Of a stretch of 64,000 nt of DNA, positions 1-64,000 are shown piece after piece. This DNA is from an uncultured Pelagibacteraceae bacterium (lineage in GTDB: Bacteria > Pseudomonadota > Alphaproteobacteria > Pelagibacterales > Pelagibacteraceae): contig CACJSY010000001.1 of the NCBI GenBank assembly GCA_902596205.1, positions 1 through 64,000 of the forward strand, in the 5' to 3' direction. The notes below the pieces were generated by a model. That model ran no database searches. It was not told the DNA's origin and saw only the letters and a list, made by a program, of their open reading frames with translations. A program made the position numbers and the translations under genes. Each line of letters starts with the position of its first letter. The stretch's first letter is position 1.

Positions 1-962
1 GTTATCTCATTAGGGTAACTTTTAAATTTTTTAAAATATTTATTATTATATTTTTTGAATTCTTTGTAGTTTACAGAAGGATAATACAGGTCTTTAATTG
101 TATTTTCGTAAAATATACTTTCATCAAACCACTGGTTAATAGTAGTAAATAAAACATTTTTCTGGTCAACATCAGTATAAACAAGTGAAGTTAATACGCT
201 TTTCAAGGTATTCCCAAAATCAATTATGATTACTGAGTCAAAATTAACAGCACCTAATGTATACAGTTGTTCTAGACGCTCTAATTCTTTAATTGATTGC
301 TCATCTTCCTTGTCTTCAAACATTTTCTTCCTTAAAGCAAGATTTCTTTTTCTTTGGGAATAATTAGTTAAAATTTCGATCTCTCCTGTTAGAACTTCTG
401 GATTAGGACTATAAGTAAAAGTTTTTGTATTTTTCAAATTTAAACTGTTTAATTTTTGCTCAATTAATTCTAAATATTCATTTTTTGGGTACATAATTAT
501 TGTCTTTGTTTTGTTTTGTTTTTTAATGAATTCAATTAATGCAATAAGCTGAGACTCTAAACTCACTCCAATACTAATTATATTATTTGAAAATTCAGGA
601 CTTATATTAGATGGTGAAATAAATATTAAGTCATTATATTTTTTGACTTGATCAAACTCTAAATGAGTTGTGGGACCAATAATTACTTTTACCCCAGACG
701 ATCTAAGCTCATTGATTGCTAATCCAAGTTTTTCTTTATTATTATAACCCGAGTCTCTTGGTACTATAACAACATCTTTATCATTTATTTCATCAAGAGC
801 TAGCTGCAAAGAGTACAAAAGAGAATTACCTATCTCACTATAAGGACCAGAAAGAGGTACTAGCAAACCCACCCTAAGTGATTTATTATCTTCACTACTT
901 AAAAGATTAGAACTTAAAATAAATAGTATATAAAACACAGATAAAAGAATTTTAATTTTCAT
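1..962 (-). CDS. Penicillin-binding protein activator / LppC-like periplasmic-binding-fold protein (3' end outside window)
   Basis: Open minus frame from ATG (complement of 960-962) to window edge. Translation begins MKIKILLSVFYILFILSSNLLSSEDNKSLRVGLLVPLSGPYSEIGNSLLYSLQLALDEI, a signal peptide plus type I periplasmic-binding-like start. Divergent to rsmI, as is common in alphaproteobacteria. Confidence 0.75.
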   Translation of the reverse strand, partial: MKIKILLSVFYILFILSSNLLSSEDNKSLRVGLLVPLSGPYSEIGNSLLYSLQLALDEINDKDVVIVPRDSGYNNKEKLGLAINELRSSGVKVIIGPTTHLEFDQVKKYNDLIFISPSNISPEFSNNIISIGVSLESQLIALIEFIKKQNKTKTIIMYPKNEYLELIEQKLNSLNLKNTKTFTYSPNPEVLTGEIEILTNYSQRKRNLALRKKMFEDKEDEQSIKELERLEQLYTLGAVNFDSVIIIDFGNTLKSVLTSLVYTDVDQKNVLFTTINQWFDESIFYENTIKDLYYPSVNYKEFKKYNNKYFKKFKSYPNEI

Positions 963-963
963 A

Positions 964-1803
964 ATGCAAATACTTTCTAAACACTTATATATTGTTTCGA
1001 CACCTATTGGAAACCTTGACGATATCACTTTTAGGGCAATAGATGTTTTAAAAAATTCTGATTTCATTCTTTGTGAAGATACCCGACGAACCATTAAACT
1101 TTTGAGCTATTATAAAATAAAAAAAAAATTGGTCTCCTATCATAAATTTAACGAAAATAAACAGCTATCAAAGATTATTGAATATTTTAATGAAGGCAAA
1201 ATTTTGTCTTTAGTATCTGATGCAGGAACTCCGATGCTATCTGATCCTGGAAGATTGTTAGTAAATCATTGTTTGAAAAATGGAATTGAAATTACACCGA
1301 TCCCAGGTGTTTCTTCAATTACTTCAGCTATTAGTGTTTCTGGATTTAGCGATCAATTTTTATTTTATGGTTTTTTACCAAAAACTGAAAAAGAATTAGA
1401 AAAAATCTTATTATCTCTCTCAAACTATCCATTCACTCTAGTTTTTTTTATAACATCCAAAAAGTTGAACTTTTATATTAAAAGCCTTAAAAAATTTTTT
1501 TCAGGAAGAAAAATAATGATAGCAAAGGAAATAACCAAAATTTATGAATCTTTTATAAGAAAAAGCGTTGATGAGCTTGATATATTTAAAGATCCTCTTA
1601 AAGGTGAACTAACAGTTGTTATTTCTGAAAAAAATAAAAAAGATAAAACTTATGATGAAGAAAAAATTGTGAATAAAATTAAAAAATATTTAAAAAAATA
1701 TAGCTTGAAAGATACTGTAAATCTCATTTTGGAAACGGAAAAAATTAATAAAAAAAAGGTTTATGATTTATGTTTAAAAACAAAAAATGAAAAAAATAAT
1801 TAG
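964..1803 (+). CDS. rsmI: 16S rRNA (cytidine(1402)-2'-O)-methyltransferase
   Basis: LYIVSTPIGNLDDITFRAIDVLKNSDFILCEDTRRT and SDAGTPMLSDPG motifs of the RsmI tetrapyrrole-methylase family. Confidence 0.95.
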   Translation: MQILSKHLYIVSTPIGNLDDITFRAIDVLKNSDFILCEDTRRTIKLLSYYKIKKKLVSYHKFNENKQLSKIIEYFNEGKILSLVSDAGTPMLSDPGRLLVNHCLKNGIEITPIPGVSSITSAISVSGFSDQFLFYGFLPKTEKELEKILLSLSNYPFTLVFFITSKKLNFYIKSLKKFFSGRKIMIAKEITKIYESFIRKSVDELDIFKDPLKGELTVVISEKNKKDKTYDEEKIVNKIKKYLKKYSLKDTVNLILETEKINKKKVYDLCLKTKNEKNN

Positions 1804-2365
1804 TTTCATATTAATATTGATTTTATCATCTTGCTCTTCTGCCTCACAGTTTGGAACTGGTGTCAATATTACTTTTGATCCAAGAACTATTGGTATGCAA
1901 ATAGATGATACGATTATGCAAAAGAACTTATCAGCAAGGTTAGCACTAGCTGATAAAAAATATTTTATATCGGTCCAATCTGAAGTTCTTGATGGTAGAA
2001 TATTTCTTTCTGGAAAAGTAGATGAACCTGAAGAAAAAATTAAAATAACAAAGATGGCCTGGGAGACTAAAGGTGTACGCTCCGTAAAAAATACTATTAC
2101 CATAAAAGGTGAAAGTAATTTTAAGGGAACAGCAAAGGATATTCTTATAACTAGTCAGCTTAGAACAGCGTTAATTTTTAATAAAAAAACAAAAGCAAGA
2201 AACTACACATTAGAAACTGTTAATAAAAATATTTATATTTTTGGCATAGCTATGGATGAGGAAGAGAAAAAAGAAGTTATAAACGAGGCAAATAAAATCT
2301 ACGATGTTAACGAAGTAATACCATCAATTTATTTAGCTACAGAACTAAGTCGTAGTAAACTTTAA
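1787..2365 (+). CDS. BON-domain lipoprotein
   Basis: Lipobox MKKIISFILILILSSCSS; repeated BON-like segments (DGRIFLSGKVDEPEEKIKITKMAWETKGVRSVKNTI; INEANKIYDVNEVIPSIYL). Confidence 0.8.
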   Translation: MKKIISFILILILSSCSSASQFGTGVNITFDPRTIGMQIDDTIMQKNLSARLALADKKYFISVQSEVLDGRIFLSGKVDEPEEKIKITKMAWETKGVRSVKNTITIKGESNFKGTAKDILITSQLRTALIFNKKTKARNYTLETVNKNIYIFGIAMDEEEKKEVINEANKIYDVNEVIPSIYLATELSRSKL

Positions 2366-4644
2366 TTGGAATAATCAATTACATCTGACGAGTAGGATGC
2401 GATTGAAGCAAGATTTAAAATCTCCGATGTGCTAGCTCGCAAAGGCGCTACTTCGATTGGTAATCCTAATCCTATTAATAAAGGTCCAATTAATTTTCCA
2501 CCACCAAACACTTTCATAAGTTTTGTTGATATGGCAGCGCTATGTAAAGCAGGCATAATTAAAATATTTGCATTTCCTACAATTTTAGAAAACGGGTAAA
2601 TATCTTGATAAATCGGATTTAAAGCTACATCAGGCTGCATTTCACCATCAAAATCAAAGTCTACATTATCATTCTTTAACATTTCAATAGCATCTCTTAC
2701 GTGTTTAGTGTTTTTTGAAATAGGCTTTCCAAAGGTTGAGTGAGATAAGAAAGCAACTTTTGGTTCAAAACCAAATAATCTAGCCACACGGACACAAGAC
2801 TTAGAAACTTTAACTAATCTTTCAGATGATGGAAAATCTTGCACATTAGTATCAGCTACTAAAATAGTTTTTCCTTTAGAAACAATCATAGTCATACCGA
2901 AAATTTCTTCTCCTGGTCTGGCCTCAACAACTTTCTTTAATTTTTCCACTGATGCAGCGTAGTGTCTTATATTTCCTGTAACCATAGCATCGGCATCCTT
3001 ACATGCAATCATCGAAGATCCCCAAGCTATTCGGTCATTTCTCACCAATCGATCAACGTCCCTTTCTAATTGACCCTCTCTTTGGAGTTTTTTATATAAA
3101 TGTTTTACATATTTCTCTCTTTTCTTTTTGTCGGTAGAATTAACTATTTCAATTTTAAAGTTTTCATCCAAACCAATTTTTTTTAATTGATCTTTTATTC
3201 TTTTTTCAACCCCAATCAAAATAGGTATACCCAACCTATTTCTTCCAAATTCTATCGCAGCTTTAAGCATATTTTCATCTTCACCCTCTGCAAAAATTAC
3301 TCTTTTAGGATTTTTTCTTATCTTTGCGTTAATTCCTTGCATTATCGACATTGATGGGTCTAAACGGTTAGATAATTGATCTTTATAAAGTTCCAGGTCA
3401 TTAATTACTTTTCTAGCTGCTCCACTTTTCATTGCGGCGTCTGCAACAGCTGAGGGTATGACACTTATTAATCTTGGATCGAAAGTTGAGGGAATAATAT
3501 AGTTTTTTCCATATCTTGGACGATCTCCACCATAAGCAGCAACAACTTCATCCGGGACATTTTCTCTAGCTAAAAGAGCAATCGCATTTGCAGCTGCAAC
3601 TTTCATTTCCTCATTAATTGCCTTAGCTCTAACATCAAGCGCACCTCTAAAAATGTATGGAAAGCCTATAAGATTATTTACCTGGTTTGGGTAGTCAGAT
3701 CTACCCGTGGCTATAATTGCGTCATCTCTAACTTCTTCAATTAATTCAGGTTTAATTTCAGGATCAGGATTAGCACAAGCAAATATAATTGGATTTTTGG
3801 CCATGGATTTAACCATTTCTTTACTGACAACGTCTTTAGCTGATAAACCAAGGAATACATCGGCATTCTTCATTGCATCTTCTAAAGTTCTAAATTTTGT
3901 ATCAATTGCGAAAGCGGATTTGAACTGATCGATATTTTTTCTTCCTTTGTAAATTACTCCTTTACTATCGCACATGATTATATTTTGATTTTTTACTCCT
4001 GTGCTTTTAAATAAATTTGCACAAGCTTGAGCTGATGCTCCTGCACCGTTAATTACAACTTTAACTTCTGAAATTTTTTTTTTTGATATATCTAATGCAT
4101 TTATTAATGCTGCAGTGGTAATAATTGCAGTGCCATGTTGGTCATCATGAAAAACTGGTATATCTAAAGTCTCTCTTAACTTTTGCTCAATTATAAAACA
4201 ATCTGGCGCTGCAATATCTTCAAGATTAATACCACCAAAGGTACCACTAATATTTTTGATAGTTTCAATAATTGAATTTGTATCCTGATTGTCAATTTCA
4301 ATATCAATTGAGTCGATATCTGCAAAGCGTTTAAATAAAACTGATTTCCCTTCCATTACAGGTTTAGAAGCTAAAGATCCAAGATTCCCTAACCCTAGTA
4401 TGGCAGAACCATTACTAATAACTGCCACCAAATTTCCTTTACTTGTATAATCGTACGCAAGTTCAGGATTTTTCGAAATTTCTTTAACAGGTGCAGCTAC
4501 GCCAGGCGAGTATGCAAGCGATAAATCTCTCTTTGTTGTTAGAGGCTTTGAAGAGCCTATCTCAATCTTGCCTGACTTTCCCTTTATATGGAAATCTAGA
4601 GCTTCTTTATCTGAGTAATGGTCAATCTCTGTTTTTTTTGGCAT
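2362..4644 (-). CDS. maeB: NADP-dependent malic enzyme with C-terminal phosphotransacetylase-like domain
   Basis: SLAYSPGVAAPVKEI, GNLGSLASKPVMEGKSVLFKRFADID, FHDDQHGTAI; C-terminal phosphate acetyltransferase-like region; 760 aa. Confidence 0.95.
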   Translation of the reverse strand: MPKKTEIDHYSDKEALDFHIKGKSGKIEIGSSKPLTTKRDLSLAYSPGVAAPVKEISKNPELAYDYTSKGNLVAVISNGSAILGLGNLGSLASKPVMEGKSVLFKRFADIDSIDIEIDNQDTNSIIETIKNISGTFGGINLEDIAAPDCFIIEQKLRETLDIPVFHDDQHGTAIITTAALINALDISKKKISEVKVVINGAGASAQACANLFKSTGVKNQNIIMCDSKGVIYKGRKNIDQFKSAFAIDTKFRTLEDAMKNADVFLGLSAKDVVSKEMVKSMAKNPIIFACANPDPEIKPELIEEVRDDAIIATGRSDYPNQVNNLIGFPYIFRGALDVRAKAINEEMKVAAANAIALLARENVPDEVVAAYGGDRPRYGKNYIIPSTFDPRLISVIPSAVADAAMKSGAARKVINDLELYKDQLSNRLDPSMSIMQGINAKIRKNPKRVIFAEGEDENMLKAAIEFGRNRLGIPILIGVEKRIKDQLKKIGLDENFKIEIVNSTDKKKREKYVKHLYKKLQREGQLERDVDRLVRNDRIAWGSSMIACKDADAMVTGNIRHYAASVEKLKKVVEARPGEEIFGMTMIVSKGKTILVADTNVQDFPSSERLVKVSKSCVRVARLFGFEPKVAFLSHSTFGKPISKNTKHVRDAIEMLKNDNVDFDFDGEMQPDVALNPIYQDIYPFSKIVGNANILIMPALHSAAISTKLMKVFGGGKLIGPLLIGLGLPIEVAPLRASTSEILNLASIASYSSDVIDYSN

Positions 4645-4714
4645 TTAGTTAAATGAGTATGTAATATAAAAAATAATAATTCACTAAAAATTTATGGCTT
4701 AATTAAGAATATTT

Positions 4715-6241
4715 ATGAACCTTCTATCTTCAGCTTACATATATAGTTTTTTTACCTTAATCAGCAGAGTCTTAGGTTATGTTAGGGATATTCTTATAGC
4801 TATTTTTCTAGGTACCTCAATTTTCGCTGATGCGTTTTTTGTAGCTTTTAGACTACCTAATACTTTTAGAAGATTATTTGCTGAAGGTACTTTTAATGCA
4901 GCTTTCATACCTAGCTACACCACAGCTAAAATTGAAGACAAAAAAAAAGGGAAAAGATTTGCTGATGATGTTTTGAGCATTTTATTATTAATCTTATTGT
5001 TTATTGTAACTCTAGTAGAAATTTTTACTCCATATTTAATACATATAATTGCTCCAGGATTTACAGAAAATAAAACTAAATTTGATTTAGCAGTTGAACT
5101 AACAAGAATTACTTTCCCTTTTTTATTATTTGTAAGTTTATCGTCTTTTTTTGCGGGTGTTTTAAATTCTAATAATAAATTCGCTGCAGCCGCAGCAGCA
5201 CCGATAATTTTAAATGTAGTTTTAATAGTCAGTTTAATTTCATCATTTTTTTTAAATCTTAATTATGTGAAGCAACTATCCTACGGAGTTACACTTGCAG
5301 GTTTGCTCCAATTTATTTTTCTTATTTATATAACTAAAAAATTTTATAAGCCAAATTTGATAATGAACTTCAAAATAAGTAGTAAAGTAAAATTTTTTTT
5401 TAAAAAACTCTTACCAAGTATTTTGTCATCTGGTGTAACTCAAATAAATATTTTGGTAGGAACCATTATTGCATCTTTTCAAGCAGGCGCCGTGTCCTAT
5501 CTTTATTATGCTGATAGAGTATATCAAATTAATCTTGCAATAGCAGGTATTGCTGTAGGAACAGTCTCTTTACCTGTTCTCTCAAAAGCTTTTAAAACGA
5601 GAAATTTAAATAAAATTTCTGATATTCAAAATAAATCTTTTGAACTATCATTATTATTTTCAATACCTGCAAGTTTTGGATTAATTTTAGCCTCAGAGGA
5701 AATAGTGAACGCACTATTTGGATATGGATCATTCACAAAAAATGATGTGGAAATGACAGCTGCAGCCCTTAAATTTTTTGGTTACGGAGTTCCTGCATTT
5801 GCATTGATTAAAATATTATCTAATTTCTTTTTTGCTAGAAATAATACTAAAACACCTTTTTATATTTCAACACTCATTGTTATTTTGAATATATTTATAA
5901 GTGTGAGTTTGTTTAATAGAATTGGATTCATAATCATACCAATAGCTACCTCTATTTCTACATGGGTTGGAGTTTTAATTTACTTATACTCACTAAATTC
6001 AAAAAATTATTTATTATTAAAAAGTTTATTATTTAAAAATTTAATAAAAATATTGATTTCAACAATCATTATGTCTTTAATTTTGCTCTTTTCTTTAGAT
6101 ATTTTTCTAAGTTATTTGGATTATTCATACAAATATAAAGCTGTTTATTTAATATCAATTGTAAGTTTTGTTGGTATTTTTTATTTGATAACATGTTATT
6201 TATTAGGATTATTAAAACTTAAAAATTATAAAGCAAATTAA
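4715..6241 (+). CDS. murJ: Lipid II flippase MurJ (MviN)
   Basis: SRVLGYVRDILIAIFLGTSIFADAFFVAFRLPNTFRRLFAEGTFNAAFIP; multispanning membrane protein. Confidence 0.95.
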   Translation: MNLLSSAYIYSFFTLISRVLGYVRDILIAIFLGTSIFADAFFVAFRLPNTFRRLFAEGTFNAAFIPSYTTAKIEDKKKGKRFADDVLSILLLILLFIVTLVEIFTPYLIHIIAPGFTENKTKFDLAVELTRITFPFLLFVSLSSFFAGVLNSNNKFAAAAAAPIILNVVLIVSLISSFFLNLNYVKQLSYGVTLAGLLQFIFLIYITKKFYKPNLIMNFKISSKVKFFFKKLLPSILSSGVTQINILVGTIIASFQAGAVSYLYYADRVYQINLAIAGIAVGTVSLPVLSKAFKTRNLNKISDIQNKSFELSLLFSIPASFGLILASEEIVNALFGYGSFTKNDVEMTAAALKFFGYGVPAFALIKILSNFFFARNNTKTPFYISTLIVILNIFISVSLFNRIGFIIIPIATSISTWVGVLIYLYSLNSKNYLLLKSLLFKNLIKILISTIIMSLILLFSLDIFLSYLDYSYKYKAVYLISIVSFVGIFYLITCYLLGLLKLKNYKAN

Positions 6242-7246
6242 ATGAGTGATAAAAAATTAGTTTTCTCAGGTGTGCAACCAACAGGCAATTTACATTTAGG
6301 AAACTATTTAGGTGCTCTTAAAAATTTTGTTGCTTTGCAAAAGGACATGGAATGTATTTATTGTGTAGTAGATCTTCACGCTATAACTGTTTTTCAGAAG
6401 CCTCAGAGTCTTCATGACAATGTGCTCGAGACGACTGCAAGTTTTTTAGCCTCTGGTTTAAATCCAAACAAAAGTATTATTTTTAATCAATCATCTGTTT
6501 CTGGTCATACTGAGCTTGCTTGGATTTTAAATTGCGTTTCAAGAATAGGTTGGATGAATAGGATGACACAATTTAAAGACAAAGCTGGATCTGATAAAGA
6601 GAAGGCTAGTGTTGGTCTTTATATTTATCCTAATTTAATGGCAGCAGATATTCTTCTCTATAAAGCAACGCATGTTCCTGTAGGAGCTGATCAAAAGCAA
6701 CATTTAGAGCTTTCTAGAGATATAGCTCAAAAATTTAATAATGATTATAATTGTAAAAATTTTTTCCCTTTACCGGAGCCTTTAATATCTAAAAATATTC
6801 CTCGAGTAATGAGTTTGAGAGACGGGACTAAAAAAATGAGTAAATCAGAAGAGTCTGATTATTCAAGGATCAACTTAACAGACTCAGCTGATGAAATAAG
6901 TAAGAAAATAAAAAAAGCTAAATCAGACTCAGAAGCAATCCCTTCCAACAAAAAACTACTTGAAAACAAACCGGAAGCTCTAAATTTATTATCTATCTAC
7001 TCTGAATTAACTAAAAAAAGCTTAGATAAAATTATTTCTGAAATGGCTGGAAAAGAATATTCTATTTTAAAAAAAAATTTAGCGGAAGCTTTAATTAATG
7101 AAATAACTCCAGTTGGAAAAGAAATTCAAAAATTACTTCAAGATAAGTCACATTTAAAAAAAATTCTAAAAAAAGGCACAGAAAAAGCTAATATTATTGC
7201 TGAGGAAAACCTGAAAAATATACGTGAAAAAGTGGGCTTGATATAA
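6242..7246 (+). CDS. trpS: Tryptophanyl-tRNA synthetase
   Basis: [19 protein letters not shown] and [14 protein letters not shown] signature motifs. Confidence 0.97.
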
Positions 7247-7259
7247 TATAAAAGCCTAG

Positions 7260-7805
7260 ATGATACAAACTGAAGCTACACCCAATCCTGACTCTCTAAA
7301 ATTCCTTTCTGAAAAAACTATTTCAGTTGTAGGAACTGAGGAATTTCAAAAGGGAATAAAGAATCTTAACACCGTCCCTTTTGTCGAGGAGCTATTGAAT
7401 TTTAAGGGCGTGGAATTGATATTATTATCAGAAAAGTTTTTGACAGTGAAAAAAACTAAAGAAGTTTCATGGAACGAATTAAAGCCCATGGTTATTTCAC
7501 ATTTAAATGACTATTTTGAAAAAAGTAATGAACCAATCTTGAAAAATAAGGAGAAACATAAAGATTCCACCAAAAATGATGAAACTGTTGATAAAATAAT
7601 TGAAGTTTTAGATACCAAAATAAGGCCAGCTGTGGCAAGAGATGGAGGAGATATAAAATTTAAGTCTTTTGAAAACGGAGTGGTTAAAGTTCAGTTACAA
7701 GGAAGCTGTTCAGGCTGCCCAAGTTCTTTAATGACTTTAAAACAAGGCGTTCAAAACCTTTTAAAACACTATGTGAAAGAGGTTAACTCGGTAGAGGCTG
7801 TATAA
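7260..7805 (+). CDS. Nfu-type Fe-S cluster scaffold protein
   Basis: N-terminal Nfu domain (MIQTEATPNPDSLKFL) and C-terminal NifU domain with CSGCPSS motif. Confidence 0.92.
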   Translation: MIQTEATPNPDSLKFLSEKTISVVGTEEFQKGIKNLNTVPFVEELLNFKGVELILLSEKFLTVKKTKEVSWNELKPMVISHLNDYFEKSNEPILKNKEKHKDSTKNDETVDKIIEVLDTKIRPAVARDGGDIKFKSFENGVVKVQLQGSCSGCPSSLMTLKQGVQNLLKHYVKEVNSVEAV

Positions 7806-9316
7806 TGAAAAAGAAATTAAGTTATAGAGATAAGTTAATTGAATTAGCATACATTTATGATGTTAAAGAAATTAAAGATTATGAAAAAAGCAGAAAAAAT
7901 TTAACGTCAGGTCAACTAGAGCTAATTCTAAAAAAAAATAAAATTATAATTCCAAAAGACTTTAAATCTAATTTTTTAAGAGATAATTTTGTAAAACCTG
8001 TATCAAAATTAAAATCTAATCTTGTCGAATTTAAAGAAAATAAGATTAAAGATAAAAATAGAGCTATAAGAAGATTGGAAAATTTCAAATTAGATACAAA
8101 TAGAAAGATAAGTAGAGGGTTTAAAGATTTATGGATCCAGTTAGGCAGAATAGGTTTAAACTTTTTAAATATCATACCTAAATTAGGAATAGTAATTTAC
8201 GATTTTTTTGGAAAATTATTTACTGATGTATTTCACGGTATTTACAATCAACAATTCGAACCAAAAAAAGCCAAAAAGGTTATTTTTGCAATGGCTTCAG
8301 TCGTTATTGTAACAACAGTTGCATTTAGCGCTGTAAATTATTTTACAGGTAGCAACATGGTAAAAAAACCTGAGATTAAAAAAGAAGTAAAAAAACCTGA
8401 GATTAAAAAAGAAATTAAAAAACCTGAGATTAAAAAAGAAGTAAAAAAACCTGAGATTAAAAAAGAAGTTAAAAAATCAAAAGAAAAACCGAAGCTAGAA
8501 GTAAAAAGAAAAAGTGTTGACGAAGTAATTTTACCTAACTTAAATTTAAAAACAGAAACAGTTTTAAATCTTTTTAAAGATGTAGAGTACGATCTTGGAA
8601 CCGTAAGATCTAAGAAACTGGTTAAACCAATTTATTTTACTCAATTTCCGAGAGATCTTGATGCATTAGAAAGTACTAAACTTAAAAAAGAGACATTTAT
8701 AAAAATAGTATTACCTCTCATCGTAGCTGAAAATGAGAGAATAATCGCTGATAGAGAAAAATTAATAAATTTATCAAAGAAAAAATTTACTACTGATCTA
8801 GAGAAGCAATGGATTAGGCAAAAGCTTCTTGAATACAAAGTAAAAAAAGGTGATTTAGATGAATTACTTATTAGAATGGATATTATTCCAACATCCATTG
8901 CATTAGCTCAAGCAGCTAAAGAAAGTGGATGGGGTACATCGCGATTTGCTTTGGAAGGAAATGCAATTTTTGGTCAATGGACATGGAGCGGGCAGGGAAT
9001 AGCTCCTCTAGATAGAGAGAGTAATAAAAATCATAAAATTTTAAAATTTCCTATTTTGAGAGCATCTGTGAAAGCTTATCAAAACAATCTTAATACACAC
9101 AAAAGCTATTCAAAATTTAGGCAGAAAAGATCTTTTTTGAGAGAAAAAAATAAAAAAGTTGCAGGTTTGGAATTAACGGAGACTCTGAACAATTATGCTC
9201 AAACCGGAACAGAATATACAAAAAAATTAAATCAGATCATTAAACAAAATAGACTAACTGATTTTGAACCTGTCAGATTAGTTAATTCTGTAAAAAAAAT
9301 TGAGCTAAGTTCTTAA
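7805..9316 (+). CDS. Membrane-anchored Bax-like glucosaminidase-domain protein
   Basis: TM segment VIFAMASVVIVTTVAFSAVNYF, repeat linker, then ALAQAAKESGWGTSRFALEGNAIFGQWTW (Bax/FlgJ-type glucosaminidase motif). Confidence 0.85.
   Translation: MKKKLSYRDKLIELAYIYDVKEIKDYEKSRKNLTSGQLELILKKNKIIIPKDFKSNFLRDNFVKPVSKLKSNLVEFKENKIKDKNRAIRRLENFKLDTNRKISRGFKDLWIQLGRIGLNFLNIIPKLGIVIYDFFGKLFTDVFHGIYNQQFEPKKAKKVIFAMASVVIVTTVAFSAVNYFTGSNMVKKPEIKKEVKKPEIKKEIKKPEIKKEVKKPEIKKEVKKSKEKPKLEVKRKSVDEVILPNLNLKTETVLNLFKDVEYDLGTVRSKKLVKPIYFTQFPRDLDALESTKLKKETFIKIVLPLIVAENERIIADREKLINLSKKKFTTDLEKQWIRQKLLEYKVKKGDLDELLIRMDIIPTSIALAQAAKESGWGTSRFALEGNAIFGQWTWSGQGIAPLDRESNKNHKILKFPILRASVKAYQNNLNTHKSYSKFRQKRSFLREKNKKVAGLELTETLNNYAQTGTEYTKKLNQIIKQNRLTDFEPVRLVNSVKKIELSS
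8363..8470 (+). repeat. Four-copy in-frame 27-bp tandem repeat encoding (KKPEIKKE[V/I])x4
   Basis: Units 8363-8389, 8390-8416, 8417-8443, 8444-8470, nearly identical at nucleotide level. Confidence 0.95.
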
Positions 9317-9318
9317 GT

Positions 9319-10374
9319 CTACTTTTCGCTTACAACGAATTGTATGCCTAGCCAACGCCAAAATCCACTTGGATCTCTTAAGGAACAATTAATTCTCCCT
9401 CTCTCTCCTAGGAATTTTTCACTTATATTTATAAGTAATGTTAAATCATTCTCAAATTTAATATTCGATTGTCTCCAACGATCTCCTTCATTTGAGTAAC
9501 AGCCTAGTGATTTCAGATTTTTAATCCCTTCATAAAACTGAATTTTTACTTTTGGTGGATTTTTGTTTTTCAAAAGGTATTTTTCGCTTGGTATAATTTC
9601 TTTATACTTAAAAGGAAGTGTTTTAGTTAAAGAGTTAAATCTTTTGATTTCTCCATATTTTTCATTTATTGGAAATCTTGGCAGTTCGTAAAAATCTTTA
9701 GTTTCATCGATTACACCCGAATGTTGTCCAAAAGCATATTTGAATCCAAGAGATTTTATAAGTTTCTTAAATTCTAAACTGTATTCACCGAAGGGGTAGG
9801 AAAAAAATTCAGAATTTTTTCCTAGTTGATCTTTGAAAATTGATATTGATTTTTTAATATCATCTAATATTAAATCTTTGCTTTCATCGACTAAATATTC
9901 ATGGGTATGACTATGATTACCTATTTCAACAAAATCTTCTTTACTTATTTCCCTTATTTGGTCCCAAGTCATATAATTGAATGCACCAACCTCTCTTGTG
10001 CTTACAAACAAAATGAATGGTATTTTTTCTTTTTTGAGTAAAGGCCATGCATTTTGATAAAAAGAGGAAAAACCATCATCGATAGTTAAAAGAATTTTTC
10101 TTTGTTTTTTATTATTTTTTATTTCATTTTCAAAATTTTTTGGATTTATAAATCGTATATTGTTTTCCTGAAGTATTTTAATGTGTTTTTTAAAATCATC
10201 GATTCTTATATTTGTAGAGGGATATTTGTTTTCTTCGAATCTATGATACATTAATGAGATTAAGCCAAAATCATCTATATCTTGCATGTTGGGACTTGAA
10301 TTCAAATTGTTTTGAATTATCAATATAGACATAAATAAAACAATGATAAAAGATTTTTTAATTTTAAGTTGCAT
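9319..10374 (-). CDS. Polysaccharide deacetylase family protein (NodB homology)
   Basis: LISLMYHRFEE, ILLTIDDGFSSFYQNAWPLLKKEKIPFILFVST, EIGNHSHTHEYL motifs. Start chosen at MQLKIKKSFIIVLFMSILIIQNN (signal peptide); ORF track start is 10389. Confidence 0.88.
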   Translation of the reverse strand: MQLKIKKSFIIVLFMSILIIQNNLNSSPNMQDIDDFGLISLMYHRFEENKYPSTNIRIDDFKKHIKILQENNIRFINPKNFENEIKNNKKQRKILLTIDDGFSSFYQNAWPLLKKEKIPFILFVSTREVGAFNYMTWDQIREISKEDFVEIGNHSHTHEYLVDESKDLILDDIKKSISIFKDQLGKNSEFFSYPFGEYSLEFKKLIKSLGFKYAFGQHSGVIDETKDFYELPRFPINEKYGEIKRFNSLTKTLPFKYKEIIPSEKYLLKNKNPPKVKIQFYEGIKNLKSLGCYSNEGDRWRQSNIKFENDLTLLINISEKFLGERGRINCSLRDPSGFWRWLGIQFVVSEK

Positions 10375-10726
10375 AGGTAAAAATGACAAAATTGGGTTAA
10401 GAGTTAATAATAAATTCTACATTCATGATTTACAAAAAAAAATTAATAATAACGATCAATTGGTTCTAAGCATATTAAATCTAGTAAAAAAATACAAAGT
10501 AAATATACATAGTAAATTCTCAATTCTTGTAAATAACGGTCCTGGAAGTTTTTCGTCTATCAGAACTTCTCTAGCTGTGGCAAAAGGAATAAAAATCTCA
10601 AAAAAAATTAATCTATTTGGCTTTAAAAACTCTGATCTAGGTCAATTTTCCCTTGCTAATATTGAGCTTTTAATTAAAAAAAATTTGATAGAAAAAAATT
10701 TGATAAAACCATTATATTTAAGTTAA
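10343..10726 (+). CDS. tsaB: TsaB-like tRNA threonylcarbamoyladenosine biosynthesis protein, short form (127 aa)
   Basis: NNGPGSFSSIRTSLAVAKGI matches the TsaB GPGSFTGLRIG(L/V)A..KGL signature; located upstream of fur. Confidence 0.75.
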   Translation: MIKDFLILSCIGKNDKIGLRVNNKFYIHDLQKKINNNDQLVLSILNLVKKYKVNIHSKFSILVNNGPGSFSSIRTSLAVAKGIKISKKINLFGFKNSDLGQFSLANIELLIKKNLIEKNLIKPLYLS

Positions 10727-10737
10727 ATTGATGAACT

Positions 10738-11160
10738 ATGATGAGTACAATTGAAGAGAAGTGTAAAGAAAAAGGCGTCAGATTAACTGACCAGAGAAAA
10801 GTAATTGCAAAAATACTCTCAGAGTCTAAGGAAGTTTACGGATCAAAAGACCACCCAGATGTTGATGAATTGCATAAGCGGGTTACAAAAATAGATGATA
10901 AAATAAGTATTGCAACGGTTTATAGAACCGTAAAACTCTTTGAGGAAGCAGGTATCTTGATCAAACATGATTTCAAAGCAGGCAAAGCAAGGTATGAAAT
11001 TAATGATGATCACAATCATTTAATTGATATCAATAGCGGTGAAATCGTAGAATTCGTCGATAAAGATATAGAAGCATTGCAGGTAAAAATTGCAAATAAA
11101 CTGGGCTATAAACTAGTGGACCATAAACTTGAACTTTATGGTCTTAAAATAAAAAAATAA
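10738..11160 (+). CDS. fur: Fur-family transcriptional regulator (Fur/Mur-like)
   Basis: KEKGVRLTDQRKVIAKIL, ISIATVYRTVKLFEEAGIL, DDHNHLIDINSGEIVEF. Confidence 0.9.
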   Translation: MMSTIEEKCKEKGVRLTDQRKVIAKILSESKEVYGSKDHPDVDELHKRVTKIDDKISIATVYRTVKLFEEAGILIKHDFKAGKARYEINDDHNHLIDINSGEIVEFVDKDIEALQVKIANKLGYKLVDHKLELYGLKIKK

Positions 11161-11161
11161 A

Positions 11162-12496
11162 TTGCAAAAAAAAATTTTCATCAAAACTTTTGGCTGTCAA
11201 ATGAATGAATATGATAGCAATCGCATTTTAGACTTAACAAAAAAGATAAATTACACTCCTACAAAAAATTTAAGCGAAGCTAATTGTTACATATTGAATA
11301 CATGCCATATAAGAGAGAAAGCTACAGAAAAAGTTTATCACGATATAGGTAGAGTTAAAAAAGAGTTTAGAAATAAAATAAAACCAATTGTTCTAGTCAC
11401 AGGTTGCGTCGCTCAAGCTGAAGGAGATATACTTCTAAAAAAAGAAAAATATATAGATGCTGTAATTGGTCCACAATCGTACCATCAGATTCACGATACA
11501 ATTTTAAAACTTGAGAAAAAAACGTCTCAGTTAAATTTTACTGAATTTGACGTTATAGAAAAATTTGATAAATTAAATTCTTTTAAAAATTCAAATAATA
11601 AAATTTCCTCATTTTTAACTATTCAGGAAGGATGTGATAAATTTTGCAAATTCTGCGTTGTGCCGTATACACGAGGTCCAGAATATTCGCGATCATTAAA
11701 AGAAATTCTGCTAGAGGCAAATCAACTAGTTAACAATGGAGCTAAAGAAATTACACTGTTAGGTCAAAACGTTAATGCTTATAACTTTGAGAATAAAAAA
11801 CTTTCTGACATAATTTCAGAAATATCCAAGATCAAAAATTTAAAAAGAATAAGATACACAACCTCCCATCCGAGGGATTTTTCAAAAGATTTAATTGATG
11901 CGCACAAAAATTGTGAAAAATTGATGCCATTAATACATTTGCCGGTGCAAAGTGGATCTAATAAAGTCCTAAAAGCGATGAATAGAAAACATACTATTAA
12001 AGAATATTTAAAAGTTGTAGAAAAGTTAATTGAATTAAGACCAAATATAAAGTTTTCTAGTGATTTTATAATTGGATATCCAACTGAAACATACGAGGAT
12101 TTTCAGCAAACATTAAATTTGATGAACAATATAAAATTTATAAATTCTTATTCTTTTATATTTAGTGCTAGGCCAGGAACGCCTGCTTATAATCTAGAGA
12201 TGGTAAATGAAAAAGAGGCTAAGAAAAGGTTAGTAGAGTTCCAATCCCTTGCGGATAAAATAAAAATTAATTACAGAAAAGAATTAATAAATAAAAATGC
12301 AAAAGTGCTATTTGAGAATAAGGTAAAAAATGAGAATAAATATTTTGGAAGAGATGAATATTTTAATTCTGTGATTGTCGAGAGCAAGAGTAATTTAATT
12401 GGAAAAATAAAAGATGTCAAAATTCTCACTGTTAATCAAAACACATTATTTGGTGAAATTAACTCAAATTTAAATCAAACAAATTATGCAGCTTAA
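11162..12496 (+). CDS. miaB: tRNA-2-methylthio-N6-dimethylallyladenosine synthase (TTG start)
   Basis: KTFGCQMNEYDS, EGCDKFCKFCVVPYTRGPEYSR radical-SAM cluster motif, HLPVQSGSNKVLKAMNR. Confidence 0.95.
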   Translation: MQKKIFIKTFGCQMNEYDSNRILDLTKKINYTPTKNLSEANCYILNTCHIREKATEKVYHDIGRVKKEFRNKIKPIVLVTGCVAQAEGDILLKKEKYIDAVIGPQSYHQIHDTILKLEKKTSQLNFTEFDVIEKFDKLNSFKNSNNKISSFLTIQEGCDKFCKFCVVPYTRGPEYSRSLKEILLEANQLVNNGAKEITLLGQNVNAYNFENKKLSDIISEISKIKNLKRIRYTTSHPRDFSKDLIDAHKNCEKLMPLIHLPVQSGSNKVLKAMNRKHTIKEYLKVVEKLIELRPNIKFSSDFIIGYPTETYEDFQQTLNLMNNIKFINSYSFIFSARPGTPAYNLEMVNEKEAKKRLVEFQSLADKIKINYRKELINKNAKVLFENKVKNENKYFGRDEYFNSVIVESKSNLIGKIKDVKILTVNQNTLFGEINSNLNQTNYAA

Positions 12497-12500
12497 ATAG

Positions 12501-13505
12501 ATGTCTGAAATTAGCAAATTAGAGCAAAATTTAGTTATAAAAAATATTGATAAAGAAACCGTAAATATTTCAATTTCAAATAATGAGACGTTAATGGCAA
12601 TAGTAGGCCAATTTGATCAAAATTTAAAAAATTTATCTAAATTAACTAACACAGAAGTTTATTTTAGGGGCAATTCAATTACGTGCAAAGGCAAAAAAGA
12701 AAAGCTATCTATATTTTGTGAGGCAATAAAATTTTTAATAAATAAATATTTACTAACGAATATTATTGAAAAAGAAGATATAGTTTTAGCAGTGAAGAAA
12801 AATTTAGAAATTGATGAATCGAATGTTAAAAGTTTTAAGCAACTGATCAAAACACCCAAGAAATCAGTAATCGCAAGATCTGCAAAACAATCAGAGTACA
12901 TTAAAGTTCTAAAAGAAAATGATATTATATTAGCTTTAGGACCAGCAGGAACTGGAAAAAGCTTTTTGGCGGTCTCTGTGGCAATAACTTTATTGATGGA
13001 AAAAAAAATAGACAGAGTAATTCTTTCTAGGCCAGCTGTAGAGGCTGGTGAAAAATTAGGTTTCTTACCTGGTGATATGAAAGAAAAAGTTGATCCATAT
13101 TTAAGACCCTTATATGACGCGTTATATGAACTTTTTGGGGCAGAAAAAATTGATAAGAAAATAGAAAGCGGTGAAATTGAAATAGCGCCATTAGCTTTTA
13201 TGAGGGGAAGAACTTTAAAAAACTGCTTTGCAATTTTGGATGAAGCACAGAATGCAACAGAAACACAAATAAAGATGTTTTTAACTAGAATTGGTGAAAA
13301 CTCAAAATTAGTAGTTAATGGAGACCCCAGCCAAGTAGATTTGATAAATAAATCTAATTCTGGATTAATAAAATCCAAAAATATTCTTAAAAATATAAAA
13401 GAAATTAAACTGATAGAATTTGATCATAATGACGTCATAAGACACCCACTTGTTTCAAAAATTATTAGGGCTTATCAAAATAAAAGCACTGATGATAAAA
13501 ATTAA
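12501..13505 (+). CDS. phoH: PhoH-family ATPase
   Basis: ALGPAGTGKSFLAV Walker A, FAILDEAQNAT, VVNGDPSQVDL. Confidence 0.92.
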   Translation: MSEISKLEQNLVIKNIDKETVNISISNNETLMAIVGQFDQNLKNLSKLTNTEVYFRGNSITCKGKKEKLSIFCEAIKFLINKYLLTNIIEKEDIVLAVKKNLEIDESNVKSFKQLIKTPKKSVIARSAKQSEYIKVLKENDIILALGPAGTGKSFLAVSVAITLLMEKKIDRVILSRPAVEAGEKLGFLPGDMKEKVDPYLRPLYDALYELFGAEKIDKKIESGEIEIAPLAFMRGRTLKNCFAILDEAQNATETQIKMFLTRIGENSKLVVNGDPSQVDLINKSNSGLIKSKNILKNIKEIKLIEFDHNDVIRHPLVSKIIRAYQNKSTDDKN

Positions 13506-13959
13506 TGTAATAACAAGTAATCCAAACTGGCACAATTTTATAAAAAAGCCAACAGATTACGTAGACAGAAAGATTGAAAAATTAAATATTAAAGAAAAAA
13601 ATTTTTCAAAAAACATTATTTTTTGTACTCTGTTACTTTCAGGAAATAAAGAAATTAAATATTTAAATAAGAAATTTAGAAAAAAAAATAAATCAACAGA
13701 TGTTTTATCTTTTCCATTTCAAACTAAAAAAGAGTTTAAAAGATTATTAAAAAAAAATAAAGAAATATATATTGGAGACATCATTGTTAATTTAAATAAG
13801 ATCAAAAATAAAAAGAGCTTAAAAGTTTTTAAAATGGAATTTGATCGTTTATGGATTCATGGCTTAGTCCATCTTTTTGGACATGATCATAAAAAAGAAA
13901 AAGATTATCTCAAGATGAGCAAAGCTGAAAAAAAATATATTAATTTTATAAATGCTTGA
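13492..13959 (+). CDS. ybeY: Endoribonuclease YbeY
   Basis: NKKFRKKNKSTDVLSFPF and HGLVHLFGHDHKKE zinc motif. Start moved from ORF-track 13450 to MIKINVITSNPNW at 13492. Confidence 0.92.
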   Translation: MIKINVITSNPNWHNFIKKPTDYVDRKIEKLNIKEKNFSKNIIFCTLLLSGNKEIKYLNKKFRKKNKSTDVLSFPFQTKKEFKRLLKKNKEIYIGDIIVNLNKIKNKKSLKVFKMEFDRLWIHGLVHLFGHDHKKEKDYLKMSKAEKKYINFINA

Positions 13960-15508
13960 AAAATTTTTAGGTAATCGTTTTTCTGTACTATACTTAATCC
14001 CATTTATAATCGGTTCATTAGCAACATTGTCTTTTCATCCATTTAATATAGTGATCATTAATTTTTTAATTTTTCCGATTTTTTTTTATTTACTGGTTTA
14101 TATAAATAAAAAATCAAAGGGTATTTACAGAAAAAAACCATTCAAAACAAATTTTTTCTTTTTTGGTCTGTCATTTGGTTTTGGTTTCTATCTGAGTGGT
14201 ATTTCATGGATTACTAATTCATTAACATTTGACGAAACTTTTAAATTTTTAATTCCAATAGCTTTAATTTTAATACCTTTATTTTTAAGTTTATTTGTAG
14301 GTTTAACAACTTTGCTAATCGGCCCTTTTATGCAATTTAATTTTTTATCACTAATAATTTTTTCAGGGGGTATAGCTTTTTCAGATTATTTAAGATCTAA
14401 AATTTTAACAGGTTTTCCTTGGAACTTATGGGCTTACAGCACTACTTGGTTTAACGAAATTTTGCAGATTTTAAATTTAATTGGCTTGTTCCCATATAAT
14501 TTATTAGTAATAACAATATTCACTGTACCAGCTATTTTCTTTTTCAAAATTAAAACTGTGAAAAAAATTCTTTCAACTTTTTTTGCATTTTTAACCATTT
14601 TTTGCCTTTATTTGTATGGAAATTATATAGTTAATAATAATAAAAGATTAAACAATTATTCTGATAAGATATTTTTCAAAATAATATCTCCAAATTTTGA
14701 CTTAAAATATGGTCTTACTGAGAAAGAGATACGCGAAAGATTCACAAAATTAGTTAGATACAGTGATCCAGATAAAAATAGAAAAACAATATTCATTTGG
14801 CCAGAAGGTGTGTTTAGTGGATACAGTTATAGGGAAATCTTGCAATTTAAAGAATTGATATCAAACAATTTTTCAAACAAGCATTTGATAATTTTTGGGA
14901 CAAATAAATTTGATCAAGAAACAGGAAATTTTTTCAATAGTATGCTTATAGTAGATAACAATCTTAAAATTTTACAAAGTTACAATAAAAGAAAGCTTGT
15001 TCCTTTTGGTGAATTTTTACCATTTGAAGATTTGTTGAGTAAATTAGGTTTAAAAAAAATAACCGAGGGGTATGGCTCATATATTCGAGGAGAAGAAAAT
15101 AAAAACCTTATAATCGATGGATTAAATATTCTACCGCTTATTTGTTACGAAATTATTTTTACTGATCTTATACAAGGCTCGAATGAAAATACAAATTTGA
15201 TAATTAATATTTCTGAAGACGGATGGTTCGGTCAATCAATAGGGCCAGATCAACATTTTTCTAAATCGATCTTTAGAGCTATAGAAAACAATACCTTTTT
15301 ACTTAGATCTACAAATAGAGGTGTAAGCGCAATTATTGATAATAAAGGCAATATTATAAAACAATTAAATAGAAATGAAGCTGGAAACATAGAGTTTGAA
15401 GTCCCGTTAATAAAATCAAATAAAATTAAAAATGATTTGATCTTTTTTGGACTTTTAATTACATATCTTTCTATCTTTTTTATTTATAGAAAAAAATATG
15501 CAAAATAA
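13952..15508 (+). CDS. lnt: Apolipoprotein N-acyltransferase
   Basis: [56 protein letters not shown] nitrilase-type motifs. Confidence 0.93.
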
Positions 15509-16661
15509 TAAATACTTATTTACAAGCGAATCTGTCTCTGAGGGACATCCAGATAAGGTTTGTGACAGAATATCTGATATGGTAGTTGACTCTTACTTAA
15601 GTAAAGACCCGGTTTCTAGAGTAGCTTGTGAAACACTAACTACAACAAATAAAGTGGTTTTAGCAGGAGAAACTCGTGGCCCGAAAATTGAAAAAGAGGA
15701 GATTATTTCAAAAGTTAGGGATTGCATTAAAGATATTGGTTATGACCAAGAGGGCTTCAGTTGGAAAACTGCAAATATTGAGTCGCATCTTCATGAGCAA
15801 TCTACTGATATAGCCATGGGAGTGGACTCCAAAGATAATAAAGACGAAGGTGCAGGTGACCAAGGTATAATGTTTGGATTCGCTTGCAACGAAACTCAAG
15901 AATTGATGCCAGCTCCAATACATTACTCCCATAAAATTTTGAGATTGATGGCAGAGGATAGAAAAAATGGAAGTTTGAAGGGCATTGAGCCAGACTCAAA
16001 AAGCCAAATCACAATGTTATATGAAAATGACAAGCCTGTTAAAGTAACTTCTATAGTAGTTTCAACTCAGCATTCAAAAGATCTTAATCAAGAAAAAGTA
16101 AAAGAGGTAATAATACCTTACATTAAAAAATCAATACCTGAAAATTTTTTAACCGATCTAGACCAAAGAGAAATATACATAAATCCAACTGGTCAATTTA
16201 TAATTGGTGGACCTGATGGAGACACTGGGTTAACAGGAAGAAAAATTATCGTTGATACTTATGGTGGAGCTGCACCACATGGAGGAGGAGCATTCTCTGG
16301 AAAAGATCCAACAAAAGTAGATAGATCGGCAGCTTATGCTTCAAGATACTTAGCAAAAAATATAGTAGCAGCAGGTATTTCTGAAAAATGTTTAATACAA
16401 TTAGCTTATGCTATTGGCGTCTCAAAACCTTTATCAATTTTTATTAAACTAGCTGATCAGAATGAAAAAAAAATAGACAAACTTAAAAAAATAATTGAGG
16501 AAAACTTTGATTTATCACCACGAGGGATAAGAGAAATGTTAAAGTTAAATAATCCAATATACGAAATTACCTCAGCTTACGGTCACTTTGGAAGAAAGCC
16601 AACTAATAAGGGTGAATTTACTTGGGAAAAAACAGATAAAACCGATTTATTTAAACTGTAA
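15498..16661 (+). CDS. metK: S-adenosylmethionine synthetase
   Basis: [49 protein letters not shown]. Confidence 0.98.
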
Positions 16662-16715
16662 TCTTGAAAAAACCATAATTTTCTTTTAAAAAACAACTAA
16701 ATTATAAAGCTTTTC

Positions 16716-16742
16716 AAAATGGGCACTAGCCCATTTTTTTTT
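16716..16742 (+). promoter_or_regulatory. Intrinsic-terminator-like hairpin/attenuator immediately upstream of nusA
   Basis: AAAATGGGC-ACTA-GCCCATTTT perfect 9-bp stem with T-tract (16734-16742), directly followed by AGGAG and nusA ATG at 16755. Could instead be the metK terminator. Confidence 0.65.
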
Positions 16743-16754
16743 AGGAGTGAAAAA

Positions 16755-18305
16755 ATGTTAAATAAGGGTTTAGATAAGTTAGAACTTTTGAGAATAGTTG
16801 AAGCTGTCGCTAACGAGAAATCTATTGATAAAGAACTGGTAATAGGGTCAATGGAAAGCGCTATACAAAAAGCTGCTTTAACAAAATTTGGAAATGATAA
16901 CAATATCGAAGTTGTTATAGATAGAGAGAGTGGAAATATAAAAATCCAAAAGGTCTTAGATATAGTAGAAAAGGTAGAGGACTCTGCCAGAGAAATTAGC
17001 CTGGATGATGCAAAAAAAAATGACCCAAAAAATGAGAATTTAAAAGTTGGAGAAAGAATATTTGAGGAATTGCCCCAGATAGATTTTGGTCGTATCGCTG
17101 CTCAAAGTGCCAAGCAAGTAATAAGTAGTAGAGTAAGAGAGGCTGAAAAAAATAGACAGTACGAAGATTTTATAGATAAGCAAGGCCAGATATTAAGTGG
17201 AATTATCAAAAGATTAGAATATGGTAACGTTATTGTAGATTTGGGAAAAGCAGAAGGTGTTATTAAAAAAGATGAATTAATACCAAGAGAAATTTTAAAG
17301 ACAGGTGATAGAGTAAAAGCCTATTGCTATGAAGTAAGAAAAGAATTAAAAGGTCACCAAATTTTCCTATCTAGAGCACATCCACAATTCTTAGCGAAAT
17401 TATTTTTTCAAGAAGTTCCAGAAATATACGAGGGAACGATTGAAATTAAATCTGTAGCAAGAGATCCAGGTAGCAGAGCTAAAATTTGTGTTCATTCTCA
17501 AGACTCGTCAATAGATCCAGTAGGAGCTTGTGTAGGAATGAGAGGAAGTAGGGTGCAGACTATAGTAAATGAATTACATGGAGAAAAAATTGATATTATT
17601 AAATGGACAGAGGATCTACCGACATTAATATCTGAGTCACTATCGCCTGCTGAAATTCAAAGAGTTTTAATTGATCAAGATAATAAGAGAATAGATATTA
17701 TTTTGACAGAAGAAAATTTAAGTAAAGCGATTGGTAGAAGAGGTCAAAATGTTAGATTAGCTTCTAAATTAACAAACTATGAAATTGATATACTAACAGA
17801 TAAGGAAGACTCCGAAAGAAGACAAGCAGAATTTAAGGAAAGAACTGAAACTTTGATTAAAAATTTAGAAGTTGATGAAACATTAGGACAACTTTTAGTT
17901 TCTGAAGGATTTGTGTCTATTGATGAAATTGCACAATCAAGCCCAGAAGATATTTCAAAAATTGATGCAATAGATGAAGAAACAGCAAAAGAATTAATTA
18001 ATAGATCTAAAGAAACACTAGTAAAAGAAAAAGAAGCAGTCGCATTAAAATTAAAAAAACTTGGAGTTGAGGATGAATTGATAAATCTTAAAGGAATGAC
18101 ACAAGGTATGCTTGTAATCTTAGGACAAAAAAATATAAAAAAACTAAGTGATTTTGCAGATCTTTCTTCTGACGAATTAATTGGTGGTTATGATGAATTA
18201 AAAGGAAAAAAAATTAGAATTGATGGTTATCTTGAAGAATTTTCATTATCAAGAAAAGAAGCAGATGATTTAATACTTGCTGCCAGAGAGATAGCCTTTA
18301 AATAA
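16755..18305 (+). CDS. nusA: Transcription termination/antitermination factor NusA
   Basis: IVEAVANEKSIDKELVIGSMESAIQKAA, DPGSRAKICVHSQDSSIDPVGACVGMRGSRVQTIVNELHGEKIDII. ORF-track start (16719) lies inside the hairpin; ATG at 16755 has an AGGAG RBS. Confidence 0.96.
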   Translation: MLNKGLDKLELLRIVEAVANEKSIDKELVIGSMESAIQKAALTKFGNDNNIEVVIDRESGNIKIQKVLDIVEKVEDSAREISLDDAKKNDPKNENLKVGERIFEELPQIDFGRIAAQSAKQVISSRVREAEKNRQYEDFIDKQGQILSGIIKRLEYGNVIVDLGKAEGVIKKDELIPREILKTGDRVKAYCYEVRKELKGHQIFLSRAHPQFLAKLFFQEVPEIYEGTIEIKSVARDPGSRAKICVHSQDSSIDPVGACVGMRGSRVQTIVNELHGEKIDIIKWTEDLPTLISESLSPAEIQRVLIDQDNKRIDIILTEENLSKAIGRRGQNVRLASKLTNYEIDILTDKEDSERRQAEFKERTETLIKNLEVDETLGQLLVSEGFVSIDEIAQSSPEDISKIDAIDEETAKELINRSKETLVKEKEAVALKLKKLGVEDELINLKGMTQGMLVILGQKNIKKLSDFADLSSDELIGGYDELKGKKIRIDGYLEEFSLSRKEADDLILAAREIAFK

Positions 18306-18309
18306 TGTT

Positions 18310-20490
18310 ATGGATAAAAATAAAAAAAAAACACTTACGATTTCATCAAATCTTAAAAAGAAGATTGACACTTCATTTATTTCAACTTCAGGCAAAAAGT
18401 CCTTTTCTGTAGAAAAAAAAAGACCTTTTAGGTCAAATAAATCCTTTAATAAAACACTTGCAGCACCAAATGCTAAAATAAATCCTGATAATAAGAAAAA
18501 AAATTTTGCAAGAAAATTTATTGAACAACAGGCTACAAAAGATTTTATTGTAAAAGATAACAAGCCTGCAGGTAAAAGTAAATTAAAGCTCAAAGGACCG
18601 GTAGATAAACGCGATTTTAAATTAACTGTTTCTAGAGCTTTAAATGTGGAAGAAATAGAAATAAAACAGAGAAGTTTAGCATCAGTAAAACGAGCTAGAT
18701 TGAAAGAAAAGAAGAAACCAGACGGAGAAGAAAAAAAGGAATTCAAAAAAGTTATAAAAGAAGTAAAAATACCTGAGCAAATTACAATTCAAGAACTTTC
18801 AAATAGGATGGCTGAAAAATCAAGTGATATTATTAAGTTTTTATTTAACATGAAAGTAGTAGCTACGATTAATCATAATATTGATAAAGATACTGCTGAA
18901 TACATAGTTAAAGAATTTGGTCACAAACCTATTTTAGAAGAAAAGCCATCTATAGAGATGAACAAATCTAAAGAAAAGTTTGAAGGTGAAGTTAAAGTTA
19001 GACCACCAGTGGTCACGATTATGGGACATGTAGATCATGGAAAAACTTCTTTACTAGACTCACTGAGAGACTCTAATGTTGTTTCTGGTGAACATGGTGG
19101 TATCACACAACACATTGGAGCATATCAAGTTAAGACAGAAAATAAAAAATTAATTACTTTTATTGATACGCCAGGCCATGCAGCTTTTACAGAGATGAGA
19201 GCACGAGGCTCTAAGATTACAGATATAGTAATTTTAGTTGTTGCAGCTGATGATGGAATTAAACCTCAGACAGTTGAAGCAATTAAACACGCGAAAGCCG
19301 CCAAAGTTCCTATAATTGTAGCAATCAATAAATGTGATTTACCTGATAAGAATATAGGTAAAATTAAGAATGAAATGATGCAATATGAATTAATAGCCGA
19401 AGATCTAAGTGGCGATACACTATTTGTAGAAGTTTCAGCTCTTAAAAAAATTAATTTAGATAAATTAAAAGAAAGTATCCTTCTCCAGTCTGAAATTTTG
19501 GACTTAAAAGCTTCCTACACTGATATGGCAAGAGGTGTTGTTATAGAGTCTAAAATAGATAAAGGCAAAGGTCCCGTTTCTACGATATTAATAAGCAATG
19601 GAAAATTAAATAAAGGTGACTATTTCATTTGTGGTGATACGTGGGGTAAAATAAGAGCAATGATTGATTATGAAGGTAAAATGGTTGATGAGGCTTTACC
19701 CTCTATGCCTGTAGAAATCCTTGGAATGAACAGTTCTGCGTATGCTGGAGCTGAATTTATAGTAACTAAAGATGAAAATGAAGCAAAAGAACTGACAAAA
19801 TTTAGAAAAAATAACACAAGTCAAAATAACGTTTTAGCTAAAGATAAGACAACTTTATTTGAAAATACCAACGAAAAAGAAGAACTTAATATTATAATTA
19901 AATCTGATGTTCAAGGATCAAGTGAGGCTTTGAAAATGGCAATTACAAAAATAGAGCACAAAGAAGTGGAGGCTAAAATTATTCTATCAGATATAGGGAT
20001 GATTAATGAGAGTGATGTTTCATTAGCAAAAGCATCAAACGCAGTGCTGATAGGTTTTAACGTTAAGCCCAACAGAGAAGCCAAGAAGTTAGCTGAAGAA
20101 CAAAAAGTTGATATTAAGTATTTTAATATAATTTACGAAGCAATAGATCATGTAGAAAAATGTTTATCAGGTTTATTAGAGCCTGATATTAAGGAGACAG
20201 TGCTTGGAAGCGCAGAGATACAAAAAATCTTCAAAGTATCCTCTGCAGGAAAAATTGCTGGTTCAAAAGTTATTAGTGGTGAGATAAAAAGTAAATCTAA
20301 AGCAAGAATTATTAGAGATGGAGCTGTTGTGTATAATGGAGAAATTCTCTCAATTTTTAGAGAAAAAAATCAAGTTAAAGAAGTTGGCACAGGTTTGGAA
20401 TGTGGTATTAGTATAAAAGACTTTATTGATTTCAAAGAGAAAGATGTAATAGAATCCTACCTGTCGGAGGAAGTAAAAAGATCAATTTAA
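18310..20490 (+). CDS. infB: Translation initiation factor IF-2
   Basis: [58 protein letters not shown]. Confidence 0.98.
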
Positions 20491-20491
20491 A

Positions 20492-20893
20492 ATGATGAGA
20501 AATCAAACTTCACAGAGACCCTTCAGTCAAAGACAATTAAGAGTTGGAGAACTTGTAAAGCAAAATTTGGGTGAACTTTTTATAAGAAATGAAGCTAAAA
20601 TACCTTCAGTTAACTCAAAACTAATAACCGTAACAGAAGTAAGAATGACGCCAGATTTAAAAACTGCAAGGGTTTACGTTATCCCTTTAGGAGGCATAGA
20701 TACTAAAGAAATAGTTAGGATCTTGACTGAGAACTCGCATCTTGTTAGAAGAGCTTTATCTAAAAGGCTAGATATAAAGTTTCTTCCTAAACTCACTTTT
20801 GTAGAAGATAACTCATTTGAATACGCTGAAAAGATTGAAAAGATAATAAAGAAAAATAGAGAGCATGATAAAGAAAAAAAAAGATTTAATTAA
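20492..20893 (+). CDS. rbfA: Ribosome-binding factor A
   Basis: SQRQLRVGELVKQNLGELF, VTEVRMTPDLKTARVYVIPLGG, RALSKRLDIKFLPKLTFVEDNSFEYAEKIE. Confidence 0.92.
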   Translation: MMRNQTSQRPFSQRQLRVGELVKQNLGELFIRNEAKIPSVNSKLITVTEVRMTPDLKTARVYVIPLGGIDTKEIVRILTENSHLVRRALSKRLDIKFLPKLTFVEDNSFEYAEKIEKIIKKNREHDKEKKRFN

Positions 20894-21125
20894 ATCACTA
20901 GCAACTCACGCAAAAGATGTTGGTTCAACTGAGATACAAATAGGTTTGCTTACAGACAAAATTTCAAAATTATCTGATCATTTTAAAAAATTTAAAAAGG
21001 ATAAACATTCAACTTTAGGTCTGACTAAGTCAGTGAATAAAAGAAAAAAACTTCTTACTTACCTTAAAAAGAAAAATGTTGAGTCCTATCAAAAGGTCAT
21101 CAAACAACTAAATTTAAGGAAATAA
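20865..21125 (+). CDS. rpsO: 30S ribosomal protein S15
   Basis: [52 protein letters not shown]. Confidence 0.94.
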
Positions 21126-23197
21126 TGTTCAAAATACATAAAGAAGAAATAGAAGTTAATGGTAAAAAATTAACTTTAGAGACAGGAAAGGTAGCTCGAC
21201 AAGCAGATGGAGCAATTATTGCATCATTAGGTGAAACAGTAGTAATAGCAACCGCTGTAGGGGCAAAAAAATTAAATGATGGTCAAGATTATTTTCCATT
21301 ATCAGTTAATTACCAAGAAAAATATTATGCAGCTGGAAAAATTCCAGGTGGATATTTTAAAAGAGAAGCAAGACCTACTGAAGCTGAGACTTTAATTTCA
21401 AGATTAATTGACAGACCTATAAGACCTTTATTTCCCTCAAGCTTTTTGAATGAAGTTCAACTGCTTCCAACAGTATTATCTTACGATGGTGAAAATCAAC
21501 CAGATATTTTGTCAATTATAGCTTCATCAGCGGCATTAGCTATTTCTGGCTTGCCATTTCAAGGTCCTATAGGCGCAAGTAGAGTTGGATATAAAGATGG
21601 AAAATATTTATTAAACCCATCTATTGAAGAATTAAAAGAATCAGAATTAGATTTAGTTGTAGCAGGAACAAAAGATGCAGTTTTAATGGTAGAGTCTGAA
21701 ACTTCAGGATTATCTGAGAAAGTGATGTTAGATGCTGTAAAATTTGGACATGAAAACTTTGTACCAATAATTGAAGCAATAGAAAAATTAGCCAAAAAAG
21801 CTGGAAAGCCAAAATGGGAAGTCGAAGAGATTGATCATTCTCAGGTTAAAAATAAAATATCTGAAAAATTTGAAAAAGATTTAAGAAGCGCATTTAAAGA
21901 AATTGATAAGAAAAAAAGGTCTACAGCTATTTCTGAAATAGAGACTAAATGTAAAGAAATGTTTGCTGAGGATGAAAATGTTACCGAAAATCAAGCTATG
22001 GCTCAACTTAAGTCTTTAGAAAAAGATATTGTTAGAACTGCAATCTTAAAAGATAAGAAAAGAATAGATGGTAGAGGTTTAGCAGATGTTAGACAAATTA
22101 AATGTGAGGTGGGTGTATTACCAAGAACACATGGTTCTGCACTTTTCACTAGGGGAGAAACGCAAGCACTTGTTGTTACTACACTAGGCATGACAGATGA
22201 TGAGCAGAGATTGGAAAGTCTTGAGGGAATGCAAAGATCGAATTTTATGTTGCATTATAATTTTCCACCTTTTTCAGTAGGTGAATGTGGTAGAATTGGA
22301 ACTGGAAGACGAGAAATTGGTCATGGTAAATTAGCTTGGAGAGCTATTAATTCCTCTTTACCTTCAAAAGAGAACTTTCCTTATACATTGCGAGTAGTTT
22401 CAGAAATAACTGAGTCTAATGGATCTTCATCGATGGCTACAGTTTGTGGAACTTCGCTTTCATTGATGGATGCAGGTGTGCCTATAAAAGAGCCTGTAGC
22501 TGGAATTGCCATGGGATTAATTAAAGAAGGTGATGATTTTTCAGTTCTATCAGATATTTTAGGAGATGAAGATCATTTAGGAGATATGGATTTTAAAGTT
22601 GCTGGCACAAAAAATGGCATAACTTCATTACAAATGGATATCAAAATAACAGGAATAACATTCGAAATAATGGAAAAAGCATTAAATCAAGCTAAAGAAG
22701 GAAGAGAGCATATTCTAGGTGAAATGAATAAAGCTATTAAAACATCAAGAAAAGAGTTTTCAAAGCACACACCAAAGATGGAAACAATTAAAGTCGATAA
22801 AAAAGATATTGCTACTGTAATTGGTAAAGGTGGAGCTACGATAAGAGAGATTGTAGAGACATCCGGTGCAAAAGTTGACGTTAAAGATACTGGCGAAGTA
22901 ACAGTTGCAGCACCTGATGAAGCATCTAGAAATAAAGCGATTGAATTTATCAAAAGTTTAATTGCTAAACCTGAAATGGGAAAAATTTATAAAGGAAAAG
23001 TTGTAAAAATTATGGAATTTGGTGCTTTTGTAAATTTCTTAGGCAAACAAGATGGACTAGTTCATATTTCAGAATTAGCTGATAAAAGAGTGGCTAAAGT
23101 TGGAGATGTGGTTAAAGAGGGAGACGAAGTATCTGTGAAAGTAGTGGGATTTGATAGAGGTAAAGTAAAATTATCAATGAAACAAGCTTCTGCTTAA
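21125..23197 (+). CDS. pnp: Polyribonucleotide nucleotidyltransferase
   Basis: [32 protein letters not shown] and S1 domains at C-terminus. Confidence 0.98.
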
Positions 23198-23979
23198 GTC
23201 ATATTTTTAGGATCTGGCATTCCTACTTTATTATAACCTGCATCTACATAGTGAATTTCACCAGTAACACCTGCAGCTAAATTACTTAACAAATATAACG
23301 CAGAATTCCCTACATCGTGAATGTCAACATTTCTTTTCAAAAAAGAATGGTCTTCATTCCACTTGTACAAAAATTTTGCATCACCTATTGCTGAAGCTGC
23401 TAAAGTTTTAATTGGACCAGCACTTATAGCATTAACTCTAATTTTTTTTTGACCGAGATCTCTTGCTAAATATTTTACGCTAGCTTCTAATGCAGATTTG
23501 CAAACTCCCATCACATTATAATTAGGAATAGCTTTAGTTGACTCATAAGTAAGAGTTAATAAACTACCACCCTCTTTCATTACTTTACATGCTTCTTTAG
23601 AAACCTCCGTAAATGAAAAGCAAGATATAAGCATACTTCTTAAAAAATTCTCTCTAGATGTGTTTAAGTATTCTCCAGATAATTCTGATTTATCAGAGAA
23701 AGCTACCGCATGAACTACAAAATCAATTTCACCCCATTTCGCCTTAATATCCTCAAACAATTTCACTACCTCTTCTTTTTTTTCTACGTCACAACTAAAA
23801 GTAACTTTTGAATTTAATTTTTCTGCTAAAGGTATTACTCTTTTTTTTAAAGCATCACCAAGATAAGTAAAAGCTAGCTCAGCACCAGCTTCAGCAAGTT
23901 TTTGAGAAATTCCCCAGGCAATAGATCTTTCGTTGGCTACTCCCATGATTAATCCTTTTTTACCTTTCATTAAACTCAT
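23194..23979 (-). CDS. fabI: Enoyl-[acyl-carrier-protein] reductase (SDR type)
   Basis: [64 protein letters not shown]. Confidence 0.94.
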
Positions 23980-23981
23980 AA

Positions 23982-25193
23982 TTACACCTTTTCAAAAATT
24001 AAAGCAGCGTTAGTTCCACCAAAACCAAAACTATTAGACATGACTGTATTAAGTGAAAGCCCTTTTTCAGTTTTAGTTATTATTGGGAATTTTTTGGCTT
24101 CATCATCCATTTCCTTAATATTAGCTGATCCAGCAATAAAATTATTTTTCATCATAATCAAACAGTAAATAGCTTCATGCACTGAAGCCGCTCCTAATGG
24201 GTGCCCTGATAAAGATTTTGTTGAGCTTATTTTAGGAATATTCTCACCAAAAGTTTTTTTAACAGCATTTAATTCTGTAATATCTCCCACAGGTGTTGAT
24301 GTTCCGTGAGTATTTATATAATCAATCTTATTTTTAGAAGTAACCATAGCCATTTGCATACATCTAACTGCTCCTTCACCTGATGGCGCAACCATATCAT
24401 ATCCATCTGAAGTTGCACCATAACCAGTTAGTTCAGCATAAATTTTTGCTCCTCTAGCCTTTGCATGTTCATATTCTTCAAGCACCAGCACACCAGCTCC
24501 GCCAGCAATTACAAAACCGTCTCTATTTTTATCATAAGCGCGTGAAGCAGTTTCAGGTTTATCATTATACTTTGATGAAAGAGCGGTCATAGCATCAAAC
24601 ATAGCTGTCATAGCCCAATGAACTTCCTCACTTCCACCTGCAAAAACCACATCTTGCTTTCCCATTTGTATGAGTTCCATAGAATTTCCAATGCAGTGCC
24701 CACTAGTTGCGCATGCAGAACTCATTGTATAATTTGTACCTTTAATTTTAAAAGGAACCGCAAGTGTTGCGGAAGCTGTACTACCCATTGTTCTTGGCAC
24801 AATAAATGGCCCCATTAATTTTGGAGTTTTCGCTCTAGTTTTATCTGCTGCCAAAATTACGTTTTCGATAGAAGGTCCCCCAGAACCCATGACAATTCCA
24901 GTTTTAAAATTACTTACTTCTTTTTCCTCTAATCCGGAATCTTTAATAGCTTCTTTCATTGCAATATAATTATAAGCTGAACCAGATCCCATAAATCTAA
25001 TTGTTTTTCTATCTACAAAATCTGAGAGTTTAATATTTGGTTTTCCATGCACATGACTCTTAAGATTATGCTCTTTATACTCTTCAGCAAAAGATATACC
25101 TGATTTAGAATTTAAAAGTGATTGATGAACTTCTTCTTGATTATTCCCTAAACAAGATACTATACCTAGACCAGTAACTACTACTCTTCTCAT
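23982..25193 (-). CDS. fabB: Beta-ketoacyl-ACP synthase I
   Basis: [29 protein letters not shown] active-site Cys, [26 protein letters not shown]; adjacent to fabA and fabI. Confidence 0.95.
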
Positions 25194-25693
25194 GATTTAA
25201 ATAACCCTACTTTCAAATTTTCTGCTCGATAAATAATTTTACCATCGGCGCTTAAAATTCCATTTGCCAGACCAACAGCTGTCCCCTCTTTTTTTAGAAT
25301 TCTTTTCATATTTATCTCATATGTAGCTATTTTTATATTTTTCAAAACTTCACCTGTGAATTTTACTGAATTTACACCTAAAGCTCTACCTTTTCCTGGT
25401 TCCCCAATCCATCCCAAGTAAAAACCTACTAGTTGCCACATAGCATCTAATCCTAAACATCCTGGCATTACTGGATCTTTTTGAAAATGGCAGTCAAAAA
25501 ACCATAAGTTGTCTTTGATATCAAGTTCGGCTTTGATAAACCCTTTTTTAAATTCTCCAGTATCTTTTTTAATTTCTGTAATCCTATCAAACATTAACAT
25601 TGGAGGTAATGGAAGTTTAGCGTTTCCTTCACCAAATAATTTTCCCTCTCCACACGAAATTAACTCTTCATAATTGTAGCTGTTTTTTTGCAT
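25190..25693 (-). CDS. fabA: 3-hydroxydecanoyl-ACP dehydratase/isomerase
   Basis: [41 protein letters not shown]. Confidence 0.96.
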
Positions 25694-25744
25694 GATTTAG
25701 AAACTGTTTTACTTGATTTAGCAAAAGTTTCATATATATTTGTG

Positions 25745-25765
25745 TTTAGAATGATTATAAACTAG
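25745..25765 (+). promoter_or_regulatory. Putative Irr/ICE-like operator upstream of irr
   Basis: TTTAGAATGATTATAAACTAG; imperfect 7-3-7 palindrome. Differs from 26215-26235 at one of 21 positions. Confidence 0.65.
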
Positions 25766-25784
25766 TAAAAAAACTTCTAAAAAC

Positions 25785-26192
25785 GTGAAAAAAATAGATA
25801 TTTTTAAAAAATTAAGATCTTCTGGTTTAAGACCTACAAAACAGAGAGTAGAAATTGCCAAATTTTTATTTGAAAGAGATAAAACATTTCATTTTACTGT
25901 TGAAAGCTTAGATAAACTTTTAGCTAAAAGAACTACATCTAAATTTGCGTTAGCTACAATTTATAACACTGTGCATGCTTTTAAGAAAGCCGGACACTTA
26001 AGCGAAGTAGAAGTAAGAGGAAAAAAAACTTATTTTGATACGAACATTACTAACCATCATCATTTTTATGATAGTGAAACTTGTGAATTAATTGACATAG
26101 ATGCTAATGATGTGGTTATCCAAAAAATTCCAAAAGCACCTAATGGAAAAAAAATCAAAAACGTAGAGGTATTTATAAATTTAAAAAATTGA
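25785..26192 (+). CDS. irr: Irr-type Fur-family iron/heme response regulator
   Basis: LRSSGLRPTKQRVEIAKFLFE, FALATIYNTVHAFKKAGHL, TNHHHFYDSETCELIDID (Irr HHH region); divergent to fabA. Confidence 0.88.
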   Translation: MKKIDIFKKLRSSGLRPTKQRVEIAKFLFERDKTFHFTVESLDKLLAKRTTSKFALATIYNTVHAFKKAGHLSEVEVRGKKTYFDTNITNHHHFYDSETCELIDIDANDVVIQKIPKAPNGKKIKNVEVFINLKN

Positions 26193-26217
26193 CAGTTTGT
26201 CGCTTGATTTTTACTTT
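26189..26217 (+). promoter_or_regulatory. Putative sigma70-type promoter of katG
   Basis: TTGACA (26189-26194), 17-bp spacer, TACTTT (26212-26217), overlapping the Irr-like box. Confidence 0.55.
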
Positions 26218-26235
26218 AGAATTATTATAAACTAG
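26215..26235 (+). promoter_or_regulatory. Putative Irr/ICE-like operator upstream of katG
   Basis: TTTAGAATTATTATAAACTAG, 10 bp before the katG ATG and overlapping the putative -10. Confidence 0.65.
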
Positions 26236-28419
<2,184 letters not shown>

Positions 28420-28420
28420 A

Positions 28421-29050
28421 ATGAAAAGTGTGGTGACAATGAAAAATGTCGAAAATTTAAACAAAAAACTTTCTAACGACTTCTATATTGTTCCAAACCT
28501 TAAATTTGATATTGATAAATTAAGATCTGATTTAGAAAAGATTTTAAAAAAGAAAAAATTTAATTCATTAGGGATTAAAAACTTTGCAGCAATACCTTTG
28601 AATCAAATACCTGGTGACAAGTCATCCATAGAAGGTCATAATGTTAGAGGTACTTATTGGACAATTCCAAATGAAAGTGGGAAAGAAGCAAAGAGAGACA
28701 AAGATATTGACGAGTCAAAATATACAGAAATACTTAAAGAATTTAAGGGTACTTACTATGAAGAGGTTTTTAACATTTTACGAAAAAATTTTAAATTAGG
28801 AAGAGTTAGAATACTTTTAAAAGAACCTAGATCCACTTTGAGCTGGCACAGAGACCCTGAGCCAAGACTTCATATTCCAATTATTACAAATAAAGGATGT
28901 AGAATGGTGATTGAGGATGTTAGCAAACATATGCCCGCAGATGGATCAGTTACAATTACAAATAATACAAAATATCATAATTTTTTTAACGGAGGGGAAC
29001 AAAATAGAATTCATTTAGTAGCATGTGTTCTAGAAAATCCATTTAATTAA
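28421..29050 (+). CDS. Putative aspartyl/asparaginyl beta-hydroxylase-like Fe(II)/2-oxoglutarate dioxygenase
   Basis: LSWHRDPEPRLHIPIITNKGCRMVIED (HxD) and TKYHNFFNGGEQNRIHLVACV (distal His plus Arg). Confidence 0.65.
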   Translation: MKSVVTMKNVENLNKKLSNDFYIVPNLKFDIDKLRSDLEKILKKKKFNSLGIKNFAAIPLNQIPGDKSSIEGHNVRGTYWTIPNESGKEAKRDKDIDESKYTEILKEFKGTYYEEVFNILRKNFKLGRVRILLKEPRSTLSWHRDPEPRLHIPIITNKGCRMVIEDVSKHMPADGSVTITNNTKYHNFFNGGEQNRIHLVACVLENPFN

Positions 29051-29293
29051 ATGACAGAATTTACTCACGGAATATTATCAGCCTCTAAAACTATTTATGA
29101 TAACAATAAAGGTTCCATATTAAGAACAATAATTTACACAATTGGTCACTTTGCCATTGCCATAACTGTTTTAATGTTAGTTGCTGATGTTTCTTTTATG
29201 ATTGCTCTTACAGATGCAATAGTTGAACCATTAGCTAATGCTATTTGGTATTTTATACTAGATAAATTATGGACAGCTAAGTACAAAAAATAA
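29051..29293 (+). CDS. DUF2061-like small membrane protein
   Basis: KGSILRTIIYTIGHFAIAITVLMLVADVSFMIALTDAIVEPLANAIWYFILDKLW; 80 aa with hydrophobic helices. Confidence 0.65.
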   Translation: MTEFTHGILSASKTIYDNNKGSILRTIIYTIGHFAIAITVLMLVADVSFMIALTDAIVEPLANAIWYFILDKLWTAKYKK

Positions 29294-29737
29294 CTATAGC
29301 AATCCCCATAAGCTATCCCTTTTTACCCAACCATTGAATTCACCAGAATAAACTTTGCACCATTCAACTTTGCATTTCTTAATTTTTAACAATCTTCCCT
29401 TTTTAACCAAAGCAACTGGATTAGAATAAATAGTGGAACCGCTGAACATGATTAATTCCTCATCAATTACTATTGCTGCTTTTTTTTTTGATAATTGAGA
29501 AATATGTATCCAACCAGAATTGTTTTCATGATCCCTTATTTTTCTGAAATTTTCTGAGCTATCTTGCACTAACACTGGTAGGAATTTTTTCTTATAAAAA
29601 ATTTTAATGGGATAATCAAAAGAAGGCCCTTGACGTAAATTTACTATATCATTTCTTAAAGTTCTAAAATATTCATCTTTTGAATAAAGATTGATTGAAA
29701 AAAAATAAAAAAATAAAATGATTATTATTAAACGCAT
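29294..29737 (-). CDS. Secreted bacterial SH3-domain protein
   Basis: Signal peptide plus RTLRNDIVNLRQGPSFDYPIK and SGWIHISQLSKKKAAIV SH3-type repeats. Confidence 0.75.
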   Translation of the reverse strand: MRLIIIILFFYFFSINLYSKDEYFRTLRNDIVNLRQGPSFDYPIKIFYKKKFLPVLVQDSSENFRKIRDHENNSGWIHISQLSKKKAAIVIDEELIMFSGSTIYSNPVALVKKGRLLKIKKCKVEWCKVYSGEFNGWVKRDSLWGLL

Positions 29738-30474
29738 TTATTTAAACATTTTGGATTTTTATTGATTTTAACTCTTCTTAAAGTCATTTTAAGTGAATTA
29801 AACACTAAAAAATTATTATTTAAATCGTCTTTCAAATTTAAAACTGTTTTCAAAACTTCGTTTGCCTGAAGTGATCCAAGTATTCCGGCTACAGGTGAAA
29901 ATATACCTTCAGTCTCACAATTGTTCTCCCTTATTGGTAACTCAGGCATAAAACACCTAAAACAGGGAATTTTTTTTTTAAAATCAAATTTAAAAAGGTG
30001 CCCGTCAAATTTACTAATTGCACCCGAAATTAAAATTTTTTTTTTACTTTTACAATAATCATTAATTAAATATCTAGTTTCAAAGTTATCTGTACCATCG
30101 CAAATGATATTGTAATCTTTTAAGATAGAATTAATATTTTTTGTTGAAATTTTTTTTTTAAAAGTTTTTATTTTGATTTTTTTATAAATTTTGATGACTT
30201 TAGATTTTGCTTGTACAACTTTATATTTTCCAAGATCTGAAGTATTGAACAATATCTGCCTGTTCAAATTTCCTAATTCCACTTTATCATGATCAACAAT
30301 ACCAATATTATTTATTCCTGATGAGGCAAGATAAGTTAAAAGTGGGCATCCCAAACCACCTATTCCTATAATCAAAACTTTTGCCTTTTTGATTTTCTCT
30401 TGACCCGCAATGCCTACTTTTTTTAATATAATTTGTTTTTCGAATCTTTCAAATTCCTTAAACTTAATAGACAT
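29728..30474 (-). CDS. ThiF/MoeB/HesA-family adenylyltransferase
   Basis: RFEKQIILKKVGIAGQEKIKKAKVLIIGIGGLGCPLLTYLASSGINNIGIVDHDKVELGNLNRQILF; IICDGTDNFETRYLINDYC. Confidence 0.9.
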   Translation of the reverse strand: MSIKFKEFERFEKQIILKKVGIAGQEKIKKAKVLIIGIGGLGCPLLTYLASSGINNIGIVDHDKVELGNLNRQILFNTSDLGKYKVVQAKSKVIKIYKKIKIKTFKKKISTKNINSILKDYNIICDGTDNFETRYLINDYCKSKKKILISGAISKFDGHLFKFDFKKKIPCFRCFMPELPIRENNCETEGIFSPVAGILGSLQANEVLKTVLNLKDDLNNNFLVFNSLKMTLRRVKINKNPKCLNKCV

Positions 30475-30477
30475 TAA

Positions 30478-30921
30478 TTATTTTACTCCTGTTGAACCAA
30501 ATCCCCCAGATCCACGCTTTGTATCATTAAGAGTTTCTACTTCTTTTAATTTTGCTCTCACAACAGGGCATACAACCATTTGAGCTATACGTAGACCTTT
30601 TTCAACGATAAAAATTTTATCACTAAGATTTATTAGTATTACTTTGAGTTCACCTCTATAATCTGCATCTATTGTTCCTGGAGTATTTAAAACACTAATT
30701 TGATTTTTAGCAGCTAAACCAGATCTAGGTCTAATTTGAATTTCAAAGTTTTTTGGAATACCAACAAATAAACCTGTCGGTATTATTTTGGTCTCTCCAG
30801 GTTTAATCTCAATTTTTATGTCTATATTTGCTGCTAAGTCTAATCCAGAGGAGCCGTCAGTCTCGTATTTTGGCAATGGCACATTTTTTGATAACCTTTT
30901 AATTAATATTTCTGTCATCAA
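30478..30921 (-). CDS. dut: dUTP diphosphatase
   Basis: GSSGLDLAA, PRSGLAAKNQISVLNTPGTIDADYRGELKVILIN, RGSGGFGSTG. Confidence 0.96.
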   Translation of the reverse strand: MMTEILIKRLSKNVPLPKYETDGSSGLDLAANIDIKIEIKPGETKIIPTGLFVGIPKNFEIQIRPRSGLAAKNQISVLNTPGTIDADYRGELKVILINLSDKIFIVEKGLRIAQMVVCPVVRAKLKEVETLNDTKRGSGGFGSTGVK

Positions 30922-32125
30922 TTAATTTATCCAACAATATTTGGGCAATTATATTAGCGATTAAACTTTTCTTATTTTTTTTAATTGATTTAATTTTTCC
31001 AGTTTTATCAATCACAGAAACCTTATTGAAATCAGAGTTAAATCCAATATCCTTTTTAGAAACATCATTTGCAAAAATAAAATCACAATGTTTGTTTTTA
31101 AGTTTTTTAATTGAATTTCCTAAAACATCATGAGTTTCTGCAGAAAAACCTGCTACTATTCGTGGCCTACTTTTATTATTCTTTGATATAAACTCAAGTA
31201 TATCATTATTTTTTATAAAATTAATTGACTCAAAATTTAACTTATCTTTTTTTAATTTATTTTTATTTTTTTGGATTGGTTTAAAATCAGCTACTGCAGC
31301 TGCACACACAGCTAAATCAACTGGTAAAGTTTTTTTTACTTCAGATAGCATTTCATCTGCTGAAGTAATTTTTTTTACTTTAATATTTTTAGGAACTACA
31401 AATGTTGAGGGACCTGCTATTAAAGTTGTATTTATTCCTAATTTATCAAGTGCTAAAGCTATCTCATATCCTTGTTTTCCACTTGACTCATTAGAAATGT
31501 ATCTAATTGGATCTAAGTACTCTCTTGTAGGTCCAGTAGTAACTAACGCTTTTAAATTTTTATCTTTAACAATATTTTTTTTATGAAAATAATTCTTTAG
31601 AAAAAAGAAAATTTGTCTTGGGCTTGACATTTTACCTTCACCAAATTCTCCACAAGCCATTTCCCCTTTTTCTGGCCCAACAAACAAATAACCATAATCT
31701 TGTAAAACTTCTAAATTCTTTTGAGTAGCCTTGTGTAACCACATTCTTACATTCATTGCTGGAACTAATAAGATATCTTTATCAGCTGCCAATATTACTG
31801 TAGTAGCTAAATCCTCGGCTTTTCCACTTGTTAGTTTGCTCATAAAGTTAGCAGTGGTTGGCATTACAATAATTATATCAGCCCATCGAGATAGTCCTAT
31901 ATGATCTATTTCTTCTTCTAATTCTTTGTCGAACAAATTTTCAAAAGTCTTGGTGCCTGTTAAAGTTGTTATTGATAAAGAAGTCACAAATTCTTTACCG
32001 CTTTTTGTAAGGATGGTTTTAATTTCCGCGCCATTTTTTTTAAGCAATCTAATTAGGTCTAGCGTTTTATACGCAGCTATTCCCCCTCCTACAATAATCA
32101 ATATTTTTTTATTTTTTAATGTCAT
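30899..32125 (-). CDS. coaBC: Bifunctional phosphopantothenoylcysteine decarboxylase / phosphopantothenate-cysteine ligase
   Basis: VGGGIAAYKTLDLIRLLKKNGAE, PAMNVRMW, TTGPTREYLDPIRYISNESSGKQGYEIA. Confidence 0.96.
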   Translation of the reverse strand: MTLKNKKILIIVGGGIAAYKTLDLIRLLKKNGAEIKTILTKSGKEFVTSLSITTLTGTKTFENLFDKELEEEIDHIGLSRWADIIIVMPTTANFMSKLTSGKAEDLATTVILAADKDILLVPAMNVRMWLHKATQKNLEVLQDYGYLFVGPEKGEMACGEFGEGKMSSPRQIFFFLKNYFHKKNIVKDKNLKALVTTGPTREYLDPIRYISNESSGKQGYEIALALDKLGINTTLIAGPSTFVVPKNIKVKKITSADEMLSEVKKTLPVDLAVCAAAVADFKPIQKNKNKLKKDKLNFESINFIKNNDILEFISKNNKSRPRIVAGFSAETHDVLGNSIKKLKNKHCDFIFANDVSKKDIGFNSDFNKVSVIDKTGKIKSIKKNKKSLIANIIAQILLDKLIDDRNIN

Positions 32126-32135
32126 AATTCTAAAT

Positions 32136-33695
32136 TTAGAATACTAATAAAAATACGATTATAATACCAAAAAAACTTATTAATATGTTGTTTCTGAAAT
32201 TTTTGAGTTTCATCTGTTCCATTTCCAGATTTTTATTGTTAATCCCTAGACTTAATTTTCCTTCAGCCATCATTTTTAAAGCATAATCTGCTCTATCCAT
32301 TAATCCTGGAAAATCAGGTATGCGTTTAATTATTTCTGCAGATGTGTTTAAAGCTGTATCGAAAGTAGATTTTGGACTTTTTAAGTTTTTTAACCAATCT
32401 TCTAGTACTGGCCTTGAAACCTCCCAGATATTTGTTTCGGGATACAGTTTACGAGCAACACCTTCAACTACTACCATCGTTTTCTGCAATAACAGAAGTG
32501 GAGGCTGAGTTGCCATGTTAAATTTTTCAGTAATCTCAAATAATTGAGCTAATAAATTACCGCCGGAAATATCTTTTATAGACTGTCCAAATATTGGTTC
32601 CCCAACAGAACGTAATGCTTGAGCAAACTCTTCTTTTGAGGCGTCGCGAGGTACTAAACCAGCTTGAAAATGAACCTCGGCAACTTTTATGTAATCTCTT
32701 TTAATAAACCCATACAAAATTTCTGCTAAAAACTTTCTATTATTTTTGTCCAATCTACCCATAATCCCAAAATCAACTGGAACTATATTTCCTTTAGTAT
32801 CTACAAATAAATTTCCTTGATGCATATCACCGTGAAAGAAACCATCTCTTACTGCTTGCTTTAAAAAATGTTGAATTAAATTCTCAGCTAATTGTTTTAG
32901 CTTGACGCCCTGTTCTTCTAATTTTTTATGCTCTCTAATTGATATCCCATCTACTTTATCTAAAGTGAGTATTCTTTTTGTTGTATAGTTCCAATAAATT
33001 TTAGGAACATTAAATCCCTTATCAAGTTTCGTATTTTCATATAATTCATTAGCAGCAGCAGCCTCAAATCTCAGATCCATTTCAATATTAGTGATTTCTC
33101 TTAAAAGGTGCACTACTTCTACTAGTTTTAATCTCTTAGCTTTTGAAATTGTATTTTCAACGATATATGCAAACAACATAAGGGCATCCAATTCCTCATT
33201 AAATAATTGTTCTATATCTGGTCGTAAGATTTTTATTGCTACCTGTTTTTCTTGATTTTCATTTTTTATTTTTGCAAAATGAACTTGAGCAATAGATGCT
33301 GCCGCTATCGGCTCTCCAATTTGAATAATATTTTGGTATTGTTTCTCACCAATCTCTTTTTTAATAACTTTTTTTGCCTCATAAAGTTCAAAAGCTGGAA
33401 CTTTATCTTGAAGTTTTTCTAAATCTTTTGCCATTTCCTCACCGATTATATCTGGTCGTGTAGCTAAAAATTGCCCAAGTTTTATAAATGTAGTGCCCAT
33501 TCCTTGAAGTGCTTCACAAAGATTTTGACCTGGGTTATTATTTTTTAATTGAGTATTTTTCGAACCAAAAGAAATTAAACTGAAGAATAAATTTACAGAC
33601 AATGGAATTTGATATACTTGATTTATTGTGTCAATTGCACCTGAAGTAGACAGTTTCCTAGCAATTTGAAATAACTTAAAAACTCTTTTTAACAT
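32136..33695 (-). CDS. ubiB: Ubiquinone biosynthesis regulatory kinase-like UbiB
   Basis: GTTFIKLGQFLATRPDI, PIAAASIAQVHFAK, FFHGDMHQGNLFVDTKGNIVPVDFGIMGRL; C-terminal TM. Confidence 0.95.
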   Translation of the reverse strand: MLKRVFKLFQIARKLSTSGAIDTINQVYQIPLSVNLFFSLISFGSKNTQLKNNNPGQNLCEALQGMGTTFIKLGQFLATRPDIIGEEMAKDLEKLQDKVPAFELYEAKKVIKKEIGEKQYQNIIQIGEPIAAASIAQVHFAKIKNENQEKQVAIKILRPDIEQLFNEELDALMLFAYIVENTISKAKRLKLVEVVHLLREITNIEMDLRFEAAAANELYENTKLDKGFNVPKIYWNYTTKRILTLDKVDGISIREHKKLEEQGVKLKQLAENLIQHFLKQAVRDGFFHGDMHQGNLFVDTKGNIVPVDFGIMGRLDKNNRKFLAEILYGFIKRDYIKVAEVHFQAGLVPRDASKEEFAQALRSVGEPIFGQSIKDISGGNLLAQLFEITEKFNMATQPPLLLLQKTMVVVEGVARKLYPETNIWEVSRPVLEDWLKNLKSPKSTFDTALNTSAEIIKRIPDFPGLMDRADYALKMMAEGKLSLGINNKNLEMEQMKLKNFRNNILISFFGIIIVFLLVF

Positions 33696-34400
33696 TTAAA
33701 TTTTCCATCCAGAATGTATAGCTGATATACCATTTGTGAGATTTCTGTATTCTACGTTGGTAAACCCATTTTTAGTTATTAGTTCTAAAAGTTGATCTTG
33801 ATTATAAAAAGCGTCTATACTGTTAATCAAATATTCGTATGGTTTTGATGATCCTACAACATATTTACCTAAAGCAGGTATGACTTTTGAATAATTTTTA
33901 TATAAAAAACTTAATAATTCATTATTTATTTTTGAAAATTCTAAACACATAAAACGACCACCTGGTTTTAAAACTCTGTAAGCTTCCTTGAGAGCTTTAT
34001 TAATATCAGAAACATTTCGTATGCCATAGCTAATTGAATAAAAGTCATAAATATTATCATCAACAGGTAAATTTTCAGCAGTAGACTTAATCCATTTGAT
34101 ATTCTTAAAATTCGCAAGATTTTTTTTCCCTTCCTTAAACATGTGTTCGTTTGGCTCTATGCAAGTGACCGTTGATAGATTTTTATTCCGTAAAGAAAAT
34201 AGTTTTGCTATATCTCCAGTGCCTGATGCGACATCAATCAAAGAGGAGTCATCAGAAGGATTCATCCAGTCAATAAATTTATCCTTCCAAATACGATGTA
34301 TTCCCAAGGACATTATATCATTCATGAAGTCATATTTGTTGTAAACTTCCGAAAATACAGAATTGACTAATTTTGCTTTATCTTGAATAGTGCTTTTCAT
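33696..34400 (-). CDS. ubiE: Ubiquinone/menaquinone methyltransferase UbiE
   Basis: VFSEVYNKYDFMNDIMSLGIHRIWKD, IDVASGTGDIAKLF, YRVLKPGGRFMCLEFSK. Confidence 0.96.
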   Translation of the reverse strand: MKSTIQDKAKLVNSVFSEVYNKYDFMNDIMSLGIHRIWKDKFIDWMNPSDDSSLIDVASGTGDIAKLFSLRNKNLSTVTCIEPNEHMFKEGKKNLANFKNIKWIKSTAENLPVDDNIYDFYSISYGIRNVSDINKALKEAYRVLKPGGRFMCLEFSKINNELLSFLYKNYSKVIPALGKYVVGSSKPYEYLINSIDAFYNQDQLLELITKNGFTNVEYRNLTNGISAIHSGWKI

Positions 34401-34411
34401 AATTTAATTAT

Positions 34412-35281
34412 ATGCCAGAATTACCAGAAGTTGAAGTTGTTAAAAGGTCTTTAACTAATAAAACTCAAAATTTAATTATAAAAGCGGTCAAAATAAATGA
34501 TGGGAGACTACGATACAAAATTAATAGAAATAAAATCAAAAAGATTATTGGGTTAAAGTTTAAAAAAATTTCCAGGAGATCTAAATATCTATTATTTTTC
34601 TTTAATAAAGACATTGTAATGTTAGTGCATTTAGGTATGACTGGAAAATTTTTTTTTGTTAACAGCAAAAGAAGAAAATATAAAACGAGTTTTTATTACG
34701 ATTTAAATGAAGAAAAAGATAAAAAACATGATCGCATAATCTTTGATTTATCAAATGATAATAAATTGATTTATAATGATATTAGAAAATTTGGTTTTAT
34801 AAAGTTTGTAAAAAGAGTTAGTTTGGACCAAAATATCCACCTTAAACATTTAGGGCCCGAGCCTTTAAGCACTGAATTTAGTGTTGAATACTTTAAAAAT
34901 TTTATAAAAGGAAGAGAAAGAACAATAAAGGATTTATTAATGGATCAAAAATTTATATCTGGACTTGGTAATATTTATGTAAACGAAATTCTTTTTTTTA
35001 GCGGGGTAAGACCTACAAAAAAAATAAAAAAACTTACAAATTCTGAGATTCAAAAAATTATAAAATTTTCAAAAAAAATAATCACTAAAGCAATTATACT
35101 TGGAGGTTCATCCATCAAAGATTTTTCTAGTGGCAGTGGAAAAAAAGGTTTGTTTCAGCAACATTTTAGCGTTTATGGAAAAAAAGGTGAAAATTGCTCT
35201 AATGTTAAGTGCTTTGGTAAGATTAAAAAAATTGTAATAGCCAATCGAGCATCATTTTTTTGTAGTAAATGCCAAAAATAA
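34412..35281 (+). CDS. mutM: Formamidopyrimidine-DNA glycosylase
   Basis: MPELPEVEVVKRSL N-terminus, VHLGMTGKF, LMDQKFISGLGNIYVNEILF, C-terminal zinc finger. Confidence 0.96.
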   Translation: MPELPEVEVVKRSLTNKTQNLIIKAVKINDGRLRYKINRNKIKKIIGLKFKKISRRSKYLLFFFNKDIVMLVHLGMTGKFFFVNSKRRKYKTSFYYDLNEEKDKKHDRIIFDLSNDNKLIYNDIRKFGFIKFVKRVSLDQNIHLKHLGPEPLSTEFSVEYFKNFIKGRERTIKDLLMDQKFISGLGNIYVNEILFFSGVRPTKKIKKLTNSEIQKIIKFSKKIITKAIILGGSSIKDFSSGSGKKGLFQQHFSVYGKKGENCSNVKCFGKIKKIVIANRASFFCSKCQK

Positions 35282-35325
35282 TAAAGTTGACCATGTTAAA
35301 TTGCACATATATACAATCCTAAAAA

Positions 35326-35586
35326 ATGCCAAATACTAAATCAGCAATCAGAAGAGTAAGAAGGGTTAAAAAACAGACCCAAGTTAATAGAGTTCGAAAG
35401 AGCAAGTACAAGAACGCCGTAAAGCAAATGGAAATCCATTTAAAAGATAAAGATAAGGCAAAGGCAAAAAAATATTTTTCAAAATTTCAATCAATTCTAA
35501 TGCAGGTTGCCAAATCTGGCATTATAAGTAGAAACACAGCTGCAAGAAAAATTTCTAGAATTTCAAAAAAAGTTTTCTCTAAATAA
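35326..35586 (+). CDS. rpsT: 30S ribosomal protein S20
   Basis: MPNTKSAIRRVRRVKKQTQVNRVRKSKYKNAVKQ ... SGIISRNTAARKISRISKKV. Confidence 0.95.
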   Translation: MPNTKSAIRRVRRVKKQTQVNRVRKSKYKNAVKQMEIHLKDKDKAKAKKYFSKFQSILMQVAKSGIISRNTAARKISRISKKVFSK

Positions 35587-35802
35587 TCAATTTAAAGTTG
35601 ATTGTCCAAAAAAATTTAATCTATATTTAGTTTCATATAACCAAATGTAGAAACTTAATTCATTCAGTTGAAAATATTTTTTAATTCTATCTGAACGATA
35701 ACTGTACAACCGATTCGTAAATTTATTTTTGATTACAACCTATACGTAGTTGCAAAAAATTTACAAAAGTCGTTTAAAGGAATCTCTTTAAGAAAAATCT
35801 AC

Positions 35803-37194
35803 ATGGAAAACAACAATATAAAAAAACAGAATGCGTTTGTTTCAGAGGAAGAAAAGACGTTAAATTGGGAAGAAATACAAACATCATTTAAAAAGAATTT
35901 TGGTACCGAAGTATACAACAGTTGGCTACAAAAAATCTCTTTAGTAAAAGAATATAATGACTATCTAATTCTTGGGGTACCAACAAGATTTTTTAGGGAT
36001 TGGATAGTGTCCCGTTATTTAGACAAAATCTTAGAGCAAGTTAAAAGCTTTAAACTCAGTTTAAATAGAATTGAATTTAAGATAATTGAGGAAAATAAAA
36101 AAAATCAGGAATTCATAAAGATTGATGAGCTAAATAAAGTTACTGAAATAAAAGACTCAATTTTAAATTATAATAGGCTAAACCCTAATTTAAACTTTGA
36201 GAGTTTTATACAAGGCAAAAGTAATGATATTGCCCTTTCTTATTCGAAAAAGGTATGTGAGCATATTTCAAGGTATAACCCGCTTTATGTATGTGGAGGA
36301 GTAGGTTTAGGCAAAACTCACCTTTTAAATGCTATTGGAATAGAGCTTCAACACAATAATAATGTAATGTTCATTTCAGCTGAGAGATTTATGTACCATT
36401 TTATTAAATCTATAAAAAAAAACGATATGGTAAATTTCAAAGATTTTTTCAGGAAGTCTTCAGTATTTATAATTGATGATATTCAATTTATTAGTGGAAA
36501 AGAGAGCTTGCAAGAGGAATTTTTTCATACATTTAACAGCCTTATGGATAAAGGCTCACAAATAATAATTTCAGCAGATAGAGCACCAATGAAGCTTGAT
36601 AGAGTGCAAGAAAGAATTAAATCAAGATTAGCCGGAGGTTTGGTAGTTGATATTGAGGCTCCAGATTTGGATTTAAAAATAAAAATAATTAAAAAGAAAA
36701 TAGAGGAAATTGAGAGTCAATTTAAAGAAAAAATTAATCTAAGTGATGAAGTTATTAATTATTTAGCAAGTGAAAGCAAAACAAATATTAGGGAACTTAT
36801 TGGTATATTAAATAGAATCATTGCATTCAGCAGAGTTCATAACAAAGATTTGAATATAAGTGATTGTAAAAATATTTTAAAAGATGTTTTTAACCAAATT
36901 AGAGTTATTACAGTCGATAAAATACAGAACGTTGTTTCAAATTATTTTAATATTGCTTTAAGTGAAATGCTCTCCCAAAGAAGATCGCGACCACTTGCTA
37001 GGCCGAGACAGATAGCAATGTACTTAGCAAAAAAAATGACAACTCGATCTTTACCGGAAATTGGAAGAAGATTTGCGAACCGAGATCACACTACGGTTAT
37101 ACATGCAGTTAAAACTATTACTAGACTATCTGAGCAAGATGATGAGATGAAAAAGAATATTAGTCAGATAAAAAGTTTATTATTAGAGCAGTAG
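35803..37194 (+). CDS. dnaA: Chromosomal replication initiator DnaA
   Basis: NPLYVCGGVGLGKTHLLNAIG, FIIDDIQFISGK, RPRQIAMYLAKKMTTRSLPEIGRRFANRDHTTVIHAVKTI. Confidence 0.98.
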   Translation: MENNNIKKQNAFVSEEEKTLNWEEIQTSFKKNFGTEVYNSWLQKISLVKEYNDYLILGVPTRFFRDWIVSRYLDKILEQVKSFKLSLNRIEFKIIEENKKNQEFIKIDELNKVTEIKDSILNYNRLNPNLNFESFIQGKSNDIALSYSKKVCEHISRYNPLYVCGGVGLGKTHLLNAIGIELQHNNNVMFISAERFMYHFIKSIKKNDMVNFKDFFRKSSVFIIDDIQFISGKESLQEEFFHTFNSLMDKGSQIIISADRAPMKLDRVQERIKSRLAGGLVVDIEAPDLDLKIKIIKKKIEEIESQFKEKINLSDEVINYLASESKTNIRELIGILNRIIAFSRVHNKDLNISDCKNILKDVFNQIRVITVDKIQNVVSNYFNIALSEMLSQRRSRPLARPRQIAMYLAKKMTTRSLPEIGRRFANRDHTTVIHAVKTITRLSEQDDEMKKNISQIKSLLLEQ

Positions 37195-37198
37195 ATAA

Positions 37199-38314
37199 AT
37201 GCAGTTTGTTGTAAAAAGAGATATTTTATTGAAATCATTAAATTTTGTTCAAGGAGTGGTGGAAAAGAAAAATACTCTTCCTATACTTTCAAATGTTCTG
37301 CTACAACTTAAAGATAAAAAATTATCTATTGTTGCAACAGATCTTGATATTATTTTTTATGATGAAATAAGCAACGTCAAAATAATTAACGAAGGAAGTA
37401 CCACAACTTCTGCAGCAATACTTTATGATATTTTAAGAAAAATTTCGTCTGACTCAGAATTAAACTTTGAATTAAAATCAGAAAATAGACTAAGTTTAAA
37501 AAGTGAAAGTGCAGATTTTAATCTACTGTGCTTACCAACTGATAATTTTCCAACTTTTGCAGATGAATTTGAAGGAAGCGAAATTTCATTAAATAACAAT
37601 AGATTTTTAAAACTTTTAAATAAAACAAGAATTTCAATATCAAATGATGATACTAGACACTATCTTAATGGAATATTTCTACATCTTACAGAGGCGCATG
37701 GAAGAAATTTTTTAACTGGTGTTGCTACGGATAGTCATAGATTGTCCTCTAGCAGTTTAGAGGTAGATAAAATGAATGATTTTACCTCTATTATTTTACC
37801 AAGAAAGACTGTATTTCAACTATGTTCCCTCTTAAATGAAGCTAAAGACCCACTAATTATGCAAACTAGTGACAATAAAATAAAATTTACACTTGGTAGC
37901 ATAAAATTGATTTCCAAAGTAATCGATGGGAAATTTCCAGATTATAAAAAAGTAGTGCCAACTCAAAACGATAAAATTCTAGTTGTATCCTCAAAAGATT
38001 TTATAAATTCAATTGAGAGGGTTGCAAGTGTTTCAATCGATAGAAAAGAGGGAGTTAAATTACTTATAAATAAAGATAATGTACAGCTTTCCGTAAATAG
38101 TGCTAATTCAGGAGAAGGAAATGAAAAAATAAAGGCAGAATTTAACTCAGAAAATCTTAACATAAGTTTTAATTCAAAATATTTAATTGATATTGCTTCA
38201 GAAGTTGAAAATTCTAAACTAAAAATGAATCTTAAAGACTCTGTTTCACCAGTCTTAATAGAGGACATCTCAGATAAAAATAGTTATTACGTTATAATGC
38301 CAATGAAAATCTAG
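37199..38314 (+). CDS. dnaN: DNA polymerase III beta sliding clamp
   Basis: MQFVVKRDILLKSLNFVQGVVEKKNTLPILSNVLL; RHYLNGIFLH; C-terminal YYVIMPMKI. Confidence 0.97.
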   Translation: MQFVVKRDILLKSLNFVQGVVEKKNTLPILSNVLLQLKDKKLSIVATDLDIIFYDEISNVKIINEGSTTTSAAILYDILRKISSDSELNFELKSENRLSLKSESADFNLLCLPTDNFPTFADEFEGSEISLNNNRFLKLLNKTRISISNDDTRHYLNGIFLHLTEAHGRNFLTGVATDSHRLSSSSLEVDKMNDFTSIILPRKTVFQLCSLLNEAKDPLIMQTSDNKIKFTLGSIKLISKVIDGKFPDYKKVVPTQNDKILVVSSKDFINSIERVASVSIDRKEGVKLLINKDNVQLSVNSANSGEGNEKIKAEFNSENLNISFNSKYLIDIASEVENSKLKMNLKDSVSPVLIEDISDKNSYYVIMPMKI

Positions 38315-38441
38315 TTTTTATCGGTTTTAGATTTTTTTTTATTTTTAGCTCTATAATTGTTGATACTAAATAGTTTTAAGTGGCTATGCTCAAAAGCGAT
38401 TTTCTATTCGATAAAAAAAATGATATGATGATAAATTCTAA

Positions 38442-40502
<2,061 letters not shown>

Positions 40503-40506
40503 TATT

Positions 40507-41799
40507 TTGATGAATCTATCCACTCTTTTTAGAACAAAAGAGAACCTTAACTTAGATAAAAATACCCTTACAATCCTTAGATATATAGCCATTTTTGGCC
40601 AGTTTTTAGCTATCAGTGTGGTATATTTCTATCTTCAACTGCCATTTCCGATTGAGTTAAGCTACCTAATAATTTGTTTGGGTTTGGCTACTAACCTATA
40701 TTTACAATTTGGAATTAAATTTAATCAACTAAAAGATTTGTATGCATCAGTTTTTTTAGTTTATGATCTAATACAATTAAGTATTTTGTTATACTTAACT
40801 GGCGGTATATTTAATCCATTTTGTTTTTTACTTATTATTCCAGCAATAGTTTCATCTACTTTCTTGAGTATGGGAACTACTATTATTTTAGGATTGATTA
40901 CATCATTACTTTTATTAACTATTTCATTTTATCATCTCCCTTTACCCGGAGAAGAAATGGACTTACTTCATTTTCCTAATTTTTATAAGACTGGAATAAT
41001 AATATCTATTTTCATTGGTTTAGTTTTTTTAAGTTATTTCGGTATTCGCTTCGCAGGTGAAAAAAAGAAAACTTCTGAAGCGCTAAATAAATTACAAGAA
41101 GTAATTTATAAAGAGTATGAATTAGAATCTCTAGGAGGCCAAGCGGCAGCAGCAGCTCACTCATTAGGAACACCACTGGCAACCATTTCTGTCGTATCTA
41201 AAGAACTAAAAAAAGAAATTGGTGATAATAGTGAATTATCAAAAGATATAGATTTATTAATCAGTCAATCAAAAAGATGTAGTGATATTTTAAAAAAAAT
41301 TTCGAAAAAACAAATAGAGAAAGATAAATTCTTCAGCTCAGTTAAATTAGAGGATCTTTTGGAAGAAATTTTAAATTCTTTTAAAGAAACTTCTTCTAAA
41401 GATATAATTTTAGTCTCTGATAATGATAAAAACAAAATTGATATAAGTAGATCACCGGAGATGATATATGGTTTAAGAAATTTTATAGGTAATGCTATAA
41501 AGTTTTCAAAAAGTAAAGTAAATGTTTTCCTATATAGTAACGATAAAGAAATTAAAATAATTATAAATGATGATGGGCCTGGTTTCCCAGAAGATGTCAT
41601 CAAAAGAATTGGCGAGCCTTATATTAAATCAAAATCTAAAGAAACAAATCCTAATTCCGGATTAGGTCTTGGAACTTTTTTAGGAAAGACTCTATTAGAA
41701 AGGCAAAATGCTAAACTAATTTTTAAAGATGATAAAAATCTAGGTGGGGCTTCTGTAGTTATAAGTTGGTCTCCTAAAAATATTTTACTAAGTGGGTAA
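40507..41799 (+). CDS. regB: RegB/PrrB-type redox sensor histidine kinase
   Basis: GGIFNPF matches the RegB GGxxNPF quinone-binding motif; AAAAHSLGTPLATI H-box; SKRCSDILKKIS redox-Cys region; HATPase domain NSGLGLGTFLGKTLLERQNA. Confidence 0.9.
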   Translation: MMNLSTLFRTKENLNLDKNTLTILRYIAIFGQFLAISVVYFYLQLPFPIELSYLIICLGLATNLYLQFGIKFNQLKDLYASVFLVYDLIQLSILLYLTGGIFNPFCFLLIIPAIVSSTFLSMGTTIILGLITSLLLLTISFYHLPLPGEEMDLLHFPNFYKTGIIISIFIGLVFLSYFGIRFAGEKKKTSEALNKLQEVIYKEYELESLGGQAAAAAHSLGTPLATISVVSKELKKEIGDNSELSKDIDLLISQSKRCSDILKKISKKQIEKDKFFSSVKLEDLLEEILNSFKETSSKDIILVSDNDKNKIDISRSPEMIYGLRNFIGNAIKFSKSKVNVFLYSNDKEIKIIINDDGPGFPEDVIKRIGEPYIKSKSKETNPNSGLGLGTFLGKTLLERQNAKLIFKDDKNLGGASVVISWSPKNILLSG

Positions 41800-41802
41800 A
41801 TT

Positions 41803-42849
41803 TTATTTTGGTTCTTGTTGTGTTAAACAATGAATTGCTCCAAAACCCCAAATTAATTCAGAACAATCTATTGGAACAATTTTTCTATTATTAAATTCTT
41901 TTTTAAAAATTTTGATTACTTTTTTATCTTTAGGATCATTGAAAGTTGGCAATAAAACAAATTTATTAAAGATATAAAAGTTCAGATACGATGCTGGAAC
42001 TCTGAATTTATTTATATAAATAGGTCTCGGCATAGGAATTTTAATAATTTTTAATTGCGAGGAACCAATTTTGATTTTTTTTAAAATTTTGAGGTTTTCA
42101 TCAAGATTTTTGAAATTTTCATCTTTTTTATTATTTTCGTAAGCAAGAAAAACCTTATTAAATTTTACAAATCTAGCAATATCATCAACGTGACCATGAG
42201 TATCGTCTCCTACAATTCCTTTATTAAGCCAAATAACCTTTTTTGCACCAAAAAATTTTTTAAAAATGTGATTATAATCTTTTGTTTTTAAAAAAGAATT
42301 TCTTTGCTGAATTTTACTCAATAAACATTCTTTTGTTGTGAGTAGTAAACCTTTTCCATTTACATCGATGGCTCCACCCTCAAGAACTATTGATTTTTTA
42401 TTATATTTAGGACTGATAACATTTCCCTTGTAATAGTTTTTTATTCTCAAATTGACTTTATTATCTGCTCTATAATTTTTATATTTTGCCCAACCATTAA
42501 ACTTCCAATTTAACAAAATATTTATATTTTTTTTATCTTTAACAAATATCGGCCCTGTATCTCTCATCCATACTCTATCTGTTTCACAAATTATAAATTT
42601 TATATTTCGCATTCTTGCATTATTTTTCCTAAGTAATTTTTTAATTATATTTTTAGATTTGTGGTTTTTAATTAAAAGATTTACCTCTTGAGATTTAGTA
42701 ATTTTAGAAATTATTTTAGCAAATATTTTAGGAATATTGTTAAACTTGCCTGGCCAATCATTTTTATTATAAGGCCATCCTATCAATGTAGATTGTTGTC
42801 TTTCCCATTCAGCTGGCATCCTGAAAAGAGATTTTGTTACTTTAGGCAT
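41803..42849 (-). CDS. aguA: Agmatine deiminase (peptidyl-arginine deiminase family)
   Basis: MPAEWERQQSTLIGWPYNKNDWPG, DRVWMRDTGPIFV, GHVDDIARF, IWGFGAIHCLTQQEP (catalytic Cys). Confidence 0.9.
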   Translation of the reverse strand: MPKVTKSLFRMPAEWERQQSTLIGWPYNKNDWPGKFNNIPKIFAKIISKITKSQEVNLLIKNHKSKNIIKKLLRKNNARMRNIKFIICETDRVWMRDTGPIFVKDKKNINILLNWKFNGWAKYKNYRADNKVNLRIKNYYKGNVISPKYNKKSIVLEGGAIDVNGKGLLLTTKECLLSKIQQRNSFLKTKDYNHIFKKFFGAKKVIWLNKGIVGDDTHGHVDDIARFVKFNKVFLAYENNKKDENFKNLDENLKILKKIKIGSSQLKIIKIPMPRPIYINKFRVPASYLNFYIFNKFVLLPTFNDPKDKKVIKIFKKEFNNRKIVPIDCSELIWGFGAIHCLTQQEPK

Positions 42850-43717
42850 CTCTTGGATTTTTAAGCAGTCCTTTATAATAGTCTATTCTTCTATCTCTGA
42901 AAAAAGGCCAATGTTGTCTAGAGGTTTCTACTTTTTTGAAATCAATTTCACAAATTAAAATGTTTTCTTTTAATCTGGCTTTCTTGACAACGTTACCACT
43001 TGGATCAAATATTACACTATTCCCCCAGAACTCTATCTTTCTATTACCTTGCTTTTCAATTCCAACTCTATTTATTGCAGCAACGTAAATACCATTGGCT
43101 ATTGCATGAGACCTCTGAATTGAAAGCCAGGACTCGAGTTGTGACTTACCAAATTTCCTTTTTTCTTTTGGATGCCATCCAATAGCAGTTGGATAAAAAA
43201 TAATTTCTGCTCCTTTAAGTGCTGTTAATCTCGCTGCCTCAGGAAACCATTGATCCCAACAAATTAAAGTTCCTAAATTTCCTTTTGAAGTTTTAAAAGA
43301 TTTAAAACCTAAATCTCCAGGAGCAAAGTAAAACTTCTCATAAAATTGTGGATCATCAGGGATATGCATTTTTCTATATTTTCCTAAAAGTTTGCCTTTT
43401 TCATTTATTACAATACTACTATTGTGATAAAGCCCAGAAGTCTTCTTCTCAAATAATGAAATTATTAAAATAATTTTTAGTTCTTTAGCAAGTGCAGAAA
43501 ATAAGTTACTGCTAGGTCCTGGTATTTTCTCAGCGAAATTGAAGTTTTTATGACTTTCAACCTGGCAGAAATATTTTGTTAAGAATAACTCTGGTAAGCA
43601 AATTACTTTTGCACCTTTTTTTGCTGCAGCATTAATTTTGTCGATAGCATTTTGAATATTTTTTTTTGGGTCAGACGACATTTTCATTTGTACTAATGCT
43701 ATCTTTGTTTTACTCAT
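42842..43717 (-). CDS. aguB: N-carbamoylputrescine amidase (nitrilase superfamily)
   Basis: VICLPELFLTKYFCQVE, YRKMHIPDDPQFYEKFYFAPGDLGF, TLICWDQWFPEAARL. Confidence 0.92.
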   Translation of the reverse strand: MSKTKIALVQMKMSSDPKKNIQNAIDKINAAAKKGAKVICLPELFLTKYFCQVESHKNFNFAEKIPGPSSNLFSALAKELKIILIISLFEKKTSGLYHNSSIVINEKGKLLGKYRKMHIPDDPQFYEKFYFAPGDLGFKSFKTSKGNLGTLICWDQWFPEAARLTALKGAEIIFYPTAIGWHPKEKRKFGKSQLESWLSIQRSHAIANGIYVAAINRVGIEKQGNRKIEFWGNSVIFDPSGNVVKKARLKENILICEIDFKKVETSRQHWPFFRDRRIDYYKGLLKNPRDA

Positions 43718-43723
43718 TATTTA

Positions 43724-44770
43724 TTAATTGAACAAATTTTGAAAATTTCTTTTTTGTCTTGTTTGCCAATTTTTACGATGAAAGGCATCGCTTGCTATTA
43801 ATGGCAATACACTTGTTGCCTCAGCGAACACCATTTGTTCTTTTGTGATATCCACTTTACCCCATGAACTTGCTTCTTTTAAAGTAGAGCTACTACAAGC
43901 TCCATCTCTAGTGTCAGCCACAGTTATTTGAATAGCATATTTATGCATGTCTACTTTTTTACCTAATAATTCCGCACAAACCACTGTATCCTGAATAAAA
44001 TTTTTGGGCACCCCACCTCCAACCATTAATAATCCTGATTGTTTTGATTTGAGTTTAATTTCAGTTATTTCCCTAAACTCTCTTATAGAGTCTATAGTAA
44101 TGTGATTTTTAGGGTTTTGTTCCTGATGCATTACAAGTCCGAATCCTGCAGAACTATCTGTGAAAGCGGGACAAAATATAGGAACATTATTATTGTATGC
44201 AGTTTCTATTAATGAGTTTTTTTTCTTAGAATTTTTTTTTAAAAATTTGCCAAGTTCTTTTATAAATTCTCTTGATGTATATGGTTTAGGTTTTAGAGAA
44301 TTAGCAATATCACATATAGTTTTGTCACATGCTTGTAATTCTTCTTCATCAATATAAGTGTCATAAATTCTATCAATATAATTGTTTCTTAGTTCAGTAT
44401 CATCTTGAAACTGAGATCCCTGATAGTGTTTGAAACCTAGGGCTTCAAAAAAATCCATATCTATAATCGAGGCCCCTGTAGCTACAATAGCATCAACCAT
44501 GTTATGTTTAACTAAATCAGTGTATAAATCCATGCATCCACCTGCTGAGGTTGAACCTGCTAAGGTTAAAAAGATTGAACAATCCTTGTCTGCAAGCATT
44601 TCATTATAAATCGCTGCTGCTCTTGCTGTATCTCTAGAAGTGAAAGACATTTTACTCATTCCATCAATAATTTTACGAGCATCAAAAGATTTGATATCGA
44701 TATGTTCAACGGGGGAATTTAAGAGGGATTTTTTGTTGTGTCCAATATTCGGACTATTTTTTTTATTCAT
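43724..44770 (-). CDS. Deoxyhypusine synthase-like protein (likely homospermidine-forming)
   Basis: LTLAGSTSAGGCMDLYTDLVKHNMVDAIVATGASI; GGGVPKNFIQDTVV; EASSWGKVD, matching the Lys region of deoxyhypusine synthases. Confidence 0.85.
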   Translation of the reverse strand: MNKKNSPNIGHNKKSLLNSPVEHIDIKSFDARKIIDGMSKMSFTSRDTARAAAIYNEMLADKDCSIFLTLAGSTSAGGCMDLYTDLVKHNMVDAIVATGASIIDMDFFEALGFKHYQGSQFQDDTELRNNYIDRIYDTYIDEEELQACDKTICDIANSLKPKPYTSREFIKELGKFLKKNSKKKNSLIETAYNNNVPIFCPAFTDSSAGFGLVMHQEQNPKNHITIDSIREFREITEIKLKSKQSGLLMVGGGVPKNFIQDTVVCAELLGKKVDMHKYAIQITVADTRDGACSSSTLKEASSWGKVDITKEQMVFAEATSVLPLIASDAFHRKNWQTRQKRNFQNLFN

Positions 44771-45951
44771 TAAGCTACTAAAGAACCAACTTTATCATTT
44801 GTATTATCGTACATAGATATAATTGGTTTGTCACTTAATTCGTGAATTTCATTTGAATAAAAACCATTAAAGTTTGTTCTAAAAGTAAGACTGTAAGCAC
44901 CTAGCTGACCTAACTCTATATAGTCACCCTCTTTTATATTATTTGGTAACAAAAAAGGACCTTTCATATAATCTAATCCATCACAAGTAGGTCCAAAAAA
45001 ACTAAAAGCGGTAAGTTTTTTAGACTGAACTCTTCTGTCTGTGATCATTTTTGATGGTAAAACAAAGTTTGGTGCACCAGCGTCAAATAAAGATCCATAT
45101 GTTCCATCATTAATATACAGGCTATTTTTTTTTCTTAAAATAACTTTAACAATTGTAGATCCACTTTCTGCTACAAGAGACCTTCCTGGCTCACAAATTA
45201 TTTCAGGTAATTTATTTAGTTTTAAATTATTTAGTTCTTTTTTTATTTCGTCCATATAATTTATTAATGGTTCAGGATTAAGGTCTGGATAAATAGAAGG
45301 GAAACCACCTCCGACATTGATTGTGTCTGGAACTATCTTTGTTTTTTTTATTATATTCCCTATCTCTCTTATGCCCTTAGAATAAGAAATTTTATGCATA
45401 CACTGAGAACCAACATGAAAACTTATTCCAAGTTTTTTCGAATGATCTTTACATAATCTCACTAATCCTAATGCTTCAGATGGAAGAGCGCCGAATTTTC
45501 TAGATAAATCTATTTCTGCATGCTCATTTGAAATTGCAATTCTTACAAATAACTCTAGATCTTTTGCTTGATTAGTAGCATCCAAAATCTTTCTTAATTC
45601 ATCTTTACTATCCAGAGAGAAACTTTTAACACCGTAGTCGAAGTATGCTGAAGAAATACTTTCTTTACTTTTAATCGTATGCATAAAGTGCAACTTTGAA
45701 TCTGATTTAATTTTTTTAATAAGCTTAATTTCATTTAAAGAAGCAACATCAAATTCGTTGATGCCGTTATTAATTATTTGTTTTATAATTTTTTCGTTTG
45801 GATTTGTTTTTACAGCGTACAGGATCTTCCCTGGAAAATTTTCTTTAAAAAATTTCACGGATTTTTTAATCTCGTTAAGCCGTATGCAATATACGGGATA
45901 ATCTGGTTGTAACAAGTTAACTAATTCGTTAACTGATTTAAATTTTCCCAT
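44770..45951 (-). CDS. Fold-III PLP-dependent amino acid decarboxylase (ornithine/lysine decarboxylase-like)
   Basis: ILYAVKTNPNEKIIKQIINNGINEFDVASLNEI (PLP Lys), HVGSQCM, INVGGGFPSIYP, EPGRSLVAESG, FFGPTCDGLDYM. Confidence 0.88.
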   Translation of the reverse strand: MGKFKSVNELVNLLQPDYPVYCIRLNEIKKSVKFFKENFPGKILYAVKTNPNEKIIKQIINNGINEFDVASLNEIKLIKKIKSDSKLHFMHTIKSKESISSAYFDYGVKSFSLDSKDELRKILDATNQAKDLELFVRIAISNEHAEIDLSRKFGALPSEALGLVRLCKDHSKKLGISFHVGSQCMHKISYSKGIREIGNIIKKTKIVPDTINVGGGFPSIYPDLNPEPLINYMDEIKKELNNLKLNKLPEIICEPGRSLVAESGSTIVKVILRKKNSLYINDGTYGSLFDAGAPNFVLPSKMITDRRVQSKKLTAFSFFGPTCDGLDYMKGPFLLPNNIKEGDYIELGQLGAYSLTFRTNFNGFYSNEIHELSDKPIISMYDNTNDKVGSLVA

Positions 45952-46001
45952 TTCATGTGTCCCTCGTTTGTTTACACAAAGGTTTTTTAAAAAATTTAGT
46001 A

Positions 46002-46038
46002 AAAAAAACCTTAATTATTTTGCGTTTAAGGTTTTTTT
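46002..46038. terminator. Inverted repeat / bidirectional terminator-like hairpin between the polyamine operon and regA
   Basis: AAAAAAACCTTAA ... TTTAAGGTTTTTTT; AT-dominated stem, and a third AAGGTTTTTT copy lies just upstream near 45979. Confidence 0.45.
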
Positions 46039-46111
46039 GACTCTGTGTAAAGGAAAAAATGTCGCTATTTGACTGTTGTATTCACATAAAACACCCCCAT
46101 ATATGATGTGT

Positions 46112-46684
46112 ATGAGATCACAAAAAAATTTGCCAGAGCAGCTAAAATTGTCTGACTTTGCAGATAAAACGCTATTAATCGTTGATGATGACGATCCTCT
46201 AAGGGGAAGACTGGCTAGAGCCATGGAAAAGAAGGGTTTTCAGGTGAAAGAGGCCAAAACAGTAGCTGAAGGGCTTAACATCGTCAAAACCACGCCCCCA
46301 AGCTTCGCTTGCGTTGATTTAAGGCTTGAGGATGGAAATGGGCTTGATGTTGTGAGAGAAATATCTAAAAACAAAAAAGATTGCAGAATTGTAATGTTAA
46401 CGGGTTACGGGAATCTACCTACGGCTGTAGCCGCAGTCAAAGCCGGAGCCATTGATTATATTGCTAAACCGGTTGATGCGGATGATATTGAGTCGGCTTT
46501 GTTAGCATCACCAGAGTCTAAAGCCAAACCCCCAGAAAATCCGATGTCAGCTGATCGTGTGAAATGGGAACATATTCATAGGGTGTTCGAACTATGTAAT
46601 AGAAACGTTTCAGAGACAGCTAGAAGATTAAAGATGCACAGAAGAACGCTTCAAAGAATTCTTTCCAAAAGATCACCGAGATAA
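46112..46684 (+). CDS. regA: RegA/ActR/PrrA-type response regulator
   Basis: DKTLLIVDDDDPLRGRLARAMEKKGF, KAGAIDYIAKPVDADDIESAL, ADRVKWEHIHRVFELCNRNVSETARRLKMHRRTLQRILSKRSPR. Start uncertain among 46103/46112; ORF-track start is 46076. Confidence 0.93.
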   Translation: MRSQKNLPEQLKLSDFADKTLLIVDDDDPLRGRLARAMEKKGFQVKEAKTVAEGLNIVKTTPPSFACVDLRLEDGNGLDVVREISKNKKDCRIVMLTGYGNLPTAVAAVKAGAIDYIAKPVDADDIESALLASPESKAKPPENPMSADRVKWEHIHRVFELCNRNVSETARRLKMHRRTLQRILSKRSPR

Positions 46685-46685
46685 T

Positions 46686-47237
46686 CTAAATAAATTTTCT
46701 TATTTTTAATATTTGTTTAATTGCAAAAGATGCTATCAAAATTTTAAATAGTTCAGCTAATAGAAAAGGTTGTACCCCCAGTTTGAAAATTGGTTTATCC
46801 CATCCAATTAAACTTCCTAACCATATTATACCTAATAAATAAATAAAGCTTGTGGCTAATAAAATTTTCAAAAAATTTTGAATTAAATTATTATTGTAAA
46901 CAAACTTACCGGCTAAAAAAACTGCAACCAAAAAACCAATTAAATATCCCATTGTTGGCCCAGTGAAATAGATAAGGCCAACTCCTTTTTCAGGTGTACC
47001 AGAAAAAACAGGCATTCCAAGAATACCTTCAAATAAATATAATGAGATAGTTGCTAACCCTAACTTCCAACCAAAAGCAATGCCTATCACAATAACTACT
47101 AAAGTTTGCATTGTCATTGGCACAGGATAAAAAGGTATCTTAACTTTTGACGATATAGCTAACAAAATACTTCCAAGCAACGCAAAGAAAGCATATTTTA
47201 TAATTTTTGAATTTTTAAAATTTTTAACTAATTCCAT
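46686..47237 (-). CDS. bioY: Biotin transporter BioY
   Basis: LLAISSKVKIPFYPVPMTMQTLVVIVIGIAFGWKLG; FTGPTMGYLIGFLVAVFLAG. Confidence 0.93.
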   Translation of the reverse strand: MELVKNFKNSKIIKYAFFALLGSILLAISSKVKIPFYPVPMTMQTLVVIVIGIAFGWKLGLATISLYLFEGILGMPVFSGTPEKGVGLIYFTGPTMGYLIGFLVAVFLAGKFVYNNNLIQNFLKILLATSFIYLLGIIWLGSLIGWDKPIFKLGVQPFLLAELFKILIASFAIKQILKIRKFI

Positions 47238-47268
47238 AATATTAATTTAACTTTTTTTTCGTTAAAAT

Positions 47269-48198
47269 CTAGTGCTTTGTTAGTTGAACAAAAACGTCCT
47301 CTAAATCGCCGTCATCAGTAGAAATATCTTCTATTTTAATGTTATTTTTATTTAGGTAATTGATAATTTCTGTGAAATCCAAAGAATTTTTTTTGTATGA
47401 AACTCTTATCATATTTTTTGAAATAATATTAAATTCAATACCTTTCATAGATAATTTATTATTTAAATCAAAATCTTTAACCTTAAATTTAATTTTCTTT
47501 GTCTGAATTCTTGCTAAAAGTCTTTCAGTAGTATCTAAAGCCACAAGATTACCTTTATCAAGTATTGCTATGCGATCACACATTTCCTGCGCCTCGACAA
47601 GGTAATGAGTAGTTAAAATTATCGTTACACCCTCTTTGTTTAATTCTTTAACATTTTCCCAAAGATTATTTCTTAGTTCAACATCGACACCAACCGTAGG
47701 TTCATCAAGGATTAATATTGGAGGTTGATGAACCATCGCTTTGGCAATAAGCAACCTTCTCTTCATTCCTCCAGATAGACTTCTTGAATACGCGTTTGCT
47801 TTATCCTCTAGGGCAACCATTTTTAATATTAAGTCCGTAATTCTATCCTTTTTTGTAATACCATATAAACCTGCTTGAAGTTCTAAAAGTTGTTGTGGGC
47901 TAAAAAAAGCATCTAAGTTTACTTCTTGAGGAACAATTCCTAAGGACGCTCTAACCTGTCTAGGATTTTTATCTAAATCAAAACCCCATACATTAATATT
48001 CCCTGCTGTTTTAATCACGGTACCTCCTAATATACTTAAAAAAGTTGTCTTTCCTGCACCATTAGGCCCCAATAATCCAAAAACTTCACCTTGTTTCACC
48101 TCAAAATTTAAATTCGATAGAGCTTTATTTTCCTTTTTTGTTTTAGAATTCGAATAAATTTTGGTCAGATTTTCAACAGTTAAAACGTTTTTAGTCAT
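47269..48198 (-). CDS. ABC-2 type transporter ATP-binding protein
   Basis: GLLGPNGAGKTTFLSILGG, SRSLSGGMKRRLLIAKAMVHQPPILILDEPTVGVD; no permease gene adjacent in the window. Confidence 0.9.
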   Translation of the reverse strand: MTKNVLTVENLTKIYSNSKTKKENKALSNLNFEVKQGEVFGLLGPNGAGKTTFLSILGGTVIKTAGNINVWGFDLDKNPRQVRASLGIVPQEVNLDAFFSPQQLLELQAGLYGITKKDRITDLILKMVALEDKANAYSRSLSGGMKRRLLIAKAMVHQPPILILDEPTVGVDVELRNNLWENVKELNKEGVTIILTTHYLVEAQEMCDRIAILDKGNLVALDTTERLLARIQTKKIKFKVKDFDLNNKLSMKGIEFNIISKNMIRVSYKKNSLDFTEIINYLNKNNIKIEDISTDDGDLEDVFVQLTKH

Positions 48199-48241
48199 GG
48201 TTTTTTTAATTTAAGAGAAGGATTCAATGTAATATGTATAT

Positions 48242-51007
48242 ATGAGTTCAATAAAAAAAACAGACCATTTTTATTTAATTGATGGTTCAGGCTACATTTT
48301 TCGAGCATACTATGCTTTACCACCCTTATCTAGAAAAAGCGATGGATTACCAACAGGAGCCGTGAGTGGTTTTTGTTCCATGCTATTTAAACTTTTAGAA
48401 GACGCGAGGTCAGATGACACAGAAAACCGACCAACACATTTTGCTGTAATATTTGACTCAGCGAGAAAAAATTTCAGAAATGAAATTTATAGCGAATATA
48501 AAGCAAATAGATCAGAAGCACCTGATGACTTAGTACCACAATTTGAATATATCAGAAAATCAGTTGAAGCATTTAATCTTCCTTCTATTGAACTTTTAAA
48601 TTATGAAGCTGACGATCTAATAGCTACATATGCCAAAAAAATTTCAGAGGCAGGAGCTAAGGTTACTGTAATATCGTCTGATAAAGATTTAATGCAATTA
48701 GTTTCAAATAAGGTCAGATTATTCGATCCGATGAAAAGCAAATTAATAGGTGAAAAAGAGGTGGTTGATAAATTCGGAGTTAAACCAGAGCAAGTAATCG
48801 ATGTACAATCACTTGCTGGAGATAGTTCAGATAATGTGCCAGGTGTACCAGGCATAGGAATAAAGACTGCAGCAGAACTTATAAAAAAATATAAAACTTT
48901 AGAAAATTTGTTAAAAAAAGCATCAGAAATACCCCAGAACAAAAGACGAGAAACATTATTATCAAATAAAGATAAAGCTATGATTAGCAAGCAATTAGTA
49001 ACATTAAAAAATGATGTTCCTCTAAAAAATGATGTTACGGATTTTATTATTAAAGATATTAATAGAGACAAATTATATAATTTTTTAAGAGAGATGGAAT
49101 TTAATAGATTGCTAAGCCAAGCAATTAGTTTTTATGGTGAGCCAGGAAATAAAAATATTAAAGATAAAAGCCTGATAAAAAAAAGCAATAAAATAAGCAA
49201 AAAGTCCTACAAAACTATTATAAAAGAAAATCAGCTGAATGAACTAATTGAAAGGTTAAATGAAAAATCAGTCATAGCAGTGGATACTGAAACCTCATCA
49301 TTAAATCCACAAGAAGCTGAACTAGTTGGTGTCTCAATATGCTATGATGCCAATGAAGCTTACTATATCCCAGTTGGTCATAAAGAAAAAACTGAATTAA
49401 AAAAAGATTTAGTTTTAAAAAAACTTAAATTAATTTTAGAAGACTCAAGTATAAAAAAAGTCGGCCAAAATATAAAATACGATTATATTATTTTTAAAAA
49501 CCAAGGCATTGAAATGAGTCCTGTAGAAGACACAATGTTACTCTCATATACATTAGATGCTGGTAACAATAGACATAATATGGATACGCTATCCGAATTA
49601 CATCTAGGTCATAAAACTATTTCTTATAAAGATGTAGTAGGCACCGGGAAAAAACAATTAAATTTTTCAGCTGTAGATTTAAAAACTGCAACTGAATATG
49701 CAGCAGAAGATGCAGATGTAACGTTAAGATTGTATGAAATTTTATTTGAAAGAGTTACCGAAGAAAAGTTAGAAAAAATTTATGAGGTTTTTGAAAAACC
49801 AATGATAAAAATTCTTTCAAAACTTGAAACCAACGGTATAAAAGTAGATGACACTTACCTTAAAAAACTTTCAAAAAAATTTGAGGAAAGACTTATAAAG
49901 ATAGAAAAAGAAATATACAAAGTTTCTGGCAAAAAATTTAATATTGGATCACCAAAACAATTGGGTGAAATAATCTACAATGATCTCAAGATAGCAAAAT
50001 TAAAGAAAACAAAAAAAGGAAGTTTAGCCACTAGTGCAAAAATCTTAGAAGATCTTGCATTAACTGGACATAAATTTCCTAATTTAATTTTAGAATGGCG
50101 CCAGGTTTCAAAATTAAAAAGTACCTACACAGATGCTTTACAAGATCATATAAGTAAAAAAACAAAAAGAGTTCATACCTCTTTCTTATTAGCTGCAACA
50201 AATACAGGAAGGCTCGCATCTAGCGATCCTAATTTACAAAATATTCCTATAAAAACTCTAGATGGCAAAGAAATAAGAAAAGCCTTTGTAGCAGACAAAG
50301 ATAATATATTAATTTCAGCAGACTATAATCAAATAGAAATGAGAATTCTTGCTGACATGGCAGATGTAAAAGAGTTAAAGAAAGCTTTTAAAAATAATCA
50401 AGATATTCACTCATTAACCGCAAGCCAAGTATTTGATGTTCCAATCACAAAAGTAACAGATGATTTTAGAAGAAAAGCAAAAGCAATTAATTTTGGGATC
50501 ATTTATGGAATCACACAATATGGTCTAGCTAAACAAATATCAGTGTCAAATGAAGAAGCTTTAAATTTTATTAATTCATATTTTAAAAAATTCCCTGAAA
50601 TAAAAGACTATATGAATACGACGATTCAAACATGTAGAAAACAAGGTTTTGTTACTAATATTTTTGGAAGAAGAATTCACTTAAGAGGTATTAATGACAA
50701 AAATTTTAGTGTTCGGGCATTCCAAGAAAGGGCAGCCATTAATGCTCCAATACAAGGATCGGCTGCAGACATTATTAGGCTAGCAATGATTAAAATTGAT
50801 CAGATTCTTGAAGAAAAAAAGAAAGCAAAAATGCTTTTACAAATCCATGATGAACTTATTTTTGAGTGTTTAAAGAAAGATGAAAATGAAGTTAAAAAAA
50901 TTGTTAAACAAGCAATGATCTCAGTTTCTAGTTCAGATCATCATATGTTTTCAATACCTTTGGAGGTAAGTATTAGTTCTGGTAATAATTGGGGTGAAGC
51001 TCATTGA
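48242..51007 (+). CDS. polA: DNA polymerase I
   Basis: 5'-nuclease domain, 3'-5' exonuclease VAVDTETSSLNP, polymerase motifs TNTGRLASSDPNLQNIP, RRKAKAINFGIIYG, LLQIHDELIFE. Confidence 0.98.
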   Translation: MSSIKKTDHFYLIDGSGYIFRAYYALPPLSRKSDGLPTGAVSGFCSMLFKLLEDARSDDTENRPTHFAVIFDSARKNFRNEIYSEYKANRSEAPDDLVPQFEYIRKSVEAFNLPSIELLNYEADDLIATYAKKISEAGAKVTVISSDKDLMQLVSNKVRLFDPMKSKLIGEKEVVDKFGVKPEQVIDVQSLAGDSSDNVPGVPGIGIKTAAELIKKYKTLENLLKKASEIPQNKRRETLLSNKDKAMISKQLVTLKNDVPLKNDVTDFIIKDINRDKLYNFLREMEFNRLLSQAISFYGEPGNKNIKDKSLIKKSNKISKKSYKTIIKENQLNELIERLNEKSVIAVDTETSSLNPQEAELVGVSICYDANEAYYIPVGHKEKTELKKDLVLKKLKLILEDSSIKKVGQNIKYDYIIFKNQGIEMSPVEDTMLLSYTLDAGNNRHNMDTLSELHLGHKTISYKDVVGTGKKQLNFSAVDLKTATEYAAEDADVTLRLYEILFERVTEEKLEKIYEVFEKPMIKILSKLETNGIKVDDTYLKKLSKKFEERLIKIEKEIYKVSGKKFNIGSPKQLGEIIYNDLKIAKLKKTKKGSLATSAKILEDLALTGHKFPNLILEWRQVSKLKSTYTDALQDHISKKTKRVHTSFLLAATNTGRLASSDPNLQNIPIKTLDGKEIRKAFVADKDNILISADYNQIEMRILADMADVKELKKAFKNNQDIHSLTASQVFDVPITKVTDDFRRKAKAINFGIIYGITQYGLAKQISVSNEEALNFINSYFKKFPEIKDYMNTTIQTCRKQGFVTNIFGRRIHLRGINDKNFSVRAFQERAAINAPIQGSAADIIRLAMIKIDQILEEKKKAKMLLQIHDELIFECLKKDENEVKKIVKQAMISVSSSDHHMFSIPLEVSISSGNNWGEAH

Positions 51008-51046
51008 ACGCCTAAATTTTGACAACATAATTAAGAGAATAAAAAT

Positions 51047-51745
51047 ATGGCTCAAACAATCGCTTTAGTTGATGACGATAGAAACATACTTACTAGTATA
51101 AGTATGGCTTTGGAAAGAGAAGGATTTAAAGTTCAAACTTATATAGATGGAGATTCGGCTTTAATCGGATTAACTAGAAATCCACCTGACCTAGCAATTT
51201 TGGATATTAAAATGCCTAGGATGGATGGTGAAGAATTACTAAAAAAACTAAAAAAAAAATTGTCAATTCCAATAATTTTCTTAACTTCAAAAGATGATGA
51301 AGTTGACGAATTGCTTGGTTTAAAATTGGGAGCTGATGACTTTGTTAAAAAATCTGGAGGTTTTTCCACTAAAGTTTTAATTGAAAGAATAAGGGTTCAA
51401 CTAAGGAAAAAGTCTACTACTGTAGATGATACAAAAAATATAATTAGTCACGGGAAACTCAAATTAGACCCAGCCCAGTTAGAATGTGAATGGAACGGTA
51501 AAGCTTTACCTGATAAACTAACTACCACAGAATTTTTAATCGTTAAAGAATTAGCTAAGAGACCCGGTGTTATAAAAGAAAGAGCACATTTAATGGATAT
51601 TGCTTACAAAGAAAATACTGAGATTGAAGATAGAACGATTGATAGTCATGTAAAAAGAATAAGAAAAAAGTTTAAAAAGGTTGATGAGAAGTTTTCTGCA
51701 ATTGAAACTAGATATGGAAGCGGGTATAGATGGAATGTTAGCTAA
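51047..51745 (+). CDS. chvI: ChvI-type OmpR-family response regulator
   Basis: TIALVDDDRNILTSISMALEREGFKVQTYIDGDSAL, LTTTEFLIVKELAKRPGVIKERAHLMD, DRTIDSHVKRIRKKF; followed directly by a ChvG-like kinase. Confidence 0.88.
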   Translation: MAQTIALVDDDRNILTSISMALEREGFKVQTYIDGDSALIGLTRNPPDLAILDIKMPRMDGEELLKKLKKKLSIPIIFLTSKDDEVDELLGLKLGADDFVKKSGGFSTKVLIERIRVQLRKKSTTVDDTKNIISHGKLKLDPAQLECEWNGKALPDKLTTTEFLIVKELAKRPGVIKERAHLMDIAYKENTEIEDRTIDSHVKRIRKKFKKVDEKFSAIETRYGSGYRWNVS

Positions 51746-53265
51746 TGAAACAAAAAAAATCAGCTTCTATTTTAAAGAAGTTTTTAATATTTAACCTTAC
51801 TGTTTTTTCTGTTTTAGGACTTTTTACAATCATATACCTTGAGGCAATTCAACCAACTCTAGTAAAAGAAAGATCTGATAATCATAAAATAGTTATCAAT
51901 AATACAAAGGATAATCTTGAGAGACTTAATATAGAATATACTAAAGAAGGAATAAGAGATTTTTTACTTTCCACAAGATTTTTATTTCAAAGTTTAGACC
52001 GTGTTCAGTTTTATGATTTATCCGGTAACCTTATAGGTGATACAAATATTTTAGATTTAGATCAAAGTGTATTTACAGGATCAGATATAATTTTTGAGGA
52101 AAATTTAGGCAGCGAAACAATCACACCAGAAATTGAAGAAAGATTGGAAGAAGAACAAAAAGATGAAATAGGAGACATAATTAGAAATAAATATAACGAT
52201 GAAATTATGACTCTCACAAATGATGAAAAAAATAATTTTTTTGTAAGTACACTTAGTAAAATTAAATTTCAAAATAATGATATTGGATATGTTGTAGTAT
52301 CAGAACAAGCGAATGACATCACCACTGCTGTAAAAGAGAGAAAAGCATTTATTGTTAGAACCATGATTGCTGTTATGATCGTGATTCTAATTTTTTCATT
52401 ATTTTTAAATAAATATATTTTAAAGCCAATTGGTCTCTTAGTTAAATATAGTGATGGAATTAAGAAAAAATCTAATCAAACAATTGATATAAATAAAGTT
52501 TTTGTAAGAGATGATGAAATAGGAAAACTAACTCAATCAATTGATGAAATGACAAAAGAATTACAACAGAGAACTAATAGAGCAGAAACATTCTCAAATG
52601 ATTTAGCTCATGAAATAAGAAATCCTCTTGCATCTTTAAAAAGTGCTTCAGAACTTTTAGATAAAACTACTGAAAAAAGTGAAGGAGAAAAACTTCTTAA
52701 AATTATAAATCATGATGTCGAACGAATAGAAAGATTAATGACTGATTACACTCAAATGTTAAAAGATGAAGCATCTTTATCCCGCGAGAAAATGAGTAAA
52801 ATTAATCTAGTTGAAATTATAAACAGTGTTGTTGAGGATTTTAATCAGGACTTAATTAACCAAAACAAAAAAATTGAGATAGTTGTTAAAAATAAAATTA
52901 AAAGTAAAAGTGGTCATTTCATATTTGGAATTAGTAACAGATTAGAACAAGTTATCGCAAATTTATTAGACAATTCTATTTCATTCAGTCAAAACAATCA
53001 AAAAATTGAAATTAGTATTGAAGAAACCTCAAGTAATTTATTATTGTCAGTAAAAGATGAGGGACCTGGTTTCGCTGAAACATCTCCCCAGAAAATCTTT
53101 AAACGTTTTTATAGCAATAGACCTAAAAGTTTCGGTAAACATTCTGGCTTGGGTTTAAATATTGTAAAAAATATAATTCAATTACATAAGGGCACGATTG
53201 CAGCTTCAAATAGACTCAATACAAAAGGAGCACAGGTTGAGGTTTTACTTCCTAAATTGTCCTAA
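51745..53265 (+). CDS. chvG: ChvG-type sensor histidine kinase
   Basis: Two TM segments, HAMP, FSNDLAHEIRNPLASLKSASELL H-box, HSGLGLNIVKNIIQLHKGTI. Confidence 0.88.
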   Translation: MKQKKSASILKKFLIFNLTVFSVLGLFTIIYLEAIQPTLVKERSDNHKIVINNTKDNLERLNIEYTKEGIRDFLLSTRFLFQSLDRVQFYDLSGNLIGDTNILDLDQSVFTGSDIIFEENLGSETITPEIEERLEEEQKDEIGDIIRNKYNDEIMTLTNDEKNNFFVSTLSKIKFQNNDIGYVVVSEQANDITTAVKERKAFIVRTMIAVMIVILIFSLFLNKYILKPIGLLVKYSDGIKKKSNQTIDINKVFVRDDEIGKLTQSIDEMTKELQQRTNRAETFSNDLAHEIRNPLASLKSASELLDKTTEKSEGEKLLKIINHDVERIERLMTDYTQMLKDEASLSREKMSKINLVEIINSVVEDFNQDLINQNKKIEIVVKNKIKSKSGHFIFGISNRLEQVIANLLDNSISFSQNNQKIEISIEETSSNLLLSVKDEGPGFAETSPQKIFKRFYSNRPKSFGKHSGLGLNIVKNIIQLHKGTIAASNRLNTKGAQVEVLLPKLS

Positions 53266-53313
53266 CATTATTTCTTGCTATGGTTTATTTATGTTGATAA
53301 TAACTCCTTCAAT

Positions 53314-54603
53314 ATGACACAAGATTATAAAGTAAAAGATATTTCCCAGGCAGACTTTGGTAGAAAAGAAATTTCTCTAGCAGAGACAGAAATGCCAGGA
53401 CTTATGGCTTTAAGAAAAGAGTATAAAGGTAAAAAACCTTTAAAGGGTGCAAAAATCCTTGGTTGTCTTCATATGACAATTCAAACAGCTGTTTTGATTG
53501 AAACTTTAGTAGAGCTAGGAGCAGAGGTAAGATGGTCTTCATGCAATATTTTTTCGACACAAGATCATGCGGCTGCAGCAATCGCAAAAGCAGGTATTCC
53601 TGTATTTGCTTGGAAAGGTGAAACCGAGGAAGAATATTGGTGGTGCGTTAGACAAACTATTGAAGGTAAAAAAGATTGGAAACCAAATATGATTTTAGAT
53701 GATGGTGGTGATCTTACAGCTTTAATGCATAAAGAATATAAAAATTTATTAAAAGATATTAAAGGAGTTTCAGAGGAAACTACAACAGGAGTTTTAGCTC
53801 TTAAGAAAATGGAATATAATAAAGAATTATTAATTCCTGCTATAAATGTAAATGACTCAGTGACAAAATCAAAATTTGATAACCTCTATGGTTGTAGAGA
53901 AAGTTTAGTAGACGGGATAAAAAGAGCAACAGATGTAATGATGTCAGGTAAGGTAGCCATTGTAGCTGGATTCGGAGATGTTGGCAAAGGAAGTGCAGCT
54001 TCATTACGGCAAGCAGGTGCAAGAGTAATGGTTACCGAGACAGACCCAATATGTGCGTTACAAGCTGCTATGGAAGGATACGAAGTTGTTGTTATGGATG
54101 AAGCTATAAAAGATGCTGACATAGTTGTAACTGCAACAGGAAACAAAGACATAGTTACGGCGGATCATATGAGGAATATGAAAGACAGAGCAATACTTTG
54201 TAACATTGGTCATTTTGATAACGAAATACAAGTTGAAGCGTTAAAGAATTATAAGTGGGATGAAATAAAACCTCAAGTTCATGAAATAGAATTGCCTAGT
54301 AAAAAAAGAATTATCCTTTTAGCTGAAGGTAGATTGGTTAACCTTGGATGCGCTACAGGACATCCAAGTTTTGTGATGAGTGCTTCATTTACAAATCAAG
54401 TGATTGCTCAAATCGAGTTATGGAACAATTCTGATAAATATGAGAAGAAAGTTTATGTGCTTCCAAAACATCTTGATGAAAAGGTTGCAATGCTTCATTT
54501 AGAAAAAGTGGGAGCTAAATTAACAAAGATGTCGAAAGAGCAAGCCGATTACATTAGCGTTAAACCATCAGGACCATTTAAACCAGATACTTATCGCTAC
54601 TAA
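53314..54603 (+). CDS. ahcY: S-adenosylhomocysteine hydrolase
   Basis: [68 protein letters not shown]-terminal KPDTYRY. ATG at 53314 preferred over ORF-track 53275. Confidence 0.97.
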
Positions 54604-54612
54604 AAGTAGCTA

Positions 54613-55065
54613 ATGATTGTTAAATCTTTAGACCATTTAAATAAAATATCTAAAACAATTTCAAAAAAATTAGAAAATGGAGATTGTATCTTCTTAATTG
54701 GTGAAATCGGTGTAGGAAAGACTACATTCACAAGATATTTAATTAATAATTTACAAAATCAAAAAGGACTAAAAGAAACAGAAGTGTTGAGTCCTACATT
54801 CAACTTGCTTTATGAATATGAAATTAAAGATCTTAAGATTATGCATTATGACCTTTATCGAATAAAAAAAGCTAACGAACTTCAACATCTTGGTATTTTT
54901 TCAGAAAATGAAAAAACAGTTAAAATTATAGAATGGCCAGACTTAATTACAACACCATTAACAAATAAATTAGAGATTCATTTAGAGTATGTAAAAAATG
55001 ATAAGGAAAGAAAAATGAAAATATGTGGGCACAGTAAATGGAAAGATTTAGAAAATGAAATATAA
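54613..55065 (+). CDS. tsaE: tRNA threonylcarbamoyladenosine biosynthesis ATPase TsaE
   Basis: FLIGEIGVGKTTFTRYLI, SPTFNLLYEYE, MHYDLYRI. Confidence 0.92.
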   Translation: MIVKSLDHLNKISKTISKKLENGDCIFLIGEIGVGKTTFTRYLINNLQNQKGLKETEVLSPTFNLLYEYEIKDLKIMHYDLYRIKKANELQHLGIFSENEKTVKIIEWPDLITTPLTNKLEIHLEYVKNDKERKMKICGHSKWKDLENEI

Positions 55066-56017
55066 ATTGAAAAAAATTTCAGGAGATGCTTCCTATAGAG
55101 AATTTTATAGATTAAAAAAAAATAATAAAACCTCAATAATTGTTACTGCTAAAAAAGAAAAATTTAAAAACCTTGCGGTATATGCAGTAATAAATAATGT
55201 TCTTAACAACAACAGGATAAATGCTCCGAAATTATTAAGCAATCATTATAAAAATGATATGATCGAAATATCTGATTTAGGGGAAAAATCTTTCTACGAT
55301 TACGTAATTTCAAAAAAAAACAAACTAAATAGCTATAAATCGTTGATAAAATTAATAATCAAGATACAAAAAATTAAAATAAAAAAACTTTATAAATTTA
55401 AAAATTTTAAAATTACAATACCAAAATATACATTATCCAATCTTCATAAAGAGTCCGATTTGTTTTTTGATTGGTACTTAAAATACGCTCTTAAAAATAA
55501 AAAAATTACCAATATAAAAAAAATATTTAAATCTGAATTAAATAAAGTTTATAAAAAACTAAATTATCAAAATAATACTTTCGTACATAGAGATTTTCAT
55601 ATTTCAAATATAATGATTAATAAAAAAAAATTAGGAATAATTGATAGCCAAGATGCTATTATTGGAAACCCCTTGTATGATGTAGCATCTTTAGTTGACG
55701 ATGTAAGAATAAAATTACCGCACCAATTACAAAATAAATTATTAGACTTTTATCATAAGAATTCAAAACTGAGAATCGATCATATTCGAAAATTAAAAAA
55801 TGACTTTGATATTTTGTCAGTGCAAAGAAATTTAAAAATATTAGGAATATTCGTACGTTTATACAAAAGAGATAACAAAAATAATTATCTTAAATTTTTA
55901 CCTCACACATGGACGCTAATTGAAAAAAGATTGCAAAATCCTTTGTTAAAAAATTTAAAATTATTATTTTATAAATACTTATCTGTGAATAGACTTAAGA
56001 AATTAAATAAAATATGA
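55055..56017 (+). CDS. Aminoglycoside phosphotransferase-family sugar kinase (AmgK-like)
   Basis: SGDASYREFYRL, TFVHRDFHISNIMI, LGIIDSQDAIIGNPLYDVASLVDD; between tsaE and a MurU-like gene. Confidence 0.82.
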   Translation: MKYKLKKISGDASYREFYRLKKNNKTSIIVTAKKEKFKNLAVYAVINNVLNNNRINAPKLLSNHYKNDMIEISDLGEKSFYDYVISKKNKLNSYKSLIKLIIKIQKIKIKKLYKFKNFKITIPKYTLSNLHKESDLFFDWYLKYALKNKKITNIKKIFKSELNKVYKKLNYQNNTFVHRDFHISNIMINKKKLGIIDSQDAIIGNPLYDVASLVDDVRIKLPHQLQNKLLDFYHKNSKLRIDHIRKLKNDFDILSVQRNLKILGIFVRLYKRDNKNNYLKFLPHTWTLIEKRLQNPLLKNLKLLFYKYLSVNRLKKLNKI

Positions 56018-56712
56018 GTATAAAGCATGGAATGATTTTAGCTGCAGGATTAGGGAAAAGAATGCAGCCTTTAACACTTAAAACCCCAAAACCATTAATA
56101 GAAATAAATAACTCTACATTATTAGAAAGAGCGATAAATTTACTGATCGGTCATGGTGTACAAGAGATTAGTATTAATGTTCATTATCTTTCCGATCAGA
56201 TTCAATCATTTATCAAAAAAAAAAAATTTCAAGTAAAAATCACAATCTCTAAAGAAAAAGATTTATTATTAGATACAGGCGGTGGTGTCCTCAAAGGCAC
56301 ACAAAATTTTGGTGACAATCCTTTTTTTGTAATTAACCCAGATACAGTTTGGAGCAAAGAATATTTGGAGGAATTGAAGAGTCTTGAAATAATTTATTTA
56401 AAAAATAAAAAGCCAACGTTGCTTCTTGTAAACAAGAAATTATCCATCGATTCTTCATTTCAAGGAGATTTTAACTTAAATAATGAAAAAATTACAAAAG
56501 ATGATGAAAATCAATTTATTTTTACTGGGTTACAAATTACTAATAGAGCTATTTTGATTGGAGAAAAATCAAAAGTTTTTTCAATGAATAAAATATGGAA
56601 TAAATTAATAAAAGGTAAAAAATTACAGGGTTTAGAAAGTAATAAAAAGTTTTATCACTTAAACACTTTTGACATGTATAAGAAAATCTTAAGTCTTAAT
56701 ATTATTGATTAA
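56014..56712 (+). CDS. Nucleotidyltransferase (MurU-like)
   Basis: GMILAAGLGKRMQPLTLKTPKPLIEINNSTLLERAI; LLDTGGGVLKG; FFVINPDTVW. Confidence 0.85.
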   Translation: MSIKHGMILAAGLGKRMQPLTLKTPKPLIEINNSTLLERAINLLIGHGVQEISINVHYLSDQIQSFIKKKKFQVKITISKEKDLLLDTGGGVLKGTQNFGDNPFFVINPDTVWSKEYLEELKSLEIIYLKNKKPTLLLVNKKLSIDSSFQGDFNLNNEKITKDDENQFIFTGLQITNRAILIGEKSKVFSMNKIWNKLIKGKKLQGLESNKKFYHLNTFDMYKKILSLNIID

Positions 56713-57421
56713 AAACAATATCCTTGGCTCTAGATTTGTCTAAATAATAATATCTTTCAATTTTTAAATTATTTCCAAACTCAATCATTAGAGGGTTTCC
56801 CGTCGGTATTTCCAATTCATTTATTTTTGTGTCCGAAATATTGAATAAATATTTACACAGAGCTCTAAGAGAGTTTCCATGAGCTGAAATTAAAATATTT
56901 TTATTTTCTACTAGATTTTTCTTAATTTCATTTTCATAAAAAGGTACCACTCTTTCGTATGTACTTTTTAAAGACTCTGTAAATGGCGTCATACCTATAG
57001 GTATGCTAGCATTTAGAGGACTGAATAAATTTTGGTATTCATTTTTTTCTTCCATCGGAGGAGGTGCTATATCCCAAGACCTCCTATACTTTTTGAATTG
57101 TTCCTCACCAATTCTATTCTTAGTTTCTTCTTTGTTTAAACCTGTTAAAGATCCATAGTGTCTCTCATTAAGTTGCCAAGCAGTATTGAATTTAAGTTCT
57201 AAGTTATTTTTTTTAAGAATAGTTGTAAGAGTTTTAATCGCTCTTTTTAAATAGGATGTATAAGAAATATCTATTTTTATATTTAAATCCTTTATAATCT
57301 GGCCTGATTTTTCTGCTTCTAGGATTCCTTTATCGGATAGATCTACATCTACCCAACCGGTAAATCTATTTTCAGCATTCCAAACACTTTGGCCATGCCT
57401 TGTGAGAATTAATTTAGTCAT
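56702..57421 (-). CDS. gpmA: 2,3-bisphosphoglycerate-dependent phosphoglycerate mutase
   Basis: KLILTRHGQSVWNAENRFTGWVDVDLSDKG, LNERHYGSLTGLNK, ILISAHGNSLRAL. Confidence 0.94.
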   Translation of the reverse strand: MTKLILTRHGQSVWNAENRFTGWVDVDLSDKGILEAEKSGQIIKDLNIKIDISYTSYLKRAIKTLTTILKKNNLELKFNTAWQLNERHYGSLTGLNKEETKNRIGEEQFKKYRRSWDIAPPPMEEKNEYQNLFSPLNASIPIGMTPFTESLKSTYERVVPFYENEIKKNLVENKNILISAHGNSLRALCKYLFNISDTKINELEIPTGNPLMIEFGNNLKIERYYYLDKSRAKDIVFNQ

Positions 57422-57461
57422 AATAGTTAAAAGAGCTATTATGTACTATATTAAATCGATA

Positions 57462-57857
57462 ATGAAAAATACTATATTTAAATTAACAGAATATCTTTAC
57501 TATTTTTCATTATTAGTTTTACTTATTCTGTATTTATTTCCCGGGAGTTTAATAGGTTATTTCTTATATGGAAGCTTAGGCCAACAACCAAATTTAATAG
57601 CTAATCCGATCGGAACATCTATTAACCACTTTATTTTTTTTTCTTATATTACCATATTGGCAATAATAGTTAGATTAAGAATTAAAAATATTTTTACAAG
57701 TTATAAAGTTGTTTTATTTATTTCAGGAATTTTAGAAGTTTTACACTTAATAGTCCCCAACAGGGCTTTTGAATTATATGATTTAATAGCTAATATTACT
57801 GGAGTTGTTATAGTCTTTTCGATTTATCGTTTAATAAGATGGCAAAAATATTTCTAA
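57462..57857 (+). CDS. VanZ-like membrane protein
   Basis: Multispan protein with HFIFFSYITILAIIV ... SGILEVLHLIVPNRAFELYDLIANITGVVI. Start chosen at MKNTIFKL (ORF track begins 57402). Confidence 0.55.
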   Translation: MKNTIFKLTEYLYYFSLLVLLILYLFPGSLIGYFLYGSLGQQPNLIANPIGTSINHFIFFSYITILAIIVRLRIKNIFTSYKVVLFISGILEVLHLIVPNRAFELYDLIANITGVVIVFSIYRLIRWQKYF

Positions 57858-58342
57858 TATTTATAATATCATCTTTTTTAGCTCAAACATTAAGTGGCAC
57901 AGAAATTTATGGAGTACCAAAAATAATTGACGGAGATACTGTACATATTAATACTAAGAAAATAAGACTAGAGGGAATTGACGCGCCAGAAATTAAACAA
58001 CAATGTAAAAAACCCTTTTTAAAAATTTCAGCAATAATTGGTTTTGAATTTAATAAAAATTATTCATGTGGTGTCATAGCAAAAAAAAAATTAATAGAGA
58101 AAATTGATAATTCAAAAATTAAATGTATCTCTTCGTCAAAAGATAAGTACAAAAGATTTTTAGCTACTTGCTACAAGGATAAAATTAACCTTAACAAATG
58201 GATGGTTAGAAATGGTTTTGCAGTAGCATACAAAAGATATTCTAAAGATTATTTAAGAGATGAGGAGTTTGCCAAAGAAAACAAGCTTGGTGTGTGGGAA
58301 GGACCCTTTATAATGCCAGAAAAGTGGAGAAAGCTTAATTAA
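57839..58342 (+). CDS. Secreted staphylococcal-nuclease-like (thermonuclease) protein
   Basis: IIDGDTVHINTKKIRLEGIDAPEIKQQC; YKRFLATCYKDKINLNKWMVRNGFAVAYKRYSKDYLRDEEFAKENKLGVWEG. Confidence 0.88.
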   Translation: MAKIFLIFIISSFLAQTLSGTEIYGVPKIIDGDTVHINTKKIRLEGIDAPEIKQQCKKPFLKISAIIGFEFNKNYSCGVIAKKKLIEKIDNSKIKCISSSKDKYKRFLATCYKDKINLNKWMVRNGFAVAYKRYSKDYLRDEEFAKENKLGVWEGPFIMPEKWRKLN

Positions 58343-58362
58343 TTTTTAGTATATATGAGTAA

Positions 58363-58962
58363 GTGATTCATTTAAAAAAAATTATATTTTTTACAATTTT
58401 AATTTCGTTAAGCTCTTGCTCCTCAATTCCAAAAAATACTCAAAATAGCTGTGCAATTTTTGAGGAAAGATATCTTTGGTATAAACATGCAAAAGCATCA
58501 TATGAGAAATGGGGCGCACCAGTTCATTTACAATTAGCCTTTGTTAAAAAAGAGAGTGATTTTAATTGGTTAGCTAAGCCACCACGAAAAAAATTATTTA
58601 AAGTTATTCCCTTTAAAAGACCATCAAGTTCATTTGGATACTCGCAAGCGGTAAAAGGAACGTGGGAGCAATATAAACGAGAAACAAATAGCCCATTAGC
58701 AACAAGGGCAAGATTTAAAGACTCAGTAGATTTTATTGGTTGGTATATTTATAAAACTAATAAAATTTTAAAAATTTCAAAAAGTGATGCTTATAAGCAG
58801 TATTTAGCTTATTACAAAGGCTGGGGCGATTACAAAAATTACTCCAAAGATAAGAAGGCTATAATTTATGCAAAGTCAGTAAAAGATACGGCTAATAAGT
58901 ATAGAAAGCAACTAACGCTTTGTAAGAAAAATTTAGATAAAAATAAGTATATTATTTTTTAA
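58363..58962 (+). CDS. Lytic-transglycosylase-like lipoprotein (GTG start)
   Basis: Lipobox ILISLSSCSS; LAFVKKESDFNWLAKPP, SSFGYSQAVKGTWEQYKRETN, AYYKGWGDYKNYS. Confidence 0.7.
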   Translation: MIHLKKIIFFTILISLSSCSSIPKNTQNSCAIFEERYLWYKHAKASYEKWGAPVHLQLAFVKKESDFNWLAKPPRKKLFKVIPFKRPSSSFGYSQAVKGTWEQYKRETNSPLATRARFKDSVDFIGWYIYKTNKILKISKSDAYKQYLAYYKGWGDYKNYSKDKKAIIYAKSVKDTANKYRKQLTLCKKNLDKNKYIIF

Positions 58963-61900
58963 GTTGCTTATTAAGATCAATTTCAACTGCATCAATTCTT
59001 TTAGTATTCTTTCCAACAATTGTATAAATCGTGGGAATTACATAAAGTGTAAAGAAGGTAGAAAAAAGCATTCCACCAAATATAGTTATTCCAACTGTAA
59101 GCCTGCTCGCTGCGCCTGGGCCAGTCCCCAGTATTAAAGGTAATACCCCTATTATTGTAGATAAACTTGTCATTAGAATAGGTCTTAATCTAATTGCGGC
59201 CGCTTCAAACACAGCAATTTCTAAATTCTTACCCTCTTTTCTCAATTGGTTTGCGAATTCAACAATTAAAATTCCATTTTTCGCAGATAATCCTATGAGA
59301 ATTATAAGAGCTATTTGACTGTAAACGTTTAAAGACGAGCCAACAACTAGCAAACCTAACAACCCCCCAAGAATAGCCATTGGTACAGTTAACATGATTG
59401 TGAATGGATGCCTCCAACTTTCGAATTGTGCACTCATCGCAAGATATGCAGTGATTAATGCAAGTGCAAAAATTACATATAACTCAGTATTAGTTTTTTT
59501 ATACTCTTCGCTTTCACCTTTGTAAGCAATTTTTGCTTGAGGAGTATTTTGTTCAACTATACCAACTAAAAACTTTAGTGCCTCATCAAGTGAATAATCA
59601 CCAACTAGCCTAGCTGAAATAGTAACAGCTTTCTGCCTATTATATCGTGCCAAGAAAGGTGATTGACCTTCCTCATCGTAGGCAACTAGGTTAGAAATTG
59701 AAACAAGTTTATTATTATTTTTTGATCTTACAAATACTTTACTTATACTTTCGGGCTCTTGTCTATCCTTAATATCTCCTTGTAATATAATTGAATATTC
59801 TTTACCATCTCTAGTAAAGTTAGTAACACTTCTTGAACCAAAAATAGTTTCTATTGTTTTACCAATATCTTCTGTCGAAACTCCAAGATCAGCTGCTTTT
59901 TTTTGGTCAATCTTTACATTTAATTGAGGTTTGTTTAGATCAAAATCGTCCTCTATTGATGTAAGTCCAGGGTTTTTTCTTGCTTCTTTTTTTATTATTT
60001 CTTTCCACTCAATAAGTTGATCGTAAGTATTTCCTAAAATAACAAATTGTACCGGACTTTCGATACCCCCAGTTCTTATACCTTGAGGCATAATAGGAAA
60101 AGCTAACACTCCCGGTACTCTGGAAATCTTTCCAAAAGACTCTCTCATAATTTCAACACCATGACGATCTCTTCTTTTCCAAGGCTCAAGTAAAACTATT
60201 ATAAATCCACTATTCACTTGTTTTGCAGATTTCCCAAAACCTGGTACTCTCATAATTAATTTTCTATACTCACCTTTGCCAACATTAGGTAATAAAAGAT
60301 TTTCAATTTCTTCAGCTCTATCTTTCGTAAAATTAAAACCAGAACCTTGAGGAGCCTTTACAATCACAAAGAATGCACCTCTGTCCTCTGGAGCAATGAG
60401 TTCTTTTTTTGTAAAATTAAAAAAGAATAAGGTTAACGCTAGTGTTGCTAATAAGAAAATTGTGATTGTTGTTCTTTTTTTAATCCATCCTAATAAGGAA
60501 ACTTTATAGAGATAAGTTAATTCCTTCAAAAATGTTTCAAACTTTAGAACAATGTTTGATTTCTTCATATTCTGTTTTAAAAATTTACTTGCTAACATCG
60601 GACTTAAAGACAAAGCGACAAAACTAGAGATTATGACTGCAGCTGCAAGTGTAATTGCTGTTTGTGTAAATAAAACACCTGTAATTCCCTTAATAAATAT
60701 TAATGGGACAAATACAGCAACCAAAACAACTGTAGTCGCAATAATTGCGAATGAAACTTGTTTTGCACCTTTAAATGCTGCAACAAGAGGGGTATCACCT
60801 AACTCAATTCTTCTTACAATATTTTCTAGCATTACAATTGCATCATCAACAACTATTCCGATTGCTAATACTAAAGCCATTAATGTGAAGAGATTGATTG
60901 AAAAATCAAAAATATAAATTGCTAAAAATGTAGAAATTAATGAAACAGGTAAAGCTACTAACGGAACTACCAATGCTCTTATATTTCCTAAAAAAAGATA
61001 GATAATTATAGTCACTAAAATTAAAGCAATGAAAAGAGTTTTATAAACCTCGTTAATTGCAGCCTTAATGTAATTACTTCTATCAAACGAAACTTCTAGA
61101 GTAGTATTTGGAGGTAAGCTAGGTTTAAGTTCTTTTATTTTTTTTTTAATCCCGTCAGCAACAGCAATAGTGTTAGCATCTGATTGTTGATAAATTCCAA
61201 TACCTACTACTTGCTTACCATTCCCTTTAAACAAAGTTCGTGTTGACTCCGCACCTAATTCTACTCTTGCTACATCAGAAAGAGTTATAATTGACCCGTC
61301 AGTTGATCTCTTAAGAGGTAAATTTTTATAATTATCAAGATTACTGTAAGCCTTATTTAGCTTGATTGTTAAATCTATATCTTTTGACTCTATTCTTCCA
61401 GCTGGAAACTCTACATTCTCTTTTCTTAGTACATTTTCTACCTCTTGAGTGGTCAAGTCTCTTGCCGCAAGAGCTATAGGGTCCAACCAAATACGAAGCG
61501 ATAATTCTCTCTGCCCACCTAATCTTACTCTGCCAACACCATTAACTGTTGAAAATGTATCTGTTAAATACCGATCAGCATAATCGGTGAGCTCAAGATC
61601 AGACATTGTTTCAGAATTAAAAGATAACCACATTGTAGTACGCATACCTGCATTTTGTTTAAATATTTCAGGCTGTTCAGCTCCCTCTGGTAGATTATCC
61701 AAAACTCTTGACACAGAACTTCTGACATCATTAGCAACATCATCTAAATCTAAATCAGTTTCAAAGGTTAATGTTATTCTGGAACTTTCATCCTCACTAA
61801 AAGAGTCGATAGTTTCTAACCCTGGTGTACCTCCAACAAAATCCTCAATTTTTTGAGTAATCTGAGTATCAACTATTTCTGCAGATGCGCCTCTATACTC

Positions 61901-62047
61901 CGTTTGAATTGTAACGACTGGTGGCTGTACATCTGGCAACTCATCCGTTGGTATTTCTTGAAATGTAACCAGTCCAAATATTACTAAAACCAAGCTCATA
62001 ACAGAGGCTACGACAGGTCTTTTGATTGAAAGGTCAGTTAAGAACAT
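58952..62047 (-). CDS. RND-family multidrug efflux transporter permease
   Basis: 1031 aa; MFLTDLSIKRPVVASVMSLVLVIFGLVTFQEIPTDELPDVQPPVVTIQTEYRGASAEIVDTQITQKIED; VDDAIVMLENIVRRIE. Confidence 0.95.
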   Translation of the reverse strand: MFLTDLSIKRPVVASVMSLVLVIFGLVTFQEIPTDELPDVQPPVVTIQTEYRGASAEIVDTQITQKIEDFVGGTPGLETIDSFSEDESSRITLTFETDLDLDDVANDVRSSVSRVLDNLPEGAEQPEIFKQNAGMRTTMWLSFNSETMSDLELTDYADRYLTDTFSTVNGVGRVRLGGQRELSLRIWLDPIALAARDLTTQEVENVLRKENVEFPAGRIESKDIDLTIKLNKAYSNLDNYKNLPLKRSTDGSIITLSDVARVELGAESTRTLFKGNGKQVVGIGIYQQSDANTIAVADGIKKKIKELKPSLPPNTTLEVSFDRSNYIKAAINEVYKTLFIALILVTIIIYLFLGNIRALVVPLVALPVSLISTFLAIYIFDFSINLFTLMALVLAIGIVVDDAIVMLENIVRRIELGDTPLVAAFKGAKQVSFAIIATTVVLVAVFVPLIFIKGITGVLFTQTAITLAAAVIISSFVALSLSPMLASKFLKQNMKKSNIVLKFETFLKELTYLYKVSLLGWIKKRTTITIFLLATLALTLFFFNFTKKELIAPEDRGAFFVIVKAPQGSGFNFTKDRAEEIENLLLPNVGKGEYRKLIMRVPGFGKSAKQVNSGFIIVLLEPWKRRDRHGVEIMRESFGKISRVPGVLAFPIMPQGIRTGGIESPVQFVILGNTYDQLIEWKEIIKKEARKNPGLTSIEDDFDLNKPQLNVKIDQKKAADLGVSTEDIGKTIETIFGSRSVTNFTRDGKEYSIILQGDIKDRQEPESISKVFVRSKNNNKLVSISNLVAYDEEGQSPFLARYNRQKAVTISARLVGDYSLDEALKFLVGIVEQNTPQAKIAYKGESEEYKKTNTELYVIFALALITAYLAMSAQFESWRHPFTIMLTVPMAILGGLLGLLVVGSSLNVYSQIALIILIGLSAKNGILIVEFANQLRKEGKNLEIAVFEAAAIRLRPILMTSLSTIIGVLPLILGTGPGAASRLTVGITIFGGMLFSTFFTLYVIPTIYTIVGKNTKRIDAVEIDLNKQLKK

Positions 62048-62920
62048 TTATTTAGTTGATGTAATAATTTTAATTTTAGCTTTATCTCTTACTTTTGAAA
62101 CTCCCTCGCTTATCACAATATCACCCTCATTAAGACCAGATAAAACTGAAACTTTTCCGTAATTTCTTTTTCCAATTTCAATATTTGTTCTTTTGGCAGT
62201 GTCCCGGTTTACTGTGTAGACAAATGCCGTATCACCTTGTATCGTTACTGCACTTTCGGGAACTCCTATTTGATTTATCTCATCGTATATAATTTTTACG
62301 GTCATTAATTGCCCAGGAATTATCTCAAAATTTGAGTTTTCAACTATTATTCTGGAAAGTATTGATCTAGTAGATGGATCAATACGTGAGCTAATTGTAT
62401 CTACAGTTCCTTTGAAAACTTTGTTGTATGCAGAACTTGTAACTTCAGCTTTGAGTCCTGTTTTTAGAACGCTCACATAATTTTCAGGTACCTTAATATC
62501 TATTACAATTTTTTTAAGATCATCTAATGTGATAATTAAACTTTCAGACCCTAAAACTCCTTGAGCTATTTCTCTTTTTCCTAATTTTCCAGCAAAATCT
62601 GCAATTAAATTTTCACCATCTTTTAATGAGAGTATAATATCCCCCTTTTTAACAAATCTATTTTCAATATTGAGCTTCCCATTTATTTCTTTTGCTTGTA
62701 CTCGATATGACTTTGAATTTTGGGCTATAGCTGTTCCAAAAGTTTCTATACTTTTAAAAAAGATTGATTTTTCAACTTTAGAAACAATGACGCCCGGGGC
62801 AGGCCTTACACTAAATTTTTTTTCAAAATGAAGACCTATAAAATGTCTTGCTGCTATAATTGAAAAAATTATTATAAAGAAAATTATTAGAGATGCTTTA
62901 ATTTTTGAAGAAGTTTTCAT
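62048..62920 (-). CDS. RND efflux periplasmic adaptor (membrane fusion) subunit
   Basis: N-terminal TM, lipoyl/barrel-sandwich and beta-barrel segments (GTVDTISSRIDPSTRSILSRIIVENSN; IPGQLMTVKI), adjacent to the RND permease. Confidence 0.9.
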   Translation of the reverse strand: MKTSSKIKASLIIFFIIIFSIIAARHFIGLHFEKKFSVRPAPGVIVSKVEKSIFFKSIETFGTAIAQNSKSYRVQAKEINGKLNIENRFVKKGDIILSLKDGENLIADFAGKLGKREIAQGVLGSESLIITLDDLKKIVIDIKVPENYVSVLKTGLKAEVTSSAYNKVFKGTVDTISSRIDPSTRSILSRIIVENSNFEIIPGQLMTVKIIYDEINQIGVPESAVTIQGDTAFVYTVNRDTAKRTNIEIGKRNYGKVSVLSGLNEGDIVISEGVSKVRDKAKIKIITSTK

Positions 62921-62924
62921 ATTT

Positions 62925-63737
62925 TTAATCTAATCCGTACTCCGCCCATGAACCGTCATAGATAACAGGTTTTTTACCACTTATAATAGAATTAGCTAGA
63001 CCTAAAATACAGGCAGTAATTCCAGAACCACAAGTAAAAGCCATTTCTTTCTCGAGTGAAACTTTTTTTGATTTAAAAATCTCTACTAATTCCTCTTTTT
63101 TTTTAAAAGTCCTATCTTCCCTTATAAGTTCTTGAAAAGGTAGATTTACAGATCCTTTAATGTTCCCACTCTTAAGTTCTTTACGAGGTTCAGGCTGTAA
63201 TCCTAAAAATCTTTGATTTCCTCTCGCATCAATTAATTGAAATTTTTTACTAACAATATTTTTATTCACTTGATCTTTAGTTATCACAAGTGATGGTTCT
63301 TCTTTAGCTTTATACATTGATCTATTTAAATGAGTAATTTCTTTTGAGGTTGGAAGTTTCTCTTTTTTCCATTTTTGAAAATTTCCGTCTAATACAGAAA
63401 TAAGTTTAGGATCATGTCCAAAATATAAAAAGGTGTACCAAACTCTACATGAACTAAAAACATCGGAGTTATCGTAAATAATCACATGATCGTCATTTTT
63501 TATACCCAAGTTTGAAATTATAGTTTCCCAATCATCTTTTGAAGGGAGCATGTGAGGAAGATTAGTTTTTTTGTTTGAATTTTTATCTATATCGAAAAAA
63601 ATAGAATTTAATATATGATCTGTTTTATATTCCTCAAAAGAATTCCTATTAGCGTTAGGAAGATGCCAAGTCGCATCTAAAATTTTTACATCATTTATAT
63701 TTTTATTAAGCCATTCTGTTGAAACCAATTGTTTCAT
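62925..63737 (-). CDS. sseA: 3-mercaptopyruvate/thiosulfate sulfurtransferase
   Basis: Two rhodanese domains; VSTEWLNKNINDVKILDATWHLP and active-site CGSGITACILGL. Confidence 0.93.
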   Translation of the reverse strand: MKQLVSTEWLNKNINDVKILDATWHLPNANRNSFEEYKTDHILNSIFFDIDKNSNKKTNLPHMLPSKDDWETIISNLGIKNDDHVIIYDNSDVFSSCRVWYTFLYFGHDPKLISVLDGNFQKWKKEKLPTSKEITHLNRSMYKAKEEPSLVITKDQVNKNIVSKKFQLIDARGNQRFLGLQPEPRKELKSGNIKGSVNLPFQELIREDRTFKKKEELVEIFKSKKVSLEKEMAFTCGSGITACILGLANSIISGKKPVIYDGSWAEYGLD

Positions 63738-64000
63738 TATTTATTTTTCTCAATATATTTTTGATGATATTCTTCAGCTTTACAGTAATTTTTAACTTTT
63801 GAGATATTTGTTTGTATTTTTCCATTAAATTTTTTATTGAATTCGTTTAAAATTTCAATAGCTTCGAGTTTTTGTTTTTCCGTTTCGTAAAAAATTTCAC
63901 TTCTGTATTGAGTGCCAACATCAGGATATTGCATATCCTTTTGGGTTGGATCATGCATTTTAAAAAATAAATCTAAAATTTTTTTAAATGATATTTTGCT
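63737..64000 (-). CDS. msrA: Peptide-methionine (S)-S-oxide reductase, C-terminal part (5' end outside window)
   Basis: Minus frame stays open to window edge: SKISFKKILDLFFKMHDPTQKDMQYPDVGTQYRSEIFY, typical MsrA. The ORF-track start at 63958 is an internal Met. Confidence 0.9.
   Translation of the reverse strand, partial: SKISFKKILDLFFKMHDPTQKDMQYPDVGTQYRSEIFYETEKQKLEAIEILNEFNKKFNGKIQTNISKVKNYCKAEEYHQKYIEKNK

Follow-up and report, generated by a model that had tools for sequence, protein, structure and literature searches.

Putative Irr-type operators before irr and the adjoining peroxidase gene of SAR11 bacteria

Introduction

SAR11 bacteria are among the commonest marine bacteria, and their cells carry few regulators and are genetically hard to manipulate. 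A dedicated and predictable switch on the main SAR11 peroxide-detoxifying gene would be a marker of sensed iron or peroxide stress, would make katG or rubrerythrin (rbr) transcripts in metatranscriptomes readable as Irr output, and bears on which organisms detoxify H2O2 for plankton. The locus studied here raises the question of whether two nearly identical palindromes, one upstream of irr and the other upstream of katG, constitute such a switch. The window, that is, the whole stretch of 64,000 nucleotides that was analysed, comes from SAR11, and its irr locus has its named relatives in the Pelagibacteraceae. We conclude that the pair is real and conserved and is most likely made up of Irr-type operators.

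Gene order and sequence of the two boxes

Over approximately 23.2-28.4 kb of the window, fabI-fabB-fabA on the minus strand are followed by irr and katG on the plus strand. The irr gene (25785-26192, plus strand) encodes a Fur-superfamily regulator of Irr type of 135 aa (NCBIfam IrrA, 146 bits; Pfam FUR), and its start codon is a GTG at 25785, replaced by ATG in several relatives. The product of katG (26245-28419, plus strand) is a bifunctional catalase-peroxidase of 724 aa that passes the catalase-peroxidase HPI model (TIGR00198, 1018.1 bits vs a cut-off of 770). Divergent from irr lies fabA (25190-25693, minus strand; TIGR01749, 254 bits), a conserved neighbour, followed on its 3′ side by fabB (23982-25193, minus strand; NF005935, 685.5 bits) and, 3′ of fabB, by a gene for a FabI-type enoyl-ACP reductase (23194-23979, minus strand; NF005078, 414.9 bits, under its cut-off of 446). 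A small Asp/Asn beta-hydroxylase-like gene (PF05118) at 28421-29050, directly 3′ of katG, adjoins katG in several SAR11 genomes.

The two 21-mers described in an earlier note on this DNA were found where it had placed them, identical at 20 of 21 positions and differing solely at position 9. Box 1 (25745-25765, plus strand), with core TTTAGAATGATTATAAA at 25745-25761 followed by CTAG, lies 5′ of irr, immediately 3′ of the −10, where it overlaps the predicted irr start. Box 2 (26215-26235, plus strand), with core TTTAGAATTATTATAAA at 26215-26231 followed by CTAG, lies 5′ of katG and overlaps the predicted katG −10/start region. Both cores read TTTAGAATNATTATAAA, of which no further exact copy was found in the 988-kb genome, and the exact 17-mer TTTAGAAYNATTATAAA likewise has two occurrences genome-wide, the irr and katG boxes. 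With up to three mismatches allowed, the window holds just these two boxes (0.13 expected from shuffles) and so does the whole genome, the reversed-pattern control giving three matches.

The boxes had been described as imperfect 7-3-7 palindromes, one base per half away from the ICE form, which we take to be a TTTAGAA-N3-TTCTAAA palindrome near the promoter. Conservation extends to the bases on either side of the centre (TTTAGAAY-N-RTTATAAW across SAR11 loci), which favours an 8-1-8 reading, TTTAGAAT-N-ATTATAAA. The distance to ICE is one base in all: the left half TTTAGAA is identical, and the right half, TTATAAA vs TTCTAAA, is one base off in all SAR11, where TTCTAAA never occurs in box orientation.

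A candidate irr promoter, TTGATT-16-TATATT (25713-25740, plus strand), recognised by its consensus match only, would place the start inside box 1. At katG, the previously proposed TTGACA-17-TACTTT is present at 26189-26217 on the plus strand; the −35 of this candidate promoter overlaps the irr stop codon and its predicted start lies within or beside box 2. An alternative, TTGATT-16-TATAAA (26204-26231, plus strand), whose −10 lies within the right half of box 2, matches the TTGACT-16/17-TATAAA of other SAR11 katG/rbr promoters. Lying over a predicted promoter or start, both boxes support a repressor position. The sequence TTGACAGTTTGTCGCTTG, running from the irr stop codon (26189-26206), is nearly invariant in close katG-bearing relatives, more so than a −35 requires; it holds an inner inverted repeat GACA/TGTC and may be a second control site.

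Conservation of the boxes across SAR11

In close relatives both boxes are near base-perfect, and the stretch from box to start codons drifts. A protein search of 247 family genomes gave matches in 218, weak Fur-paralogue matches counted in. In a further 20 family members, more distant and with Irr proteins as little as approximately 50% identical, irr was followed by rubrerythrin or by one of several katG alleles (52-95% identical). The box was present, often twice, with a TATAAA −10 in its right half and TTGACT 16-17 bp upstream.

Conservation was quantified in 80 named SAR11 irr loci, mostly from single-cell genomes and separate from the earlier samples. The fabA gene was divergent from irr at all 80 loci, and the gene 3′ of irr was katG in 52 and rbr in 27. 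A box matching at least 14 of 16 positions preceded katG/rbr in 76/79 loci and irr in 65/80, a level reached by about 0.8-0.9% of resampled sequences of the same composition, although these counts overstate the evidence because related genomes are not independent. A separate sample of 50 family loci had the box 5′ of the downstream gene in 48 and 5′ of irr in 42. Across 101 genus genomes, the exact TTTAGAAYNATTATAAA gave approximately 120 sites, nearly all at the irr locus, vs 9 for the reversed pattern. A clear box 5′ of katG was missing at two SAR11 loci (L320, L326). Several irr-bearing lineages (L063-L067, L070, L071) have lost the irr-side box, so that autoregulation is not universal. In SAR11 rubrerythrin promoters (L060, L061, L076 and others), two boxes are often found, one covering the −10 and the other upstream of the −35, as in the outgroups.

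The TATAAA within the box, and the −35 found 16-17 bp upstream of it in many SAR11 katG/rbr promoters, would also be expected if the boxes were a shared AT-rich −10 promoter element and no operator. We regard this reading as very improbable, since the box is nearly absent elsewhere in the genomes and its TTTAGAA was as invariant as TATAAA in the 80 named loci. Two further observations, presented below, argue against it: katG genes of irr-less genomes do without the box, and in outgroups the palindrome lies directly against the −35, with no −10 inside it.

The box follows irr and not the enzyme

Having irr as neighbour, the box may be missed together with it in incomplete genomes, and the argument therefore uses irr-less genomes in which fabA was found. 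Genera g5, g9 and g12, some of them represented by single-contig assemblies, have fabA and katG and lack irr. Their katG is 67-88% identical to that of the window, and no box was found before katG in the fabA-bearing irr-less genomes, several of them complete (scores 9-12, null peak 11). In eight genomes katG lies directly beside fabA and irr is gone; the box had decayed to null level (scores 11-12) in five of these fusions and still scored 14 in two and 15 in one. In one of them (G130, locus L153), the fabA-katG interval still holds a remnant of irr broken by an in-frame stop, irr decay caught midway.

In the KatG tree, at least three irr-linked lineages were interleaved with unlinked KatG, every irr-linked one under the box, and the irr-linkage label required at least four changes on supported branches. 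Despite the kinship behind the locus counts, these gene exchanges and losses are separate events. The box-less katG of irr-less genomes and the presence of the box under several KatG lineages indicate that the operator goes with the regulator and the place, and not with the enzyme. A site that is kept whichever peroxide enzyme adjoins, and that fades upon loss of the repressor, is very probably that repressor's switch. These comparisons support the proposal of an Irr/ICE-type operator before irr and katG: the site is conserved, and it goes together with irr.

Fur boxes have an ATNAT centre in common with the SAR11 box, and the window holds a second Fur-superfamily gene (10738-11082; weak IrrA match, 52.8 bits), probably Fur/Mur, so another regulator of this kind might bind the site. 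This is scarcely less improbable than the promoter-element reading: the box tracks irr, and irr-less SAR11 relatives keep a Fur-family match (E approximately 1e-7 to 1e-9) yet have no box before katG.

Regulon size

The enrichment of the box before iron or haem genes that the earlier note had offered as a check was not found genome-wide; off-locus sites were at chance level and mostly intragenic. The loose ICE pattern TTTAGAANNNTTNTAAA, with up to two mismatches, gave 775 matches genome-wide vs 931 for the reversed control, and one-mismatch boxes over 10 genomes were near chance, off-locus matches lying mostly within genes. Exact off-locus matches were rejected as targets, being located at the 3′ end of an alanine dehydrogenase-like gene or within genes such as a KDO-transferase-like one (both named by reading of their translations). 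With no more than chance numbers away from irr, the regulon seems to be a local one: the putative switch appears confined to the irr locus under the SAR11 consensus, with weaker sites possible. A small regulon is not unique, as only two Irr sites were predicted in Rhodobacter (PMC3413700).

An ICE-like palindrome, TTTAAAATAATTCTAAA, lies 5′ of a TRAP-type binding-protein gene (L123:2001-2017; G000:C11:3339-3355). Although a candidate for a third target, it is intergenic, conserved in one subclade only and missing before this gene in many irr-bearing genomes. Its occurrence in G052 and G089 is no argument against Irr, because those assemblies are without fabA too.

The divergent fabA operon

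The irr-side box had also been proposed to control fabA-fabB-fabI. The geometry would allow it: irr and fabA share a 91-bp intergenic region, in which a minus-strand TTTAGA-16-TATAAT has its TATAAT inside box 1. The proposal nevertheless fared poorly and control of the fab operon is unlikely, fabA probably being no target, since irr-less genomes have fabA without any box, fabA is kept in irr-bearing lineages whose irr-side box has vanished, and the element that persists before fabA is ATCAAGTA and not the box. Nor did the box show any fabA-specific conservation. The ATCAAGTA element (25710-25717, minus strand) is kept 5′ of fabA in many SAR11 genomes, irr-bearing and irr-less, and is perhaps a fabA element in its own right.

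The regulator and its signal

The regulator belongs to the Fur superfamily (PF01475, 63.8 bits vs a cut-off of 23.1), and models ranked in the order IrrA (146 bits), Irr (132.6), Leptospira PerRA (64.3) and Fur (33). Irr is still the best family, although both scores fall under the curated NCBIfam cut-offs (146 vs 150 for IrrA and 132.6 vs 170 for Irr); other small-genome Alphaproteobacteria score 135-149. We call the protein Irr-type, and not proven Irr, because it is 4 bits short of the IrrA cut-off. It has an Asp, not Glu, at the regulatory metal site (D104), N61 in the DNA-binding helix, H91-H93, no CxxC and a single cysteine, Cys100. Asp for Glu, Asn in the DNA-binding helix, absence of CxxC and an HxH or HHH motif have been given as criteria for Irr (PMC8638967, PMC3413700). 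H36, N61, D85, H91, H93 and D104 were invariant in 16 SAR11 orthologues. The Cys-Pro haem motif was absent from the N terminus of the regulator, and HHH was present.

Whether the regulator senses iron or haem, in the manner of Irr, or peroxide, in that of PerR, is a separate matter, and this branch of the Fur superfamily is a clean case for the relation of Irr and PerR chemistry. The protein might be Irr by descent alone and work in a PerR-like mode, as a metal-bound sensor of peroxide or of iron loss acting on a PerR-type box. The box core TTAGAATNATTATAA agrees at 13 of 14 positions with TTATAATNATTATAA, which we take to be the PerR box consensus, and the targets are peroxidases. All five residues of the His/Asp PerR sensing site (H36, D85, H91, H93, D104) are present and invariant, and Leptospira PerR (5NL9, 47 bits) is the top-scoring relative of known structure. 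In Leptospira, the site before perRA itself resembles Irr boxes (PMC8638967). Against this, bona fide Irr has the same residues (PMC8638967), Irr models far outscore PerR models, and the irr-rbr order and palindrome are continuous with those of ordinary alphaproteobacterial Irr.

Published data bear on the direction of the response. In P. ubique, rubrerythrin was upregulated 1.57-fold under iron limitation, and irr clustered with stationary-phase genes in the same study (PMC2864753); in one P. ubique genome, the single rubrerythrin adjoins irr. If the rubrerythrin of HTCC1062 is also irr-adjacent, the response would run counter to the repression that textbook Irr exerts when iron is low, which is a hint only, the change being small and the locus tag being linked to irr through another P. 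ubique genome. In R. sphaeroides, irr mutants showed higher peroxide resistance (PMC3413700). We consider the PerR-like mode a real possibility, though less probable than its converse; it overlaps the preferred reading of the boxes as operators of the Irr-type regulator, with the same anatomy and another signal.

Origin of the module and proposed mechanism

The outgroup set comprised 31 loci of other Alphaproteobacteria with rbr (30) or katG (1) as the gene after irr; rbr is the usual one in this group. The best palindrome against TTTAGAATNATTCTAAA reached at least 13/16 in 19 of the 31 intergenic regions and in 11 of approximately 6200 resampled sequences. This palindrome, TTTAGAAT-N-ATTCTAAA, typically abuts a −35 TTGAC and contains no −10. 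The symmetrical ICE form is thus found in outgroup irr-rbr loci, and the irr-[ICE]-rbr arrangement is the classical ICE situation. It follows that the SAR11 form is derived, with the box shifted over the −10/start, the right half altered and the enzyme exchanged. Together with the conservation in SAR11, the outgroup palindrome points to an operator of the Irr/ICE type, part of an ancient module of irr and a peroxidase gene in which the target can be exchanged.

We therefore favour, with high though not full confidence, the explanation that the two boxes are operators of the Irr-type regulator encoded between them, in a SAR11 form of the ancient irr-[ICE]-rubrerythrin module whose target has been exchanged and whose regulon has apparently narrowed to the irr locus. 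This exchange and this narrowing are its points of interest. From sequence comparison we infer Irr binding to the box, repression and autoregulation. A regulator dimer would bind TTTAGAAT-N-ATTATAAA over the irr start region, and irr autoregulation, as the earlier note had suggested, is likely, although the irr copy is lost in some lineages. The same dimer site over the −10/start of the neighbouring peroxidase gene would block RNA polymerase, and loss of the activating state of the regulator would release peroxide defence. Catalase-peroxidase has replaced rubrerythrin on several occasions with the operator left in place, and the regulon seems to have contracted to the irr locus.

A more tentative proposal, which we hold to be somewhat doubtful, is that the SAR11 Irr lineage became a local PerR-like switch responding to peroxide or iron loss, with about one external target, in a stable regulatory slot. 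Regulator and operator would persist there while the peroxidase behind them changed, its occupants being rubrerythrin and at least three lineages of catalase-peroxidase, perhaps according to habitat. The link to habitat is suggested because katG marks offshore SAR11 genera (PMC12636525).

Comparison with known systems

Irr has been reported to bind at Rhodobacter mbfA and ccpA and, in Bradyrhizobium, at a rubrerythrin-like gene (PMC3413700). The SAR11 box resembles the Irr box/ICE of Rhizobiales and Rhodobacterales (Rhodobacter sphaeroides mbfA and ccpA; Bradyrhizobium blr7895 and bfr) in its TTTAGAA half-site and 17-bp palindrome, as well as in its promoter/start position, its Irr-type regulator and its rubrerythrin or peroxidase targets (PMC3413700). 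The RNA start of Rhodobacter mbfA has been mapped to a position within its Irr box, where repression was inferred (PMC3413700), and the SAR11 box is similarly placed over the predicted start site. On the contrary, the right half TTATAAA, the overlap with the −10/start, the location 5′ of katG and the lack of other targets detectable by the SAR11 consensus set the SAR11 box apart from that ICE. With the PerR box and regulon of Bacillus subtilis and of Leptospira PerRA, the SAR11 system shares the Fur superfamily, a near-identical 7-1-7 core, autoregulation (presumed here), catalase or peroxidase targets and the diagnostic Asp and Asn residues, whereas sequence models, synteny and outgroup palindromes place its regulator with Irr. 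The system is also like the alphaproteobacterial irr-rubrerythrin pair in its gene order, in the ICE between the genes and in a fabA that is often nearby; unlike that pair, the window has katG in the place of rubrerythrin and an operator nearer to the start codon.
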